From IMG/VR virus record IMGVR_UViG_3300010430_000038, positions 1 through 58,651 of that record: DNA of 58,651 nucleotides. One strand, 5' to 3'. The DNA is from a virus. The translations under genes and the position numbers were made by a program. A model generated the notes under the pieces. The model was not told the origin of the DNA. It was given only the letters and a program-made list of their open reading frames with translations, and made no database searches. Below, piece after piece: positions 1 to 58,651 of this stretch (the first letter of the stretch is position 1; each line of letters begins with the position of its first letter).

Positions 1-1169
1 ATGGAATAGCGACAAGGCAATTTTTTACGATAGCTGAAGGTAGTACGTATACCGTATCATTCTGGGCCAGAGCTTTAGTATCAACTAGACTCGTTCGTTT
101 TGACCTCGGTGACGGGTCAGTTGAGGATATATATGTTAATGTCACTGATGATCTTCAACGGTATTCAGGTCAATTTGTAGCAGGTGCACAAAACTGGTTA
201 GACATAACAAATGTTACATTATCATCAGGGACTATATATGTGTGGGGATTTCAGGTAAATGAAGGTACTGAACTCTTACCCTATACAAGAACAGAAGCCG
301 TACAAGTGCATGGTACAGGCCCAGAAAGTGGACTTGCTGTAAATCACAGCGCTATATTTTCCACAATAGCAGCACCTAATTATTCTGAAGGTACAGTATT
401 TTATGATGATGGTGATAAAGCATTATCATATTATAATGAGGATAGTAATGTCACAGTCGGCATAGGTCGTGATCTGCTTGTAAGAGTTCAGAATGATCAA
501 GGAACAACTATTTCAAGCGGTGAAGCAGTTTATATAAACGGTAGTGCTTCTGGTCTTCCAACGGTAAGACTTGCAAGGTCAGATAGTTTGGCTACTTCGC
601 AAGTTGCTGGAATTGTTAACGAGACATTAATTCTTGATGGTGAAATAGGATATATATCAGCATTCGGACTTATTGAGTTTTTAAATACGTCTTCATGGCT
701 AGTTGGTGATCAATTATATTTGAGTTCAACTGTTGCGGGAGCATTAACAAAGTTTGCACCAGCATCTCCGAATCATATTGTTAGCGTTGCACATACTGTT
801 ACTTCTGATTTAATTGTGGGTTCGATTCAAGTCCACACACCTGAAAGAATAGTTTCGGATGGACTTAAACGCCTTTCTTTTGCAGCAACAACCACAACAG
901 GAACATTAGGCCAGTCGGGTATCTACGCATACACAGCAACAGGCGCTCCAGTGACATTAACCCTTTCAACATTAACACTTGCACTCGGAAGTCTAACGGA
1001 GGTAGTGGAATTTATTGTTATTGATGAGGCTGGAGGCTGTGGTACTAATACGTTGACATTAGATACAGAAGGCACAGCAAAAATTAACGGTCTGGACACG
1101 TACCTGTTAGATACAGATAACGCCTCTGTGACGATGTACACCAACGGTGTTAACTATTTCATTATCTGA
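1..1169 (+). CDS. C-terminal part of large fibre-like virion protein
   Basis: The frame is open from base 3 to the TGA at 1167-1169, with no start at its left edge. It continues in register the frame that begins at 56854 and leaves the right end of the window; joined, they give about 988 residues. The first 80 residues resemble a carbohydrate-binding beta-sandwich (YTVSFWAR, then NWLDI and YVWGFQVNEGTE). The next stretch (residues about 150-290 of this part) resembles the small beta domain of capsid-cement and fibre proteins. It sits between portal and prohead protease genes, so it could be a head fibre rather than a tail fibre. The first methionine downstream (240) is only an internal codon. 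Confidence 0.75.
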   Translation, partial: GIATRQFFTIAEGSTYTVSFWARALVSTRLVRFDLGDGSVEDIYVNVTDDLQRYSGQFVAGAQNWLDITNVTLSSGTIYVWGFQVNEGTELLPYTRTEAVQVHGTGPESGLAVNHSAIFSTIAAPNYSEGTVFYDDGDKALSYYNEDSNVTVGIGRDLLVRVQNDQGTTISSGEAVYINGSASGLPTVRLARSDSLATSQVAGIVNETLILDGEIGYISAFGLIEFLNTSSWLVGDQLYLSSTVAGALTKFAPASPNHIVSVAHTVTSDLIVGSIQVHTPERIVSDGLKRLSFAATTTTGTLGQSGIYAYTATGAPVTLTLSTLTLALGSLTEVVEFIVIDEAGGCGTNTLTLDTEGTAKINGLDTYLLDTDNASVTMYTNGVNYFII

Positions 1170-1184
1170 AATTAGGAGACAAAA

Positions 1185-3083
1185 ATGTCATATAATTTTA
1201 CACCCGAACAGGGACAAAGAATTTACCGATCCAATACAACTGGTATAATTTCTGACACAAGGAATATCTTAGAGATTGACCCCGGTGACGACACTAAAAT
1301 AAAAGTGAAAGCCCCTTACACATTAGTAACAGTTGATGTATCTGTGCCTTCTGCTATTACAGAGTCAAAAATGGAGGTGCCAATCACAGCGGGTATTGTC
1401 CATAACATTCCTCCGGGGTTTACCTATTGGATAGGTGTTAAAGATGACGGAACTGGACAACCTGAATATGAGTATCATTTTACGTTGGAAGAGTACGATC
1501 TAACTGTATTTGGTATTCTTGGCAAAGCATTTACTGATGAAGTTGTGCCTTTGCAGTTGAGTTCTGTTTTTGGAAATTTCTGGTGGTTTGGCTATAACTT
1601 TGGAAAAACGCTTTATGATTTCGCAAACTCACGGGCTACATCTTTCAGGATAGCAGATGGTGGGGTAACGCTCACCCCTGGAACTCTTTTATATACAAGG
1701 GAAGCTGGTATTTTTTGGCGATTTATGGGATATAACAGTCTATCGGAGCCAAACAAGGGGCTTGATCCTCAGACAGCAGTTACTCAGTATTTCACTTACT
1801 CAAGCTCAGGGCCATTTGAAGATCTACCAGCATTTGAAGTGGGGTTTATTGATGACGGTGCTGGTGGTAAAACCGCTATTGGTGCGGATCAGTGGTCAAT
1901 ATATAAAGTGTATCATTATGGTTCTTCAAATTTTGAAGGGGCGCAGCGAGGAAAGCAGGCCTACAACTCACTAAACGAGGCGCAGACTAGGCAGGGCGAA
2001 GAGGATACAGAGGTAAATCCTGATAACACTAATGCAGCATTTACGCACATTGCATTTGTTAAGGGGGATGCCACTGATATAACAAACACAGAGCAAGTTG
2101 TATTTCAAGCTGTTGATAATCTTTTGTCATCGTCGGGTGATCCCCTTGTGGCTTCACTAAATGAGTCCGGTATAGTTTCTTGGACTAACCCTGACATACT
2201 AACAATTAATGGCGGCGATGCTGCAACGTTTGATACCGTAGAATTTAGGATTGGTAGTGTAGACCGTACCGGAGATATTATCCGATTTATAAGAACTGTA
2301 CCAGCTACCACAGGTAATACTTTACCCGACATTTCCAATAATCCGTTCTCATATATAGCATATAATATTAGCACAAAAGCGCTTATAACTTCGAAAGAAC
2401 CATTCACTAGAATAGTACTTGATAACGAAATACCAATTGGTCGATTATGGCACAGAAATAATCTTGTTATCGACAGCGCTCAGACGATGCCAATGGTTAA
2501 CGAAACTAGCCATGATTACGCCGGTCAGCTATTGGCCTTTTCTGCACTAAGACAAGACAATGTACTTCTTACGCCAAACGGTACTAATTTAAAAGTTGAT
2601 ATGGTGGATTTTGTTTTAGAAGTTTTAGGTGGTACATCAACAAACAGAAACCTCGTCAACATAGCTCAACCCGCAGGTGGAGTGGGCTTCTCTTTTACTC
2701 CTGTTCACAGGTCAGCCGGCCAAGGCAAAGTAGTTTTCGATACGGTTGTTAGTGATATTGATTTTACCGTGTTTGATGATGGCAGTGGAACGCTTGCACC
2801 TTTGAGCAACAATACACAATTTGGCATACATTACTTTTGTATATTCCCATTCAGAACGTCTTTCGATGTGTTTCTAATTCGTGCAGACAGAGAGTATGGC
2901 ACATTATTGGATGCTCAGGCAGGACTTTCAACAAATCCAATCACCCCATTCACTGACTTTGATGGTGGTCTATGTTTTGGGGCAGTCGTTGGTAGGAAGA
3001 ATACGCTTGATATAACCGCTGGTATTGCGGGTGACTATGTCTCTATACACGGATCTAACAGGTTTGGATCTTTTGGGGCATGA
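1185..3083 (+). CDS. large structural (fibre-like) protein, unknown
   Basis: A 632-residue protein preceded by TAGGAG 7 bases before the ATG. It is rich in beta-prone, Gly/Thr/Asn/Asp-containing sequence and has no signal peptide or membrane segment. I recognise no catalytic motif. It lies directly downstream of the 988-residue fibre-like protein and upstream of the prohead protease, inside the head module. I infer a virion surface protein (head fibre, whisker or tail fibre). Base composition here is richer in GC than in the capsid genes that follow, which fits a recently exchanged host-interaction gene. Confidence 0.6.
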   Translation: MSYNFTPEQGQRIYRSNTTGIISDTRNILEIDPGDDTKIKVKAPYTLVTVDVSVPSAITESKMEVPITAGIVHNIPPGFTYWIGVKDDGTGQPEYEYHFTLEEYDLTVFGILGKAFTDEVVPLQLSSVFGNFWWFGYNFGKTLYDFANSRATSFRIADGGVTLTPGTLLYTREAGIFWRFMGYNSLSEPNKGLDPQTAVTQYFTYSSSGPFEDLPAFEVGFIDDGAGGKTAIGADQWSIYKVYHYGSSNFEGAQRGKQAYNSLNEAQTRQGEEDTEVNPDNTNAAFTHIAFVKGDATDITNTEQVVFQAVDNLLSSSGDPLVASLNESGIVSWTNPDILTINGGDAATFDTVEFRIGSVDRTGDIIRFIRTVPATTGNTLPDISNNPFSYIAYNISTKALITSKEPFTRIVLDNEIPIGRLWHRNNLVIDSAQTMPMVNETSHDYAGQLLAFSALRQDNVLLTPNGTNLKVDMVDFVLEVLGGTSTNRNLVNIAQPAGGVGFSFTPVHRSAGQGKVVFDTVVSDIDFTVFDDGSGTLAPLSNNTQFGIHYFCIFPFRTSFDVFLIRADREYGTLLDAQAGLSTNPITPFTDFDGGLCFGAVVGRKNTLDITAGIAGDYVSIHGSNRFGSFGA

Positions 3084-3150
3084 TGATGTAGGTTGCTGAT
3101 TTTTCAATGGCAGTTTAATAAAACAATTAATTTAAGGAGAGGAAAGAACA

Positions 3151-3480
3151 ATGAGTACAATAATTTTTAGTGAAGAAGACAGACATAAGACCGTAAGGTA
3201 CAAAGTCAAAGGGTGTGAGAAAGCAATAATTGTCAGGTCGGATGCACCAGCTTTTATTTTGCAAGTTGAGACAATGAGCATTAATGATTCTCATTTTAGG
3301 ACTAACAATTTTCTGAACATTGTTAATTCTGGGGATTACATTCTTGATTACGCACCAATTGGATGTGGCATGGAGTTAATTTTTAGGATTGAAGAGCCAC
3401 TTGACCCTTTAGCGCATCTTTTTGTTGAGATCATTGATGAGACATGCATTCCTGAAAAATGCTGTCCATGTAGTAAATAA
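3151..3480 (+). CDS. hypothetical protein, possible small virion protein
   Basis: A 109-residue protein with a strong AAGGAGAGG site before the ATG. The C-terminus carries a cysteine cluster (CIPEKCCPC). The body is predicted mostly beta. It follows the two fibre-like proteins and may be a decoration or fibre-accessory protein, but I recognise no family. Confidence 0.55.
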   Translation: MSTIIFSEEDRHKTVRYKVKGCEKAIIVRSDAPAFILQVETMSINDSHFRTNNFLNIVNSGDYILDYAPIGCGMELIFRIEEPLDPLAHLFVEIIDETCIPEKCCPCSK

Positions 3481-3509
3481 TATAAAAATATAACAAAAAA
3501 GGAGAAATT

Positions 3510-3776
3510 ATGAGTTGTATTGTTGAAATTAACACAGTTGAGACAATGAATATGGTTTGTTCTTCAGAATGTGGATTTCTTAAAAATCCAGATAATTCAG
3601 TAAGGATAAATAAAGCTGAGGTTCAAAGTTATGAGCCAATGGATGTACCTCCAAGCTACGAGATACATTTCACAATGAAAAATGGCATGGTGATTATTTG
3701 GACATTCCTAACAATGACAGCAAGAGACACAGCACTTGCTAATGTAGATGAAGAAATGAATACACAAACAGTATAA
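3510..3776 (+). CDS. hypothetical protein
   Basis: An 88-residue protein with an AAAAAGGAG site. It is the last gene before a GC-rich hairpin at 3784-3799. No family recognised. Its position suggests it is co-expressed with the fibre-like genes. Confidence 0.55.
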   Translation: MSCIVEINTVETMNMVCSSECGFLKNPDNSVRINKAEVQSYEPMDVPPSYEIHFTMKNGMVIIWTFLTMTARDTALANVDEEMNTQTV

Positions 3777-3783
3777 ACAAAAA

Positions 3784-3799
3784 GCCCCTAATTAGGGGC
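3784..3799. terminator. perfect hairpin after fibre-like genes
   Basis: A six-base-pair stem GCCCCT/AGGGGC with loop AATT. On the plus strand it is not followed by a U-tract. On the minus strand it is followed by five Ts. It may be an attenuator, an RNA-processing site or a weak terminator; no minus-strand gene nearby needs one. Confidence 0.4.
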
Positions 3800-3827
3800 A
3801 ATTAAAATAAAATTAAAGGAGCAAATA

Positions 3828-3977
3828 ATGAAAATTATTGTAGATCAAGAAGGTAAAAAAGCAGTGGAATTTTTATGTGACAGTGCTTTAAGAAAAGAAG
3901 GTTTAAAAAATATGTTAGGTATACAGAAAATACTTGATTGTGTTGAAGATATACCAGAAGAATCAAAAGAATCTTAA
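3828..3977 (+). CDS. 49-residue hypothetical protein
   Basis: A short frame from ATG 3828 to TAA 3975-3977 with AAAGGAG 7 bases upstream. The product is acidic at its C-terminus and has a VEFLCDSALRK segment. It is flanked by two GC-rich hairpins, so it may form a separately controlled minigene. Function unknown. Confidence 0.5.
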   Translation: MKIIVDQEGKKAVEFLCDSALRKEGLKNMLGIQKILDCVEDIPEESKES

Positions 3978-3984
3978 AAATATA

Positions 3985-4006
3985 CCCCCGATTATTAAGT
4001 CGGGGG
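3985..4006. terminator. GC-rich hairpin before prohead protease
   Basis: A seven-base-pair stem CCCCCGA/TCGGGGG with an eight-base loop, just upstream of the protease gene. There is no U-tract on either side, so attenuation or mRNA processing is as likely as termination. Confidence 0.4.
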
Positions 4007-4029
4007 ATCACACACTATAGGAGAAATAA

Positions 4030-4971
4030 ATGAATAAAAAAATATCTTTTCATTTTCAACCTAATATTCAAGAAAGAAGTCCAATTGGATCTAATAGTTT
4101 AGTCAGTACTATGCTAGTTGAAAAAGAAATAGATGGTAAAAAAAGAAGATATTTTGAGGGGGTATCGTCTGGATTAAAAGAAGATGCACATAAAGAAAGA
4201 ATGAGCGAAAAAGCTGTTTGTAAGTTTATGGAGCAAGCAAATTCTGGTGATATTTTATTGTATCCAGATATCCATGGGATTAAACAAAGTGAGGATATAG
4301 GTATATTAGAAAAAGGGGAAATCAATAAGTCTGGTGACTGGTGGACAAGTTACAGACTTTATGATGAATATGATGATCCAGGACAATACAAACTAGAGAA
4401 AATAAATAATTTGTGGAAGCAATCTTTAGGTTTACCCCCTTACAGAAAGCCTAAACAAATGGGATTTTCCATAGAGGGGATTATACCAGAAAATGGAATA
4501 ATAATGACAGCTAAAGGAGATACTGTTCTTGATGATATTATGCTTGATGGTGTTGTATTAGTGCCACGTCCAGCTTATATGACTAGCATTGCAAACGCTG
4601 TGTATAAAGCTTTGGATGTATTACCTCCTTGGAGAGAGAAAATAACTCAGGACAATATAAATGGAAAATTAGATAAAGTATTAAAAGATAAGGAACTAAA
4701 AGATAAATACTGGTCAAAAAAGTTTGATGTGCAAGATGCATTAGAAAAATCTGTTAATGAAGTTATGGTTGACAAATGGGATATGAAAACTGAAAGACTT
4801 GGAATTATCTTTGATGAATATAAATTTGCAATGATGAATTTAGTAGCTGAAAGTGAAACTGTTTTTAAGAATAAAACACTAGCTAAAGAAGAAAGAAATA
4901 AAAACCAAGTTTACAAAGATCTTGTAACAGAACTTGGAGAACTTCAAAAATCTTTTGCAAGGAGGCTGTAA
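4030..4971 (+). CDS. prohead protease
   Basis: A 313-residue protein at the canonical position before scaffold and major capsid protein. The N-terminal 190 residues look like a phage prohead/maturation protease: a VSSGLKEDAHKERMSEKAV segment, then GFSIEG, and the family-typical block LDGVVLVPRPAYMTSIANAV near residue 170. Such enzymes cleave scaffold and capsid subunits during head maturation. The C-terminal 100 residues are charged and helical and may be a scaffold-like tail. ATAGGAG precedes the start. Confidence 0.75.
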   Translation: MNKKISFHFQPNIQERSPIGSNSLVSTMLVEKEIDGKKRRYFEGVSSGLKEDAHKERMSEKAVCKFMEQANSGDILLYPDIHGIKQSEDIGILEKGEINKSGDWWTSYRLYDEYDDPGQYKLEKINNLWKQSLGLPPYRKPKQMGFSIEGIIPENGIIMTAKGDTVLDDIMLDGVVLVPRPAYMTSIANAVYKALDVLPPWREKITQDNINGKLDKVLKDKELKDKYWSKKFDVQDALEKSVNEVMVDKWDMKTERLGIIFDEYKFAMMNLVAESETVFKNKTLAKEERNKNQVYKDLVTELGELQKSFARRL

Positions 4972-4972
4972 A

Positions 4973-5680
4973 ATGGCTGAAGAAAAAGAAGTAAAAAAAG
5001 GAACAATAACAAGTCAAGAAGTTGCAGTGGTTAACAACATACAAGCATTGCTAAATGAATTGTTAGCTATGGGAGCAATTGATGATACAACATTACAAGA
5101 CCCAAAAGAAAGTATGCCAAAGGAGGAAAAAATGGCAAAAAAAGAAGAATACATGGATGATAATAAAGAAGATAAAATGACTGAAAAAGGTATTGAAAAA
5201 TCTCCAACAGATGGAACTACTGCAAATGATAAAGCAGAGGAAAAGATAGTTGGGGATATACCAGAAGAGTCAAAATCAAATATGGACTCAGTTGCTAAAG
5301 CATTAGAATTTTTAATAGCCCAAAATAAAGAAGCACAAAAAAGTACTGGGGAAGACAAAATTGCGGCTGCATTATCTGAATTAACAAATGTTGTTAAATC
5401 TATTAGTAAAAGACAAGATGAATCTGAAAATGTTCTTAGTGATGTTTTAAAAGGACTTGGAGTTGCTGATGAAATATTAAAAGTTGAAAAATCAGTTGAA
5501 AAGGATAAACCTGTTAGAGATAATTCAGAACTAAAAGAAACAATGGATTATATTAAGAAGGCATTAGGGGAACGTAAAGAAGTAACTGAAGAAGAGTATA
5601 TTTACAAAGGAAGCAATCATGAGCAAGTTCAAAAGGGAATAACTTCTTGGTTGCCAAAAGCTGTACAGGAGGACAAATAA
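4973..5680 (+). CDS. capsid scaffolding protein
   Basis: A 235-residue, very acidic and lysine-rich, mostly helical protein between protease and capsid genes, as expected for an internal scaffold removed during maturation. The start was chosen at 4973 because AAGGAGG lies 7 bases upstream; the longer frame from 4934 would start inside the protease gene. The last bases carry the AGGAGG site for the capsid gene. Confidence 0.7.
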   Translation: MAEEKEVKKGTITSQEVAVVNNIQALLNELLAMGAIDDTTLQDPKESMPKEEKMAKKEEYMDDNKEDKMTEKGIEKSPTDGTTANDKAEEKIVGDIPEESKSNMDSVAKALEFLIAQNKEAQKSTGEDKIAAALSELTNVVKSISKRQDESENVLSDVLKGLGVADEILKVEKSVEKDKPVRDNSELKETMDYIKKALGERKEVTEEEYIYKGSNHEQVQKGITSWLPKAVQEDK

Positions 5681-5681
5681 A

Positions 5682-7085
5682 ATGAATAGTTTAATTAATC
5701 AATACAATAAATATAGAGAAAGCAATCTATTACAAAAAGCACTTACCTCAGCAACTGGAGTTGGTGAAGCATTAATCCCTCAAAATTTAGAGAAAGAGAT
5801 TACAAATACTATTATCAGGCTTAGTCCTGAAATGGCATTAGTTTACATGAAAAAAATTGCAGGTAAAACACATGAATTCAACCGTTTAACAGCACTTCCA
5901 AGAACAGGTGGTGCAATGGGCGAGGCAGCAAGTACTATTACTTCAAATTCACAAACAATAAGAGACAATGTACAACTTAAGATTATAAGAAGAAAAGGAG
6001 AAATTACAAATTTCTTACAAGATACTTCACAAGAATACATTGATGCAGCAGCGTATGAGACAGAGAATTTACTGCAACAGCATATATATGATCTTATAAA
6101 CACTATTGTGTACGGTAATGGTACTGCTAATCCATATGAATTTGATGGTCTTGATACATTGATTTCTACAAATAGACTTTTACCAACTGATAGGTACGGA
6201 GACACTCTTGCAGATCTTTCAACTTTTGACACAATGATTGATAAATCAAATAGAGCAGGAGGAGCTAGACACAAAAGATGTTTAATAATGTCCCCTGAAC
6301 TATTATCAAAAACTTCTCAATTATTAGACAACGTAAGACTTAACCAAGGTTTATTACAAGGGGGACTTACTCAGGTAAATATAAATGGTGGTTGGAGATT
6401 GAATGCGTATAGGGATATACCAATTATTGAATCAACAGGAACACGACCTACTAATGAAGATACTGCTCTAACTACCTATTATGGTACTCTTGGAAGTTCA
6501 ACAGCTGCTACTGGTGGTACTGTTGCAGCGGATACTTATTATATTCAAATTGCAGCTGTTACTGAAGAAGGGGAACAACTAGCAAGTGCGGAAATTACAC
6601 AAGTAACAACAGGAACTACTTCAACATTAACAATCACATGGGAATTTGTAGCAAATGCATACAGATATAAGATATATTCTAGTGGAACAACTAGTGTAGA
6701 TAAAACTCTTGTAAGAGTAGTAGCAGCAGATGAATACAATGCCGTTGGTACAATAACAGGTAAAACAGAATCTTATACATTTCTAACTAACCCATTAGCA
6801 GCAGATACAAGTGTACCTACTTCAATGCAATCTGATGTACAACTTGAAAAAGAAACAGCCCATGACGTACCTGAACAAGTTTTCTTGTGGGACTTAGATC
6901 CTATTCAAGGTCTTGGTAAAGTACCTTTTACAAATTCAGGTGGATCCCGATTCAGTGGAATTGTTACAATTGAACAACTTGCAAGAACAGACGATAATAT
7001 ACCAATGTTGATTAAATCTTATTTGGCTTTAACTCCATCTTTTGAAAGAACATCAATATACAAACGTGGTGTAAGGACAGCATAA
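5682..7085 (+). CDS. major capsid protein with inserted domain
   Basis: A 467-residue HK97-fold-like capsid subunit. The N-arm and E-loop region are followed by a conserved stretch around residues 110-260 (TIVYGNGTANPYEFDGL; AGGARHKRCLIMSPELL) and a C-terminal P/A-domain block near residues 390-460. Between residues about 262 and 380 lies an extra Thr/Ala-rich beta domain (TYYIQIAAVTEEGEQLAS, ANAYRYKIYSSG) typical of Ig/FN3-like insertions that project from capsids. It follows the scaffold by one base and overlaps the next start by one. Confidence 0.85.
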   Translation: MNSLINQYNKYRESNLLQKALTSATGVGEALIPQNLEKEITNTIIRLSPEMALVYMKKIAGKTHEFNRLTALPRTGGAMGEAASTITSNSQTIRDNVQLKIIRRKGEITNFLQDTSQEYIDAAAYETENLLQQHIYDLINTIVYGNGTANPYEFDGLDTLISTNRLLPTDRYGDTLADLSTFDTMIDKSNRAGGARHKRCLIMSPELLSKTSQLLDNVRLNQGLLQGGLTQVNINGGWRLNAYRDIPIIESTGTRPTNEDTALTTYYGTLGSSTAATGGTVAADTYYIQIAAVTEEGEQLASAEITQVTTGTTSTLTITWEFVANAYRYKIYSSGTTSVDKTLVRVVAADEYNAVGTITGKTESYTFLTNPLAADTSVPTSMQSDVQLEKETAHDVPEQVFLWDLDPIQGLGKVPFTNSGGSRFSGIVTIEQLARTDDNIPMLIKSYLALTPSFERTSIYKRGVRTA

Positions 7086-7522
7086 TGCCAGTAAAAACTA
7101 CAAAAGAAAGGGAAGAAGAGTTGAAAGACTCTTCTCCTAAAATAAAATTAAAAGAATCCGAGAAAGATGAAGGTGAAAAAAAGATTAAAATGTATTTGCC
7201 CCAAATAACAGTTAAAGGTAAATATACCCTTATACTTAATTACAAGGGAAAAAAAGAAGAGATACAGTCAAAAAATGGTATAGTAGAAGTTTCAAAAAAT
7301 GAGATTGATAAATATAAATCTTGCGGATTTAAAAGAGGCGAAAGTAAACCAAAAAACTTTTATTGGTACTATTGCAGTGAATACTCTAATAAAAGTTTTA
7401 ACCTTATTTTAGATGATGGGACTAAAATATCAATTGATAAGGGTCTTGCATATCCTAAAAATAAATACCAGGAGAGCCAACTTATCAAAAATCATTTTAA
7501 AATATATAAACTTAAAAAATAA
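7085..7522 (+). CDS. hypothetical protein between capsid and connector genes
   Basis: A 145-residue Lys-rich protein whose ATG overlaps the capsid stop codon (TAATG). The N-terminal 40 residues are charged and probably disordered; the rest is a small beta/alpha unit with two cysteines. Its position suggests a head-associated protein. No family recognised. Confidence 0.55.
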   Translation: MPVKTTKEREEELKDSSPKIKLKESEKDEGEKKIKMYLPQITVKGKYTLILNYKGKKEEIQSKNGIVEVSKNEIDKYKSCGFKRGESKPKNFYWYYCSEYSNKSFNLILDDGTKISIDKGLAYPKNKYQESQLIKNHFKIYKLKK

Positions 7523-7540
7523 GTTAAGAAAGGGGTTACA

Positions 7541-8164
7541 ATGGCTTTAATAACTATTGCAGAAATAAGGGATTTGCTTGAAGGATATTGTATTGACCAA
7601 TCTGTTATATCTGACATATGGATTCAAAACAGAAGGGACAATTATATAATTCCTACTATAATAAATAAAATATTAGGTATTTCTGTAAGTGGCAATATTT
7701 CAAAAACAGTTTACATAAATGGTACAAACAAAGATATTATTTTTCTTCCAGATAGAAATATTATTGAAATTACCGAAATTACCTATGTAAATACTGAGTC
7801 TGTGTATACCCCTTCTTTAGCTAATTTAGAATTGATATCTGGAGAAGGAATTTTAAAATCAAAATATAATTTTGCAGAAGGTTACTATAGAACTACTTTT
7901 CCAAGAGGAACTAGAAATATAAAAGTAACTTATACTATGGGATATTCGAATGATGACATACCCGACGATGTAAATGAATTAATAGGATACCTAACAGTTA
8001 TAGAAATTTGTACCTGGATTGAGGGAAGAAGTGGAGGAGGAAATGTATCCTCCGAGGCATTCATAAGAAAATATGGAAGTATTGGAAAGTACACAAATAT
8101 AAGAAGACAGATAGCCCAAAGATGTAACACAATGATTGGAAATTATAGAAGTGGGGTTATTTGA
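7541..8164 (+). CDS. head-tail connector (gp6-like adaptor)
   Basis: A 207-residue protein directly after the head genes. The helical C-terminal part (DDIPDDVNELIGYLTVIEIC) and beta-rich middle match the gp6-like adaptor that extends the portal ring. Its stop overlaps the next ATG by one base (TGATG). Confidence 0.6.
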   Translation: MALITIAEIRDLLEGYCIDQSVISDIWIQNRRDNYIIPTIINKILGISVSGNISKTVYINGTNKDIIFLPDRNIIEITEITYVNTESVYTPSLANLELISGEGILKSKYNFAEGYYRTTFPRGTRNIKVTYTMGYSNDDIPDDVNELIGYLTVIEICTWIEGRSGGGNVSSEAFIRKYGSIGKYTNIRRQIAQRCNTMIGNYRSGVI

Positions 8165-8802
8165 TGAATATAACTTTCAGTTGTACATTAGATGAATTAG
8201 ATACAGAAGTTATTTTGGATACAACTACAATAAAAGATAGCAATAAATTGTTTGTTGGTTTGTATGCTTATTCTGAAGCATTAAAGTCGTGTACAAAAAT
8301 TACAAGTATAACGGATGAAACAACAATTGAAATAAATCAGCTTCCTTTAGATACAGGAACTTTTAATGTTATTTTTTCTGATTTGACTCCTTATAGATAC
8401 CTTGATCTATGTGAGGCATTAAAAGATATTCAAAATATAGTTAATGATAATGGAATGTTTATACAATTAAAATTCAGGGACGAAAGTAATATTGTAAGGG
8501 ATAAGCTTAACAGTATTAAAGCAAGAAGCAGGGAAACAACTTTAAATTTAAAAGCTAATCCTGTGCAATTTGATCCTACAGTTGACCAAATAGAACTTGC
8601 TGGGTTTTTAGAACAACACGATTTAATAGCCTGGTTCAGCAGAAAAGATTTTCTTGATAATGGCTATGATTTTAATGATATTGATGAAACAAGAGATACA
8701 GCTATTGTTATGGATGAAACTTATATTATTACGGGTAAAAATAAAAGAATTCAAATGGGGAATGATTATTTGTATTATGTTATTGGGTTGAGTAAAAAAT
8801 AA
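8164..8802 (+). CDS. head-closure-like protein
   Basis: A 212-residue protein. ATG 8164 overlaps the preceding stop. The C-terminal half (residues about 110-212) carries ETYIITGKNKRIQMGND and ends in YYVIGLSKK, a pattern I associate with head-closure/stopper proteins. The N-terminal part is a separate beta-rich unit of unknown role. The gene order connector, closure, neck, terminator supports the call. Confidence 0.5.
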   Translation: MNITFSCTLDELDTEVILDTTTIKDSNKLFVGLYAYSEALKSCTKITSITDETTIEINQLPLDTGTFNVIFSDLTPYRYLDLCEALKDIQNIVNDNGMFIQLKFRDESNIVRDKLNSIKARSRETTLNLKANPVQFDPTVDQIELAGFLEQHDLIAWFSRKDFLDNGYDFNDIDETRDTAIVMDETYIITGKNKRIQMGNDYLYYVIGLSKK

Positions 8803-9297
8803 ATGATTAAATTTACAAACTTCTTTAAGAAAAGATTTAAAGAATTCAAAAGCTCCCCTCAAAAAATTGAAGTTTTATTGACTAGATATGCTAAAAGACA
8901 AGGCAAGGTAATAGTTAATAATTTTAAAGAGGGTATTCTTAATGATTCTTTAGGATTAAAAAGACTCACTCCAAAGACAATAAAAAAGAAAAGTAATCAA
9001 GGATTTGATAATCCAGATAAACCTTTGGTGGGGAAAGGAAAAAGTAGAAAAAATTCATACGCAAATATGATGAAAATTACAAGTATTAAAAATGGGGTAA
9101 AAATCTCTCCAAGGAATGGAATGCATTGGAGTAAAACTGTTTCTTTGAAAAAATTATTTGTTTATCATGAATATTCTAAAAGAATTTTACCTCCTAAAAG
9201 ACCTGCAATGGAGATTGTTTTAAAAAATTATAAAAAAGCAATCCCTAAAATAAAGATTGATGGAAAAACTTTTGATGTGGAGTTAAAAGAGAGATGA
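8803..9297 (+). CDS. neck / tail completion protein (HK97 gp10-like)
   Basis: A 164-residue very basic protein. An N-terminal helix is followed by LGLKRLTPKTIKKK and a C-terminal PPKRPAMEIVLKNYKKAI block, typical of phage virion-morphogenesis or neck proteins. It starts immediately after the preceding stop and overlaps the next start by ATGA. Confidence 0.6.
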   Translation: MIKFTNFFKKRFKEFKSSPQKIEVLLTRYAKRQGKVIVNNFKEGILNDSLGLKRLTPKTIKKKSNQGFDNPDKPLVGKGKSRKNSYANMMKITSIKNGVKISPRNGMHWSKTVSLKKLFVYHEYSKRILPPKRPAMEIVLKNYKKAIPKIKIDGKTFDVELKER

Positions 9298-10472
9298 ATT
9301 TAGTTATAGATGAATTTAACAGTGTAACAGGTTTCACAGCATATAATAACGCCACTGTTGTAGGAACTGTTGAAATATCAGATTTTATTGCTGGTTATCA
9401 CAATACAGAAAGTGTTCAGTTTTCTTTTACTGATTCTGGAGATTATATTGAAAAAGATGGATTGTCAATTGATGTGTCAGACTATTCTTATGTTGTGTGT
9501 CATTTTTATTCGTCGTTTAATAAGAATACAAGCGGATTATATACAATAGCATTTAATGATAGTCATGAATATGAAATAGATCTTTTTCCTTATATGATTG
9601 ATCAATATTTCAGATTAGATGAAATAAGTACTATTGAAAAGATAAAAATAACTTATTATGGAACTTCATTTGATAGATTAATTTGTAGTCATTGTTTAGC
9701 TGTACTTGATGAAATACCTGTTGATATATTTATATCAATACAAGATCTTATAGAGACTGAGATAACTGAATTAATAGGGAATGGTTTTTCATTAGGCACA
9801 TTAGATGCAGATAGTGGAGATGATGAAATAGCATTAAATCAATTAGCTGACACTGCATTAACGTATATTGATAGACATTCAGTTATTAAGATAGAGGATG
9901 GAGTAAATAGTGAAACACATGTTTTAGAGGATAATGATGAAAGATATTTTAAATTAGCAGATGGTTTAGATGGAGATGAAATTGTAAATGACTTTACAGA
10001 TGCTAATTGTTATCTTACAATTCCAGTAAGATATGGTGTAAATCAACAAATATATAATACACCTTCTATAAGCATTACAGGATATACCCCTAATCCTATA
10101 TTAAGAGGGGGTAAAGTTGAAACTGTATTCAATACTAAAGAAGATGGTTCAGCTTATGCAAGGAAGGATGATCAAATATATGAATACATGTTTCAAGTAG
10201 CATGTATTACTAGAATGGAAAACGACATATTGACTTTTATGAGTCAATTAGTTAGAAACGTAATAGCAAGAAAAATATTGTGGATAAATGGACAAAAATA
10301 CGATATATCTTTTAATGGAGAGCCTGAATTTATTGAGTTGGAAGGATACGACAGCCCAATAGTAGGACTAATATATATAATTAAATTAGAAGTTAAGGAG
10401 GAAATATGGACAAATCAAAAATTAGTAAAGTTGATAAGCCAAAATCTGACGGTGGAAATAGCACAGCCTTAA
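9294..10472 (+). CDS. tail-terminator-like protein with N-terminal beta domain
   Basis: A 392-residue protein. Residues 1-150 look like a jelly-roll or carbohydrate-binding-type beta-sandwich (DEFNSVTGF, FTDSGDYIEKDGLSIDVSDY). Residues about 150-392 have the position and alpha/beta pattern of a tail terminator (ISIQDLIETEITELIGNG; VEIAQP end). Tail terminators normally lack such an N-terminal domain. Its last 67 bases overlap the start of the next gene. Confidence 0.5.
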   Translation: MNLVIDEFNSVTGFTAYNNATVVGTVEISDFIAGYHNTESVQFSFTDSGDYIEKDGLSIDVSDYSYVVCHFYSSFNKNTSGLYTIAFNDSHEYEIDLFPYMIDQYFRLDEISTIEKIKITYYGTSFDRLICSHCLAVLDEIPVDIFISIQDLIETEITELIGNGFSLGTLDADSGDDEIALNQLADTALTYIDRHSVIKIEDGVNSETHVLEDNDERYFKLADGLDGDEIVNDFTDANCYLTIPVRYGVNQQIYNTPSISITGYTPNPILRGGKVETVFNTKEDGSAYARKDDQIYEYMFQVACITRMENDILTFMSQLVRNVIARKILWINGQKYDISFNGEPEFIELEGYDSPIVGLIYIIKLEVKEEIWTNQKLVKLISQNLTVEIAQP

Positions 10473-10648
10473 AATATGAACAAAGTGTATATTTAAAACA
10501 TCGTAAAAATCAAGCATTAGAATATAAATGGGGTGGTAAGTATTATAGATTTGAAGCATATGAAAGTAAAAAACTGCCAATAGAAATATTGAAAAGTAGA
10601 AATTTTGAAAAATCTACTAAGAATTTTACAGTACAAAAAGGAGAGTAA
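10406..10648 (+). CDS. small basic protein upstream of sheath
   Basis: An 80-residue Lys-rich protein in a different frame from the end of the preceding gene, with a strong TAAGGAGG site 5 bases before ATG. The neighbours before sheath genes often include such a small protein. Function unknown. Confidence 0.6.
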   Translation: MDKSKISKVDKPKSDGGNSTALKYEQSVYLKHRKNQALEYKWGGKYYRFEAYESKKLPIEILKSRNFEKSTKNFTVQKGE

Positions 10649-10650
10649 AT

Positions 10651-12462
10651 ATGGCTATATTAAGTGAATTAGGTGTTATTGGTAAAAATGCACCAACTAG
10701 AAAAAGCAAAGCTGTTGTAGCATCAGACTTCTCCAATGCAGGAATAATAGGATTTTTTGAAAGAAGGTATAAAAGAGTTTATCCTGTTAACAATCCAGAA
10801 GAATTCCAAGTTATTTTTGGAAATCAAATAAATTCTAATTGGTATGGAAATGATGCAGTAAAAGGATTTTTTGACAATTTAGCAAATGTTCCTGGAACAT
10901 TGTATGTAAAAGCATATGTAGGAAACACTGGCACAGCATACGATGCTGTTACAGCAACAATACAATTAGACGATCAACAAACAGTTGCTGAGCAAATATT
11001 ACAATTGGATTCTGCTTATAGAGGAGAATTAGAATTTTCAGAAAGTGGAAATAGAACAGGTTATACAATTACAAATGGGGTTAGATTTACAACTAATACT
11101 AACGGAACAGAATTGGCAGGCGCAACCACAGTAACATTAAATTCTGTAATTGATATAAAAGTAGGGGATATTGTTAAATTTGCACTAGTGTCTGACGAGT
11201 ATAGAAAAATTACTGTAGTTAATGAAAGTGCTGGAACTGTTACTTTTGTAACAGGTCTAACAAATGCTGTTACAGACGATGCCCAAGTGGATGTATTAGG
11301 TTTTAGATTAAGAATTTATAGACAATCTGTAAGTGGAGTTGTTACTGAAGTTGAGGAATCTCTAGGTGAAGTATGGTGTACAACTGAGTCAGAAGTTACT
11401 GATTTTTATGTTGAAAATGTTTTTGCAACTTCTTCATGGGTAAGTGTTAGTAAGTTAACTACAACACCTACAGATATAGAAGATACTTTTCCTGTTGATG
11501 TTGCAACTGTTACTTATCTTGCTTCTGGAGCAAATGGAACAAGTCCAACAACTTCCGCACAGTATGGTTTTGATAATGATACTTTTGATGGATTACCAAT
11601 AAGAATGATTGCCAATGTAGAAACTACTGTAGATACAATACAAAAAGCTTTAGAATTGTATTGTAAATCAAGAAATGATACTCCACTTGTATTTACATCA
11701 TTAGGGGATGACTTAGACAAAACTTCATTAATTGAAGATGGAAATGGGTATCAGAGGTCAGACGATGTGTTTCAAGTACTTTCTGGAACATGGTTAGGTG
11801 TTACAGATCCTTTTACAACTGATCCTAATTCTTCTGATAGAGAGGTTCCAAGTTCAGGACATTTAATGGCACTTTGGATAAGGACTACAAGTACAAGAGG
11901 AATTCACTATATACCTACAAAAGATGAACCATTGTTAGGTGTTAATTCTGTTGTTGACAATAATCTTGGAATTATAACAAACAGAGATAGAACAGATATT
12001 GCACAAGCAGGTGTTAATTTAATTCAGTATATTGTTGGTACAGGATTTGTGTTAAGAAATATGTTTACCCCTTCAACAAGTACAGATTTTCAATTTGTAA
12101 ATGGTTTATTTATGAGGAACTTTATTAAGATTAGTAGTGAGGATAGTTTACAAAATTCTGAGAATACACCAAATTCTTCTAATCAGATTAAATCTGATAA
12201 AGATGCAATAAATAATTTTATGCTTAACTTATGGATAAGTGGCAGTACTGGAACAGTTCCTTCAGGAGAGACCTTCTCACAAAGACAAAATGATGACGGT
12301 TCTTTAACTGATTTTGGAGATTCTGTTTTAGTTAATATCGATCCTCCAGTAAACACAACTATATCTATACAAGCAGGAGAAAGAAATATAGAAGTATTTT
12401 TTGCTTATCCAGCACCAGCCGGAAGTATTTTTATAAAAGTTGGTATATTACTACCAGCATAA
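10651..12462 (+). CDS. tail sheath protein
   Basis: A 603-residue sheath subunit defining a contractile tail. Recognisable features are the N-terminal ADFSNAGIIGFFERRY-type start of the sheath fold near residue 25, a variable Thr-rich insertion near residues 120-280, and the C-terminal core with TSTRGIHYIPTKDEPLLGV, NRDRTDIAQAGVN and the region FVNGLFMRNFIKISSEDSLQ. It is followed by the tube protein, the standard order. Confidence 0.85.
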   Translation: MAILSELGVIGKNAPTRKSKAVVASDFSNAGIIGFFERRYKRVYPVNNPEEFQVIFGNQINSNWYGNDAVKGFFDNLANVPGTLYVKAYVGNTGTAYDAVTATIQLDDQQTVAEQILQLDSAYRGELEFSESGNRTGYTITNGVRFTTNTNGTELAGATTVTLNSVIDIKVGDIVKFALVSDEYRKITVVNESAGTVTFVTGLTNAVTDDAQVDVLGFRLRIYRQSVSGVVTEVEESLGEVWCTTESEVTDFYVENVFATSSWVSVSKLTTTPTDIEDTFPVDVATVTYLASGANGTSPTTSAQYGFDNDTFDGLPIRMIANVETTVDTIQKALELYCKSRNDTPLVFTSLGDDLDKTSLIEDGNGYQRSDDVFQVLSGTWLGVTDPFTTDPNSSDREVPSSGHLMALWIRTTSTRGIHYIPTKDEPLLGVNSVVDNNLGIITNRDRTDIAQAGVNLIQYIVGTGFVLRNMFTPSTSTDFQFVNGLFMRNFIKISSEDSLQNSENTPNSSNQIKSDKDAINNFMLNLWISGSTGTVPSGETFSQRQNDDGSLTDFGDSVLVNIDPPVNTTISIQAGERNIEVFFAYPAPAGSIFIKVGILLPA

Positions 12463-12476
12463 AACAGGAGTAAATT

Positions 12477-12890
12477 ATGCAGAAAAATGACATGGCTAGA
12501 AAGATTAAAATAGAAATTGATGGCTTAGAAAGAGCAAATTTGGTACACGTAGGGGCTATTGAAAGAAATCAGGTAACTGCGGAAGTACCAGAATTTGCAA
12601 AGTTAAAGACTATTATAACAGGTGTGGATACCATACCACCAATTGATTTTGGATTTAAATACACACGAGACAGTGAAACTAAACAATTTATTAAAGATTG
12701 GTACGTTAAAAATCAGATAAAAAATGTTATACTTGTTGAGGTTGATGGGTCAGGATCTGAGATTGACAGAATTACATTGTTACAATGTGAGTGTTCAAAA
12801 TACAGTCTTCCTGAATATGCTGCAGAAGCACCTAATTATTACAGGATAGATATAACACTTTTACCTTACGATATTCAAGAAATAAGTTAA
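12477..12890 (+). CDS. tail tube protein
   Basis: A 137-residue protein directly after the sheath, with the usual size and beta-rich pattern of myovirus tube subunits. CAGGAG precedes ATG 12477; an alternative in-frame ATG lies at 12492. It forms the inner tube through which DNA passes. Confidence 0.75.
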   Translation: MQKNDMARKIKIEIDGLERANLVHVGAIERNQVTAEVPEFAKLKTIITGVDTIPPIDFGFKYTRDSETKQFIKDWYVKNQIKNVILVEVDGSGSEIDRITLLQCECSKYSLPEYAAEAPNYYRIDITLLPYDIQEIS

Positions 12891-12917
12891 TTTTTTATGA
12901 TTTAAGGAGCAAAAAAC

Positions 12918-13709
12918 ATGAAAAATATTAGGTTACCAATACCTATTTTTACAAATCCTCCAATATATGAGGTTGAAATAATTAAACCCACAACAGGTGT
13001 TATTATGGATACCAGGAAAGTTGCAGACACTGGGGACAACTTCCTGGCGTTAAAAAAATTCTTATCTGGAACAATCTTAATAAATGACGATAAGGAAAAG
13101 ACAAAAAGATTAGTTGGAGAGTTGTCAATTCAATCTGCTGAGTATTTAGCAATTCAAGTAATGCTATTACAATACCCAGAAGACGATGGAGTGGAAGGTA
13201 TTTATACTTGTCCACTTTGTGGAACATCAAAAATAAGTAAATTCGAAGATGATGTTGATACTAGAGATTTTATAAGTGATTTATCTATAGAATATTACGA
13301 AGAAGATACAGAAATAAATATAAAAAAAGATATTGACATTGAATTGCTCAATAAAAAGAATGGTAATATTATATTAACAGTGAATTCTTTAAGCATGAGA
13401 ATACCCTTATTGAAAGACTATATTGAAATGTCTAATAAATTAGGTTACCAAAACGATGTAGATATACAAAAATCTGTATATGTACAATGTATAACTAATT
13501 TAAATGGAGCTGAATTTACTAGAGAAGAAAAGAAACTGTATGGAAATAAAATAATAGAGAAAATGAACCCCAGGGATTTGAATTATTTTGCCAAAGAAAT
13601 TTTACAATATGGGATTCAAAGTGATATAGATAAAGTTTGTACGAAATGTGGAAAAAAATGGAAAGCTAAGATAAACACACTCAATTTTTTCGTTTCTGCG
13701 CTAGTGTAG
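12918..13709 (+). CDS. tail assembly chaperone, short form
   Basis: A 263-residue protein between tube and tape measure, the site of tail-assembly chaperones. Near the end of the frame (codons 257-258) a TTTTTTC slippery heptamer allows a -1 shift into a long open extension. Two Cys pairs, C98/C101 and C241/C244 (CPLCG; CTKCG), could form one zinc ribbon although they are 140 residues apart, which would mean a domain is inserted into the ribbon. The family role is to coat the tape measure and recruit tube subunits. Confidence 0.75.
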   Translation: MKNIRLPIPIFTNPPIYEVEIIKPTTGVIMDTRKVADTGDNFLALKKFLSGTILINDDKEKTKRLVGELSIQSAEYLAIQVMLLQYPEDDGVEGIYTCPLCGTSKISKFEDDVDTRDFISDLSIEYYEEDTEINIKKDIDIELLNKKNGNIILTVNSLSMRIPLLKDYIEMSNKLGYQNDVDIQKSVYVQCITNLNGAEFTREEKKLYGNKIIEKMNPRDLNYFAKEILQYGIQSDIDKVCTKCGKKWKAKINTLNFFVSALV

Positions 13710-13915
13710 GGCTATACCCTCAAACTTATGAGGGTTGTTTGTGGTTAGTTAGTAGCATTGAATATTTGGATTTTGATATAGATAATTTTATAATCCAAGT
13801 TGCTAATTTAAATACTGACTATCCTAGCGCTTTCACATATAATGATTTGGTCAATATGGATTATTACCAATGCTTAAAAATATTTAAGCTACTAAAGAGA
13901 GGAAAGAATGGCTGA
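13685..13915 (+). CDS. -1 frameshift extension of tail assembly chaperone
   Basis: TTTTTTC at 13685-13691 is read as T-TTT-TTC in the zero frame. Slipping back one base opens a frame with no stop until TGA 13913-13915, adding 74 residues (RFCASVGLYPQT near the join). The fused product would be about 332 residues. The extension ends just past the tape-measure ATG at 13908, exactly as in the conserved G/GT arrangement of tailed phages. The zero-frame product stops at 13709, 18 bases after the slip site. Confidence 0.8.
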   Translation, partial: FFRFCASVGLYPQTYEGCLWLVSSIEYLDFDIDNFIIQVANLNTDYPSAFTYNDLVNMDYYQCLKIFKLLKRGKNG

Positions 13916-15296
13916 AGAAGATATTATATTAACTTTTAATATTTCTGCTTTTAAGCAAGGAATTGATAAGGCAAGTAACGAAGTCACTGGATTTGTTAAG
14001 ACAACTGAATCTACTGTTAATAAAATAGTATCTAAAATTCCAAATATTGGTAAAAAAGTTAACAAAGAATCAAAAGAAACCCAAAAGACAGCCAAAAAAA
14101 CAAGTAAAGGAATCTTAAGTTCTTTTGGAAAATTAGCCTTAATTGGTGGAATTATTGCAGGAAGCGTTGCACTTATAAAAAAAGCAATAAAATCAATTCC
14201 AGAAATAGGTATGACTTTTAAAGCAGTCGGAAGAATAGTTACAAAAAATCTACTTTGGCCATTAAGAAAAGAACTGGTTCCAATTTTACAAAGAGTACTG
14301 GATTGGACAAGAAATAATAGAGCAATGTTTGTTAAATGGGGAGGGGTTATTGTAAATGTACTTAAAGCAGTTAAAACATTATTTGTAACAGTTTTAAATC
14401 TTATAAAAACATTGATAAACTCATTGAAAACTAGCTTAAAAGACTTAGTTAATTTTGCTGGAATAGATATTACAAATATAATAAATCTTTTAGTATTTAA
14501 ATTGGTTGCTTTATTTTTATTGCTTGAGGCGAAATTAGAACCTCTTTTTGAATTTATAGGAAAAGGTATTGGTGAAATATCTATTATTTTTAATGACTTC
14601 TTTAAAGAATTAGAAAAAATAGGGGTACTTAATTCCTTTTATGAGATACTAAAAGGAATTGCAGATATAGTTCAAAGATCCCTTATTTTAGGTTTTGAGA
14701 GTCTAAAAGTTTCATTGAAACTTGTTACTTCTTTGTTATCTGGATTTTTTGAAGGTTTGTTTGGTATAGATGATTTAGATAAAAAATTTGAAACTTTTAT
14801 AGGACATTTAAAAGAAGCTTTTGATCAAGTTACAAAATTAGTGAATATTTTAGGAGAAAAATTAGAACCAGCATTTAATTTGTTGGGTAAAGCAATAGGT
14901 TTTTTAGTTGGAAATGCTTTAAAATTATTACTTGCCTCATTTACACAAATTACAAAGGATTTAGAATCGTTGTTAGGGTTTGCAAATAAATTAATATCTG
15001 GAGATTTTGGGAATAAAAAATCAAATAAAACAACAAATGTTGACGATGCAATAATACGTCCTGATGGAACAGTAATTAGAACTAACCCTGAAGATACTCT
15101 AGTTGCTTTAAAAAGACCTCAAGAAGCAATGAGCAATATACATGCAGGACAAAAGATCACTGTACAAGTAGAAGGTATAAATATAAATGTGACAGAAGGA
15201 AATGCTGAACAAGCAGGAATAAATTTTGGAATGGGCATAGAACAACAAATGAGACAAGTTGTATTAGATCAAAGAACTGGATCGGGAGATAGATAA
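13908..15296 (+). CDS. tape measure protein
   Basis: A 462-residue largely helical protein with hydrophobic membrane-active segments (GKLALIGGIIAGSVALIKKA near residue 80 and several long Leu/Ile/Val helices in residues 140-300). It follows the frameshifted chaperone and precedes baseplate genes. Tape-measure length sets tail length; 462 residues would predict a short tail of about 70 nm if all helical. GAGAGG precedes the start. Confidence 0.75.
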   Translation: MAEEDIILTFNISAFKQGIDKASNEVTGFVKTTESTVNKIVSKIPNIGKKVNKESKETQKTAKKTSKGILSSFGKLALIGGIIAGSVALIKKAIKSIPEIGMTFKAVGRIVTKNLLWPLRKELVPILQRVLDWTRNNRAMFVKWGGVIVNVLKAVKTLFVTVLNLIKTLINSLKTSLKDLVNFAGIDITNIINLLVFKLVALFLLLEAKLEPLFEFIGKGIGEISIIFNDFFKELEKIGVLNSFYEILKGIADIVQRSLILGFESLKVSLKLVTSLLSGFFEGLFGIDDLDKKFETFIGHLKEAFDQVTKLVNILGEKLEPAFNLLGKAIGFLVGNALKLLLASFTQITKDLESLLGFANKLISGDFGNKKSNKTTNVDDAIIRPDGTVIRTNPEDTLVALKRPQEAMSNIHAGQKITVQVEGININVTEGNAEQAGINFGMGIEQQMRQVVLDQRTGSGDR

Positions 15297-15871
15297 TGAG
15301 TTTTCCAAGAATAATTCCATGGTATATGTTTATATTAGATGCTAATTTATTGATAACATCTCCAACAATACCAGGAGATATTACCGATAATAAAAATATA
15401 TTATTTGCAGAAACGACCATTCCGGGTCTTGATTATGCTCCTATCAGCTCGGGTGGTTTTTCTAATAGAAAGGTAGGATTTTCTTTAACAGTTGTGCAAA
15501 GACAAACTTTGTTAGGAAATAGCAATTTATTAAAATTGTACGAAGTATTAAGAAATCCTACTAACACACTAGCGGACATATTTAGCCAATCTTCACAATT
15601 TACACAAAATCCAAAAGTGATTTATAATTATGGGATTGGTTCCGCTCCTTTAGTATGGTATGTTTCAAAATGTAGTTTTACTCATAAAGGACAATATACA
15701 AATGCTGTAGGAAATCCACAATTTACAAATATTCAAATTGAGTTGACTTTGGATGAAAAAGATGTAACAAATCAAATAGAGAAAGTTTATAGACAATTTG
15801 CTTCATTGGTAGGAAGTGTAGAAAGTATAACACAGGTTGGATTAAGTCAAACAAGTTTAAGGAGCTACTAA
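15296..15871 (+). CDS. baseplate / tube-like initiator protein
   Basis: A 191-residue protein that starts on the tape-measure stop codon (TAATG). The N-terminus (PRIIPWYMFILDANLL) and beta-rich body resemble hub-proximal tube-like baseplate proteins of contractile systems. It is followed by a small protein and the hub gene, which supports a role in joining tube and hub. The family assignment is tentative. Confidence 0.5.
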   Translation: MSFPRIIPWYMFILDANLLITSPTIPGDITDNKNILFAETTIPGLDYAPISSGGFSNRKVGFSLTVVQRQTLLGNSNLLKLYEVLRNPTNTLADIFSQSSQFTQNPKVIYNYGIGSAPLVWYVSKCSFTHKGQYTNAVGNPQFTNIQIELTLDEKDVTNQIEKVYRQFASLVGSVESITQVGLSQTSLRSY

Positions 15872-16152
15872 TGAGATATGGGGATGTTGATAATATCACT
15901 TTTACAAATGCAAATGGAAAAGTTTACAATATAAAAGACAGACGAAAGATACCTAACTATACAATACTTACAACTATAAGTAAAGATAAAAATGAATTAG
16001 CTGATGAAATAGCAGTTAAAAAAGAAGTGTATGGGGAGTTTACAGAAGATCTAGCTTACAAAATTTACGAAGCAAATGTTGTTAAATTAATTGAAAGTCG
16101 TTTTGATTTTTCAAAATTAAAAAGTATTAAAATACCTGCTATTGAGGATTAG
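15871..16152 (+). CDS. small baseplate-region protein
   Basis: A 93-residue charged protein, translationally coupled by TAATG to the preceding gene with an AAGGAG site. It lies between a tube-like protein and the hub, where small adaptor or LysM-type proteins often occur, but I see no clear motif. Confidence 0.5.
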   Translation: MRYGDVDNITFTNANGKVYNIKDRRKIPNYTILTTISKDKNELADEIAVKKEVYGEFTEDLAYKIYEANVVKLIESRFDFSKLKSIKIPAIED

Positions 16153-16154
16153 GA

Positions 16155-17411
16155 ATGGAAACAATTTTTCCTATTGATAACAGTTTTTTCAAAATAACAT
16201 TTCAAGGTGAAAAAGGAAATGTGAATATATCTGAAGACGTAATTAATTTTAGTGTGACAGAGGAAATTCACAGAATGACAAAAGGAAGTCTTACATTAAG
16301 AGATCCTTATGGTATTTATTCAAGACACTTGAAAAATGGAAAAACATTTAGTTTGAATTGGGGATACAAAAATGAAAGTATAAGCACTATATCTTCATTA
16401 CAAAAAAATCCTCTTGAGATTACAGGAAATTCAATAAGAACTGCTTTGAGAGGATATATACAATCTCCTGGAGGTTCAGGCGGTCAAAATGGAGTATTGA
16501 CTTATAATTGTAATTTTTATGGGGCAGAAATGAAAAGTAATTTGCATGATACTGAATGGTATAGAACAGGAACTAAAGAGACAGCTGTTGCTTCAGCTTT
16601 ACTTAAATTAGGTGTTTCAGTTCCATTCATAAGTTTTGTACAAGGTAAAGAGGTATTAACAGAGAGTAATGCTGTAATGCAAAATGAAACAACTTTTAAA
16701 TTTTTAAACAGATTAGCTTTTGAATGGAGATGTATTTTTAGACTTGGATGGAGTTTAACAGGTGCACTAGTAGGATTATTTGTAGATAATAATCAAATTG
16801 ACGGAAGTTCATCACTTGCTTTCCAAAAATTAGTTACTGGAGGAACAGCAGGAAGTTCTAAATTATTTGAATATGGAGTAAATTCAACTTATCCAAATGT
16901 TATGAATTACACATGGAAACATAATATAGGTGACTCAGGACTTGGAGATGGTAATAGAATTGAAATAATAAATGGAAAGTCAATAATAACAAATTACACT
17001 GTTGAAGATCAGAATGTTACTATATCAAGATTAGATGAGGCACTATTAAAAGAATACATAAGAACCCATCCAGATCAAAAAGAATTGACAAGGGATGTTA
17101 TATTGGCAAGTTCATTTACAAGCAAAATAGGAGATACAACAGTTGGTGCTTTTTTTGATAAAATTGCGACTGTGACAGCCCCACAGGGTTTAGGATATTC
17201 TTGTAATATAAAAACAATAGGAGATCCATTATTTACATGCCCTATGAAGGCTAATTTTGGAAATGGTTTCCCTGATTTTTATAAAAATGATTTTGGTGGA
17301 TTGAATAAGTTTTTTATAAAAAAAGTTGCTCATAATATAGATTCAAATGGATACAAATGTAATTTAGAAATAGCAGATGCTATTACTGGATTTGGGAGTT
17401 TTGTTATATGA
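16155..17411 (+). CDS. baseplate hub protein (gp27/gpD-like)
   Basis: A 418-residue protein. The N-terminal part (INFSVTEEIHRMTKGSLTLR; GKTFSLNWGYKNES) and the middle segment with QNETTFKFLNRLAFEWRC match the hub fold of myovirus gp27 and P2 gpD. It would form the trimeric hub under the spike. Stop and next start overlap as ATGA, linking it to the spike gene. Confidence 0.7.
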   Translation: METIFPIDNSFFKITFQGEKGNVNISEDVINFSVTEEIHRMTKGSLTLRDPYGIYSRHLKNGKTFSLNWGYKNESISTISSLQKNPLEITGNSIRTALRGYIQSPGGSGGQNGVLTYNCNFYGAEMKSNLHDTEWYRTGTKETAVASALLKLGVSVPFISFVQGKEVLTESNAVMQNETTFKFLNRLAFEWRCIFRLGWSLTGALVGLFVDNNQIDGSSSLAFQKLVTGGTAGSSKLFEYGVNSTYPNVMNYTWKHNIGDSGLGDGNRIEIINGKSIITNYTVEDQNVTISRLDEALLKEYIRTHPDQKELTRDVILASSFTSKIGDTTVGAFFDKIATVTAPQGLGYSCNIKTIGDPLFTCPMKANFGNGFPDFYKNDFGGLNKFFIKKVAHNIDSNGYKCNLEIADAITGFGSFVI

Positions 17412-18127
17412 ATACTAAAGATTTGTATGAGGAAATTAGAAAAATTATTATTCAAGAAACTAAATACAATAGATTTTTTGACGGTGTAGTGGCAGAATTA
17501 AGAGAAGGTAAAGCATTGTGTACAATAGATTCATTAGCTTGGGATACAAATGACAAGGGTGCTATTTGTACATATATAGATAAAAATTCAATGACAGAAT
17601 TAAAAGTTGGAGATAATGTTATAATTGGTTTTAGGGATAATAATCCTGCAAGAGCTTTTATTATTGGTATGGCAAATGATTTTAATTTGCAATCTCCCAC
17701 AAGTTATAACTTTAATACAAAAATTGAGACTATTTATGATGATAGAAGTGAAACACAAGAGGCACAGATATTAAAAGATAATGGTATAAAAGAATTTTCC
17801 ATTGCTTTATCCACTGGTTGGAATATGAAGATAAATGTAGGACAGCACTCTATGGAAACTACTTTAATAGGTATAACAATTGAAGATACTAATGGAAATA
17901 AAATAGCAAGCAGTCCGGTTGGATGGTCTATAAATACAGGTGTTGAATCATTTTTAAAAGGCACAACATGGTTAACTAATTGGACTACTATGGCGGCTAC
18001 AATTTCGGGGGCCACAAGTGGAAATGAGTCACAAAATGCGTCAGGTATTGGAACAATTAAAGCGGCAATTGCTACATTTGCAACACAATTAGCAAATATG
18101 TTAAGTTTAACAATAAAAGGTGAATAA
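17408..18127 (+). CDS. baseplate spike / puncturing protein (OB-fold, gpV-like)
   Basis: A 239-residue protein. Residues 20-95 form an OB-fold-type domain (FFDGVVAELREGKALCTIDS; LKVGDNVIIGFRDNNPARAF) as in gpV and gp5 spikes. The C-terminal half is beta-helix-like and ends in Ala/Thr-rich sequence. It is coupled to the hub gene by ATGA overlap and has no lysozyme domain. Confidence 0.7.
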   Translation: MNTKDLYEEIRKIIIQETKYNRFFDGVVAELREGKALCTIDSLAWDTNDKGAICTYIDKNSMTELKVGDNVIIGFRDNNPARAFIIGMANDFNLQSPTSYNFNTKIETIYDDRSETQEAQILKDNGIKEFSIALSTGWNMKINVGQHSMETTLIGITIEDTNGNKIASSPVGWSINTGVESFLKGTTWLTNWTTMAATISGATSGNESQNASGIGTIKAAIATFATQLANMLSLTIKGE

Positions 18128-18129
18128 AT

Positions 18130-18522
18130 ATGGCAAGTTCAGCATGGGACACATTTTTTTATTATGGGCAAGGTGACCTTAAAGAGGAAGTAAGACAAGA
18201 TCTGCTTAATGGATTATCTACTTCAAAAAATAAGTTGTTCTTTAATCGATCTGATAGTTCAGGTGTTAATGATTATGTTAACACACCAATAGGTCTTGCA
18301 ATTCAAATTGGTTTAAAGTATGCTGCTGTAAAATGGATAGCTTATAGAAATACTTATACAGGTAATGGTGTTGATAATACAAAAGAGAGAAGAGTGGCAA
18401 CAAGTCAGAATGAAATACAAGTGGAAATAAAAAATAAAAACAGTGTAGATTTATCCATTTTTTATATATTGTTTGCTTATTATCAACAAAATACAACAAT
18501 AAATATACCAATAGGAGTTTAA
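18130..18522 (+). CDS. baseplate wedge protein (gp25/gpW-like)
   Basis: A 130-residue protein between spike and J-like wedge. The stretch TPIGLAIQIGLKYAAVKWI and the short beta C-terminus are consistent with a divergent gp25-like wedge that starts sheath assembly. The assignment rests mainly on gene order. Confidence 0.5.
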   Translation: MASSAWDTFFYYGQGDLKEEVRQDLLNGLSTSKNKLFFNRSDSSGVNDYVNTPIGLAIQIGLKYAAVKWIAYRNTYTGNGVDNTKERRVATSQNEIQVEIKNKNSVDLSIFYILFAYYQQNTTINIPIGV

Positions 18523-18523
18523 A

Positions 18524-20269
18524 ATGGCAAACCCATTTAAATATACTGATAAAACTTATAACACTATCCTATCCTCAATAAATGATAAATCAGGATTGGT
18601 GGACAAACCTGAATGGTTTAAACGATATATGGCAGGATTAGGAGACACTTTTTCTGTTATAATTGATGCAGTTGCCAATGATTATTTCTTAGATTCTGCA
18701 TTAACTAGAGAAAGTGCACAAGCTTCTCTAAAACAAATTGACTATGAATTAGGTATTCCAACAACTTCAAACGGAACACAGATATTTAACGTTAAGCCAA
18801 CAACACCAGATTCAACTACTTTTGCTGTCACAGATTTAATTGCGATTACACAAGGAAGTTTAGTAATAAGTTCTTTGAGATTTGAGGCAAGAGATTCTGT
18901 TACTTATAATACATCATCCGCAACTTTCACTAGGACTTCTGAATTTGTATTCACTACTTCAGAAGATTATGGGTATACTGGAAAAAAGGTAAGATTGACT
19001 ACTACTGGAACACTTCCCGATGGATTAAGTATAGATACTGATTATTTTATTGTTTATATTTCTTCAACAACTTTTAGTTTAGCAAATTCGATTGAAAATG
19101 CCTTCAATGGTATATTGGTAAGTACTGCAGATGCAGGTACTGGTGTTCATACTGCAAATCTATACGCAATAGAAGCTATTATGTACCAACAGGAAACAAA
19201 AGATTCTGTTATAATTGGTCAGTCAGACGGAACAACTGAATTTCAAGAATTTTCTTTGCCAGATGCAAACATTATAGAAGATACTTTAGTTGTAACAATT
19301 GATGGTGTTTATACATTAGTTACAACTCTAGTAAATAGTTTAGCAGTAGACAAAAATTATAAAATACTGAATAAACAAGATGGACTAATTTCACTAATGT
19401 TTGGAAATAATGAATTTGGAGTAATTCCTCCAATAGGAATTGATATTGTTGCTGAATATGCTGTTGGTGGGGGAACTACTTCAAATCAATCAAATTTAAA
19501 TATAGTAAATACTTATGCTGGAAGTAGTTCTGAAATAACATCAACTACAAACCCTGTTGTTTATACGGGGGGAGGCGACGAAGAATCTATTGAAATAGCA
19601 ACAGTAAGAGCACCTATATTGCTTAAAGCAAAAGATAGATTTGTAACTGCTGAAGATGGAGAATTTTTAGTATTGGAATTAGGTGGTATCAGTAAAGTAC
19701 AAATTATCACTAATGCATTAGGAGTACTATCCGTAAAAGTTCTTGCAATTGCATCTGGGGGTGGTAATGTTTCACCAACTGTACAAACAGAAATAGAAAC
19801 AGAATTAACAAGTAAATCTATATTGAATTCTATAACAGTAGTAGCAGATGATGCTACTTTAATAGCACCTACAGTTGTTTGTGATGTTAAAAGAACGGCA
19901 GATATTACCTTTGTAGATTTAGAAGCAAGAATTAATTTAGCAATAAAATTATTTTTTAGTGAGACAGGTGAAGAAGTTAAAACTAATTATGACAATGATG
20001 GGTTTTCAGATACACTAACTTTGGTCAACACTATTTTTAGCGTAGCTTACAATGAGACAGACACATGGATAGAGCCATTATTAATAAATTTAAATCCTGT
20101 AGATTTTGAAGATGAAATAGATGAGTCCGATATTGTAACTTATATAAAATCATCATTATCATTTATTGATGACATAACTTTTTCAAGTCCTACATTTCCT
20201 ATAACACTGGGAGAAGAGGAAATAACAACACATACTGGAATATCTATAACAATTAATGAGGTGACATAA
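18524..20269 (+). CDS. baseplate wedge protein J-like (gp6-like)
   Basis: A 581-residue protein. The N-terminus has the J-like pattern (MAGLGDTFSVIIDAVANDYFLDSA region followed by LKQIDYELGIP near residue 65). A Thr/Ser-rich beta insertion occupies residues about 90-200. The core ESIEIATVRAPILLKAKDRFVTAEDGE (residues 355-385, split here as key words only) and C-terminal beta/alpha region are typical of gpJ/gp6. It overlaps the next start by one base. Confidence 0.7.
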   Translation: MANPFKYTDKTYNTILSSINDKSGLVDKPEWFKRYMAGLGDTFSVIIDAVANDYFLDSALTRESAQASLKQIDYELGIPTTSNGTQIFNVKPTTPDSTTFAVTDLIAITQGSLVISSLRFEARDSVTYNTSSATFTRTSEFVFTTSEDYGYTGKKVRLTTTGTLPDGLSIDTDYFIVYISSTTFSLANSIENAFNGILVSTADAGTGVHTANLYAIEAIMYQQETKDSVIIGQSDGTTEFQEFSLPDANIIEDTLVVTIDGVYTLVTTLVNSLAVDKNYKILNKQDGLISLMFGNNEFGVIPPIGIDIVAEYAVGGGTTSNQSNLNIVNTYAGSSSEITSTTNPVVYTGGGDEESIEIATVRAPILLKAKDRFVTAEDGEFLVLELGGISKVQIITNALGVLSVKVLAIASGGGNVSPTVQTEIETELTSKSILNSITVVADDATLIAPTVVCDVKRTADITFVDLEARINLAIKLFFSETGEEVKTNYDNDGFSDTLTLVNTIFSVAYNETDTWIEPLLINLNPVDFEDEIDESDIVTYIKSSLSFIDDITFSSPTFPITLGEEEITTHTGISITINEVT

Positions 20270-20916
20270 TGCTTCCTAGAAGTTTTTTAGACTATTTACC
20301 AGATCCATTGATTGGAAAAAATTTAGATGAAGCTGGGCAAGATTTAGTTGATTTTATGGATAATTTCACACTTGAAATATTTGAAAAGATATTGGATGTG
20401 TGGTATTTCAAACACCCAGAAAAAACACCAGAAATAACTCTTCCTTATTGGGAGCAATATTTTAATATTGTTAATAGGTCAAGCAAGACATTAAGACAAC
20501 GTAGGCAAAGCATATCCGGGGCAGTTGCAGGGCATAAAAAACGAGGTTTATGGACAGATAGTGTTAAACCAATTATTGATTCAATTGCAGGAGGAGACTC
20601 TCAGATTTTGGAAAATGGAACTGGGTCAGATTGGATTTTAACAGGTGATGGCAATACACCAACTGCATATTATTGGAGTACTTTCGGTGGGGATGGAATT
20701 GATGATCAATTAGGTATGGATTTTATTGGTTTAGGAACTGAGATTGAAATCGCTGGTAATATTTATATAGACGTTGACAACGATTCCTTAACAACTGCTG
20801 AAATATCCCAATTAGTAGCAGAATTAGAAACAGATGTTGCCCCTGCATACTATAGAATATTTTTAGGGTATATAGATATAAGTGGCGACTTTATAACATA
20901 TGCAGTAATAGAATAA
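20269..20916 (+). CDS. tail protein I-like baseplate protein
   Basis: A 215-residue protein following the J-like wedge, the usual J-I order. The N-terminal segment (LPDPLIGKNLDEAGQDLVDF) is followed by a Trp-containing wedge block (LPYWEQYFNIV) and TLRQRRQSISGAVAGHKKRG, characteristic of tail protein I and related wedges that attach fibres. The next gene encodes a fibre. Confidence 0.65.
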   Translation: MLPRSFLDYLPDPLIGKNLDEAGQDLVDFMDNFTLEIFEKILDVWYFKHPEKTPEITLPYWEQYFNIVNRSSKTLRQRRQSISGAVAGHKKRGLWTDSVKPIIDSIAGGDSQILENGTGSDWILTGDGNTPTAYYWSTFGGDGIDDQLGMDFIGLGTEIEIAGNIYIDVDNDSLTTAEISQLVAELETDVAPAYYRIFLGYIDISGDFITYAVIE

Positions 20917-20930
20917 AAGGAGAAAATTAA

Positions 20931-22847
20931 ATGTTAAATCATCATAATCCAAAATATAGTGGCGGTGTACCTCTTGCTATTGGTGACAGATACTATGCCC
21001 AGGATATGTTCAGAGATATGAGATATTATCAATTTCAATTAGGGCAAACAGTAGAAAAAATTGTAGGTACAAATACTGCCATATTAGACGGACTAGTAGT
21101 AAGCCAAGGAACAGGACACACAATTGATATAACCGCAGGTATGGGCATTGTGCCATTTTTAGTTGACATTGTTGATAGAACTGCTACATGGGCATTGCCA
21201 CCTGACGTTGAACAAGTTGACATAAATATGTTTCTAACTCTTGAAACAGGTTTAAATAATTGGGGCATAGTAGGTGTGACCACTGACGGAGCAACAACCA
21301 ATTATGTGAAACTTGCTTATTTTGAATCGGATCAAAACACAAGGACAAGGATAAAATCCTCTGGTACATATTCATATGAAGTAAAGCCATCTTATACAAT
21401 ATCAGTTAATTCTACAGTACCTACAAGTTATCAAATAACTTTAGCAACTTTCACGACTGATGGGACAACTATTACATTTACTCATGAGGAAGATGTAAGA
21501 GTATCTAATCTTAATTATCTATCAAAATATCAGATAGCAAGTATCCCTAGTACATTAGTAAGTAATGCAAAATATCTGTCTATTGGTTTAGGTATAGATC
21601 TAACTCTTCCTGAAAAACCTATTCCTGGTGATACAGTAGAGGTATACTCCACAGACTACAACAATCAAATTATACCTAATGATGATCAAGTAATAATGTA
21701 TAATGATGAAATATGGTCTTCTATGGGCAGTAATGGAGCATTGGCCACATCAAGAGCATCCTACACATCATTAGTTTATAGAGGGATTGATGCTTTATTA
21801 GATGAAATTGGAAATATGAAACTTGATAATCCTTCAACTTTGCCTCCAGCTGATGGTCTTGGTGTTTCTTTTTCCCCAGACGGTAATTTTTTAGCTGTTG
21901 GTCATGGGATTAGCCCTTTTGTAACCATATATAGTATTTCAGGTACCACTTTCACAAAAATCACTAACCCTGGAACATTGCCAGCAGATGATGGTAGGGA
22001 TGTAGCATTTTCTCCAAACAGTGATTTTTTAGCTGTTGCTCATTTTACTAGCCCTTACATTACTATATATAGTATTTCAGGTACCACTTTCACAAAATTA
22101 ACTAATCCTGGGACATTACCTACTGGAAATAGTAGGGGTGTAGCATTTTCCCCAGATGGTAATTTTTTAGCCGTTGCTCATACCACTAGTCCTTATGTAA
22201 CTATATACAGTATTTCTGGAACTACATTCACAAAAATTACAAATCCTGCAACATTACCTAGTCTTACAGGTTACGATGTAGCATTTTCTCCAAACAGTGA
22301 TTTTTTAGCTGTTGCTCATGATCTAAGTCCTTATGTAACTATATACAGTATTTCTGGAACTACATTCACAAAAATTACAAATCCTACAATATTACCTACT
22401 GGTGGTGGTTTTGGGGTTTCTTTTTCTACTGATGGTAATTTTATGTCTGTTGCTCATGATCTAAGTCCTTATGTAACTATATACAGTATTTCTGGAACTA
22501 CGTTCACAAAAATTACAAATCCTGCAATATTGCCTACTGGTATAGGTAATGGAGTTTCTTTTTCCTCAGACAGTGATTTTTTAGTTGTTTCTCATAACAC
22601 TACACCTTATATTACTATATATAGTATTTCTGGAACTACATTCACAAAAATTACAAATCCTACAACATTACCTACAAATACTGCTAAAAGGAGCAGATTT
22701 TCACCAGAGGTTAATTTTTTAGCTGTTGCTCATTTTAATAGTCCTAATGTTACTATATATAGGAACTTAGTAAATAATGAGAATATATGGAATGTGTTAA
22801 GTATCGATGTTAAAAATGGAGAGACGATAGCAGATTTATTCACTTAA
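20931..22847 (+). CDS. tail fibre with seven-repeat beta-propeller
   Basis: A 638-residue protein. The N-terminal 290 residues look like a fibre or baseplate-attachment region (HHNPKYSGGVPLAIGDRYYA at the start). The C-terminal part (residues about 297-628) holds seven repeats of about 46 residues, each with FSPDGNFLAVAH, then SPYVTIYSISGTTFTKITNP. Seven repeats of this size are what a closed seven-bladed WD40-like propeller needs. The position after J and I proteins and before lysis genes supports a receptor-binding role. AAAAGGAG precedes the start. Confidence 0.75.
   Translation: MLNHHNPKYSGGVPLAIGDRYYAQDMFRDMRYYQFQLGQTVEKIVGTNTAILDGLVVSQGTGHTIDITAGMGIVPFLVDIVDRTATWALPPDVEQVDINMFLTLETGLNNWGIVGVTTDGATTNYVKLAYFESDQNTRTRIKSSGTYSYEVKPSYTISVNSTVPTSYQITLATFTTDGTTITFTHEEDVRVSNLNYLSKYQIASIPSTLVSNAKYLSIGLGIDLTLPEKPIPGDTVEVYSTDYNNQIIPNDDQVIMYNDEIWSSMGSNGALATSRASYTSLVYRGIDALLDEIGNMKLDNPSTLPPADGLGVSFSPDGNFLAVGHGISPFVTIYSISGTTFTKITNPGTLPADDGRDVAFSPNSDFLAVAHFTSPYITIYSISGTTFTKLTNPGTLPTGNSRGVAFSPDGNFLAVAHTTSPYVTIYSISGTTFTKITNPATLPSLTGYDVAFSPNSDFLAVAHDLSPYVTIYSISGTTFTKITNPTILPTGGGFGVSFSTDGNFMSVAHDLSPYVTIYSISGTTFTKITNPAILPTGIGNGVSFSSDSDFLVVSHNTTPYITIYSISGTTFTKITNPTTLPTNTAKRSRFSPEVNFLAVAHFNSPNVTIYRNLVNNENIWNVLSIDVKNGETIADLFT
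21826..22795 (+). repeat. seven tandem ~138-bp coding repeats
   Basis: Seven tandem repeats of roughly 138 bases encode the propeller blades. The segment encoding YSISGTTFTKITNP is nearly identical at the DNA level in repeats 2-6, suggesting recent duplication or gene conversion. The last repeat is degenerate and loses the YSISGTTF block. Confidence 0.85.
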
Positions 22848-22869
22848 AATAAGATAATAAGGAGCAAAC

Positions 22870-23085
22870 ATGGAAGTCGAAAATATAATATTGGACGAGC
22901 TTAGAGAATTTAGGAAGTCTCAAACAGCCGTCAATGTTATTGTTATAAGAAATGAGGAAAGAATTAAAAAAATTATTGAAGCAAAAGAAGACAAAGAAAA
23001 GAGAGCATGGAGATTGCCTATTGTTATAAGTTGTATAGTTACCATATTAACAGGTATAAACATTGCAATGAAAATATGGAAATAA
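22870..23085 (+). CDS. XhlA-like lysis-associated membrane protein
   Basis: A 71-residue protein. A helical, probably coiled N-terminal half (residues 1-45) is followed by one C-terminal transmembrane segment (LPIVISCIVTILTGINIAM, residues 49-67). This is the layout of haemolysin XhlA-type proteins in phage lysis cassettes. It opens the lysis module directly after the fibre gene. Confidence 0.55.
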   Translation: MEVENIILDELREFRKSQTAVNVIVIRNEERIKKIIEAKEDKEKRAWRLPIVISCIVTILTGINIAMKIWK

Positions 23086-23095
23086 GGAGTTTTAC

Positions 23096-23554
23096 ATGAT
23101 ATTATCTTGTTTTAAAAGTCCTGCAAAAATTACTCAAGAATTTGGTGAAGATTTTATGTGTAATGGTGAATTGTACTATGCTAAGTTCAACATTAAAGGT
23201 CATAACGGAATTGACCTAATACCAACAGATAAAGACAAAAGTTTATTTAATATTTATCCGGGAAAAATATTGAAAATTGAAAAACACACTGCATATGGTT
23301 GGAGGATTTTGGTGTGGAATCAAGAAAGAAAGTTTATTGAATATCATAATCATATGAAAAATATTGCTAAAGAATTAAAATTAGGGCAAATAATAAATAA
23401 GGGTACATACATAGGTCAAATGGGTAACACTGGTTGGAGTAAAGGAGCTCATAACCATTTAGCTTATCGTAAGACAGATAACAAAGGATACATACTTAAT
23501 TTAGATAACGGTTATAATGGATATGTTGACCCTAGAATATATATTGATATATAA
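23096..23554 (+). CDS. M23-type peptidase endolysin
   Basis: A 152-residue zinc peptidase of the M23 (LytM) family: first ligand motif HNGID with H36 and D40, second motif HNH with H119 and H121 in the GNTGWSKGAHNHLAYR block. It would cleave peptidoglycan cross-bridges. No signal peptide is seen, so it depends on the adjacent holin. It is flanked by membrane proteins of the lysis cassette. Confidence 0.75.
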   Translation: MILSCFKSPAKITQEFGEDFMCNGELYYAKFNIKGHNGIDLIPTDKDKSLFNIYPGKILKIEKHTAYGWRILVWNQERKFIEYHNHMKNIAKELKLGQIINKGTYIGQMGNTGWSKGAHNHLAYRKTDNKGYILNLDNGYNGYVDPRIYIDI

Positions 23555-23568
23555 GGAGAATTAAAAAA

Positions 23569-23787
23569 ATGAAAAATTTCACACCTGGAAAATGGATGGG
23601 CGTAGTGGCATTCATTCATGTTTTAGCTAGTATTGCGATAGGTCAATTGATTGTTATTCTGAACATAAATATTGATATGCTGTCTTTATACAAATTGTGT
23701 TCTCTATCATTTGGAGTATTTACAATTGTATGGGGCGCTGTATTTGGTTCAGGAGCTATTAAAAATATAAAAAAGAAAGCAGAGTAA
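23569..23787 (+). CDS. holin, two membrane segments
   Basis: A 72-residue protein with two predicted transmembrane helices (residues about 11-31 and 43-65) and a Lys-rich C-terminal tail (KNIKKKAE). It sits directly after the endolysin, as expected for a class II-type holin. Confidence 0.65.
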   Translation: MKNFTPGKWMGVVAFIHVLASIAIGQLIVILNINIDMLSLYKLCSLSFGVFTIVWGAVFGSGAIKNIKKKAE

Positions 23788-23792
23788 CAAAG

Positions 23793-24044
23793 ATGAACTA
23801 TATTTTAATTTCAATTATTATTTATCTATTTCTTATTATAGTAATTATATGTTTAGTTAATAAACTATATAAGAAAAGACACTTGAATGTTTCAGAAAAT
23901 AACAAAGATATTAAAGATATTAAAAAGCTTAGAGTTAAGTTAGAGAAGGATAAAAAAGAAAATGATGAAAGGTTTAAACAAGCTAAAAGTGTTGACGATG
24001 CTCTTGATATTCTTGATGACATCTTGCACAACAATGGTAATTAA
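23793..24044 (+). CDS. inner-membrane spanin (Rz-like)
   Basis: An 83-residue protein with one N-terminal transmembrane segment (residues 3-24) and a charged, helical periplasmic part. The outer-membrane spanin gene is embedded out of frame in its 3' end, the Rz/Rz1 pattern. Spanins fuse inner and outer membranes in the last step of lysis of diderm hosts. Confidence 0.75.
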   Translation: MNYILISIIIYLFLIIVIICLVNKLYKKRHLNVSENNKDIKDIKKLRVKLEKDKKENDERFKQAKSVDDALDILDDILHNNGN

Positions 24045-24231
24045 TGTGACAGATTATGACAAAATAGATGTGCAAGAATTAAAAGGAAAACCAGAAAGAG
24101 AAAAGATTATTTCTATTTCTGGTCAGATTGATGAAATGTATAAGCATATTGAGTATATGACAGAACAAATTTTGAGAGCACATAACAAGAGAGTTATAGT
24201 GCATGACTTAAGGGAGGAAAGCACTGATTGA
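23962..24231 (+). CDS. outer-membrane lipoprotein spanin (Rz1-like)
   Basis: An 89-residue protein whose start lies inside the inner spanin gene in another frame (overlap 23962-24044). It has a signal sequence (LKVLTMLLIFLMTSC) with a lipobox ending at Cys22, then a helical periplasmic part. The stop codon at 24229-24231 lies in the loop of the terminator hairpin. Confidence 0.75.
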   Translation: MMKGLNKLKVLTMLLIFLMTSCTTMVINVTDYDKIDVQELKGKPEREKIISISGQIDEMYKHIEYMTEQILRAHNKRVIVHDLREESTD

Positions 24232-24243
24232 TATCAGTGCTTT
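24218..24243. terminator. bidirectional terminator at convergent operons
   Basis: A perfect 11-base-pair stem AAAGCACTGAT/ATCAGTGCTTT with loop TGAT. The plus-strand stop (24229-24231) and minus-strand stop (24234-24236) both lie inside the hairpin. The A/T-rich stem ends give short U-tracts in both directions. It ends the late operon and the replication operon. Confidence 0.8.
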
Positions 24244-24638
24244 CTCAATTTTGACAAAAATTCCCGATCTAATTTTTTTCCGCTCCAACAGCAATTTTCC
24301 ATAAGTTCACATATATTTTTAAATATCTTAACGTTAAAATTTTTGTTTATAAGATAATATTTATCATCTAAATACAATAATACAAAACACATTCCACCGT
24401 AAAACCTATTGTTTGTTAGGAACGACTGTTGTCCAGGACGATAAGGAATCTTTATTTTGCCACTTTTTTGCTGCTTTGTCTGTTTAAGTTCGCACCAACC
24501 AGTGGTTCCGCAATATGTATAACTTATATCAGGTATGCCAACAATTATTCCTGTCTCTATTCTGTAAGCTACTCCTTTAGGAACTCCCCCCATATTAAAA
24601 GATTTTTTTAATTCTCTATATATTTTTGTTTCTCTCAT
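24234..24638 (-). CDS. PD-(D/E)XK nuclease (VRR-NUC/resolvase-like)
   Basis: A 134-residue protein with a compact restriction-endonuclease-fold core: TGIIVGIPDISYTY, then GWCELKQTK, then YRPGQQSFL, giving the D...ExK...Q pattern seen in VRR-NUC enzymes and some phage Holliday-junction resolvases. It is the last gene of the replication operon; its start overlaps the polymerase stop by ATGA. Likely role: junction or branched-DNA cleavage before packaging. Confidence 0.65.
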   Translation of the reverse strand: MRETKIYRELKKSFNMGGVPKGVAYRIETGIIVGIPDISYTYCGTTGWCELKQTKQQKSGKIKIPYRPGQQSFLTNNRFYGGMCFVLLYLDDKYYLINKNFNVKIFKNICELMENCCWSGKKLDREFLSKLRKH

Positions 24639-26449
24639 AATCCAAACCTATTTTTTTCTTCATTGTATTTTTCCTCTGTACAATCAGACCAATTATACCC
24701 TAGTTCAGCATCCGCAACAACAGGAACATCCAATTTGATTGCATTCTCCATTAAATTCTTCATTTCTTTAAATGCTTCAATACCTTCTTTAGTTTTAGGT
24801 ACTGACACATCCAATTCATCATGTACGCAAAGATGGGGTTTAAGGGTATTAAATACACCTGCTTTATAACAATCAACCATTGCTTTTTTCATCATATCTG
24901 CGGCAGATCCTTGAATCAATCTGTTGAATAATGAGTATTCTTTACCTTGTTTTCTCATTGTTTCATTTAATCTAGCATGTCTACCTAATATTGTTTTTAT
25001 ATACCCTCTTCCTTTAGCAACATTTACAACCTGATTTCTTGTTTGTCGTACAAATGGAACTACTTCATGATAATGGGTTATTAGTTCTTCAGCCTCTTTT
25101 CTGCTCCATCCGAACATTTCACTACATGTGCCTATTCCCATAGCATAAGCCATTCCAAAATTAAGTCTTTTAGCATCCTTTCTATTTACCCCTGTCCAAT
25201 CCATAATCATTTGATGGTAGTCTGTATTTGGATCATTGTTGTATTTTTCTCTTACTTCATCCGACTTCCTTCCAACAGCGTAATGAGCAATTAACCTATA
25301 TTCTATCTGCGAGTAGTCAATTTTTCCCCAGTAATGATTTTCTTCTGGTATAAACAATTGTCTACAAAGGTAACTTACTGGATCATCTTTGTCACTTGGT
25401 ATTTGTTGTAAGTTAGGACGTGCACTCGAAAATCTTCCAGATTTTGTTCCATATCCTTCTGACCTCATAGGGAAAAATGAACAATGAATTCTTCCATTAA
25501 CTGAATGATTTGTAAAAGAATTAACTAAAAATGTGGAATATAGTTTTTCTTTGTGCTTAACTTCCAATATATCTTTTGCTATAGGATGTTCACATTTTCT
25601 TAATGCTTTAGCATCTATACTTGGGTTTCCTTTTTCAGTTAATTCGTATGGAATTTTCATAGCATCAAACACTTCAGCTGTTTGTTTTGATGAGTTATAA
25701 TTGAAATAGCCATAATTTTCATGTAATTTTTGCGTTAAAATTTCAATTTCTTCAGCTACTGCAACTTTAGATTTCTCTAAAAGAGGTTTGTTTATTCTTA
25801 CTCCTGTCTTTCTCATTTGAAGAAGTAGAGGAAAAAGATCCATTTCCATATTATACAAATCTAATAATTTTTGTTCTTTTAATTTTTTTAATTGTTTTTT
25901 AAATATTTCAAGGGGTAATGTTACGTCTGGCATGGCATATTTTCTTACCATTTCGTAAGGCATTAAATATAAATGTTTCCTGGGATCTCCTTTCAAATTG
26001 TTTTCTTGGCAGAATTCTTCTATCTCAGTTTTAAATTTTTCTTTTCCCAAGTAATCTTTTGCTAGAGAGTCTAATGAGTAGCTTGTTCTGTATTCATCTA
26101 GGAGAGGTTCAGCAATCTGTATATCATGCAATTTTCCATTTACTTTGAAGTTATACCCATTCACTAACCAATCAAGGTCATATAAACAGTTGGTTGCTAA
26201 TTTGTTATTTGGTAATGCTAAACAATCCTTCATGTAGTTTATATTTTTGGTTCTCTCTTCTTTTTTAACCCCCCTATGCCCAAAATTATAGTATTCGCTG
26301 AACCCCTTTTCATCAGCTATAGCAACTCCAAGAATTCTTCCATTATCGGAATATACACCTGTACCTTTTTCTATAAGCTCAGGGTCAAATGTCTCTATAT
26401 CGTAGGATATTATTTTACTGTCTCTCAAATCCGGATATTTATTTGCCAT
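24635..26449 (-). CDS. DNA polymerase, family A with 3'-5' exonuclease
   Basis: A 604-residue replicative polymerase. The exonuclease domain has D17/E19 in SYDIETF, the NCLYDLDW block near residues 87-94, and YAMPD (Y171, D175). The polymerase domain has motif A KIDYSQIEYR (D378), motif B RKDAKRLNFGMAYAMG (423-438) and motif C CVHDELDVSV (D544). There is no 5' nuclease domain, as in T7-like enzymes. It is coupled to the deaminase upstream (TAATG) and the nuclease downstream. Confidence 0.9.
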   Translation of the reverse strand: MANKYPDLRDSKIISYDIETFDPELIEKGTGVYSDNGRILGVAIADEKGFSEYYNFGHRGVKKEERTKNINYMKDCLALPNNKLATNCLYDLDWLVNGYNFKVNGKLHDIQIAEPLLDEYRTSYSLDSLAKDYLGKEKFKTEIEEFCQENNLKGDPRKHLYLMPYEMVRKYAMPDVTLPLEIFKKQLKKLKEQKLLDLYNMEMDLFPLLLQMRKTGVRINKPLLEKSKVAVAEEIEILTQKLHENYGYFNYNSSKQTAEVFDAMKIPYELTEKGNPSIDAKALRKCEHPIAKDILEVKHKEKLYSTFLVNSFTNHSVNGRIHCSFFPMRSEGYGTKSGRFSSARPNLQQIPSDKDDPVSYLCRQLFIPEENHYWGKIDYSQIEYRLIAHYAVGRKSDEVREKYNNDPNTDYHQMIMDWTGVNRKDAKRLNFGMAYAMGIGTCSEMFGWSRKEAEELITHYHEVVPFVRQTRNQVVNVAKGRGYIKTILGRHARLNETMRKQGKEYSLFNRLIQGSAADMMKKAMVDCYKAGVFNTLKPHLCVHDELDVSVPKTKEGIEAFKEMKNLMENAIKLDVPVVADAELGYNWSDCTEEKYNEEKNRFGL

Positions 26450-27105
26450 TATTTTTCCTCTATGTCTGATAAATATTCTTTAAGTTTTGAATTTCTTTTA
26501 TCCCTTAATTCGTTGTAAAATTCTTTATTAGATTCGTATAACCATAATTTAAGTTGTTCTAACTCAATTTCTGTTTCAACAATTCGTTTAATTGTATGTT
26601 CGCATATTCCAGACTGGACACTTTCTTTAAGATTATTCAAAGTATTTATTATAGATCTTTCAAAATCTCCAGCATACTCATTACAAAATATTTCATAATT
26701 TAGGTGTGGAAATCTTGTTATTTTGTGCTCTATGTCAGGGTCAATATCTTTATGAGTCATTCCAAAATATACTATTTCATCAACATACATATTTAAAGCC
26801 TCTTGACAAGGTATGCAAGGACAAAGAGAAACGTAAGCCTTTAATTCGTAATGAGTGATATTTTCCATACTTAAATTTCTAGCTGCCATCATTTCAGCAT
26901 GCTCAACATCACAAACTCTGTTAATTTTGTCATGACAGTTTTTGTCACAATTGTTTATTGTGTTAACCCCTTGAGAAACAATATTGTAATCTTCGTCCAC
27001 AATTATACAAGCAACTTGTCTATCCACACATTTTGATTGTTCTTTAAGATGCATTAATACATTAAACATTTCTAAATCTTTTTCGTTAATTTCTCTAGTT
27101 TTCAT
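26449..27105 (-). CDS. dCMP deaminase-like protein with C-terminal extension
   Basis: A 218-residue zinc-dependent deaminase. The core has EHAEM (H69, E71) and PCIPC (C97, C100), the standard zinc and proton-relay residues of dCMP/cytidine deaminases. It would supply dUMP for dTTP synthesis. Residues about 145-218 form a charged helical extension with no recognised function. It lies between helicase and polymerase genes in one operon. Confidence 0.8.
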   Translation of the reverse strand: MKTREINEKDLEMFNVLMHLKEQSKCVDRQVACIIVDEDYNIVSQGVNTINNCDKNCHDKINRVCDVEHAEMMAARNLSMENITHYELKAYVSLCPCIPCQEALNMYVDEIVYFGMTHKDIDPDIEHKITRFPHLNYEIFCNEYAGDFERSIINTLNNLKESVQSGICEHTIKRIVETEIELEQLKLWLYESNKEFYNELRDKRNSKLKEYLSDIEEK

Positions 27106-28500
27106 TTATCCCTCCAAAAAATTATATTCATATTTACCTGAACTTTGAACTAAAAATAAATTGTTCTTTGCTCTAGTTGCTCCAACATAAAATACTCTAT
27201 GCTCAGAATCTCCGTGCTTTTTTAAATTACTGTACACTGTTTTTGTTAAATCTGTTAGCAGTATCACATTGTCTGCTTCATCCCCCTTAACGGAGTGAAT
27301 TGTCCCTATCTTAATCCTACATTTATCTAAGTCTGTTTTATTTGCTATAAGATCCCTAAAATAAACTATTTTATCTGTTTCCCAATTTAAAGACTCGTAC
27401 CAATTTTTATTTAAATTATATCCTTCTTCTAAATGAGGTTTTAATGTTTGTTCCTCATTAGGTGACATTATTTTAGTTCTCTTGACTTTTTCATACAGGT
27501 GTATTATATTTAAATCTTTTTTACTTGCAGATAGTTTTCCTTTCCTTTTATACATTAAGCCTTTATTTTTTATAAATTTTTCAACACCTCCAAGAAAATA
27601 ATTGTTTCTTGAAAGTATCATATACGATTCATTAGAATTTGGATTGAAATCTATTTCCTCCAAAGAAGCTATATAATCAACAAATCCTCTTTTACCTGTT
27701 CCATCAAAATCTTTGTCCACCCTATTGGAAATTTTATCTGTTATTCTTTTTGAAAATCTAAGTATCTCGTTAGGTAGTCTGTGACTATGTTTTAATATCT
27801 CAATTTTACCTTGTATGGATAAAAAATAATCTACATCCGCACCACTCCATTGATAAATTGCTTGATCGTCATCTCCAGCAATGAAAATTCTGTCGCAATT
27901 TTTAAATGCTGTCCATACCATTCTCCACTGAAGAGTTGTCAAGTCCTGTGCTTCATCAATAATAGCAATTTTTACTGGAATAGCTTTTCCTTCTTTATTG
28001 AAATTTTCAATCATGTCTGTATAGTCTATTATATGGTTAGTTTTTCTATATGCGAGGTAGTTCTCCCTAACAAACTTCAATGTTTGTATGTCAAGCTCAT
28101 CCATGTGCGATATAGCCATTCTTTTATTATTTCTATACAATGTGTCAAAAAACAGATATTTATCATTATCGTTTCTTAAATCTTCTGTATAATAACCTGT
28201 GAAATTCATTCCCATTTTTTCACTGAATTTTCTGTAGTTCCTTCTATTTATTACATCGGTTACTTTTAGATTCAAAGATTTAAATGCAAGAGAATGTAGC
28301 GTGGCAAAGTAGGGGAGATCTTTGCTTTTGTGACTAAATCTATGCATAGCTCTTCTTTTTCCCTGCAAAGCCCCCTCTTTTGTATAGCTTACATAAGCTA
28401 TCTCATTTGGAGAATAATCTTTTAGCAATCCATCAAGTATTTCCAATAATCTAGTTGTTTTTCCTGTGCCAGGACTCCCAAAAATTATATTTGTCTTCAT
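27106..28500 (-). CDS. UvrD/PcrA-like superfamily 1 helicase
   Basis: A 464-residue SF1 helicase with Walker A GSPGTGKTT (residues 8-16), Walker B IIDEAQDL near 185, motif III AGDDDQAIYQWSGAD, motif V GTIHSVKGDEADNV and motif VI FYVGATRAKNN. The layout is a compact Dda/UvrD-type enzyme without large 1B/2B insertions. Its probable role is strand displacement or recombination at forks. Confidence 0.85.
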   Translation of the reverse strand: MKTNIIFGSPGTGKTTRLLEILDGLLKDYSPNEIAYVSYTKEGALQGKRRAMHRFSHKSKDLPYFATLHSLAFKSLNLKVTDVINRRNYRKFSEKMGMNFTGYYTEDLRNDNDKYLFFDTLYRNNKRMAISHMDELDIQTLKFVRENYLAYRKTNHIIDYTDMIENFNKEGKAIPVKIAIIDEAQDLTTLQWRMVWTAFKNCDRIFIAGDDDQAIYQWSGADVDYFLSIQGKIEILKHSHRLPNEILRFSKRITDKISNRVDKDFDGTGKRGFVDYIASLEEIDFNPNSNESYMILSRNNYFLGGVEKFIKNKGLMYKRKGKLSASKKDLNIIHLYEKVKRTKIMSPNEEQTLKPHLEEGYNLNKNWYESLNWETDKIVYFRDLIANKTDLDKCRIKIGTIHSVKGDEADNVILLTDLTKTVYSNLKKHGDSEHRVFYVGATRAKNNLFLVQSSGKYEYNFLEG

Positions 28501-28571
28501 GTTCTTGCTCCCAGTGGTACATCTCTCATTTTTCTCAATAACTCCCCACCCTTAAAAAAGCTCTTCCTCAT
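28497..28571 (-). CDS. 24-residue peptide upstream of helicase
   Basis: A minigene with GGAGG 8 bases before ATG 28571 and a stop that overlaps the helicase start as ATGA. The product contains KGGELLRKMRDVPLG. It may be a real small protein or a leader that couples translation of the helicase. Confidence 0.4.
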   Translation of the reverse strand: MRKSFFKGGELLRKMRDVPLGART

Positions 28572-28601
28572 AATTTTCCTCCATATTGATTTTAATATTT
28601 C

Positions 28602-30134
28602 CTAACCTTGTTTTGTTGTATCGTCAAAATAATCACTTAATGCATCAAAAGGAAGTGTCCATGCCCTTATTTTTGCTTGCTTATCAGGTATGTAGTATCT
28701 TTCAGATACAGCTTTCATATTTTTTAGTCTGGAATGTATTTCAGTTGTGTTGTAGTTTTTAAAGTTTTTTTGGTATATTAAAAAATTAACTAAATTTTTA
28801 GCCCTAAACACGTAACATTCCTTTTCTGTATCCTTATAAACTCTTCCTATTAGTATTTGATCTTTATTTTTTGCCTGTGCTCTATCCTCAAAAAATTCTA
28901 TTAGCAAATCTATGAACACACTCCTTGAGCTTATTTCATCTTCTTTGCTCACTTCTTTTATAATTATATTCTCTAGGGCAGTATCTACTATACTTTTCCA
29001 ATTAAATTCTTTTAATCTGAGAGGGTAAATACGTAATTCTCTGAAGCATAACTCCTGAAATCTTTTTTGATTAATTATATCCCCCTCACTGTAAAACATT
29101 AAACTTTTTCCATTGATTATCCATTCGTAGTATGGAGGATCAGTTCTGTATTGAATAAAATCTTCAAAATTAAGTTGGCTTACATAACTTCCCCCTATAC
29201 CATACTCTCTTTTTTTGCATTCTGACCTATTGCATAATGACAAAAGAGGTTCTTGAGCACAATTATAACTGTAGTCTTTCTTCATATGACTGGAAATTAC
29301 AGTCTTTTGAAGTCTTTCTATAGTTATTGGTTCCAACAATTCGTTGTTAGCGTCACTTATCCTATGTTCAAAATCATCTCCATACTTTGCTTTATAATAT
29401 CTCGCTAAACTAAATAAATATTGATTTCTAAAATTTGTGTTTTTTTGCAAATATATAGACTGTAAACATGGTGGAGCATCGTTTAATGGAATTTCATCAA
29501 AAACCTGTTCAAATGAATCTGCTCTCATTACGTTGCTTCTAATTATATCCAATGATTCTTCAAATAGGATAGGTTCCCCATTTTTTCCAATAAGATATCT
29601 ATTTGTCTCATAAGCATTGAAATAAGGTAAATTTATCCAACTACCTACTTGATCTTTTTTAAGTATAGTTTGTTTTGGAAATACTTCTGTTTTGTCTGAT
29701 AACCCTAATATTGTGAGCAATTTTTTCATATACCCTATTGCTTTTTTTGCTTTAATTGGATTATCAAAAAATAAATATAGATGTAACCCCCCACTTTTTG
29801 ATCTAAAAGGCAATAAAGGTATTTTGTTGGCATAGATACTCTCTATAAATGAATGATGGTCAGATTTATAATCATCAACATCTATAACACAAAATTTACA
29901 TTCATTGTTTTCATCTATAGGGATAATACCTAATCCCTTTATTCCTTCCAAATGATCAGAATATTCTATTTCTGTAAGTAGTCTCTTTTTAGTAGTATTC
30001 TTTCCCCTTAATTTTTCTATAGTAGTAGTATCCGTATTATCCGAAGTTTTATCTTCTATGTGTGTTCCATAGGCACTTTTATTTCCTTCAAATATTTTTC
30101 GATACTCATTTATCTGAATTACTGAAATAGTCAC
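28602..30134 (-). CDS. archaeo-eukaryotic-type primase (TOTE-like AEP), long form
   Basis: A 510-residue protein. The N-terminal 200 residues carry an AEP primase core: CVIDVDDY (D85, D87), SKSGGLHLYLFF (H118) and GSWINLPYF. The remaining 300 residues contain four to five Cys (PLLSLCNRSECKK near 300) possibly binding zinc, and a C-terminal region typical of primases with accessory domains. It would prime DNA synthesis for the family A polymerase. A shorter paralogue of the core lies at 32248-32838. Confidence 0.75.
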   Translation of the reverse strand: MTISVIQINEYRKIFEGNKSAYGTHIEDKTSDNTDTTTIEKLRGKNTTKKRLLTEIEYSDHLEGIKGLGIIPIDENNECKFCVIDVDDYKSDHHSFIESIYANKIPLLPFRSKSGGLHLYLFFDNPIKAKKAIGYMKKLLTILGLSDKTEVFPKQTILKKDQVGSWINLPYFNAYETNRYLIGKNGEPILFEESLDIIRSNVMRADSFEQVFDEIPLNDAPPCLQSIYLQKNTNFRNQYLFSLARYYKAKYGDDFEHRISDANNELLEPITIERLQKTVISSHMKKDYSYNCAQEPLLSLCNRSECKKREYGIGGSYVSQLNFEDFIQYRTDPPYYEWIINGKSLMFYSEGDIINQKRFQELCFRELRIYPLRLKEFNWKSIVDTALENIIIKEVSKEDEISSRSVFIDLLIEFFEDRAQAKNKDQILIGRVYKDTEKECYVFRAKNLVNFLIYQKNFKNYNTTEIHSRLKNMKAVSERYYIPDKQAKIRAWTLPFDALSDYFDDTTKQG

Positions 30135-30162
30135 CTTGATTCCTTTTATAGTTTAATAGTAA

Positions 30163-30182
30163 GCCACTATATAAATAGTGGC
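30163..30182. promoter_or_regulatory. inverted repeat before primase gene
   Basis: GCCACTAT/ATAGTGGC, eight base pairs with loop ATAA, in the 94-base gap between the ssDNA-binding-like gene and the primase gene. There is no strong U-tract, so it could be an attenuator, processing site or protein-binding operator. Confidence 0.4.
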
Positions 30183-30228
30183 GGCATAATTAATATTGTA
30201 TAGTGGCATCTTCATTTGTGGATATATT

Positions 30229-30912
30229 TTATGTTAATTGTTGGTAATCAACTTTTGATGAATCCAATGAATGTTTTGCAGGTGATACAAAACCAATAAA
30301 TATTTTTTTGTCTATGAAATTAATTCTTTTAACGTTTCCAACTGAGTACCATGTTCCTTTGTCATTTTGGAAAAATGCTGTTTTAAGTTCCCAAATGGAG
30401 CTAAAATAAGGGGCTTGTTTACCATCCGGAAGCCTGGTATAAGATATTTGACTATTCCAACTTTTTGCTTGCTTGATTGTGCTTCCAGACATTGAAACTA
30501 CCACAATTCCATCTTCAGGACAGTCTGCAATAACACAAAAGAAATTATAATATTCTGTTATTGTATTACCTACTTCATTTGTCCAGTTGCTAAAATCTGT
30601 TTTATCTGGGACGAATGAATTTGGTTCATGTCTATCAATAAATCCCCCCCTATCTTTTTTCCACTCAATCCAAACTTTTTCAAAATTTACAGGAATAAGC
30701 CTCATTGTGTCTCCATACAACTTGTTTGTAATTGTGTTGTAAAACATTCCAGGTTTAGCACCTTCAATGTAATCCTCTGATACGTCAACGTTGCACTGCG
30801 TAGATTGAGATTGTAAAATTTTTACAAAAGGTATTTGGTAATCTTCACTGCTTAAATTATCATACCCCTGACCTGCAAATTCGTCTAAAAAATTTTCTTT
30901 TTGTTCACTCAT
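30229..30912 (-). CDS. ssDNA-binding-like phage protein
   Basis: A 227-residue protein of a type often found in phage replication modules: SSEDYQIPFVKILQSQSTQ, then EDYIEGAKPGMFYNTITN and MRLIPVNFEKVWIEWKKD, followed by a beta-rich body. Members are commonly annotated as ssDNA-binding or recombination accessory proteins. The position beside primase and helicase genes fits, but no OB-fold motif can be confirmed by eye. Confidence 0.5.
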   Translation of the reverse strand: MSEQKENFLDEFAGQGYDNLSSEDYQIPFVKILQSQSTQCNVDVSEDYIEGAKPGMFYNTITNKLYGDTMRLIPVNFEKVWIEWKKDRGGFIDRHEPNSFVPDKTDFSNWTNEVGNTITEYYNFFCVIADCPEDGIVVVSMSGSTIKQAKSWNSQISYTRLPDGKQAPYFSSIWELKTAFFQNDKGTWYSVGNVKRINFIDKKIFIGFVSPAKHSLDSSKVDYQQLT

Positions 30913-30913
30913 G

Positions 30914-31315
30914 TTAAACTCCTTTATTATTTTTTATTTCTTCTTCAATTATCTCTCTGGTTGTTTTATGCTTATCTAACATATAATCAATTATCATCTC
31001 GCTTGATACTGCTTCCTTATTGCAGAAAGGGCAATATTTAGAATCAATATTGCTGTCATCAAGAATATCATCTTGCTCATAGATATGGGAACCATCTTCA
31101 TTGTATATACGATAACCTTCTTTTTCATATTGTTTCATAAGCTCAGGTTTTGAGCTATCAAACTTATATCCATATGAATATGCATAATTATCATTTACAT
31201 CATCATTAGTTAAACAGCTAGTACAAAGACTTTGATAACATTTATTGCAAGAACCCACATATTCCGAATATATGGACTCTCTACAACAATCACAGCTATA
31301 AAAATCTACACTCAT
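30914..31315 (-). CDS. zinc-binding RING-like small protein
   Basis: A 133-residue acidic protein with Cys pairs CDCC, CNKC, CTSC near residues 8-32 and CPFC near residue 95. The N-terminal cluster could bind two zinc ions in a RING- or treble-clef-like fold. It is overlapped by the preceding 56-residue gene (ATGA). Confidence 0.5.
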   Translation of the reverse strand: MSVDFYSCDCCRESIYSEYVGSCNKCYQSLCTSCLTNDDVNDNYAYSYGYKFDSSKPELMKQYEKEGYRIYNEDGSHIYEQDDILDDSNIDSKYCPFCNKEAVSSEMIIDYMLDKHKTTREIIEEEIKNNKGV

Positions 31316-31482
31316 GTTAAACTCCTTTTTATAAAATTTTCAATTTCTTCAATACACTTTTCACAAATATCTCTAGCTAGACATTTCTCTGTTATATTTT
31401 CATATGTAAGATTCCTAGTAAAAATAACAATACTAATACAACTTTCTTCATATACTTCACCGCATCTATTACATTTAATCAC
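31312..31482 (-). CDS. 56-residue zinc-ribbon protein, GTG start
   Basis: A short frame with GTG at 31482 and an AAGGA site. The Cys pairs are CNRC near the start and CEKC near residue 41, a two-knuckle zinc ribbon. It is related in layout to the proteins at 34018 and 34175. Its stop overlaps the next ATG by four bases. Confidence 0.5.
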   Translation of the reverse strand: MIKCNRCGEVYEESCISIVIFTRNLTYENITEKCLARDICEKCIEEIENFIKRSLT

Positions 31483-31600
31483 TTTTATTTTTCCTTATTT
31501 CATATATTATATATATAATTATTGCTGGTATACCTATCAAAATAAATAATACAAATCCCACTAAATGTGAATAATCAATTATAGTTCTAATAAATTCCAT
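31475..31600 (-). CDS. 41-residue membrane peptide
   Basis: ATG 31600 has AGGAG upstream. The product has one transmembrane segment (LVGFVLFILIGIPAIIIYII) and a charged tail. Its end overlaps the GTG start of the next gene. Function unknown. Confidence 0.45.
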   Translation of the reverse strand: MEFIRTIIDYSHLVGFVLFILIGIPAIIIYIIYEIRKNKSD

Positions 31601-31610
31601 TAATTACTCC

Positions 31611-31667
31611 TTAGACATTAAATAAATAAAGAGAATAAATACTCCAAATATTACAATATATCCCATC
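31611..31667 (-). CDS. 18-residue hydrophobic peptide
   Basis: ATG 31667 with GAGG nearby; the product is a single hydrophobic helix (GYIVIFGVFILFIYF). It is very short and may not be a real gene, but it fits the pattern of tiny membrane peptides in this operon. Confidence 0.25.
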   Translation of the reverse strand, partial: DGIYCNIWSIYSLYLFNV

Positions 31668-31675
31668 TTAAATCC

Positions 31676-31984
31676 TCACTCCTTGTTTTTTGACAACCAT
31701 TTTAAATAGCTGCCTTTTCTTTCTTCAACTATTTTTTTGTTGCTATCTTTACTATCGTAATAAATATTGTCTCTTACAAAAATAATGTTCTCATCATTTA
31801 TAGTTTTTAAAAAATTTGTAGCCTCCTCAATCCAAAATTTGTAATTATCTAAAGTTTTTATTGTTTCTTCTCTGTTTATTAAAGACTCAAAATCTGTGTC
31901 TAAAATGTCCTCAAAAATACTAGCTCTTCCCAATGATTCAATTTTTTCTTCTTTTTCATTTAATATTAGACAATCAGTACCCAT
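31676..31984 (-). CDS. hypothetical protein, paralogue of next gene
   Basis: A 102-residue acidic protein; ATG 31984 chosen because AAGGAG lies 6 bases upstream. It shares with the gene at 31974-32237 the N-terminal ILNEKEE motif, a W-I-E-(D/E) segment, NFLKT and a V-D/R-(E/D) block. Tandem duplication is evident. Function unknown. Confidence 0.55.
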   Translation of the reverse strand: MGTDCLILNEKEEKIESLGRASIFEDILDTDFESLINREETIKTLDNYKFWIEEATNFLKTINDENIIFVRDNIYYDSKDSNKKIVEERKGSYLKWLSKNKE

Positions 31985-32237
31985 TTTTTGCTCCTTCATA
32001 CTTAAATTCATCATGGAAGTATTCATCTACGAACATTACTTTTTCATCTTTTCTTGTCTTTAAAAAATTTAATACATCTTCAATCCAACATTTATTGTAT
32101 TCTAAGCTAGCAATAGCTTTTTCTCTTTTAGTTTTAGCATTAAAATTTAAGCCCCATATATTTTCAAATACATGAGCTCTATCTGCCGTATGAATAACCT
32201 CTTCTTTCTCATTTAGTATAAAGCAATATGACCCCAT
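31974..32237 (-). CDS. hypothetical protein, paralogue of previous gene
   Basis: An 87-residue protein starting at 32237 with GAGGAG upstream. It is the tandem paralogue of 31676-31984 (CFILNEKEEVIH; CWIEDVLNFLKTRKDEKV). It overlaps the start of that gene by 11 bases and is co-transcribed with the short primase. Confidence 0.55.
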   Translation of the reverse strand: MGSYCFILNEKEEVIHTADRAHVFENIWGLNFNAKTKREKAIASLEYNKCWIEDVLNFLKTRKDEKVMFVDEYFHDEFKYEGAKNGY

Positions 32238-32247
32238 TAATTTCTCC

Positions 32248-32838
32248 TCACTTCTTAATTTTTGTATCTTTAATAATCTCCAAGGCTTTTTCAAAAATAA
32301 CTTCTTTGTTATTTTTTCCAATCAGATACCTTTTTGTATTATAAGCATTAAAATAAGGAAGATTTATCCAACTTCCAACTTGCCCTTCTTTAAGTTTTAT
32401 TTGTTTTGGGAAAACTTCTGTGTATGATGGAAGACCTAATACAGCTAAAAAATTCTTCATGCTATTCACAGCTTTTTCAGCACTAATAGGTGTATGAAAA
32501 AACAAATATAAATGCAACCCACCACTTTTTGATCTAAACGGTAACAGAGATATTGAATTATTGTCATATAACCTTTCAATTAATGGAGTGTGGTCAGTTT
32601 TATTGTCGTCTACATCTGCTACACAAAATTTACATTCGTTGTTTTCATCTATAGGGACTATTCCCAAACTTTGTTCACCATTTAAATGTTTACGATATTC
32701 TTTTTCTGTGAGCAATTTATTTATGGTGGATGATCTACCTCCTAACTTATCTTTATTTTCTATGTATGTACCATACACACTATTGTTTCCCTCAAATATT
32801 TTTCTATATGTATTTAATATATCCCAATTAGTTCCCAT
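32248..32838 (-). CDS. short AEP primase paralogue
   Basis: A 196-residue protein that matches residues 1-205 of the primase at 28602-30134 almost throughout: CVADVDD (D75, D77), SKSGGLHLYLFF (H109), GSWINLPYFNAY. All AEP metal and histidine positions are kept. It ends where the core ends, so it is a free-standing catalytic domain without the zinc and accessory regions. It is the product of duplication in the same operon. Confidence 0.75.
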   Translation of the reverse strand: MGTNWDILNTYRKIFEGNNSVYGTYIENKDKLGGRSSTINKLLTEKEYRKHLNGEQSLGIVPIDENNECKFCVADVDDNKTDHTPLIERLYDNNSISLLPFRSKSGGLHLYLFFHTPISAEKAVNSMKNFLAVLGLPSYTEVFPKQIKLKEGQVGSWINLPYFNAYNTKRYLIGKNNKEVIFEKALEIIKDTKIKK

Positions 32839-32848
32839 TATTTTTCTC

Positions 32849-33403
32849 CTATTTAATTTTTGTTTCTTTTCCTATAAATAAATTAACCTCTGGAGGTATG
32901 TCAGCCAAGTCAACTTTCTGTATTGAATTCTTCTGCATACCCAGGATATTTTTAATAAATGCTTTTAAAGATAGTGCGTTTATATCTTTTTTACGTTCGT
33001 AAGAGTAACCAGCATTGTCCAATGTGCTTATTATATCGTAACTTGGATCTTTAATTGTTAAGTTGTCTTTAATAATTCCAGATCCTCCATGTTCGCTTAC
33101 CCATTCTAAAACTTTTCTTCTCTTAATTGGATCTGTTTTTGGTAAACTTACATACACAGATTCTTTAACACTTACTCCTGAACCATCATCAAGATTTATA
33201 CTGTCAATTCCATAAGCACTCATGAACTGGGGTATATCTTCTCCAGATATAACCTTTTCAATATTTTTAAGATCTTTCATTCTGGATTCACATTGTTTAA
33301 TTTCTGTTCTTATTCTTTTAAGACTATTAATTTTTTCTGATAATTTTGTCAAGTTTCCCTTGTCTAGGGTACTTGTTTCTAAAAAGCTTAAATCTTCACT
33401 CAT
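32849..33403 (-). CDS. conserved phage protein of unknown function
   Basis: A 184-residue protein with an N-terminal coiled coil (residues 15-50) and a segment GEDIPQFMSAYGIDSINLDD followed by a two-stranded region. I know similar proteins from replication modules of many tailed phages, where they sit near SSB-like or primase genes. No enzymatic motif seen. Confidence 0.5.
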   Translation of the reverse strand: MSEDLSFLETSTLDKGNLTKLSEKINSLKRIRTEIKQCESRMKDLKNIEKVISGEDIPQFMSAYGIDSINLDDGSGVSVKESVYVSLPKTDPIKRRKVLEWVSEHGGSGIIKDNLTIKDPSYDIISTLDNAGYSYERKKDINALSLKAFIKNILGMQKNSIQKVDLADIPPEVNLFIGKETKIK

Positions 33404-33927
33404 TTTATATCTCCTTTAAAAATAATTTTGTAGTCTTTATTGTGATGAACTTTTCTATGACAAGAAACACATAAAGTAATTAAATTACTTTTTATATCGT
33501 TACGCTTATTTTCATCCAAATGATGTACTTCTAAATTATTAGATTTATTGGCACAATTTTTATTTTGACATTTGTAATTATCTCTTTGTTTTGTTTGATC
33601 TCTAATTATTTTTTCATATTGTGAAGAATATATTCTAATGCCTCCTTTCCAATTATGATTTTTTACCCCTTTATGTGCATTAGATATTTTATTTTTAGTT
33701 TCTTCTGTATGTTTATGCCCTAACATTGATTGACGTCCTTGACTTGCATTACTAATTTTCTTTTTAGTTTCTTCTGTGTGTCTATACCCTAAAGAGTTTT
33801 TATTTCCTTGTGCAGACTCACTCATTTTCTTTTTAGTTTCTTCTGTGTGTTTTCTAACACGACTATTATGTCCACTTATAAATCTATTTTTAGCTAATTC
33901 TCCACAACCACATTCACACAATGGCAT
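33400..33927 (-). CDS. HNH homing endonuclease with NUMOD3 repeats
   Basis: A 175-residue free-standing endonuclease. An N-terminal Cys cluster (CECGCGE) is followed by three NUMOD3 DNA-binding repeats (HTEETKKKMSES, HTEETKKKISNA, HTEETKNKISNA) and a C-terminal HNH domain (LEVHHLDENKRND; LCVSCHRKVHH) with two zinc Cys pairs. It overlaps the following gene start by four bases. It is a mobile gene likely inserted into the operon without splitting a gene. Confidence 0.85.
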   Translation of the reverse strand: MPLCECGCGELAKNRFISGHNSRVRKHTEETKKKMSESAQGNKNSLGYRHTEETKKKISNASQGRQSMLGHKHTEETKNKISNAHKGVKNHNWKGGIRIYSSQYEKIIRDQTKQRDNYKCQNKNCANKSNNLEVHHLDENKRNDIKSNLITLCVSCHRKVHHNKDYKIIFKGDIK

Positions 33928-33938
33928 TTTATATCTCC

Positions 33939-34016
33939 TTATTTAAATAAACATTTTAATACAACAATAACTATAACAGTTAAAAATATTATTTTTAAAA
34001 TCTCCATTATTTCCAT
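33939..34016 (-). CDS. 25-residue membrane peptide
   Basis: ATG 34016 to TAA 33939. The product is one hydrophobic helix (IIFLTVIVIVVLKCLF). It directly follows the zinc-ribbon gene at 34018. Short, but in line with neighbouring tiny membrane genes. Confidence 0.35.
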   Translation of the reverse strand: MEIMEILKIIFLTVIVIVVLKCLFK

Positions 34017-34017
34017 G

Positions 34018-34194
34018 CTATTCACCTTTCATGAATCTTATGGTTTCACTAATACAAGTTTGACATAGATCTAAAGACATTACAATATTTTTTATATTGT
34101 GTTTGTCATTTTGATGTAATTCCACAATCTTAATTTTATCTGCTTGTATTCCTTCATATTCTTCTTTACATTTGTCACATCTCATTATTTTCAT
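34018..34194 (-). CDS. 58-residue zinc-ribbon protein (copy 2)
   Basis: ATG 34194 with GGGAG upstream. Two Cys pairs, CDKC at the start and CQTC near residue 44, form a probable zinc ribbon. Its first 21 coding bases are identical to those of the gene at 34175-34360 and the start overlaps that gene's end. A tandem duplicate; function unknown. Confidence 0.55.
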   Translation of the reverse strand: MKIMRCDKCKEEYEGIQADKIKIVELHQNDKHNIKNIVMSLDLCQTCISETIRFMKGE

Positions 34195-34360
34195 CTAATT
34201 CTCCCATACATTCTGAAAGTAGTATACCTACACATAATACACACATATCTAATGAAATAGTATCAGGTCTTCCTTTTCTGTGTACTTCAACAATGCGAAC
34301 TTCATTTATCTCACTTTCTTCATAATGTACCCCACATTTATCACATCTCATTATTTTCAT
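34175..34360 (-). CDS. 61-residue zinc-ribbon protein (copy 1)
   Basis: Starts MKIMRCDKCG with a second pair CVLC near residue 42. It follows the SNF2-like helicase without a gap and has a GGAG site. Paralogue of 34018-34194 and of 31312-31482. Confidence 0.6.
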   Translation of the reverse strand: MKIMRCDKCGVHYEESEINEVRIVEVHRKGRPDTISLDMCVLCVGILLSECMGELDENNEM

Positions 34361-36013
34361 CTAATACTCCAATATGAAATCACTTACTGAATGTTCCCTA
34401 AAATACTCAAGTAAATTCTTTTTCTCTTTTAAACTTTTATGTATTTTTTCATCAATTGTTCCCACTGCAATTATATCTTTGTAAACACATGTTTCTGTTT
34501 GACCAATTCTATGCACTCTATCCTCTGATTGTTCCCTGTAATACAAAGAATAATTATTACTGTAATAATACACTAGGTGAGCCTTTTGTAAATTCAACCC
34601 AACTCCAGCACAACTAGTATTCCCCACTAAAATATCAATATCCCCAACTTTGAAATCTTCCTTAATTATTGCCCTTTTATGCGAGGATGTTTTTCCATAG
34701 TAAGCTTCTACTCTTTTATTTGGAAAGTGTTTTGTCAATTCTTTAATCAACATTTGTATCTCAGCCGTGAATGTAGAGAATATTATCAATCTTTCGTCTG
34801 TTTCCTCAATATCCCTTTTAAGAGCTTCAAGTTTAACGCTTTTACCAATTGGCACAACTCCTTTTTTGGCAATCATCTCACCATCTTCTTCAGTGTCAAA
34901 GGAGTAAGGAAAAAATCCCCCTGTTACTTGTGCAAGTCTTAGAAGTAAAGATAATTTATTTTGTACACTCAATGCCTTATCTTCATATTGAGCAATGTAA
35001 TCTTTCTCCAATTGCTTATATATTTTCTTTTGTTGGGCAGATAACTCCACTGTCAACTTTTCATATACCTTTTCAGGTAAGTCCAAGCAATCTTTTTTAC
35101 GAACTATGTAACTGTATTTTTCTATCTTACTTTTAAGCTCTTCTAAATGTTTGTAAGGTAAAGTCAAATTAGGGTTATTCAATATGTATTTTATGTTGTT
35201 CTCTGTGACACCTGTTTCTACTGATATATATTCTATTGTATTTCTATCCTCATATAATTTCCTTATCCACTTCATTTCTTGTATACTGACAGGTCTTTTG
35301 TATTTTATGTTTGTGTCTTTTACTACATCTGTTCGTTCAATTCCATACCTATTTTTGAATGCGTAATAATTCATATCAAAGTAATCCTGACTTAAAAATT
35401 CAAACATAGACCATAGATCATAGGGTGAATTTGTAACCATTGTACCTGTAAGAATATATCTATACTTAGAATATGGTATACTAGCTACAATTTTTTTACC
35501 TTTTTTAATAACTCTTCCTAGATTGTACGTTATATTAAAAGTTCTGTTTGCAGAGGGATTTTTAATAGTTGTTGCTTCATCCAGTATAATTGCAGTTTTG
35601 TGCTCCTTCACAAAACTTCTAAATCTCTCTATTTGTTTTTCCGTGCTGAATGCCTCTACATTTACACAAAACCATTTCAAGCATTTATAATCTGTTTCAA
35701 AAAACTTATCTAAAGTTTTCTCATATCCTTTAGATCTTGAAGAACCTTTCCATACTTTAATCATGTAAGGAACTGAAGAATGCTCTGGTATTTGTTCTTT
35801 AGCCCATTGTGAATGAACTGTGTTTGGGGCAATAAGTAAAACTGCATTTATTTTCCCCTCTATATAAAGATTGGATACCATGTCAATCGCAGTTTTTGAC
35901 TTGCCCGTTCCCATTTCCATAAACAGAGAACCAAAACTTTTATCGTACAATTTATAAAAACAATCAATTTGGTGGTTGTATGGCTCAGTTTTGTATTGGA
36001 AATTAGCTTTCAT
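34361..36013 (-). CDS. SNF2-type superfamily 2 helicase/translocase
   Basis: A 550-residue SF2 ATPase. The first RecA lobe has MGTGKSKTA (residues 34-42) and ILDEAT near 143; motif III is TGTMVTNSPYDLWSMF. The second lobe has IFSTFTAEIQML, VGNTSCAGVGLNLQ and the family signature EQSEDRVHRIGQT. An insertion of about 60 residues with a helix-turn-helix-like stretch (EYISVETGVTENNIKYIL) lies between lobes. Such phage proteins are usually called DEAD/SNF2 helicases and act in replication or recombination. Confidence 0.85.
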   Translation of the reverse strand: MKANFQYKTEPYNHQIDCFYKLYDKSFGSLFMEMGTGKSKTAIDMVSNLYIEGKINAVLLIAPNTVHSQWAKEQIPEHSSVPYMIKVWKGSSRSKGYEKTLDKFFETDYKCLKWFCVNVEAFSTEKQIERFRSFVKEHKTAIILDEATTIKNPSANRTFNITYNLGRVIKKGKKIVASIPYSKYRYILTGTMVTNSPYDLWSMFEFLSQDYFDMNYYAFKNRYGIERTDVVKDTNIKYKRPVSIQEMKWIRKLYEDRNTIEYISVETGVTENNIKYILNNPNLTLPYKHLEELKSKIEKYSYIVRKKDCLDLPEKVYEKLTVELSAQQKKIYKQLEKDYIAQYEDKALSVQNKLSLLLRLAQVTGGFFPYSFDTEEDGEMIAKKGVVPIGKSVKLEALKRDIEETDERLIIFSTFTAEIQMLIKELTKHFPNKRVEAYYGKTSSHKRAIIKEDFKVGDIDILVGNTSCAGVGLNLQKAHLVYYYSNNYSLYYREQSEDRVHRIGQTETCVYKDIIAVGTIDEKIHKSLKEKKNLLEYFREHSVSDFILEY

Positions 36014-36191
36014 GCAACACTCCTCTACTTTTAAGACTATCTTTGTAAGCCTGATTCTCCATTGCTAATTTTTTTATTTCTTTGCTTAGAGACTTAACTT
36101 TTTTATTGTAGAAATATATTCTTTTTTCTAATTCGTGTATGTATTTGTGCACATCCACAAAATCGTCTTTAATATTTTCTTCAATTGCCAT
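36003..36191 (-). CDS. small coiled-coil protein
   Basis: A 62-residue protein with heptad-like helices (VHKYIHELEKRIYFYNKKVK). Its 3' end overlaps the helicase start by 11 bases. Function unknown. Confidence 0.5.
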   Translation of the reverse strand: MAIEENIKDDFVDVHKYIHELEKRIYFYNKKVKSLSKEIKKLAMENQAYKDSLKSRGVLHES

Positions 36192-36193
36192 AA

Positions 36194-36688
36194 TTAACCC
36201 CTGTTATTTTTTATTAGAGGGTATAAAAAATTAAAATCATATTCTGTTAAAAAATAATTATTACTCGTGAGATATTTTTCTACATTGCCCCCTTGAGGCT
36301 CTATATATCTATTGTCAATTTTATTAAAAGCGTGTCCGGGTTTTCCATATATATTAGTTGCTGTTACAATTTTTATATTTTTGTTTAAAAGAATATCACA
36401 CAAGTAACCGAATAAAATAGAAAAATCTTCACAATCCCCTTCTCGGGATTCTAATGTTCTTTCTGGCGCTGCCCAATAATCAATACCCCCATATTGCTTA
36501 ATATCTTTTTTGTAGGTTATATTTTGCCTTATCCATGTCAAAATTTCTTTTTCACTATTGCAATTTTGTAAATCTGGAGGAAGTTCATCCTTATTTAAAT
36601 TCATATCACACGAACATAAAATAATTGTTGCTATTAATATTAAAACTCCTGTTGCTAAAACTCTTTTTGATAAAATTATATTTTTCAT
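36194..36688 (-). CDS. lipoprotein with transglutaminase-like protease fold
   Basis: A 164-residue protein. A signal sequence (residues 1-26) ends in LCSC with probable lipid-modified Cys27. The mature part resembles bacterial transglutaminase-like cysteine peptidases: catalytic C86 in REGDCEDFSILF, H119 in KPGHAFNKI and an acidic residue in RYIEPQGG. It would sit on a membrane facing the periplasm. Its place in the early region suggests a host-envelope role such as superinfection exclusion. Not part of the lysis cassette. Confidence 0.65.
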   Translation of the reverse strand: MKNIILSKRVLATGVLILIATIILCSCDMNLNKDELPPDLQNCNSEKEILTWIRQNITYKKDIKQYGGIDYWAAPERTLESREGDCEDFSILFGYLCDILLNKNIKIVTATNIYGKPGHAFNKIDNRYIEPQGGNVEKYLTSNNYFLTEYDFNFLYPLIKNNRG

Positions 36689-36717
36689 ATTTGCTCCTAA
36701 ATATTTATTATTTATTT

Positions 36718-37359
36718 TTATCCATACATATTGAATGTGTTAATATACAAATCGTATAATTCAGTATCCAACTTCAAGAATTCTATAGTTTTACGAACTC
36801 TTTTAATTATATCCTCTCTTAACTTTTCAAAATCGTCCACTTTGTATTCTACTATGTGAATGTCTGTCAATTTATCCTCTTCATCCATCACACATACTAA
36901 ATATTCAAATTTTTCTATCTTGTCATTGTAGCAATACAATTTATGTTGAACAGTGTCCAAATATGTTCTTGCACTCTTGAATTTTCCTGTACATTTAATA
37001 TCAATTGTTTTATCAGTAAAACTAACATCTTTTTTACCATATAAACAATATTCAACATCATCTATTTCTATAAGACTCTTAGTTTTTTGTTGAAATATAC
37101 CTCCTTTACAATGTCTTAATACATCTTTGAATAGTTCTGAGCATTTCAAAGAGTTAACGTCTACTAGCTCATTTCCTAAAACTTTGTAAACCATGTTCTC
37201 AAAATCAATACCTCTTTTTACTGCATGATCCATTGGTTTACTATAATCTCTTGCTAAACTACTATGTAAACTATTAAAAGCTCTTTCTTTCCAACTATCC
37301 GGGCATTTCTGCAACCATTCTACGGAACCTATTAAACTAGGAGTTATTAATTTCGCCAT
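36718..37359 (-). CDS. RecB/Cas4-like PD-(D/E)XK nuclease
   Basis: A 213-residue nuclease with RGIDFENMV near residue 50, YGKKDVSFTDKTIDIKCTG (D and E/DxK core) and a downstream TVQHKLYCY motif with the Q-xxx-Y signature of RecB-family enzymes. It probably acts as a DNA exonuclease in recombination or end processing. Its 5' end overlaps the next gene by 23 bases. Confidence 0.75.
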   Translation of the reverse strand: MAKLITPSLIGSVEWLQKCPDSWKERAFNSLHSSLARDYSKPMDHAVKRGIDFENMVYKVLGNELVDVNSLKCSELFKDVLRHCKGGIFQQKTKSLIEIDDVEYCLYGKKDVSFTDKTIDIKCTGKFKSARTYLDTVQHKLYCYNDKIEKFEYLVCVMDEEDKLTDIHIVEYKVDDFEKLREDIIKRVRKTIEFLKLDTELYDLYINTFNMYG

Positions 37360-37669
37360 TTTTAGCCCCCATTCTCTTTAAATAAGTTTCAATTTTCTCA
37401 TATACCTTTTCACCATTTTGACAGAAATGGTAAACCTCTGTAATTTCCCCTCTTCCCCTTCTGTTGAAAGGAAAATTTGTCAATTCTTCAACAGGTATCA
37501 TTGTTTTATTAAGCATCTTTGTGGAATCCATCTTTCTTATACGATTGCCATACAACACCATTCTCAATATGTGTCCTGGAGTTTTACCAGTTATTATTGC
37601 AAATTGTTCTACAGTATAATACCCCTTTCCGTTAACCTTCATAGGTTCTATTATTCTATTACTTTCCAT
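37337..37669 (-). CDS. putative DNA-binding protein (MerR-type HTH)
   Basis: A 110-residue protein with a helix-turn-helix-like start: YYTVEQFAIITGKTPGHILR and a following wing segment (GNRIRKMDSTKMLNKTMIPV). This resembles MerR/excisionase-type domains. It precedes the RecB-like nuclease and may regulate the operon. Confidence 0.5.
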   Translation of the reverse strand: MESNRIIEPMKVNGKGYYTVEQFAIITGKTPGHILRMVLYGNRIRKMDSTKMLNKTMIPVEELTNFPFNRRGRGEITEVYHFCQNGEKVYEKIETYLKRMGAKNGEINNS

Positions 37670-37699
37670 TGTATCCCCTTTTAAATTCTGTTTTATTCA

Positions 37700-37759
37700 T
37701 CAATACTCCCCACAAACATCACAATCTATATCTTCCTCGCATTCTTCACAATTTTTCAT
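37700..37759 (-). CDS. 19-residue double-CxxC peptide
   Basis: ATG 37759 with GGAG 6 bases upstream encodes a peptide with CEEC and CDVC pairs spaced like a zinc knuckle. It is just downstream of the terminator at 37781. Short but well initiated. Confidence 0.35.
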   Translation of the reverse strand: MKNCEECEEDIDCDVCGEY

Positions 37760-37780
37760 TTAATACTCCACTTAATAAAA

Positions 37781-37814
37781 TGGGTAGGATAAAACACACT
37801 ATCAAACCTACCCA
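37781..37814 (-). terminator. terminator after tRNA-like array
   Basis: TGGGTAGG/CCTACCCA, an eight-base-pair stem with an 18-base loop. On the minus strand it is followed by ATTTTATT. It separates the tRNA-like array from the replication operon. Confidence 0.55.
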
Positions 37815-37941
37815 CAATTAAAAAAGTATATTTTTGCTTTTTGATAGAATATTTCAAAAACAAATTATAAATTTTTACACCCTGAGCAACGCAGCAGGGA
37901 TGACAGACTAAGCAACGCAGTAATCTGTTATTTGTGGAATA

Positions 37942-37956
37942 GGAGAATCGAACTCC
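37942..37956 (-). ncRNA. orphan T-arm after tRNA-like element
   Basis: A T-arm (GGAG-TTCGATT-CTCC on the minus strand) follows directly the 3' end of the element at 37958-38065. Its downstream bases TTCCACA can pair with TGTGGAA at about 38116-38122, on the other side of that element, so it may belong to an outer tRNA-like unit that encloses it. Confidence 0.35.
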
Positions 37957-37957
37957 A

Positions 37958-38065
37958 AGTAACAACTGGAATCGAACCAGTGACGCGAGGGATTTTAAGT
38001 CCCCTCAATTAAGTAAATTAAAAGGACTGAAAAGCCCTCCGCTCTACCAACTGAGCTACGTTACA
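37958..38065 (-). tRNA. unusual tRNA with two anticodon-like arms, tRNA-Leu(UAA)-like
   Basis: The acceptor pairs GTAACG with TGTTAC. The D-arm GCTC-AGTTGGTA-GAGC and T-arm ACTGG-TTCGATT-CCAGT are canonical. Between them are two hairpins: AGGGC/GTCCT with loop TTTTCA, and GGGGA/TCCCT with loop CTTAAAA (anticodon TAA, Leu). The first is an extra segment of about 33 bases. The D-arm and short variable region are class I, unlike normal tRNA-Leu. Confidence 0.5.
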
Positions 38066-38125
38066 TCGTCTTAATTTATACGTATACTTATTTATTAAGA
38101 CGTACACCTTGCTATTTCCACATAT

Positions 38126-38185
38126 TTAGAGAAATGGGAATTGAACCCATCTAAACCGTCGTTTATTTCACCAGAAATTCCCTAA
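38126..38185 (-). ncRNA. 60-nt tRNA-like element without D-arm
   Basis: An eight-base acceptor TTAGGGAA/TTCTCTAA (one G-U) and a perfect T-arm ATGGG-TTCAATT-CCCAT. Only 27 bases lie between acceptor and T-arm, too few for both D and anticodon arms; they include ATTTC/GAAAT pairing and a GACGGTTTA stretch also seen in the next element. Confidence 0.45.
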
Positions 38186-38202
38186 CCTCGAAGTAGCCCA
38201 AT

Positions 38203-38269
38203 TATCAATGACAAGGGAATCGAACCCTTTAAGCCGTCACTTACTTAACAACCATAAGTTGCATTGATA
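38203..38269 (-). ncRNA. 67-nt tRNA-like element, Asn-like loop
   Basis: A perfect eight-base acceptor TATCAATG/CATTGATA and T-arm AAGGG-TTCGATT-CCCTT. The space holds one arm only, ACTTAT/GTAAGT, whose loop includes TTGTTAA (an Asn GUU-type anticodon loop). No D-arm can form. The linker carries GACGGCTTA. Confidence 0.45.
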
Positions 38270-38291
38270 TAGTCGGAGTACTTCATTTATT

Positions 38292-38360
38292 GCTACTAAT
38301 TGGATTCGAACCAATAACTTCTCTTCCTAGGAAAGAGACATTCCCACATTTAATAGTAGC
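38292..38360 (-). ncRNA. 69-nt tRNA-like element with central CTA
   Basis: A perfect seven-base acceptor GCTACTA/TAGTAGC and T-arm ATTGG-TTCGAAT-CCAAT. The anticodon-like arm has a six-base stem TCTCTT/AAGAGA and a seven-base loop TCCTAGG, which would place CTA at 34-36 but lacks U33. There is no regular D-stem in the 15 bases before it. Confidence 0.45.
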
Positions 38361-38458
38361 ACCAAAGCCAGTTTCTCCCAAGTCTGGCAAGGCCATAGAT
38401 TTGCCATTTTCACAATTAGCCTCATTGTTAATCATGTATAATCGTAACCTACTCTGCT
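38361..38458 (-). other. gap between tRNA-like elements
   Basis: It holds two hairpins, TGGCAA/TTGCCA and GCCAG/CTGGC, but no T-arm or acceptor pair. The similar gap at 38580-38731 holds CCATT/AATGG enclosing GTAAC/GTTAC. These may be decayed or still more divergent elements. Confidence 0.3.
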
Positions 38459-38579
38459 TGACGATGGTGGGATTTGATACCCACATGAGTATAAATCCGT
38501 TTGTTTAACGTGTACGGCGCACCTCTAACACACTATACTCTCAGTTACTTTAGCGTATAACCCTTCCGCCACATCGTCA
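38459..38579 (-). tRNA. 121-nt tRNA-like element, Leu/Ser-like D-arm
   Basis: A perfect eight-base acceptor TGACGATG/CATCGTCA, a D-arm GCG-(11)-CGC resembling class II tRNAs, and a T-arm GTGGG/CCCAC with an eight-base loop. The middle is expanded to about 75 bases; it contains GAGTATA pairing with TATACTC and an inner GTGT/ACAC. A possible anticodon loop CTGAGAG (GAG, Leu) is not supported by a good stem. Confidence 0.4.
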
Positions 38580-38731
38580 CATAGTCTATTCCTATTAGTC
38601 AGCTTACTTTTCCAGTATCGATAGGTGGTAGGTAATAAGCTCTACGAGGGATTTACACTTAAAGACACCCCACCCATCCCATTACAAGGTAACTTGTTAC
38701 AATGGTCACAATTCGTTTAGTGTTGCCAATC

Positions 38732-38826
38732 GTTGCTACATGGACTCGAACACATTTTATTAGTTTCATTAACTTACTTTCTTCGGAAGTAAGTTTTGCT
38801 AATAACGCTCCTACTGCAATAGCAAC
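38732..38826 (-). ncRNA. 95-nt tRNA-like element with 9-bp anticodon-like stem
   Basis: A perfect seven-base acceptor GTTGCTA/TAGCAAC. The anticodon-like hairpin is AACTTACTT/AAGTAAGTT with loop CCGAAGA (central GAA). The normal stem is five base pairs. The T-arm (TTCGAGT loop) is imperfect. A small TTA/TAA arm could be a variable arm. Confidence 0.4.
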
Positions 38827-38896
38827 ACTCCCCGCATGTGGATTCCGCCACATGGTTAACGGTCGGGACAACCGTGTTATTGTCTCTCCTGAGTTA

Positions 38897-38917
38897 TTCC
38901 CTTACTCCAAAAGGGAA
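38897..38917 (-). ncRNA. anticodon-arm-like hairpin, 7-bp stem
   Basis: TTCCCTT/AAGGGAA with seven-base loop TTGGAGT (GGA at 34-36, U33 present). It lies downstream of an orphan T-arm at 38927-38943 and is not enclosed by a clear acceptor stem. Confidence 0.3.
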
Positions 38918-38926
38918 ACATATCAC

Positions 38927-38943
38927 CAAGGAATCGAACCTTG
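38927..38943 (-). ncRNA. orphan T-arm
   Basis: A perfect T-arm CAAGG-TTCGATT-CCTTG on the minus strand with no matching acceptor strand found nearby. Confidence 0.35.
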
Positions 38944-38972
38944 ACTTTTCATACCAATCCTAAACAACCGAT

Positions 38973-38987
38973 CTGGAATCGAACCAG
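38973..38987 (-). ncRNA. orphan T-arm
   Basis: CTGG-TTCGATT-CCAG on the minus strand, six bases after the end of the element at 38994-39083. No partner acceptor strand was found. Confidence 0.35.
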
Positions 38988-38993
38988 CACTTT

Positions 38994-39083
38994 CGCCGAG
39001 GCAAGAATCGAACTTGCTCACCAATTTCATTATATTTCGTCAAATATAGTTACGTTGCGCTCTACTCATTGAGCTACTCGGCA
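38994..39083 (-). tRNA. tRNA-like element with canonical D- and T-arms
   Basis: The acceptor TGCCGAG/CTCGGCG, D-arm GCTC-AATGAGTA-GAGC and T-arm GCAAG-TTCGATT-CTTGC are all regular. The anticodon region is 41 bases and instead of a normal arm contains the long hairpin TATATTT-GACG-AAATATA. No standard seven-base anticodon loop can be placed, so the amino acid is not assignable. It starts 6 bases after the stop of the gene at 39090. Confidence 0.5.
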
Positions 39084-39089
39084 TTTATA

Positions 39090-39308
39090 TTAATATTCTT
39101 CTTCTTCCTCCTTTGGCTTCTTGCTCCATTCTTTTATTAGTTCTTCCATATTGTCTACCTCATCAAAAGAAGCAAAACAAACTTCGCCAATTCCATTTCT
39201 AGCTACTATCCAATCTGATCCTATAGCTTCAATTCTTCTATTTCTATCAAAATATTCCCCTGTAAAATAACCCTTGCAATTTCCATAAAGCATTTTTCCT
39301 ACAAACAT
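39090..39308 (-). CDS. hypothetical protein upstream of tRNA-like array
   Basis: A 72-residue protein with AAGGAG before the ATG. The C-terminus is a Glu/Lys tail. It ends 6 bases before the first tRNA-like element, so the array is probably transcribed from the same message. Function unknown. Confidence 0.55.
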   Translation of the reverse strand: MFVGKMLYGNCKGYFTGEYFDRNRRIEAIGSDWIVARNGIGEVCFASFDEVDNMEELIKEWSKKPKEEEEEY

Positions 39309-39331
39309 ATTTTATCTCCTTCTTTTAATTA

Positions 39332-39362
39332 AGTAGGTAAGATTTTTATTATCCCACCTACT
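39332..39362 (-). terminator. hairpin downstream of SR-repeat genes
   Basis: AGTAGGT/ACCTACT, seven base pairs with a 17-base AT-rich loop, in the gap 39309-39477. The sequence resembles the hairpin at 37781. It probably ends the SR-repeat message; the remaining gap shows nothing else clear. Confidence 0.45.
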
Positions 39363-39477
39363 AAAAACAAAAAATAATCATCTAAATGTGTTTTCCAATA
39401 TATTATACATAAGGAGGCTTTAAACCCCTCCGCATACATACCTCCGTATATATATATAAATCTTAAATATTATTATA

Positions 39478-39684
39478 CTAAATGCTCCTTGACCCTGACC
39501 TTGACATTGACCTTGACCTTGACCATGACCTTGACCATGACCTTGACCTTGACCTTGATATTGACCTTGACCATGACATTGACTTTGACCTTGACCTTGA
39601 CCATGAACTTGCCCATGCCCCTGATCTTGACCTTGACATTGCCATTGGATTATCATAACCAGTTATCAACATTGCTTGATTCAT
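39478..39684 (-). CDS. SR-repeat protein, copy 5
   Basis: A 68-residue member of a tandem family. It has the common leader MNQAMLITGYDNPM followed by Ser alternating with Arg, Trp, Gly, Lys and Met, ending SRSI. The start is one base after the stop of copy 4, whose last codons (TCA AGG AGC) supply the AAGGAG site. No structured domain; function unknown. Confidence 0.55.
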   Translation of the reverse strand: MNQAMLITGYDNPMAMSRSRSGAWASSWSRSRSKSMSWSRSISRSRSRSWSRSWSRSRSMSRSGSRSI

Positions 39685-39685
39685 T

Positions 39686-39964
39686 TTAAATGCTCCTTGA
39701 CCATGACCATGGCCTTGAAAATGCCCCTGATCTTGACCTTATCCATGACCCTGAACTTGAACTTGACCCTGAACTTGAACTTGACCATGACCTCGACCAT
39801 AAACTTGACCATGAATATGGTCTTGCACATGAACTTGACCATGACCATGACTCTGACTTTGACTTTGACTTTGACCATGACCTTGACCGTAACCATGACC
39901 ATGACCTTGACCCTGACATTGACATTGGATTATCGTAACCAGTTCTCAACATTGCTTGATTCAT
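39686..39964 (-). CDS. SR-repeat protein, copy 4
   Basis: A 92-residue family member: leader MNQAMLRTGYDNPM, then Ser-X dipeptides with X mostly Arg, Trp, Lys and Gly, ending SRSI. Its ATG overlaps the stop of the upstream conserved gene as ATGA, which supports this frame over the other two open minus frames. Confidence 0.6.
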   Translation of the reverse strand: MNQAMLRTGYDNPMSMSGSRSWSWLRSRSWSKSKSKSESWSWSSSCARPYSWSSLWSRSWSSSSSGSSSSSGSWIRSRSGAFSRPWSWSRSI

Positions 39965-40245
39965 TTCACTTCTGTTGGCAATTCATCAATTTCAGTAACA
40001 TCAAGTATAGCACCTATCATAATTGTCACATTATTATTGTATGGCTCTACTTCATTTACTTTTTCCACTGGATCTTTCAAAAATTCATTGAACTTCCCAT
40101 CATCTGCAATCCAAGCTGCATTTTTTAATGTTAGATCGCTTTTTGTTACATCAATTACTTTGCCTGTGTAATGGTGAGTAACCGTTCTGATAAATATTTT
40201 CTTACCCTCAAATTTGTATAAACTGTGTTTTTTTGTTTTTGACAT
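39961..40245 (-). CDS. small conserved phage protein
   Basis: A 94-residue protein with a pattern known from many phages: IRTVTHHYTGKVIDV, LTLKNAAWIADDGKF and EVEPY. It probably forms a small beta-barrel; function unknown. It interrupts the SR-repeat array, and its stop overlaps the start of copy 4. AAGGAG precedes the ATG. Confidence 0.6.
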   Translation of the reverse strand: MSKTKKHSLYKFEGKKIFIRTVTHHYTGKVIDVTKSDLTLKNAAWIADDGKFNEFLKDPVEKVNEVEPYNNNVTIMIGAILDVTEIDELPTEVK

Positions 40246-40282
40246 AATTTCTCCTTATATTATTTAATTTTTAAAAATACCT

Positions 40283-40495
40283 TTATATTGACCTTGACCA
40301 TGCCCCTGAACTTAACCTTGACCTTGAGCTTGACCGTGAACATGCCCGTGTCCTTGACTCTGACCATGATCTTACCCTTTCCCCTGACCTTGAGCCTGTC
40401 CTTGACCTTGACCATGACATTGACCATGAACTTGATCTTGCCCCTGACCATGACATTGTATTATCAAAACCAGTTCTTAACATTGCTTGATTCAT
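40283..40495 (-). CDS. SR-repeat protein, copy 3
   Basis: A 70-residue family member (leader MNQAMLRTGFDNTM; Ser-Arg/Trp/Gly body; ends SRSI). It starts one base after the stop of copy 2, whose repeat end supplies the Shine-Dalgarno. Confidence 0.55.
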   Translation of the reverse strand: MNQAMLRTGFDNTMSWSGARSSSWSMSWSRSRTGSRSGERVRSWSESRTRACSRSSSRSRLSSGAWSRSI

Positions 40496-40496
40496 T

Positions 40497-40679
40497 TTAA
40501 CTGCTCCTTGACCCTGACCATGACCTTGACCATGACCTTGACCTTGACCATGACCTTGACCATGACCTTTCCCATGACCCTGACCATGACCTTGAAAATG
40601 ACCCTGACCATGCCCCTGATCTTGAACCTGACAATGAATGTGCGTTATCATAACCAGTTCTCAACATTGCTTGATTCAT
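40497..40679 (-). CDS. SR-repeat protein, copy 2
   Basis: A 60-residue family member with leader MNQAMLRTGYDN and a Ser-Trp/Arg/Gly body. Its ATG overlaps the stop of copy 1 (ATGA) and a TAAGGAG site lies just upstream. Confidence 0.55.
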   Translation of the reverse strand: MNQAMLRTGYDNAHSLSGSRSGAWSGSFSRSWSGSWERSWSRSWSRSRSWSRSWSGSRSS

Positions 40680-40849
40680 TTTTTACTCCTTACCCATGAC
40701 CCTGAACTTGACCTTGAACTTGAACTTGACCTTGCCCATGACCTTGCCCATGACCTTGCCCATGACCTTGACCCTGACCATGACCCTGACCATGACCCTG
40801 ACCCTGACATTGAATTATCATAACCAGTTCTCAACATTGCTTGATTCAT
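40676..40849 (-). CDS. SR-repeat protein, copy 1
   Basis: A 57-residue first member of the array: leader MNQAMLRTGYDNSM, then SGSW and SW-AR repeats and a VRSKK end. It starts 3 bases after the stop of the secreted-protein gene at 40853, with TTGGAG as ribosome binding site. Confidence 0.55.
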   Translation of the reverse strand: MNQAMLRTGYDNSMSGSGSWSGSWSGSRSWARSWARSWARSSSSSRSSSGSWVRSKK

Positions 40850-40852
40850 TTT

Positions 40853-41245
40853 TTACTCCAAAATATCAATTTCAAAATCAATACTTTCACTAAACATTAT
40901 TTTATTATCTTCTACTTTCACTTCAATATCATCTCTGTAAACAAAATCTTGATCGTCTGACCAAAATAACAAGGTCACTTTATCCTTCTTATCTACCAAT
41001 ATGTACATAAACATAACAATATTTCTATAATAGTATGCTTTATACTTATCTGTATTGCCATGTTCATCAACTCTAATAACACTGTAAATACTAGTCTTTT
41101 TTAATTGTTTAACTGGCTTTTTTAAGTCTAATATGGCACTGTCGTTTGTCCTTTTTATAAGGAAAATGTCTTCTGCACATACATAATAGAACTCTGCCAC
41201 GCATACAAAAGTTAACAATAATATGGTTATTATTAGTTTTTTCAT
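40853..41245 (-). CDS. secreted/periplasmic hypothetical protein
   Basis: A 130-residue protein with a clear signal peptide (KKLIITILLLTFVCVAEF, probable cleavage after VCA). The mature part is acidic and beta-rich. It is directly upstream of the SR-repeat genes and likely co-transcribed. Function unknown. Confidence 0.6.
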   Translation of the reverse strand: MKKLIITILLLTFVCVAEFYYVCAEDIFLIKRTNDSAILDLKKPVKQLKKTSIYSVIRVDEHGNTDKYKAYYYRNIVMFMYILVDKKDKVTLLFWSDDQDFVYRDDIEVKVEDNKIMFSESIDFEIDILE

Positions 41246-41257
41246 GTTTGCTCCTTT

Positions 41258-41713
41258 CTAATCAAACAATAATTTAATATCATCCCCCATTAATTTAATA
41301 GCTTCTTCTGCTTTTTCCTCAGTTTTGAAATATATAACCGCACCATTAGAAGTATAAATAGTATGAGTAATCTTTATCTTATAGACACCTTCATAATTAT
41401 GTAAGTATAAATAATATTTACACTCATCCCCATCTTCCAAATCAGGCTCCCAACCATCATTCAAATATTTTGCAATATGATATAATTTTAACCAAACATT
41501 TACTTTTTTAGCTATTTTTTCTGCTTCTTCTTCTGTATCAAATCTGTTATTATTATTTTTTCCGTAATTAGCAGAATGCTCAATTATAAATTCATCCCCA
41601 AAATAATATTCACCTTTAGGTTTCCAATCATCATTTTTCTTCAATGCTTCCATTTCATTTTTGGCATTGTTAATTATACTCTCTAATTGTTCAATTCTCT
41701 CTTTATCTGTCAT
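41258..41713 (-). CDS. hypothetical phage protein with repeated alpha/beta motif
   Basis: A 151-residue protein. A helical N-terminus is followed by two similar segments, RFDTEEEAEKIAKKVNVW and YFKTEEKAEEAIKLMGD, typical of small phage proteins that likely bind a partner. ATG 41713 is preferred over GTG 41716: GAGGAA lies 6-8 bases upstream and the start overlaps the preceding stop. Confidence 0.6.
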   Translation of the reverse strand: MTDKERIEQLESIINNAKNEMEALKKNDDWKPKGEYYFGDEFIIEHSANYGKNNNNRFDTEEEAEKIAKKVNVWLKLYHIAKYLNDGWEPDLEDGDECKYYLYLHNYEGVYKIKITHTIYTSNGAVIYFKTEEKAEEAIKLMGDDIKLLFD

Positions 41714-41901
41714 CACATTTCCTCAATTTCTTTTTCTAATGCTTCTTCTCTTTCATCTATATCATCTTCCCCATCTGGGTTTAGTGCTTCACCGTACCAT
41801 TCCCAGTTGTCTACTCCTCCATTTTCAAGTAAATTTAATCTCAATGATGATTTTCTTAAATTACAATACTCATTTTTTGTTATTGTTACTTTGCCTTCCA
41901 T
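41713..41901 (-). CDS. hypothetical protein, paralogue of 42159-42347
   Basis: A 62-residue acidic protein with the pattern I-T-xx-E-Y then GGVDNWEWYGEALNP. The same pattern occurs in the gene at 42159-42347. The C-terminal helix is Glu-rich. Confidence 0.5.
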   Translation of the reverse strand: MEGKVTITKNEYCNLRKSSLRLNLLENGGVDNWEWYGEALNPDGEDDIDEREEALEKEIEEM

Positions 41902-41919
41902 AATTTCTCCTTTTATTTT

Positions 41920-42159
41920 TTAAGGGTTCTTAACCCTTCTATACTCATAATTTTTCCATTTTAATTTAAAATTTGCTCCTGAATCTTCTGACTTCCAAAC
42001 TCCTACCCCATCAAAAACATAAACTATTGATCCTTCATCTGAACAACAAATTGAAGCAACAGGAATTGTGCCACCTGATGATGTATAGGCAAACGGCGTT
42101 ACGGCTAATAAACTAACTAACAATAAACATAGTAAAAATCCTACTAATATATTTTTCAT
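41920..42159 (-). CDS. secreted small protein
   Basis: A 79-residue protein with a signal peptide (residues 1-27, LLCLLLVSLLAVTPFAYT) and a short mature part containing YVFDGVGVWKSEDSGANF, like a single propeller-blade strand motif. Starts on the stop of the preceding gene. Confidence 0.5.
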   Translation of the reverse strand: MKNILVGFLLCLLLVSLLAVTPFAYTSSGGTIPVASICCSDEGSIVYVFDGVGVWKSEDSGANFKLKWKNYEYRRVKNP

Positions 42160-42347
42160 TACATCCTCTCTATTTTAATTATTAATTCTGTTTCTTTATC
42201 TTCTAAGCTCTCTTCACAATAAGGATTTAAGCTTTCATCATGCCCTTCCCAATTTTCCACTCCTCCTACCTCTAGCATCTCTAGTTTAATTTCTGCGAGT
42301 CTCAATTCCATATATTCTCTTTTTGATATTGTTATTTCTCCATTCAT
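42159..42347 (-). CDS. hypothetical protein, paralogue of 41713-41901
   Basis: A 62-residue protein (ITISKREYMELRLAEIKLEM, then GGVENWEGHDESLNPYCEE). Clearly related to 41713-41901. It overlaps both neighbours by a single base. Confidence 0.5.
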   Translation of the reverse strand: MNGEITISKREYMELRLAEIKLEMLEVGGVENWEGHDESLNPYCEESLEDKETELIIKIERM

Positions 42348-42685
42348 TATTTTTTCTCCTTTTTTGTAACTAATTTTTTAAATCTCATGTGTAAATATTC
42401 AAAAACGTTCATCCTTTGCATCTCTTTAATCTCCAGATCATATTGTAAATTCAAATTACCCAGTTCAAATACTTTATTGTGTAGTCTCTCCCACTCTTCG
42501 TTATATTCTTTCATTAGTCTTTCTATATTTTCATCCTGGAACACGTAATTGTAAATATCTTTTGCCCATTTTATTTGGTGTATAGGGTATGTTTCTTGTG
42601 TTTCTTTAATGTCTTGTATAGCATAAGAAGTTTCGTCATCATTTAAAGTTACTTCTATAGCTTTTTTAATTATATTAACCTTCAT
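42347..42685 (-). CDS. hypothetical helical protein
   Basis: A 112-residue charged protein, mainly helical after residue 35. AGGA lies upstream of the ATG. No family recognised. Confidence 0.5.
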   Translation of the reverse strand: MKVNIIKKAIEVTLNDDETSYAIQDIKETQETYPIHQIKWAKDIYNYVFQDENIERLMKEYNEEWERLHNKVFELGNLNLQYDLEIKEMQRMNVFEYLHMRFKKLVTKKEKK

Positions 42686-42696
42686 AAATCCTCCAT

Positions 42697-42921
42697 TTAT
42701 TTGTTAAATATACCAGTTTTCTTCCAACTCTTTTTAATCATCCATGGTTCAATATCATATTTATCTGCATATTTTAATTTTTGACCTATCATTCCCTCAG
42801 TAATAGATTCTTTTCCATATTTGGAAACTAGTTTAAATCTAAAGTTATCGTATACTTTACTTTCAACTAACCCTAAGTCTACTAATTTGGTAAGTTCCTC
42901 TTTATTTAATATTCGTGACAT
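42697..42921 (-). CDS. hypothetical protein, possible HTH
   Basis: A 74-residue protein with KEELTKLVDLGLVESKVYDN and SITEGMIGQKLKYADKYD helices, which could form a small DNA-binding domain. Not confirmable by eye. Confidence 0.45.
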   Translation of the reverse strand: MSRILNKEELTKLVDLGLVESKVYDNFRFKLVSKYGKESITEGMIGQKLKYADKYDIEPWMIKKSWKKTGIFNK

Positions 42922-42930
42922 TATTTACTC

Positions 42931-43344
42931 CTAAGTTTTTAATTTCCATTGCTCAAAACTAGTGCAAATATCTGCAAGAGAACAAATATAATCTTCACAA
43001 TTGATAAGTTCGTAATATTTACAATTATCACAACACTTCATTTTATCAATTAACTTTTCGTAAAAAGCAATTTTCTTATCTACAAATTCAGCTTTATATA
43101 TTCTAAATGGTTCTGAGGGTAATTTATCTGTAGAAGCTATTGCATGATATTTATTTTTATCCGGTGTTACTAATGTAAAAGCATATAATTCTTTTAGTTC
43201 AATCTCTTTTGTTTGTTTAAAAATATCCCCTTCTTCCATGTCTATTCCTGATTCTTTTAGGTAATTTATTACATTAGATTCATCAAAATATGTATCCGAC
43301 CAAAATTTATGTAATATGTCAATTAAGTCTTCTTTTTCTATCAT
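42931..43344 (-). CDS. Cys-rich C-terminal module protein (CxxCKY...W family)
   Basis: A 137-residue protein. The C-terminus carries the family module CDNCKYY...C...C...FEQWKLK with four cysteines and an invariant Trp. The N-terminal 90 residues are an unrelated alpha/beta region. One of at least six genes ending in this module. Confidence 0.55.
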   Translation of the reverse strand: MIEKEDLIDILHKFWSDTYFDESNVINYLKESGIDMEEGDIFKQTKEIELKELYAFTLVTPDKNKYHAIASTDKLPSEPFRIYKAEFVDKKIAFYEKLIDKMKCCDNCKYYELINCEDYICSLADICTSFEQWKLKT

Positions 43345-43575
43345 TTATTTCCCCTCCCAATTATTGTAATCCATAGTACAAGTTTCAGCCTTTGAACAAG
43401 CCTTACCATCTACACCATGCTTGCAATTGTCACAATATTTGAATTCTTTAGCTAATTCCCAATTGCTCTTTGTTGATTTATCACAAACGTATATACAAGA
43501 ACATGAGCAACATGGTTCCTCAGTTAAAACTAATTCTAAATATGTGCAATATTCGCAAACTTCCTTTATCTTCAT
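43345..43575 (-). CDS. Cys-rich module protein
   Basis: A 76-residue protein with two Cys clusters: CEYC/CCSCSCIYVC near the start and the family module CDNCKHG...C...C...NNWEGK at the end. Ten or more cysteines in 76 residues suggest metal binding. Confidence 0.55.
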   Translation of the reverse strand: MKIKEVCEYCTYLELVLTEEPCCSCSCIYVCDKSTKSNWELAKEFKYCDNCKHGVDGKACSKAETCTMDYNNWEGK

Positions 43576-43585
43576 TTTTCACTCC

Positions 43586-43663
43586 TTACTTATTCATATA
43601 AGAAAACAATATATTCAAAGCAGATATAATAAATATAACTGCCAATGCTCCATAAAAATCCAT
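43586..43663 (-). CDS. 25-residue membrane peptide
   Basis: ATG 43663 overlaps the previous stop (TGATG). The product is one hydrophobic helix (GALAVIFIISALNILFSY). Short but consistent with the operon's other tiny membrane genes. Confidence 0.35.
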   Translation of the reverse strand: MDFYGALAVIFIISALNILFSYMNK

Positions 43664-44064
43664 CATTGTTGATGCTCTATTACAATATTATCTAAAATAG
43701 ATAATATATATGTATTTCCATATTCAATATCAACTTCTAATACAGCATTTCTTATTTCTAAACCTTTATTTAAGCAAATATCTTCAAACCATTTCTTAAC
43801 TTCAGGGTAATCTGGAGTTCCAAAATCTCTCAAATCTCCAAATACTTGTACTGTGTAAGCTGCTACATGATTTTCTTCAGGATTTTCCCATATATTTACT
43901 TTAACAGAACCTTCTGAACCTTTAGGAACATTGCATGCGTCCCAGATATCTTCATCATCTGCCCAATCACATGTTTTAAAAAGTTCTTTAAAATTAGGTA
44001 TAGGTTGTAAACCTCTTACACAATCTACTCTTATTGATCCATTGATATGTGTCCATTGACTCAT
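43663..44064 (-). CDS. hypothetical protein
   Basis: A 133-residue acidic alpha/beta protein (IRVDCVRGLQPIPNFKELF; VAAYTVQVFGDLRDFG). No signal or metal motif. Its ATG overlaps the stop of the zinc-ribbon gene upstream. Confidence 0.55.
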   Translation of the reverse strand: MSQWTHINGSIRVDCVRGLQPIPNFKELFKTCDWADDEDIWDACNVPKGSEGSVKVNIWENPEENHVAAYTVQVFGDLRDFGTPDYPEVKKWFEDICLNKGLEIRNAVLEVDIEYGNTYILSILDNIVIEHQQ

Positions 44065-44216
44065 TTTTTACTCCTTTCTGGAAATCTAGGTATTTTAGTA
44101 ACAATTATTTTTACTTCCGTTATTCCTCCGCAAGTTTCACAATGCAATATTTCATAATCTTCTATTAAGTTTACTTCATGTGTGTATTCTTCACAATGTG
44201 TACAAGTGATCTTCAT
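44061..44216 (-). CDS. 51-residue zinc-ribbon protein
   Basis: ATG 44216 to TGA 44061. Cys pairs CTHC near the start and CETC near residue 27 make a two-knuckle ribbon. The stop overlaps the next ATG by four bases. Confidence 0.5.
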   Translation of the reverse strand: MKITCTHCEEYTHEVNLIEDYEILHCETCGGITEVKIIVTKIPRFPERSKK

Positions 44217-44468
44217 TTATTTTCTCCTTGGTTGCCATTTTTCATAGGAGTTACATTCCCCAATAATATCCCCACAAGTTGTATATGCTTCATTGTAGAA
44301 AGGAAAAAATTTGCAAGTTTTGCATAATTTTTCTTCTTCTTCTTCTTTAATTGTGTAACCAATACTCGCCATTTCGTCCGTGTCCACATTTGTTGTACAA
44401 GTCCATTTTATGTTATGAGTCATACAACTAGATATTTCTTCAATTTGTTTTCTTGTTAATTCCATCAT
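44217..44468 (-). CDS. Cys-rich module protein, MELTRKQIEEI paralogue A
   Basis: An 83-residue protein starting MMELTRKQIEEISSC and ending in the CKTCKFF...C...C...YEKWQPRRK module. ATG 44468 is preferred because GGAGG is upstream and it overlaps the preceding stop. Paralogue of the next gene upstream. Confidence 0.55.
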   Translation of the reverse strand: MMELTRKQIEEISSCMTHNIKWTCTTNVDTDEMASIGYTIKEEEEEKLCKTCKFFPFYNEAYTTCGDIIGECNSYEKWQPRRK

Positions 44469-44716
44469 TTTTCCTCCCATTTATGATACTCTACACACCT
44501 ACCCACTACAAAATCGCAGTCTATAGTTGCATCATTATACCGTCTGCTATATTTGCAAGTTCTGCAATTTTCTTCTGCTTCCTCCATAATTGTATAACCA
44601 AGATCTTCAAGTTTTTCATAGTTAATTTCTGTTGAATAAGTACTATTCGACGTATCAATGACAGTACTTAGACAGCTTACTATTTCTTCAATTTGTTTTC
44701 TTGTTAATTCCATCAT
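44465..44716 (-). CDS. Cys-rich module protein, MELTRKQIEEI paralogue B
   Basis: An 83-residue protein starting MMELTRKQIEEIVSC and ending CRTCKYS...C...C...YHKWEEK. Nearly the same N-terminus as 44217-44468, with a diverged middle. AAGGAG precedes the start inside the upstream gene's end. Confidence 0.55.
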   Translation of the reverse strand: MMELTRKQIEEIVSCLSTVIDTSNSTYSTEINYEKLEDLGYTIMEEAEENCRTCKYSRRYNDATIDCDFVVGRCVEYHKWEEK

Positions 44717-44982
44717 TTACTCCTTGGTTTCCATTTTTCCCTATTATAACATGCTCCTATTATGTCAGAACAATGGTCGTATTCCACATAACAGACAGGA
44801 TTGAATTTACAATTTTGACACGTTTTACACGTTTTGTAAGTTTTATCTTCTTCTATTTCAACACCTGCTTCTTTTAGATGTTTTGCCATATTGTCCAATG
44901 TAATTTTATAAATTTGTGTTGTATTATCATAGTAGTCTGTACATGCATTAAACATGATATTCTTTAACTCTTTTCTTGTCAT
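44713..44982 (-). CDS. Cys-rich module protein, MTRKEL type
   Basis: An 89-residue protein. The N-terminal MTRKELKNIM...YKITLDNMAKHLKEAG half matches the C-terminal half of the gene at 45607-45861. The C-terminus is the Cys module CKTCQNCKF...C...C...REKWKPRSK. Confidence 0.55.
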   Translation of the reverse strand: MTRKELKNIMFNACTDYYDNTTQIYKITLDNMAKHLKEAGVEIEEDKTYKTCKTCQNCKFNPVCYVEYDHCSDIIGACYNREKWKPRSK

Positions 44983-45233
44983 TTCTTTTCCTCCTCTTCA
45001 AAATCAACATATCCAACTTTTATATCCTGTACATCAAAGCTTTTTATTATTTTTAGGCCAAGTACTGTATCTACTCTCAAGCCACTTGCTACATAAAAAG
45101 CACAACGTACAAGTTCTTCGTTTATTTCATTGTACTCTGTGTATGGCACTAACAAAATGTTTGGTTGGAGTCTATTTTTTGCTACGAAATCATATATATT
45201 ACGCTTTATAGTCTCAAGAATTGTTAGTTTCAT
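44979..45233 (-). CDS. hypothetical protein
   Basis: An 84-residue alpha/beta protein (MKLTILETIKRNIYDFVAKN; LVPYTEYNEINEELV). The start at 45233 was chosen because the longer frame to 45350 runs antisense-like through the upstream gene. No family known. Confidence 0.45.
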   Translation of the reverse strand: MKLTILETIKRNIYDFVAKNRLQPNILLVPYTEYNEINEELVRCAFYVASGLRVDTVLGLKIIKSFDVQDIKVGYVDFEEEEKK

Positions 45234-45369
45234 TACGTATTTCCCATTTGTCAAAATCATAACATGTTTCACATTTACACCCAACACAGTAAGACATAAG
45301 CTCATTGGGATGGCAAAATTCACATCGAGATATGTATTTACAATTTTCACAGTTTTTTGTTATTGTCAT
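45214..45369 (-). CDS. Cys-rich module protein
   Basis: A 51-residue protein with eight cysteines ending in the family pattern (CENCKYI...CKCETCYDFDKWEIR). ATG 45369 overlaps the stop of the membrane-protein gene upstream as ATGA. Confidence 0.5.
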   Translation of the reverse strand: MTITKNCENCKYISRCEFCHPNELMSYCVGCKCETCYDFDKWEIRNETNNS

Positions 45370-45563
45370 GACATATATCTTTGTATAATTGCCATGATTT
45401 CGTCCCACCACCAAACTACCAATACAACCACTATGCCAATAAGAAGCATAAACCCCAATATAACTAGAAATGTGTTAGTTGAAGAAATCAAATAAGGGCA
45501 TATAATTCCGTAATGCGTAAAAACAATTATAAATGTGACAATTGCTTTAATTACCTTTTTCAT
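45366..45563 (-). CDS. small membrane protein, two segments
   Basis: A 65-residue protein with two hydrophobic stretches (residues 5-26 and 32-51) and a WWWDE turn. Function unknown. Confidence 0.5.
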   Translation of the reverse strand: MKKVIKAIVTFIIVFTHYGIICPYLISSTNTFLVILGFMLLIGIVVVLVVWWWDEIMAIIQRYMS

Positions 45564-45606
45564 TTTTTACTCCTAAATTTATTTATAAAAGCTATTTCTC
45601 TTTTAT

Positions 45607-45861
45607 TCATTCTATTTCAACACCTGCTTCTTTAAGCCTTTTTTCCATATTATCCAATGTTATTTTATACACGTTTGTTTTATCTTCTTCTTTTAGATGT
45701 TTTGCTATATCACTTAAATCCATCATTATTTTTTCTAACTCTTTTCTTGTCATATTATGTACTCTCTCATTTTCTTTTTTAATACGTCTGGAGGCATGAT
45801 AGAAGCCTAATGCACAGCCTATTACAGCACCTATTAAATTAGCTACAATTATTAATTTCAT
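45607..45861 (-). CDS. membrane-anchored MTRKEL-type protein
   Basis: An 84-residue protein with one N-terminal membrane segment (LIIVANLIGAVIGCALGFYH) fused to MTRKELEKIM...YKITLDNMEKRLKEAG, the domain also found at the start of 44713-44982. It lacks the Cys module. Confidence 0.5.
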   Translation of the reverse strand: MKLIIVANLIGAVIGCALGFYHASRRIKKENERVHNMTRKELEKIMMDLSDIAKHLKEEDKTNVYKITLDNMEKRLKEAGVEIE

Positions 45862-46025
45862 TTATTTCTCCTTTCTCCAAAAGCTAAACAATTCAAACAT
45901 ACCAACAAAGCTACACCAAATAAAATATTACTAATATTTAAAGAAAACGGATTCCAATTAAAAGGGGGGAATTTTAACCCTACTGTAAAACAAAGAAACA
46001 TAAATATAACCCATTTTGCTTTCAT
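45858..46025 (-). CDS. 55-residue membrane protein
   Basis: ATG 46025 to TGA 45858; AAGGAG upstream. The product has two hydrophobic stretches (residues 4-17 and 33-49). Its stop overlaps the next ATG by four bases. Confidence 0.45.
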   Translation of the reverse strand: MKAKWVIFMFLCFTVGLKFPPFNWNPFSLNISNILFGVALLVCLNCLAFGERRNK

Positions 46026-46035
46026 TTATTTCTCC

Positions 46036-46260
46036 TTATATACACCATGAACATATTATATTTCCACAAGTAGGGCAAGTGCAACAATAATTTTCATCCG
46101 ATCCATCTTCAAATTCAATATCATTATTTTCTAATTCCATTGACATTTCTCCCCATTTTTGACATGCTTCATCCAGGTTCCAATTACCTCCGGGATACTC
46201 TTTGTCTATTTCAGCTACAATGTTGTGACATTTGCAATTTTCATCATCGTAAGGTTTCAT
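46036..46260 (-). CDS. acidic protein with C-terminal zinc ribbon
   Basis: A 74-residue protein. The C-terminus CCTCPTCGNIICSWC gives a possible zinc site with an earlier CKC near residue 9. The ATG directly follows the stop of the Pol-fragment gene. Confidence 0.5.
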   Translation of the reverse strand: MKPYDDENCKCHNIVAEIDKEYPGGNWNLDEACQKWGEMSMELENNDIEFEDGSDENYCCTCPTCGNIICSWCI

Positions 46261-46428
46261 TTATTTCTCCTTGTTTAAATGTTCCACTATAGTTATATTT
46301 TTCTGACCATATAATAATCCAAAATTAATGGCTTTGGCAATTGATCGTTCATTTTCATCCACATCTTTAATGTCTTTATCATAAAGTAATGCAGCTGTTT
46401 CAAGATGAATATCTTTATTGTTTTTCAT
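46261..46428 (-). CDS. free-standing Pol I motif B (O-helix) minigene
   Basis: A 55-residue frame from ATG 46428 to TAA 46261 with AAGGAG upstream and the next gene starting right after it. The product matches the fingers segment of bacterial-type DNA polymerase I: D-I-H-L-E-T-A at residues 6-12, then DENERSIAKAINFGLLYG (residues 24-41), including the conserved R, K and F-x-x-Y of the O-helix. It differs from the phage's own polymerase (RKDAKRLNFGMAYAMG). It could be an exon-like relic or a functional decoy. Confidence 0.6.
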   Translation of the reverse strand: MKNNKDIHLETAALLYDKDIKDVDENERSIAKAINFGLLYGQKNITIVEHLNKEK

Positions 46429-46644
46429 TTATTTCTCCTTGTTATAATAGTCAATAGCACGATGCAATTTTCTAAACATTTTTATTTCCCCATTAGTTTT
46501 CTCTACTCTATACTTTTTTGTTTTTGTCCATGGCGCAACAATCATAAACATTTGTTTATTTTCACTTGAAGCAATTAAAAAAGTATTGTCTTTTATTGGG
46601 GGCAGATTATCCAATATAATTTTCATAAACTTTGATGTGCTCAT
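46429..46644 (-). CDS. hypothetical protein, DYYNKEK family copy A
   Basis: A 71-residue protein with FLIASSENKQMFMIV in the middle and AIDYYNKEK at the end. It shares this layout with 46645-46866 and 47277-47474. Function unknown. Confidence 0.5.
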   Translation of the reverse strand: MSTSKFMKIILDNLPPIKDNTFLIASSENKQMFMIVAPWTKTKKYRVEKTNGEIKMFRKLHRAIDYYNKEK

Positions 46645-46866
46645 TTATTGATCCTTGTTATAAAATTCAATTGCATCTTCTAATTTGTCAAATTCTTTGT
46701 GCACAAATTCTCCATCAATAAACTTAACACAACCATGTAAAAGTTTACTTTCTAAATGGTTTAATACAGCATACAATTGTCTACCCTTATCAGAAGCAAT
46801 AAATATGTATTCTGGGGATTTGAACATTTCTACATCAAGTTTTTCTGGAACTTCCGCTAATTTCAT
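46645..46866 (-). CDS. hypothetical protein, DYYNKEK family copy B
   Basis: A 73-residue protein with YIFIASDKGRQLYAVL and FDKLEDAIEFYNKDQ at the end. Second member of the family; the stop is followed at once by the next ATG. Confidence 0.5.
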   Translation of the reverse strand: MKLAEVPEKLDVEMFKSPEYIFIASDKGRQLYAVLNHLESKLLHGCVKFIDGEFVHKEFDKLEDAIEFYNKDQ

Positions 46867-47063
46867 TTATTGATCCTTTCCATAATATACAATGTGATCC
46901 AGTAAGGTAATACTATAATAATTACAATAGGCCAAAGAATCCCACAAAAAATAATATTTATAATATCCTCTGAATCAAGATATTCGTCTTCAACTGTCTT
47001 CCATATAGTGACAATGATCATTGTCACTATTCCAATAGCAATATATCCAATTATGCATTCCAT
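46863..47063 (-). CDS. small membrane protein, two segments
   Basis: A 66-residue protein with hydrophobic helices at residues 3-21 and 37-58 separated by an acidic loop. Overlaps the next start by four bases. Confidence 0.5.
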   Translation of the reverse strand: MECIIGYIAIGIVTMIIVTIWKTVEDEYLDSEDIINIIFCGILWPIVIIIVLPYWITLYIMERINK

Positions 47064-47075
47064 TATATTCCCTCC

Positions 47076-47276
47076 TCAATCATCCAATCTATTGTATGCT
47101 TTTCTTATACGCAATAGCCAATAATAAAATGGTATGAGACATTTAATAAATTCTTTCTTTGTTTTAACTTTTAAATCATTCGCTATAAATTCTATCAATA
47201 ATATAATGTAATACACTGCTGAAAATATAATAAAAAATGTTGCTATGAGTGTTAATATTAAATCAAGTAGTATCAT
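47076..47276 (-). CDS. small membrane protein
   Basis: A 66-residue protein with one or two N-terminal hydrophobic helices (residues 3-34) and a basic C-terminal half. Function unknown. Confidence 0.5.
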   Translation of the reverse strand: MILLDLILTLIATFFIIFSAVYYIILLIEFIANDLKVKTKKEFIKCLIPFYYWLLRIRKAYNRLDD

Positions 47277-47474
47277 TTATTTCTCCTTATTATAATAGTC
47301 AATAGCATCTTCTAATTTGTCAAACTGGCAAACTTCCCAATTAAATTTTTCTACATCATATGTTATTTTATTTTCTAGCATTTTAATGTACATATACATT
47401 TTTTTATTGGGACTTGATGCAATTAATGCAATATGATTATGTAAAAAGTTGTATTTATATATTTGATCATTCAT
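47277..47474 (-). CDS. hypothetical protein, DYYNKEK family copy C
   Basis: A 65-residue protein with IALIASSPNKKMYMYI and FDKLEDAIDYYNKEK. Third family member; AAGGAG precedes the ATG. Confidence 0.5.
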   Translation of the reverse strand: MNDQIYKYNFLHNHIALIASSPNKKMYMYIKMLENKITYDVEKFNWEVCQFDKLEDAIDYYNKEK

Positions 47475-47774
47475 TTATTTCTCCTCCATGCTCGTCATAA
47501 ATAATGCAATACTCTCCCCCAATGTAGGCGCCAAATAACATGATTCTTTATTCCATTTAACAGTGCTCATTGCGTTGTTAACTTGTTTAACCATATACCA
47601 TCCAGCATTCGGAGGAACAATAGTTCTTTTGACCATTTCCCTATTGTATCCTTCTGGTGTTACAATTTCATCCCCTTTTTTATAATGTTGGTACTCCAAA
47701 ATACTTACTATTTCATTAGGTATCTTTCTAATTGACAAATTATACTTGTCTATAATATCTAATTCAGTGTTCAT
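47475..47774 (-). CDS. possible separate product of the 3' domain
   Basis: A 99-residue product starting at the internal ATG 47774, 7 bases after AAAGGAG. This spacing is as good as at any other start here, so this is probably an originally separate gene now in frame with the Cys-repeat gene because no stop codon separates them. Function unknown. Confidence 0.5.
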   Translation of the reverse strand: MNTELDIIDKYNLSIRKIPNEIVSILEYQHYKKGDEIVTPEGYNREMVKRTIVPPNAGWYMVKQVNNAMSTVKWNKESCYLAPTLGESIALFMTSMEEK

Positions 47775-48104
47775 TTTTTTCTCCTTTATTCTATTATTGC
47801 AATTATAACAATACGTACAATCGTTACAATATGCGCAATTCGTACAATCTGCGCAATTCGTACAATCTGCGCAATAAGCACAATCATAACAATCACAACA
47901 ATCATAACAATACTTACAATACTCACAATTAGTGCAATCAGCACAATCATTACAATTAGTGCAATTATGGCAATTATTACAATTAGTACAATTAGTACAA
48001 TTGATTAAGCTATTACTTAATTCTTTTGCTTTTTCCATGCTGTAAAAAGATTTATCCCATTTATTATTATTTTCATCTATCCAAAAACTTTCATTCTCTT
48101 TCAT
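47475..48104 (-). CDS. Cys-every-third-residue repeat protein, fused to downstream domain
   Basis: A 209-residue frame. Residues about 36-105 are a run of some 23 Cys-x-x triplets (CTNCTNCNNCHNC and so on) with Asn, Thr, Asp, Tyr and Ala between. Such a register would place cysteines in ladders on a solenoid or form a metallothionein-like metal sink. Residues 111-209 are a different domain (KKGDEIVTPEGYNREMV; VPPNAGWYMVKQV). An internal ATG at 47774 has a full AAAGGAG site, so the second domain may also be made alone. AAGGAG precedes 48104. Confidence 0.6.
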   Translation of the reverse strand: MKENESFWIDENNNKWDKSFYSMEKAKELSNSLINCTNCTNCNNCHNCTNCNDCADCTNCEYCKYCYDCCDCYDCAYCADCTNCADCTNCAYCNDCTYCYNCNNRIKEKKMNTELDIIDKYNLSIRKIPNEIVSILEYQHYKKGDEIVTPEGYNREMVKRTIVPPNAGWYMVKQVNNAMSTVKWNKESCYLAPTLGESIALFMTSMEEK

Positions 48105-48146
48105 TTATTTCTCCTTAATATAAAAAATTGAGTCAATTGCAATAAT

Positions 48147-48209
48147 TTATTTATTTGTATTGCTTTCTAATGTTAATTCATTTTTACATAGACTGTATTT
48201 GTCTAGCAT
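48147..48209 (-). CDS. 20-residue peptide
   Basis: ATG 48209 with AAGGGG upstream, in the 150-base gap between two larger genes. The product is polar. It may not be a real gene. Confidence 0.2.
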   Translation of the reverse strand: MLDKYSLCKNELTLESNTNK

Positions 48210-48254
48210 AATTTACCCCTTAATATAATATACAATGTAAATAAATATTCCAAA

Positions 48255-49253
48255 TCAACCTTCATAAATATAATACCCTGTTTCATTAACTTTTATTTCA
48301 TGCTCAAAGCCGTCATAACTATTCAACAAATGTCCTCTTCCATCAATCCTGATTACATAGTCAATTAGTTCATCTTCATCAACATAATTATTCAGGTTTG
48401 AAAACTCCTTTATATCTCCATATATTTCCTCTAAATACCCTATAGGATCGGTATTTACTCTTTCTATAAACAGTTCTTCAGCCTCATCTTGTGCACGTTC
48501 AATTTGATCCTCTGACCACTGCACATATTCACCATTAGGTTCTTCATTTAAATAATCTTCTGGATATTCACTTCCCAATCCTCTTTCATAATAAGAATCA
48601 TATGCTAAATCTCTACCTAACTTTTTTTCATCGATATAATTTTCCCATCCGGATATATGTGTTATCCCTAATTCTTCTATTAAATTTTGCATATATACTC
48701 TGGCTTCTTCGTCTGCTTCATCATCATCACATACAAGGTAGCTTCCTTCTTCTCCAATATCATACCTATTCTCACTGTAACCGCTTTGTTTTATATTCTC
48801 ATCAGCTTCTTTAGGTGTATACCCAAGATGCTTTCCTAATGCTTCTATTTTCTCGTCATAAATATCATCCCAATTTCCTTCATCTTTTTTACCGTCTTCT
48901 TCTACAATCTTTTTACTAACTAATATTGCTCTCTCCCATATTTTATTATCTATTTCTTTTAAATGATATTTATTCCATAACTCTATTAATTCTTGTTGAT
49001 ATTTATTTACTGGTTTAATGATGTCCAGCATCTGCCCTGAACCACCACCAGCAAAACTTCCTGATACAGTGAATTCCATATATCTATTTCGAAATGTTTT
49101 TTCCATGTCAATTTCTACCATATTTCCTTTAGCATCAACAAAAATATATCTTACAGTAGTTTCTTTAGTAAACAGTTTGCCCCTTTCCATATTTCTAAAC
49201 CCAGCACTTTCTAATTTCATTTTGTTTTCCTGCAAAGTAAATAATGTTTCCAT
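48255..49253 (-). CDS. conserved phage protein of unknown function
   Basis: A 332-residue very acidic protein. The second half has a pattern known from many tailed phages: SYLVCDDDEADEEA followed later by DGRGHLLNSYDGFEHEI and YYIYEG at the end. These are often annotated as hypothetical. Tandem promoters (49288-49537) drive it as the first gene of a long minus-strand operon, which suggests early expression. Confidence 0.6.
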   Translation of the reverse strand: METLFTLQENKMKLESAGFRNMERGKLFTKETTVRYIFVDAKGNMVEIDMEKTFRNRYMEFTVSGSFAGGGSGQMLDIIKPVNKYQQELIELWNKYHLKEIDNKIWERAILVSKKIVEEDGKKDEGNWDDIYDEKIEALGKHLGYTPKEADENIKQSGYSENRYDIGEEGSYLVCDDDEADEEARVYMQNLIEELGITHISGWENYIDEKKLGRDLAYDSYYERGLGSEYPEDYLNEEPNGEYVQWSEDQIERAQDEAEELFIERVNTDPIGYLEEIYGDIKEFSNLNNYVDEDELIDYVIRIDGRGHLLNSYDGFEHEIKVNETGYYIYEG

Positions 49254-49287
49254 ACTGTCACCACCTTATTTAATTTTTATTGTTTTT

Positions 49288-49316
49288 AATTTAATCTATT
49301 TTAGTTTAAAAGTCAA
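49288..49316 (-). promoter_or_regulatory. minus-strand promoter P1
   Basis: TTGACT at 49311-49316, 17 bases, TAAATT at 49288-49293. It is 35 bases upstream of the start at 49253. Confidence 0.55.
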
Positions 49317-49382
49317 GCCTTTTATTAAATATATTTTAAAAAATAAAAAATAAAATATAAAGTCTTTTAACCAATAGTTTAT

Positions 49383-49412
49383 ATTATATCGTCGCTTTAG
49401 CTTAAAAGTCAA
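49383..49412 (-). promoter_or_regulatory. minus-strand promoter P2 (strong)
   Basis: TTGACT at 49407-49412, 18 bases, perfect TATAAT at 49383-49388. The preceding GGC of GGCTTGACTTTTAA is shared with P1. Confidence 0.7.
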
Positions 49413-49508
49413 GCCTTTCATTAAAAATATTTTAACCCAATAAAATAGTAAGATTAAATATTGGGTAAAAGGCTTTATATTTTATTTTATACCGCTTTAT
49501 TTTGTTGA

Positions 49509-49537
49509 ATTTTAGTCACTTTAATTTTAAAGGTAAA
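49509..49537 (-). promoter_or_regulatory. minus-strand promoter P3 with operator-like palindrome
   Basis: TTTACC at 49532-49537, 17 bases, TAAAAT at 49509-49514. The -35 lies in an inverted repeat GGTAAA-gcct-TTTACC (49532-49547), a likely protein-binding site. Confidence 0.5.
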
Positions 49538-49667
49538 GCCTTTTACCTAAATACTTTGATAGAATAAAAAGTTAAGTCTTTTATTAGAGTGTTTACCCCT
49601 CAAGATCTATGTAGCTTTTTTAATGGATACATTGGTACAAGTATTTTAAAAAATGGTTTTTTTAGCG

Positions 49668-49697
49668 TTTAAATAAGGGGTGTTCTTGGAGATCTGG
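49668..49697. repeat. 30-bp direct repeat, copy 1
   Basis: Begins TTTAAATAAGGGG and ends GGAGATCTGG. Identical copy at 49744-49773. Confidence 0.8.
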
Positions 49698-49743
49698 GGG
49701 AATGTCCCTATTTTAATAAGAAACTACCTAAAACTTGTAGATC

Positions 49744-49773
49744 TTTAAATAAGGGGTGTTCTTGGAGATCTGG
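49744..49773. repeat. 30-bp direct repeat, copy 2
   Basis: Identical to 49668-49697, 76 bases apart. Not inside any gene. Confidence 0.8.
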
Positions 49774-49877
49774 TGTATATACAATTTGTTTTGTTGATTT
49801 CCCTCGGGAGACTTGAAAAATAAAATGGGTAATTTGCCAAGGGTTATTGTATTCATTTCCCTAAGGACATTTGTCGT

Positions 49878-50256
49878 GGGGACAAAAGGGACAAAAGGGA
49901 CGGGGTAAAAAAATTTATGTAAAAATAGGGTATTAAACAATTATCGTAATTCAATAAGGGTTTTAGCAAATAAGCGTTTTTTGCGTTTTTTTGAAAAGGT
50001 GTCCCTTTTGTCCCTTTTGTCCCTAATCCTATCTAATTAATTGATTATCAGTAAGTTACAAATGCATAATACTATTATATATAGGTACAAACAGGACTTA
50101 TTGAACATATCGGGAATTGACGATATTTTAAAATCATTTATTAATTTGCTTAGCATTTTAACGTTACACTTTGTCCCCTTTGTCCCCTTTTGTCCCTATA
50201 TGTAAAAACTTCAAGCTAAATTAGGCCTTTTTTTTAATTTGTCCCCTTTGTCCCTA
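49878..50256. repeat. clusters of TTTGTCCC repeats
   Basis: Nine-base repeats GGGACAAAA at 49878-49901 (three copies), and in the opposite orientation TTTTGTCCC clusters at 50001-50024, 50172-50197 and 50240-50256. Eleven or so copies over 380 bases resemble iterons. Confidence 0.65.
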
Positions 50257-50283
50257 TATGCTATACTTTCAAGCTAATTAGGC

Positions 50284-50402
50284 TAAAATCGGACTAAAAT
50301 CTGACTAATATTTTTGATAAGACAATTTTTTTTCTCTTGTTATTTGACATAGTCATATTTTAGTCAGATTTTAGTCAAAACCACTAAAATCTGACTAAAA
50401 TT
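50284..50402. repeat. TGACTAAAAT repeats in both orientations
   Basis: Copies of CTGACTAAAAT or its complement at 50284-50313 (two), 50352-50377 (two, inverted) and 50383-50402 (one to two). They flank the terminator and look like operator sites. Confidence 0.55.
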
Positions 50403-50404
50403 TT

Positions 50405-50430
50405 TAAAAAAAGCCCATAAAATACGGGCT
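50405..50430 (-). terminator. intrinsic terminator of 50453-50938
   Basis: AGCCC/GGGCT stem with a nine-base loop followed on the minus strand by seven Ts. It lies 23 bases after the stop of the gene at 50453. Confidence 0.75.
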
Positions 50431-50452
50431 CTGTGTCTAAATAAAATTATTG

Positions 50453-50938
50453 TTATAAATTGATATCGTCTTCCAAAAGGTCAAATTCATTGTCATCTTC
50501 TTCTAACAATGTCATGTCTTTTGGTACGTAACCATCATAACTTGATGGTACTTCCGCGCCTTTTCCAGCAATTGTATATTCCCCATTCTCCCTATTAAAT
50601 GAAATCCAGATACGATCTTGTGGTAATGTTTTAACAAGTTCGTTTCTAATTGCTCTTGCTTCAGCTCTTCCAAGTTTAAGTTTTGAAAATACATCATCTT
50701 CGTGAACAATTTCTTTTTCTTCAAACATATTAAGAAATAATTGTTTATTGGAATCTAGTCTTTCCCCTCTTGCTCCACCTTTTCTAGGCAAGAGTATTTT
50801 TGCTGCTTCTACAACATCACTTGTAAAACTTTCTTGGTCGTTTATGATACAAGCGACTATTTTGCTTGTAGCCTCCCTTTTTGCTTTTGCTCTTTCTCTT
50901 GCTTCTTTGTTCCTTTCACTTAATTCTCTTTCGTCCAT
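50453..50938 (-). CDS. hypothetical charged protein, possible DNA-binding
   Basis: A 161-residue protein. The N-terminus is strongly charged and helical (RNKEARERAKAKREATSK). The middle part (FEEKEIVHEDDVFSKLKLG, ARAIRNELVKTL) looks like a winged-helix-type fold. The C-terminus is acidic. It stands alone between its own promoter and terminator, next to the repeat-rich region, so a regulator or origin-binding role is possible but unproven. Confidence 0.5.
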   Translation of the reverse strand: MDERELSERNKEARERAKAKREATSKIVACIINDQESFTSDVVEAAKILLPRKGGARGERLDSNKQLFLNMFEEKEIVHEDDVFSKLKLGRAEARAIRNELVKTLPQDRIWISFNRENGEYTIAGKGAEVPSSYDGYVPKDMTLLEEDDNEFDLLEDDINL

Positions 50939-50974
50939 TTTGTACCCCTTAAAATTTGTTTTATTTGGTTATAT

Positions 50975-51003
50975 ATAGTAACCTTTTTCTGTTATAAAGT
51001 CAG
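50975..51003 (-). promoter_or_regulatory. promoter of 50453-50938
   Basis: CTGACT at 50998-51003, 17 bases, TACTAT at 50975-50980. It has the same ATGCxTGACTTT context as the promoters at 51679 and 51970. Confidence 0.5.
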
Positions 51004-51054
51004 GCATTTTGTTAGTTATTTTATTCATTAAACAAATCCGCAATTTCTTGCCAA

Positions 51055-51243
51055 CTAACATTTTTTATCCTTTAAATTCCATTTATCATTATCAGATATC
51101 CAAATTTCATTATCTTTTTGGCAAATGTTATAATAATCGGAGTATTTACAACCATTTTTAAAACATTCACCAATAAAATTATATTTACAGTTACTACCTG
51201 ATTTCATTTTACAATTGTTTAAATCCTCGTTTATTGTATTCAT
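51055..51243 (-). CDS. Cys-rich small protein
   Basis: A 62-residue protein with seven to eight cysteines (CKMKSGSNCKYNFIGEC; CKYSDYYNIC) and an N-D-K-W end. Related in style to the Cys-module genes at 42931-45369. Confidence 0.5.
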   Translation of the reverse strand: MNTINEDLNNCKMKSGSNCKYNFIGECFKNGCKYSDYYNICQKDNEIWISDNDKWNLKDKKC

Positions 51244-51247
51244 ATTG

Positions 51248-51445
51248 TTACGCCTTTAAAAGATCAGCTAACTTTATAGTTAAGTTATTTATTTTAGTTT
51301 GTTGTTTTTTAAAATCCTCAAAATAATAATCCAATCTTGTAGCCGTATAAACATTATGCAATTGGAACATTTTTTTCTCTGCATTCTTAATTTTAATTCT
51401 TAATTTATTAGTTTCCTGATTTAAAATTTGTTCCTCTACTGTCAT
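51248..51445 (-). CDS. small coiled-coil protein
   Basis: A 65-residue helical protein (NKLRIKIKNAEKKMFQLH). GGAG precedes its ATG. Function unknown. Confidence 0.5.
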   Translation of the reverse strand: MTVEEQILNQETNKLRIKIKNAEKKMFQLHNVYTATRLDYYFEDFKKQQTKINNLTIKLADLLKA

Positions 51446-51458
51446 TTAAGCTCTCCTT

Positions 51459-51653
51459 TTAAATTATTTTTATATAAGGTGATAAATTAACACTTATCAC
51501 GTGAGAAAGTTCTATATGATTTTCGCATTCCATAAGGTCAATTGTATCTGGAATATCCCCCATTTTATCTATTAGTTCTTTAACCGTTAAATCTTGTACT
51601 TCCTCGTACATATATTCTAAGGCAAGTCTAAATTGTTGTGGTGTTAATTTCAT
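51459..51653 (-). CDS. hypothetical protein
   Basis: A 64-residue protein (LTPQQFRLALEYMYEEVQDL). It is the first gene behind the promoter at 51679 and carries a GGAG site. No family. Confidence 0.5.
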   Translation of the reverse strand: MKLTPQQFRLALEYMYEEVQDLTVKELIDKMGDIPDTIDLMECENHIELSHVISVNLSPYIKII

Positions 51654-51678
51654 TTTAATCTCCTTTTATTATAATTGT

Positions 51679-51707
51679 AGTATACTATATAACTGTTAAA
51701 ATGTCAA
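51679..51707 (-). promoter_or_regulatory. near-consensus minus-strand promoter
   Basis: TTGACA at 51702-51707, 17 bases, TATACT at 51679-51684. It starts the 51653-51055 genes. Preceded by AAAATGC, as at 51970. Confidence 0.75.
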
Positions 51708-51716
51708 GCATTTTAA

Positions 51717-51935
51717 CTAATTATGTGTAAACTCTTTTATATAGAAGTTTATTTCTCTACCTTTATTAGCTATTCTAAGATTTCTAGTATACAAGTTTAT
51801 AGCCATAGTTCTTTCACAAATTGCAAAGTTTAATATACCTTCTTTCTTTAGCCTATTATATTCTTCAGCACTTATAGTATAAATATATTCTCTATCCTCA
51901 TTAGTCAAAATTGTAATTGTCTTTATTGTATCCAT
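51717..51935 (-). CDS. hypothetical protein
   Basis: A 72-residue protein (ITILTNEDREYIYTISAEEY) with its own promoter. It is the gene nearest to the divergent control region on the minus strand, hence probably the first early gene. Function unknown. Confidence 0.5.
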   Translation of the reverse strand: MDTIKTITILTNEDREYIYTISAEEYNRLKKEGILNFAICERTMAINLYTRNLRIANKGREINFYIKEFTHN

Positions 51936-51969
51936 ATCACGTACCCCTTATTTAATTTCTTATAATACA

Positions 51970-51998
51970 AGTATACTACATATATGCATAAAAGTCAA
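51970..51998 (-). promoter_or_regulatory. early promoter of 51717-51935
   Basis: TTGACT at 51993-51998, 17 bases, TATACT at 51970-51975. The bases upstream, TTAAAATGC, repeat those at 51702-51716. Confidence 0.7.
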
Positions 51999-52020
51999 GC
52001 ATTTTAACTAATTATTTTGA

Positions 52021-52110
52021 CTATGGTATTATGGCTATGGTATTATGGCTATGGTCTTATGGCTATGGTCTTATGGCTATGGTAATAAAACCATGGTATT
52101 ATTACCATAT
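52021..52110. repeat. 14-bp tandem repeats plus inverted repeat
   Basis: Four exact or one-base-variant copies of CTATGGTATTATGG (52021-52076), then an inverted repeat ATGGTAATA/TATTACCAT around 52079-52108 with CCATGG in the centre. Looks like an iteron or multimer-binding site. Confidence 0.75.
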
Positions 52111-52180
52111 ATGATAAAAAAGCGGTGGGGTCAATTGCCATTTTTTAATATCACTGACCACGTCGCACGTAACACCTCAC

Positions 52181-52284
52181 AAAGTATTATGCAAAAACAC
52201 CAAGCATTTTTTTTAAAAAGTATTATGCAAAAACACCCAGCATTTTATTAAAAGTATTATGTAAAAATCCCCAGAATTTTTTTT
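52181..52284. repeat. three 34-36-bp direct repeats upstream of terminase
   Basis: Copies start at 52181, 52217 and 52251 with AAAGTATTATG(C/T)AAAAA and continue CACCnAGCATTTT. The third copy has diverged. They end 25 bases before the late promoter. Confidence 0.8.
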
Positions 52285-52309
52285 AAAAAGCCCCTTTTAA
52301 AAATATATG

Positions 52310-52338
52310 TTGACTAATTAAACAAAAAAGACTATATT
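52310..52338 (+). promoter_or_regulatory. promoter of terminase/late operon
   Basis: TTGACT at 52310-52315, 17 bases, TATATT at 52333-52338, 65 bases before the small terminase start. No other strong plus promoter was seen before the end of the late operon. Confidence 0.7.
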
Positions 52339-52402
52339 TTTTTATGTTTGGCTATTTTTTTATCTATAAAGGATAAAAATACACGAACTGGAGGGACATG
52401 TT

Positions 52403-52816
52403 TTGAAATTCGATGAAAAAAAGCAATTGATATATGAATGTGTTAGATTAGGAATGGATCTATACGAGTCAACTTTACTTGCAGAATGCACTGATGAAGA
52501 GGCAAAAGAACTAAATAATGATATAACGTTTCAAAAAAGAGTAGCCTATAATGAGTTAGTTAAAGAAAGAGACTTATTGCAAATGCACGATGAAGCAATA
52601 AGAATAGCTATTGATAAGGGAGATGCAAAAGGTGTTCAATGGAGATTGGAAAGACTTAGACCTGAAAGGTATTCCAGTACAGTTTTCAATAACATAAAAG
52701 CGGAAGTAAGAACAGAAACTGAACATTCATTTAAAGATATGCCTAAAGAAGAAAGGGACAGAGTTAGCGAAGAATTGTTGAAGGTTTTGAAGCAGGATAT
52801 AGACGAGGAAGTATGA
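52403..52816 (+). CDS. terminase small subunit
   Basis: A 137-residue protein directly before the large terminase. The N-terminal half has a helix-turn-helix-like segment (CVRLGMDLYESTLLAECTDE) and the C-terminal half is helical with RLRPERYSS, as in small-terminase families that recognise pac or cos DNA. The start is TTG 52403 with GGAGGG 7 bases upstream; the ATG at 52398 runs into a stop. Confidence 0.7.
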   Translation: MKFDEKKQLIYECVRLGMDLYESTLLAECTDEEAKELNNDITFQKRVAYNELVKERDLLQMHDEAIRIAIDKGDAKGVQWRLERLRPERYSSTVFNNIKAEVRTETEHSFKDMPKEERDRVSEELLKVLKQDIDEEV

Positions 52817-52890
52817 TATTCTGTCACACTTACTTGGATGGTTAAATATTAATATTTGTATTTTATATTTACAATAGACAAGGACGAAAA

Positions 52891-54474
52891 TTGAATTTTG
52901 ATGTTGCTAACAAATATTTAGAAGTGACTCATCACCCACTATATTTGGCTGTAAATCATCACATGACACATAAAAATGAACATATGTCCTTTAAAGATTT
53001 TCCTTTTCTGATTGATATATACAAAGATAAATCTAAGAACAAAGTTATAATGAAGTCGACTCAGTCTGGAATAACAGAGTTTTTAATTGTATTGGTCATG
53101 GACAAAGCCAAGTTTCAAAAAAGAAACATATTTTATGTTATGCCGACTGAGAAAATAAAAAATCAATTTATAAACACAAGATTTGACCAATCTGTGCAAT
53201 ACACTCCTTTATATAGGGGTATCTTCAAGGAATCTAGTTATAACAACATGAGTGTTAAGCAAGTTGGGGATGCCTCTATATTTTTTGCAGTATCTAACAG
53301 TAGGAGTAATTTTATATCATTTCCTGCGGATGATTTAATTATAGATGAGGAAGATGAGTGTAATCCTGATAATTTGGAAATGGCTCCAGAAAGACTTGCC
53401 ATGTCTTCTGATCCACAAGAAATAAGAGTAGCGAACCCAACTTATCCAGATTTTGGGATTGACTTTCAATGGAAAAAGTCGGATAAAAAACATTGGTTTG
53501 TTAATTGCAGTTGTGGACACAAATTTATACCGGACTTCTTTGCTCATGTGGTGAGACAAGAAAAAGAAGACGAGTACACAATTTTAGACCAGAGGTTCAA
53601 TCCATTAAAAGAAGATGACGTAAGAATGATATGTGACAAATGTCATAAACCAACGTACAGGTATTCCAATGGCGAATGGGTCAATGAAGTACAATCCTAC
53701 ATAAGTGGAAGGCAATTGAGTCAATTGTTTAGTTCCAGGAAACCGATAAGAAAAATTGTTAATCAATTTAATGAAGCGTTGACTAATGAAATAAAAATGC
53801 AACGTTTTTATAACGGTACTTTGGGTCTACCATACCTTGGTAGCGGAGCACAAATTACTGATGAAATGATAAATGACTGTATCCAAGATTACATGTTACC
53901 AAAGGGATGTAAACACCCATGCGTAATTGGCATAGACGTCGGAAAGAAATTGCATACAGTTATTTTTCGTTTAATAAATGATTATGGGCAGTGCAAAATG
54001 CAGTTGGTTTTTGCAGGAGAATTGTATTTTACTGTGACTAAGAATTCTATTGATATATCTGAATTGGTAGATCTTAACAAAAGATTTAACATAAAAGCAG
54101 GAATAATTGATGCTAGACCAGAGTCTCGATTGAGTAGGATGATATGTCAAAATTTTCCTAAGATATGGAGAGGAGACTATTTGACAGAAAATCCAAAAGA
54201 TCAATTGGATATTCCAAATAAAATATACAAGACTGATAGAACTGCTTCAATGGACGGAGTAAAAGAGCAGATGATATTATGTAATCTTATGTTTCCTAAA
54301 AACATAGGAAGGGTTCCTGGGTTCAAAGATCAGTTGAAAGCTCCTATAAGAGTATTTGAGGAAAAAGAAGGAACCAATGGACGTTGGTGCTGGAGGGAAG
54401 GCTATAAATCAGATCATTACTTCCATGCGGTAAACTACGCTAATATTGCTAAGAAATTATTGTTGAGTACATAG
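52891..54474 (+). CDS. terminase large subunit (GpA-like)
   Basis: A 527-residue packaging ATPase-nuclease. Walker A is the GpA-type KSTQSGIT (residues 55-62) and Walker B LIIDEED (149-155). A zinc pair CSC (206/208) and CDKC (248/251) lies between ATPase and nuclease. The nuclease has D349 (IGIDVGKK), D407 (IIDARPES) and D508 with H512 (KSDHYFHAVNYA). The start is TTG with AAGGACG upstream. Adjacent to small terminase and portal. Confidence 0.85.
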   Translation: MNFDVANKYLEVTHHPLYLAVNHHMTHKNEHMSFKDFPFLIDIYKDKSKNKVIMKSTQSGITEFLIVLVMDKAKFQKRNIFYVMPTEKIKNQFINTRFDQSVQYTPLYRGIFKESSYNNMSVKQVGDASIFFAVSNSRSNFISFPADDLIIDEEDECNPDNLEMAPERLAMSSDPQEIRVANPTYPDFGIDFQWKKSDKKHWFVNCSCGHKFIPDFFAHVVRQEKEDEYTILDQRFNPLKEDDVRMICDKCHKPTYRYSNGEWVNEVQSYISGRQLSQLFSSRKPIRKIVNQFNEALTNEIKMQRFYNGTLGLPYLGSGAQITDEMINDCIQDYMLPKGCKHPCVIGIDVGKKLHTVIFRLINDYGQCKMQLVFAGELYFTVTKNSIDISELVDLNKRFNIKAGIIDARPESRLSRMICQNFPKIWRGDYLTENPKDQLDIPNKIYKTDRTASMDGVKEQMILCNLMFPKNIGRVPGFKDQLKAPIRVFEEKEGTNGRWCWREGYKSDHYFHAVNYANIAKKLLLST

Positions 54475-54515
54475 TATTAAGAACTAAGTAATAAAAATAT
54501 TGAAAGGAATTGTTT

Positions 54516-54710
54516 ATGGCAAATGGACAAAGAGCAAGTATGATAGCGCATTGTACAGGAAGAGAATATTATAGTAAACGTAGAGGAAATAATAACAGCC
54601 AAGGGTTATGGCCTGTGTCGGATAATCCAGGGGCAAATAAATGGTATAAAAGATATACACATAAAAGAGAAAGACAATTTGATAAAAGACTAATAAAAAT
54701 GGAGCAATAA
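54516..54710 (+). CDS. small protein between terminase and portal
   Basis: A 64-residue basic protein (HCTGREYYSKRRGNNN; NKWYKRYTHKRERQFDKR). ATG 54516 is 7 bases after AAGGA; the TTG at 54510 is too close to it. It may be a head-packaging accessory. No family known. Confidence 0.55.
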   Translation: MANGQRASMIAHCTGREYYSKRRGNNNSQGLWPVSDNPGANKWYKRYTHKRERQFDKRLIKMEQ

Positions 54711-54715
54711 TCCAT

Positions 54716-56260
54716 ATGTCAAGAAAAACCAAGAAAAAGAAAAAAATAAATAAGACATTCAATATTAAACCATCCGAAAGACATATTGACTCTCCTTTAG
54801 TGATGCCAGAACGTCAACGTGGTGCTCAAATTTGGAACTTGTCTGACTTAATCAACATACAGGCAAGAAATAAACAGGGCGATCTACAGTCAGCCCCTTC
54901 AGACAATCCTTTATTCATATTAGATCCCGAAGAAAGACACAGAATGTTTCAATTGTCTTCTCCTGTGTTTGGTGTTATTACAGGTAGAATGAACCGTATA
55001 TCAGGATTAGAATTTGAAATTGTTCCTGATACTAAAGAATTGGAAGACAAAGAAGAAAGTTATAAAAACGCATATGACATTATTAAAGAATATGAAACAC
55101 TTGTAGGTGTAGCACAGGTTATAACTAGATCAAAACTTAGACAATATTTGTTAAATGAACTACCTACATTGAGACCAGATCTTCAAAATTTCAGACAAGC
55201 ACTAATAAGATGGAAAAAAGGTGTCATGCGAGTTAGGCAAAAAGAAGCTAATGAAATTAAAGAATGGTTATTAAGACCTAATCCTATGCAGAATTGGGTA
55301 GATTTTATAAAAATATGGGTGTATGATTTAATGGTTCATGGAACTTCAGCCATATACAAAAAAATGATTGATGGAAAATTGAATAATATACAACATTTGA
55401 CAGGTGGTTCAACTGTACCGATAAGAACTCCTTATGTAGATTCGCAAGAGGCGTACATACAAGTTATGAATTATGATTATCAGGTATACTATGAAGATGA
55501 ACTTGTGTACACTCAATATTTACCTACTTCTGTAAGAAGCTATGGCATGATACCACTTGAAGCACTTATAAACAAAATAACAGAAACAATGTTCTTTGAT
55601 AGATTGATGGCTAATCAAGCAGATGGAACAAAGCCCCCTGAGAAAGCTGCAATTATAACAAGTCAGCAAGTATTTGGAGAAGATCCGGACTTCAATTTAA
55701 ACCTTGGAATGAATAAAGATGAGCAAAAACGTGTTGAAGAAAAACTAAATCAACCAATAAAGAATGGTATAATCACATTTTCTGGGAATAGTGTAGAAAT
55801 TGTAGACTTAAGTAAAGAAAACACAATGGAATTTCAACACAAGAGACAGAAAGATATACGTGAAGAAGTAGCATTGGTTTATAACATGAGTAATATTGAA
55901 GTTAACTTGACAGGATCAACGGACACTTCAGGACGTTCTACCTCAGAAATACAAAAAGAAATTGAGCAAGGGAAAGGAATTGCACCAACATTAAAAACTA
56001 TTGAACAGAAAATAAACGATGAAATATTGCCTTATCGAAAGAAAGGTTTTAAATTCAAGTTCAGTATAGAAGATAGCGAACTTAAACAAATTGAAATATT
56101 GACAAAAAAAGTAAATAGTACATTGTATACACCTAATGAGTTGAGAGTTGAGGAATTAAATAAAATGCCTTTTGATGGAGAAGAGTTTGACAAGCCAGGT
56201 GGAATAAATGATGGAAATAATGAATGGCATCCATTTTATATGCAGAATGTAGAGGAGTAA
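54716..56260 (+). CDS. portal protein
   Basis: A 514-residue protein. After a Lys-rich N-terminus come the portal-like features DEERHRMFQL-type start of the clip/wing region (LDPEERHRMFQLSSPVF), WVDFIKIWVYDLMVHG, IPLEALINKITETMF and the C-terminal stem/crown block EFQHKRQKDIREEVALVYNM. It forms the dodecameric ring for DNA entry. Gene order confirms. Confidence 0.8.
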   Translation: MSRKTKKKKKINKTFNIKPSERHIDSPLVMPERQRGAQIWNLSDLINIQARNKQGDLQSAPSDNPLFILDPEERHRMFQLSSPVFGVITGRMNRISGLEFEIVPDTKELEDKEESYKNAYDIIKEYETLVGVAQVITRSKLRQYLLNELPTLRPDLQNFRQALIRWKKGVMRVRQKEANEIKEWLLRPNPMQNWVDFIKIWVYDLMVHGTSAIYKKMIDGKLNNIQHLTGGSTVPIRTPYVDSQEAYIQVMNYDYQVYYEDELVYTQYLPTSVRSYGMIPLEALINKITETMFFDRLMANQADGTKPPEKAAIITSQQVFGEDPDFNLNLGMNKDEQKRVEEKLNQPIKNGIITFSGNSVEIVDLSKENTMEFQHKRQKDIREEVALVYNMSNIEVNLTGSTDTSGRSTSEIQKEIEQGKGIAPTLKTIEQKINDEILPYRKKGFKFKFSIEDSELKQIEILTKKVNSTLYTPNELRVEELNKMPFDGEEFDKPGGINDGNNEWHPFYMQNVEE

Positions 56261-56262
56261 TT

Positions 56263-56307
56263 ATGGATCTAAGAAAAGTTTTTAAAATAACTGAGATAGG
56301 AGACTAG
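56263..56307 (+). CDS. 14-residue peptide
   Basis: ATG 56263 with GAGGAG upstream encodes a short peptide whose 3' end contains the AGGAG for the next gene. Probably only a coupling spacer. Confidence 0.2.
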   Translation: MDLRKVFKITEIGD

Positions 56308-56309
56308 CA

Positions 56310-56498
56310 ATGCCAATACCAAGTCCTAAATCAGGTGAAAAAGAACAGGAATTCATATCAAGATGTGTAAGTCAAATATCGGGTGAATATAATCAAGATC
56401 AAGCAACAGCTATTTGTTACAGTAAGTATAAAAAAAGTAAGATAATGAAAGGTTTGATAGATAACACCATTAAACTTTTAAAAATAGGGGGTAAATAA
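56310..56498 (+). CDS. small conserved head-module protein
   Basis: A 62-residue protein with MPIPSPKSGEKEQEFISRC and a QATAICYSKYK segment, a short module I know from many phages where it is encoded next to portal or fused to head proteins. It ends one base into the next start (TAATG). Function unknown. Confidence 0.55.
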   Translation: MPIPSPKSGEKEQEFISRCVSQISGEYNQDQATAICYSKYKKSKIMKGLIDNTIKLLKIGGK

Positions 56499-56854
56499 TG
56501 GGATACGTTTATATGAAAGAAGTTCCTTATAATACGCAAGATGCTAAGAATTATGCGTTTGAGCTTAAATTGGAAGTAGATACAGCAACAACAACTGACT
56601 GGGTAATAATTCCAGATCAAGTGGTAGGGATAGTTGGACAAGTTAAGGTTACAGGTTCAGCAACAGCTTATGTAGAAGCAACAACATCTACACTTGCAGA
56701 GATTATAGAGGATACGGCAGTGCCGGACAAATGGCCGTTTCCAGATGTAACAACAGCTAATTCACCTGTTACACAAGAATCCTCACCTGTATCAGCAGTA
56801 AGGGGTGTAATGACTGGAACAGGAACAGCCTATTTTTCATTGAGGGTACAATAG
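56498..56854 (+). CDS. possible head decoration protein
   Basis: A 118-residue beta-rich protein (TDWVIIPDQVVGIVGQVKVT; SAVRGVMTGTGTAYFSLRV). It lies between portal and the large fibre-like protein. The stop TAG overlaps the GTG start of the next gene. A decoration role is inferred from position and beta content. Confidence 0.5.
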   Translation: MGYVYMKEVPYNTQDAKNYAFELKLEVDTATTTDWVIIPDQVVGIVGQVKVTGSATAYVEATTSTLAEIIEDTAVPDKWPFPDVTTANSPVTQESSPVSAVRGVMTGTGTAYFSLRVQ

Positions 56855-58651
56855 TGGCTGGAAGTAATTGGAAAATAACCTCCTCAAAGTTAGAAAATTA
56901 CATAGGAACAGTTTATATTAAAGGTGATGCGGTAACAGATGACAGTGTAAGATTAACTGTCAATATATCAGGTGACCTTGTATATGAAGTTTACTCAGGT
57001 GGGATATGGTCAGAAAATACAGTTAGTTTAAGTGTTGAGGATATAAGAAAACTTAATGGCATACAACCTACGGGGTTGTTAGAAGGCAGTGTTATATCTG
57101 CGACAGTTCCAGGGACAACAATAGATTGGACTTCAGGAAAAGGTCAAGTGGTTAATTACGCAGATCCAGAAAATCCTATTGTAACTGAAGTAACATGGGA
57201 TGCTGTATCAGGGTATACGCCAACTAATTTAGCTACAGATGGAACAACCATTTTTGGATATGATAGTGCAGGATCATTAGTAGAAGTGTTAACTACAGCA
57301 GTAACAATACAAGATTCACATGATTATATATTCTTTGGGTTAGTTACTCATATAAGTAGTCAAGTTATTGAGGTGCTTTCTTCTCCTGGAAATTTGGGAT
57401 ATGATGGGATAGGTTCATATAGAGACTTTATAAACCTTATTATTGGCCCTGCAAATATAGAAGGTAATGTATACAGTGCAAATGGCGCAAATCTCAATAT
57501 TGATGTAATTGGTGGGAATGCTTTTATAATTGGAGCTAATTTTAGAAACAATCCAACAATATCAGATTCAATAGCTTTAAATAGTGTGGTAGGAATAACT
57601 TTTCAGAAATTATATAGATCCGCAGATCCTAGTCTTATTATGCTAAAGGATGGAGCATCTACAACAGACATAGACCCTACCCAATATGATGATGGATCAG
57701 GTACTTTACAAAGTGTTACAGCAGGATATTGGACAATACAGAGGATATTTAGAGGGCGTACTGGAGGAACAAATGTTTCTTATGGTCAGCAGGAATTTGC
57801 TACAAAAGCCCTTGCATTAGAAGCATTAGGCGCCGAATCTTTTACAGAAAAAGATCCATTACCTTTTGAACTTTTTAGATGTTCTCTTGTAGTTTCTGAA
57901 AGCGCAACAGATCTAAGTGATACAGCAGAAGCTGAGTTTTTTGATCAGTCAAGTTTCAGAATTGGAGGAGCACGAAGTTCTAGTGCCTCTATACCAGGTG
58001 TTACAAATCCAGGAGGATCTGACGGAGCTGTACAGGTCAATGATGGAGGTACTTTTGGTGGCACTTCAAATATTTCATATTCAGGAACATCATTAGATTT
58101 TGATGATAGTACAAGTATAAAGATGGGCACTGATGATGATTTCTCTGTTGTTCATAACGGTATCAATGCAATATTTAGTAATTCAACAGGTGATGTATTT
58201 ATTGACAATACAGATCCATCTGGGAGTTTTATATTTCGACTTTTAGGTGTGTTTCCTGCTACTACACGGTTTGATATTCGTGATGAAAACAGTGCAGATA
58301 TATTTTCAGTATTAGGTACTGGTGTTGTTAAATTGCAGGATAATATTCCTTTAAGATTCGGGTCAGGGGATGATTTTACAATTATTCATAATGAAACAGA
58401 TACTCTCGTTGTTTCAAATACTGGTGATATGGAGTTCTACAATACAGATGCAACAGGATTAATCTATTTTACTTTAGGAACAGACACCGCAGATACATCT
58501 TTTCAGGTGAGAGATAATTCAAGTGTGCCACTTTTTGAAGTGTTTGGTGATGGTTCATTAAGTATCGGTATTGATCCGACTATATCAATTAATACAGAAG
58601 GAAACGTAGATTTTAAGAACTCAATATCTACGCCTTACCTTGGCTCTGGAC
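56854..58651 (+). CDS. N-terminal part of large fibre-like virion protein
   Basis: GTG 56854 overlaps the preceding stop (TAGTG). The frame is open for 599 codons to the window end and continues in register at bases 1-1169, about 988 residues in all. The first 350 residues are Thr/Gly-rich beta. Two similar units follow near residues 415-575, each with a DD-F-S/T-V/I-V/I-H-N motif and IFRL/YFTL plus RDENS/RDNSS, the repeat type of phage fibres. Its place between portal and protease suggests a head fibre. Confidence 0.75.
   Translation, partial: MAGSNWKITSSKLENYIGTVYIKGDAVTDDSVRLTVNISGDLVYEVYSGGIWSENTVSLSVEDIRKLNGIQPTGLLEGSVISATVPGTTIDWTSGKGQVVNYADPENPIVTEVTWDAVSGYTPTNLATDGTTIFGYDSAGSLVEVLTTAVTIQDSHDYIFFGLVTHISSQVIEVLSSPGNLGYDGIGSYRDFINLIIGPANIEGNVYSANGANLNIDVIGGNAFIIGANFRNNPTISDSIALNSVVGITFQKLYRSADPSLIMLKDGASTTDIDPTQYDDGSGTLQSVTAGYWTIQRIFRGRTGGTNVSYGQQEFATKALALEALGAESFTEKDPLPFELFRCSLVVSESATDLSDTAEAEFFDQSSFRIGGARSSSASIPGVTNPGGSDGAVQVNDGGTFGGTSNISYSGTSLDFDDSTSIKMGTDDDFSVVHNGINAIFSNSTGDVFIDNTDPSGSFIFRLLGVFPATTRFDIRDENSADIFSVLGTGVVKLQDNIPLRFGSGDDFTIIHNETDTLVVSNTGDMEFYNTDATGLIYFTLGTDTADTSFQVRDNSSVPLFEVFGDGSLSIGIDPTISINTEGNVDFKNSISTPYLGSG

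Follow-up and report, generated by a model that had tools for sequence, protein, structure and literature searches.

A viral contig from a relative of Leptospira phages LE3 and LE4 was probably cut within its fibre region, with ends that are neighbours but do not abut

The window analyzed here, a stretch of 58,651 nucleotides (IMG/VR record IMGVR_UViG_3300010430_000038), is very probably the contig of a near-complete phage related to Leptospira phages LE3 and LE4, cut by the assembler in the fibre region and left with ends that are neighbouring but not abutting. That the ends do not abut is almost certain. The initial annotation had described a phage map, very likely complete, opened inside a fibre gene; a near-complete map and its opening in the fibre region stand, but the meeting of the ends within a single gene is unsupported, given a left end that coincides with the start of another contig, the lack of a k-base overlap, and the absence of about 43 domain residues and a head-morphogenesis gene. 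In-phase open reading frames at the ends of a contig are thus insufficient to call a phage map complete: gene order makes these ends neighbours, yet the base-exact common start, the truncated domain and the missing universal gene indicate that a piece is absent.

The genes at the two ends, listed from the right end of the window across to the left, are as follows.

52891..54474, plus strand: large terminase, gpA type (Pfam GpA_ATPase, E 2e-19; phrog_675, E 2e-86)
54716..56260, plus strand: portal protein (Pfam Phage_portal, E 1e-17; 36% identity to the LE3 portal)
56295..56495, plus strand: small protein with a GEKxxxFVSRC motif (profile match, E 2e-15), found after the portal in many relatives
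56498..56854, plus strand: 118-aa protein before the fibre gene (profile match, E 4e-19)
56854..58651, plus strand: tail-fibre gene, N-terminal 599 codons, running off the right end (tailspike and tail-fibre matches)
1..123, plus strand: stretch identical to the start of contig L002, putative branch vertex
3..1169, plus strand: tail-fibre gene, C-terminal 388 codons (phrog_20556 baseplate protein, E 8e-5)
1185..3083, plus strand: 632-aa fibre-associated protein, forming with the preceding half-gene a module common to L002
3151..3480, plus strand: 109-aa protein separating the module from the conserved block (no match in PHROG or Pfam)
3510..3776, plus strand: 88-aa protein at the position of the relatives' head-morphogenesis gene (no Pfam match)
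4030..4971, plus strand: conserved gene, hereafter the 4030 gene; putative prohead protease, by position
4934..5680, plus strand: conserved protein encoded after the 4030 gene and before the capsid gene; putative scaffold, by position
5682..7085, plus strand: major capsid protein (phrog_212, E 3e-17; 46% identity to LE3/LE4)

Scans with capsid and portal alignments yielded about 70 related loci. The window's portal protein, the last gene of the conserved block ahead of the fibre insertion, shares 34–58% identity with its counterparts across 52 viral loci, and the terminase lies upstream of the portal in the relatives as well. In every locus that has both genes (50 loci in 42 distinct records, or 36 clusters when the intervening gene is grouped at 90% identity, LE3 and LE4 included), the portal precedes the homologue of the 4030 gene, and the order of portal upstream of 4030 gene and capsid gene is the one that the window shows over the join. 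Since the window carries the portal towards its right end and the 4030 gene towards its left, its linear sequence corresponds to a circular map opened between these two genes. The window is therefore a nearly complete map of a phage, circularly permuted, and its ends are neighbours on the circular gene map.

The closest comparison is with LE3 and LE4 (Nylescharonvirus), in which the portal, 4030 gene, capsid, sheath-like, tail and baseplate genes share the order and strand of their counterparts in the window, with 22–47% protein identity; the portal, capsid, sheath-like and baseplate genes are thus both homologous and collinear. The window differs in carrying a fibre cassette between the portal and the 4030 gene and in lacking the head-morphogenesis gene that LE3 and LE4 have, and the window's terminase gave no match in LE3. 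The longer relatives mostly measure 46–55 kb compared with 58.7 kb for the window, so little is probably missing elsewhere in it. No relative was found in the bacterial and archaeal genomes searched with the capsid alignment. If the window were only part of a larger linear genome or of a prophage, its ends would not be neighbours and the absence of a terminal repeat would be accounted for; we consider this very improbable, as the genes for terminase, portal, capsid, tail and baseplate fall into the relatives' order once the ends are joined and the long relatives are mostly smaller than the window.

The reading frame across the ends is as initially described: from GTG at 56854 the frame is open through 58651, which is codon position 1 (the preceding 1,797 bases make 3 × 599). 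The codon over the junction, C (58651) plus AT (bases 1–2), would be CAT (His), and the joined frame runs to TGA at 1167–1169, for 989 codons including the stop. Each end of the window holds a single long open frame. Agreement in phase is weak evidence of contiguity, because, for any two truncated genes of like orientation, the phases agree by chance one time in three. No direct terminal repeat was found between the ends at any length from 1 to 399, nor any k-mer overlap or common 12-mer compatible with overlapping ends. Neither end recurs elsewhere in the window, so a repeat internal to the genome was rejected as the reason for the break.

The two half-genes differ somewhat in composition (G+C 0.36 at the right end and 0.40 at the left; 0.18 vs 0.25 at third positions), which fits a mosaic gene and two separate genes alike. 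Among the homologues compared, no protein matched both halves. The L006 fibre was considered as a bridge, but it matches in the DDF repeats and its C-terminus then differs; the fibres of Roseobacter phage CRP-6, Nitrincola and others match the C-terminal part only. Structure prediction for the left half was uninformative (mean pLDDT 32).

The left-end half-gene begins inside a truncated carbohydrate-binding-like domain. Here the caution in the initial annotation was well placed: Pfam CBM_4_9 matches over profile positions 59–120 of 136 only, at 17.5 bits, below the curated cut-off of 25.9 for a whole domain. With a profile built from four complete homologous domains in L010, the match begins at profile position 53 of 151, at residue 10, which leaves about 43 N-terminal residues of the domain missing; adding the tail of the right-end frame does not fill them. 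At least about 130 bp, the start of this domain, would thus be missing between the ends. A gap was rightly anticipated as a possibility, but it may far exceed 30–40 codons, and it need not be a multiple of three bases.

The origin of the left end is suggested by a second contig, L002 (IMGVR_UViG_3300010430_006794; 6,197 bp), whose first base is exactly the first base of the window. The two are identical over bases 1–123 and mismatch at base 124; beyond this point they share about 90% identity as far as window base 3135 and are then unrelated. The module so delimited (window 1–3135, L002 1–3136) comprises the fibre half-gene and the 632-aa protein, at 90.5% nucleotide identity over the module. 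Long identical runs between the two contigs are not unique to the start, the longest of the others being 94 bp. If mismatches were evenly scattered at the rate seen beyond base 123, the first 123 bases would be clean with a probability of about 2e-6; the coinciding starts are nevertheless the stronger point. Among other viral contigs, the start sequence is present in L002 alone.

In published JGI-style MEGAHIT k-lists the largest k is 123 (PMC6243002, PMC6081815, PMC5839234), and joinable MEGAHIT contigs have an end sequence of maxK length in common (PMC10914622). The value of 123 for the window's own assembly is taken from these papers on other JGI-style assemblies. Because the exact identity with L002 equals this largest published k, base 1 is most likely a branch vertex of the de Bruijn assembly graph at which two phages with a common fibre module separate. 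The breakpoints described for MEGAHIT and metaSPAdes in the COBRA paper (PMC10914622), where repeats or regions common to two genomes break contigs, are alike, with exactly maxK bases in common and then divergence; here the breakpoint is deduced from the contigs. A physical genome end (cos site) common to the two phages was rejected: the end interrupts both an open frame and a domain, and identity covers exactly 123 bp before dropping to about 90%.

The cut would then fall in the tail-fibre region that separates the portal from the prohead genes. The window's left end would mark the branch at which a fibre module recently shared by two phages can no longer be resolved, and its right end a second break in the same region. 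The window's last 26 bases have no exact match in viral_contigs, where a sibling contig for the right end was not found. As the right end does not carry the 123 bases that an adjoining contig would have, at least one further stretch should lie between the ends. A complete circular map opened in one fibre gene, with ends abutting exactly and nothing missing, would agree with the absence of a stop where the frames join and with the conserved gene order spanning the join. We find it scarcely credible in view of the lack of a k-base overlap, a left end shared with L002 to the base, the truncated domain and the missing head-morphogenesis gene.

The last of these has a fixed place in the relatives. 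All 50 loci (42 of 42 records, and all 36 clusters at 90% identity) have the head-morphogenesis gene downstream of the portal and upstream of the 4030 gene, and homologues of the 4030 gene follow the head-morphogenesis gene directly or at a short distance. In the relatives this gene corresponds to phrog_2468, which has no match in the window. The best E-value of a head-morphogenesis profile run over the whole window was 0.45, compared with 1e-53 to 1e-100 in leave-one-out controls. Three of the 36 related records likewise lack a phrog_2468 match, and all three contigs end at or near that interval. The set of core morphogenesis genes expected in a complete circular contig is therefore short of this one gene, and the LE3/LE4-like arrangement with head morphogenesis between portal and 4030 gene is not seen in the window; the gene may lie in the gap.

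We consider it more probable than not that the gap spans at least a kilobase and holds the head-morphogenesis gene; the half-frames would then belong to two different fibre genes. The arrangement we moderately favour places the head-morphogenesis gene in the gap, with the right-end fibre gene upstream and a second, left-end fibre gene downstream of it. As to precedents, L012 and L053 have fibre-type genes in the slot between portal and head morphogenesis, and L017, L058 and L089 have unrelated insertions of 1.7–6.5 kb in the slot that runs from head morphogenesis to the 4030 gene; a fibre module in this second slot was seen in no relative. By eye, the insertion of about 6.5 kb in L058 (12242–19690) includes a ThyX-like gene.

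The opposite sub-case of the broken-contig explanation is a single fibre gene of about 1,030 codons, with about 130 bp (a multiple of three) missing and the head-morphogenesis gene lost to the fibre module. Both halves are fibre-like and in phase, only about 43 domain residues are missing, the cassette sits exactly at the expected position of the head-morphogenesis gene, and one insertion-replacement would explain the layout. None of the 42 related records with a complete interval has lost the head-morphogenesis gene, however, and in-phase ends arise by chance in one case of three; we hold this reading to be a serious but minority possibility. Its biological corollary, one giant fibre gene whose exchanged module replaced the head-morphogenesis gene, with capsids assembling without it, seems rather unlikely. 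The weights placed on the gene-in-gap arrangement, the short gap and exact abutment are judgements and were not computed.

Residues 73–380 of the right-end fibre match phage tailspike and tail-fibre proteins (E to 3e-15), and the same domain is found in such proteins of Streptomyces, Flavobacterium and Stenotrophomonas phages; DDFxxxHN repeats come next, with 55% identity in L006. The left-end part has a module that several phages, marine and freshwater, also carry in their fibre genes. From their family, the proteins of the fibre region may function in host binding. Roseobacter phage CRP-6 (MK613348) resembles the window in its succession of terminase, portal and a protein of about 120 aa, followed by a fibre gene whose C-terminal module is the same (36%), but the N-terminus of its fibre and the remainder of its genome have no match to the window. 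Homologues of the 118-aa protein come after the capsid gene in relatives and after the portal in the window, a difference of slot implying that the cassette has probably moved; this suggests that the 118-aa protein and fibre cassette moves between two slots. The pair of 118-aa protein and fibre cassette is seen after the capsid gene in the relatives L012, L015, L020, L021 and L025.

L002 itself shares with the window the C-terminal half of the fibre, the 632-aa protein (94% identity) and the start base, but is otherwise an unrelated phage with its own gp3-type packaging gene downstream. The 632-aa protein had no match in 50,697 phage records, and the left half had none in 20 other records, in a search run without a positive control. 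The G+C content of the left module is 0.40–0.42, compared with about 0.32–0.35 in the conserved genes. We weighed the possibility that the left 3.1 kb is a chimera, the fibre module of another phage attached by the assembler. A module common to an unrelated phage, higher in G+C, unmatched in that same uncontrolled search and located where a universal gene is expected would be in keeping with such an error. The module is only 90% identical to that of L002, however, and so is a separate copy; no k-sized identity between window and L002 exists at its right edge; and mosaic fibre modules are common in phages. A chimera is accordingly improbable. The biological point is a fibre module common to two unrelated phages. 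For other contigs, comparing starts with those of sibling contigs for identity of exactly k bases, followed by an audit of the interval for universal genes, offers a check that requires no reads.

Several features elsewhere in the window deserve mention. A tRNA gene at 37957–38065 (minus strand; Rfam, 46 bits; unreported by ARAGORN) has an anticodon loop enlarged by about 36 bases, an intron-like insertion that, by eye, could fold as a hairpin (AGTCC...GGACT). It lies in a cluster of tRNA-like elements (37940–39083, minus strand), some of them degenerate with only the TPsiC arm clear. One member with anticodon CUA (‘Pyl’ in ARAGORN; Rfam, 35.5 bits) could be an amber suppressor; TAG remains the stop codon of 9 of the 53 listed open reading frames that have one. 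An archaeo-eukaryotic primase domain of the AEP-TOTE family occurs twice on the minus strand (28602–30134 and 32248–32838; 62% identity), one copy inside a 510-aa protein and one alone. Finally, a 638-aa beta-propeller protein (lactonase/WD40-like; 20931–22847, plus strand), encoded where the tail gene block ends, is a possible receptor-binding protein.
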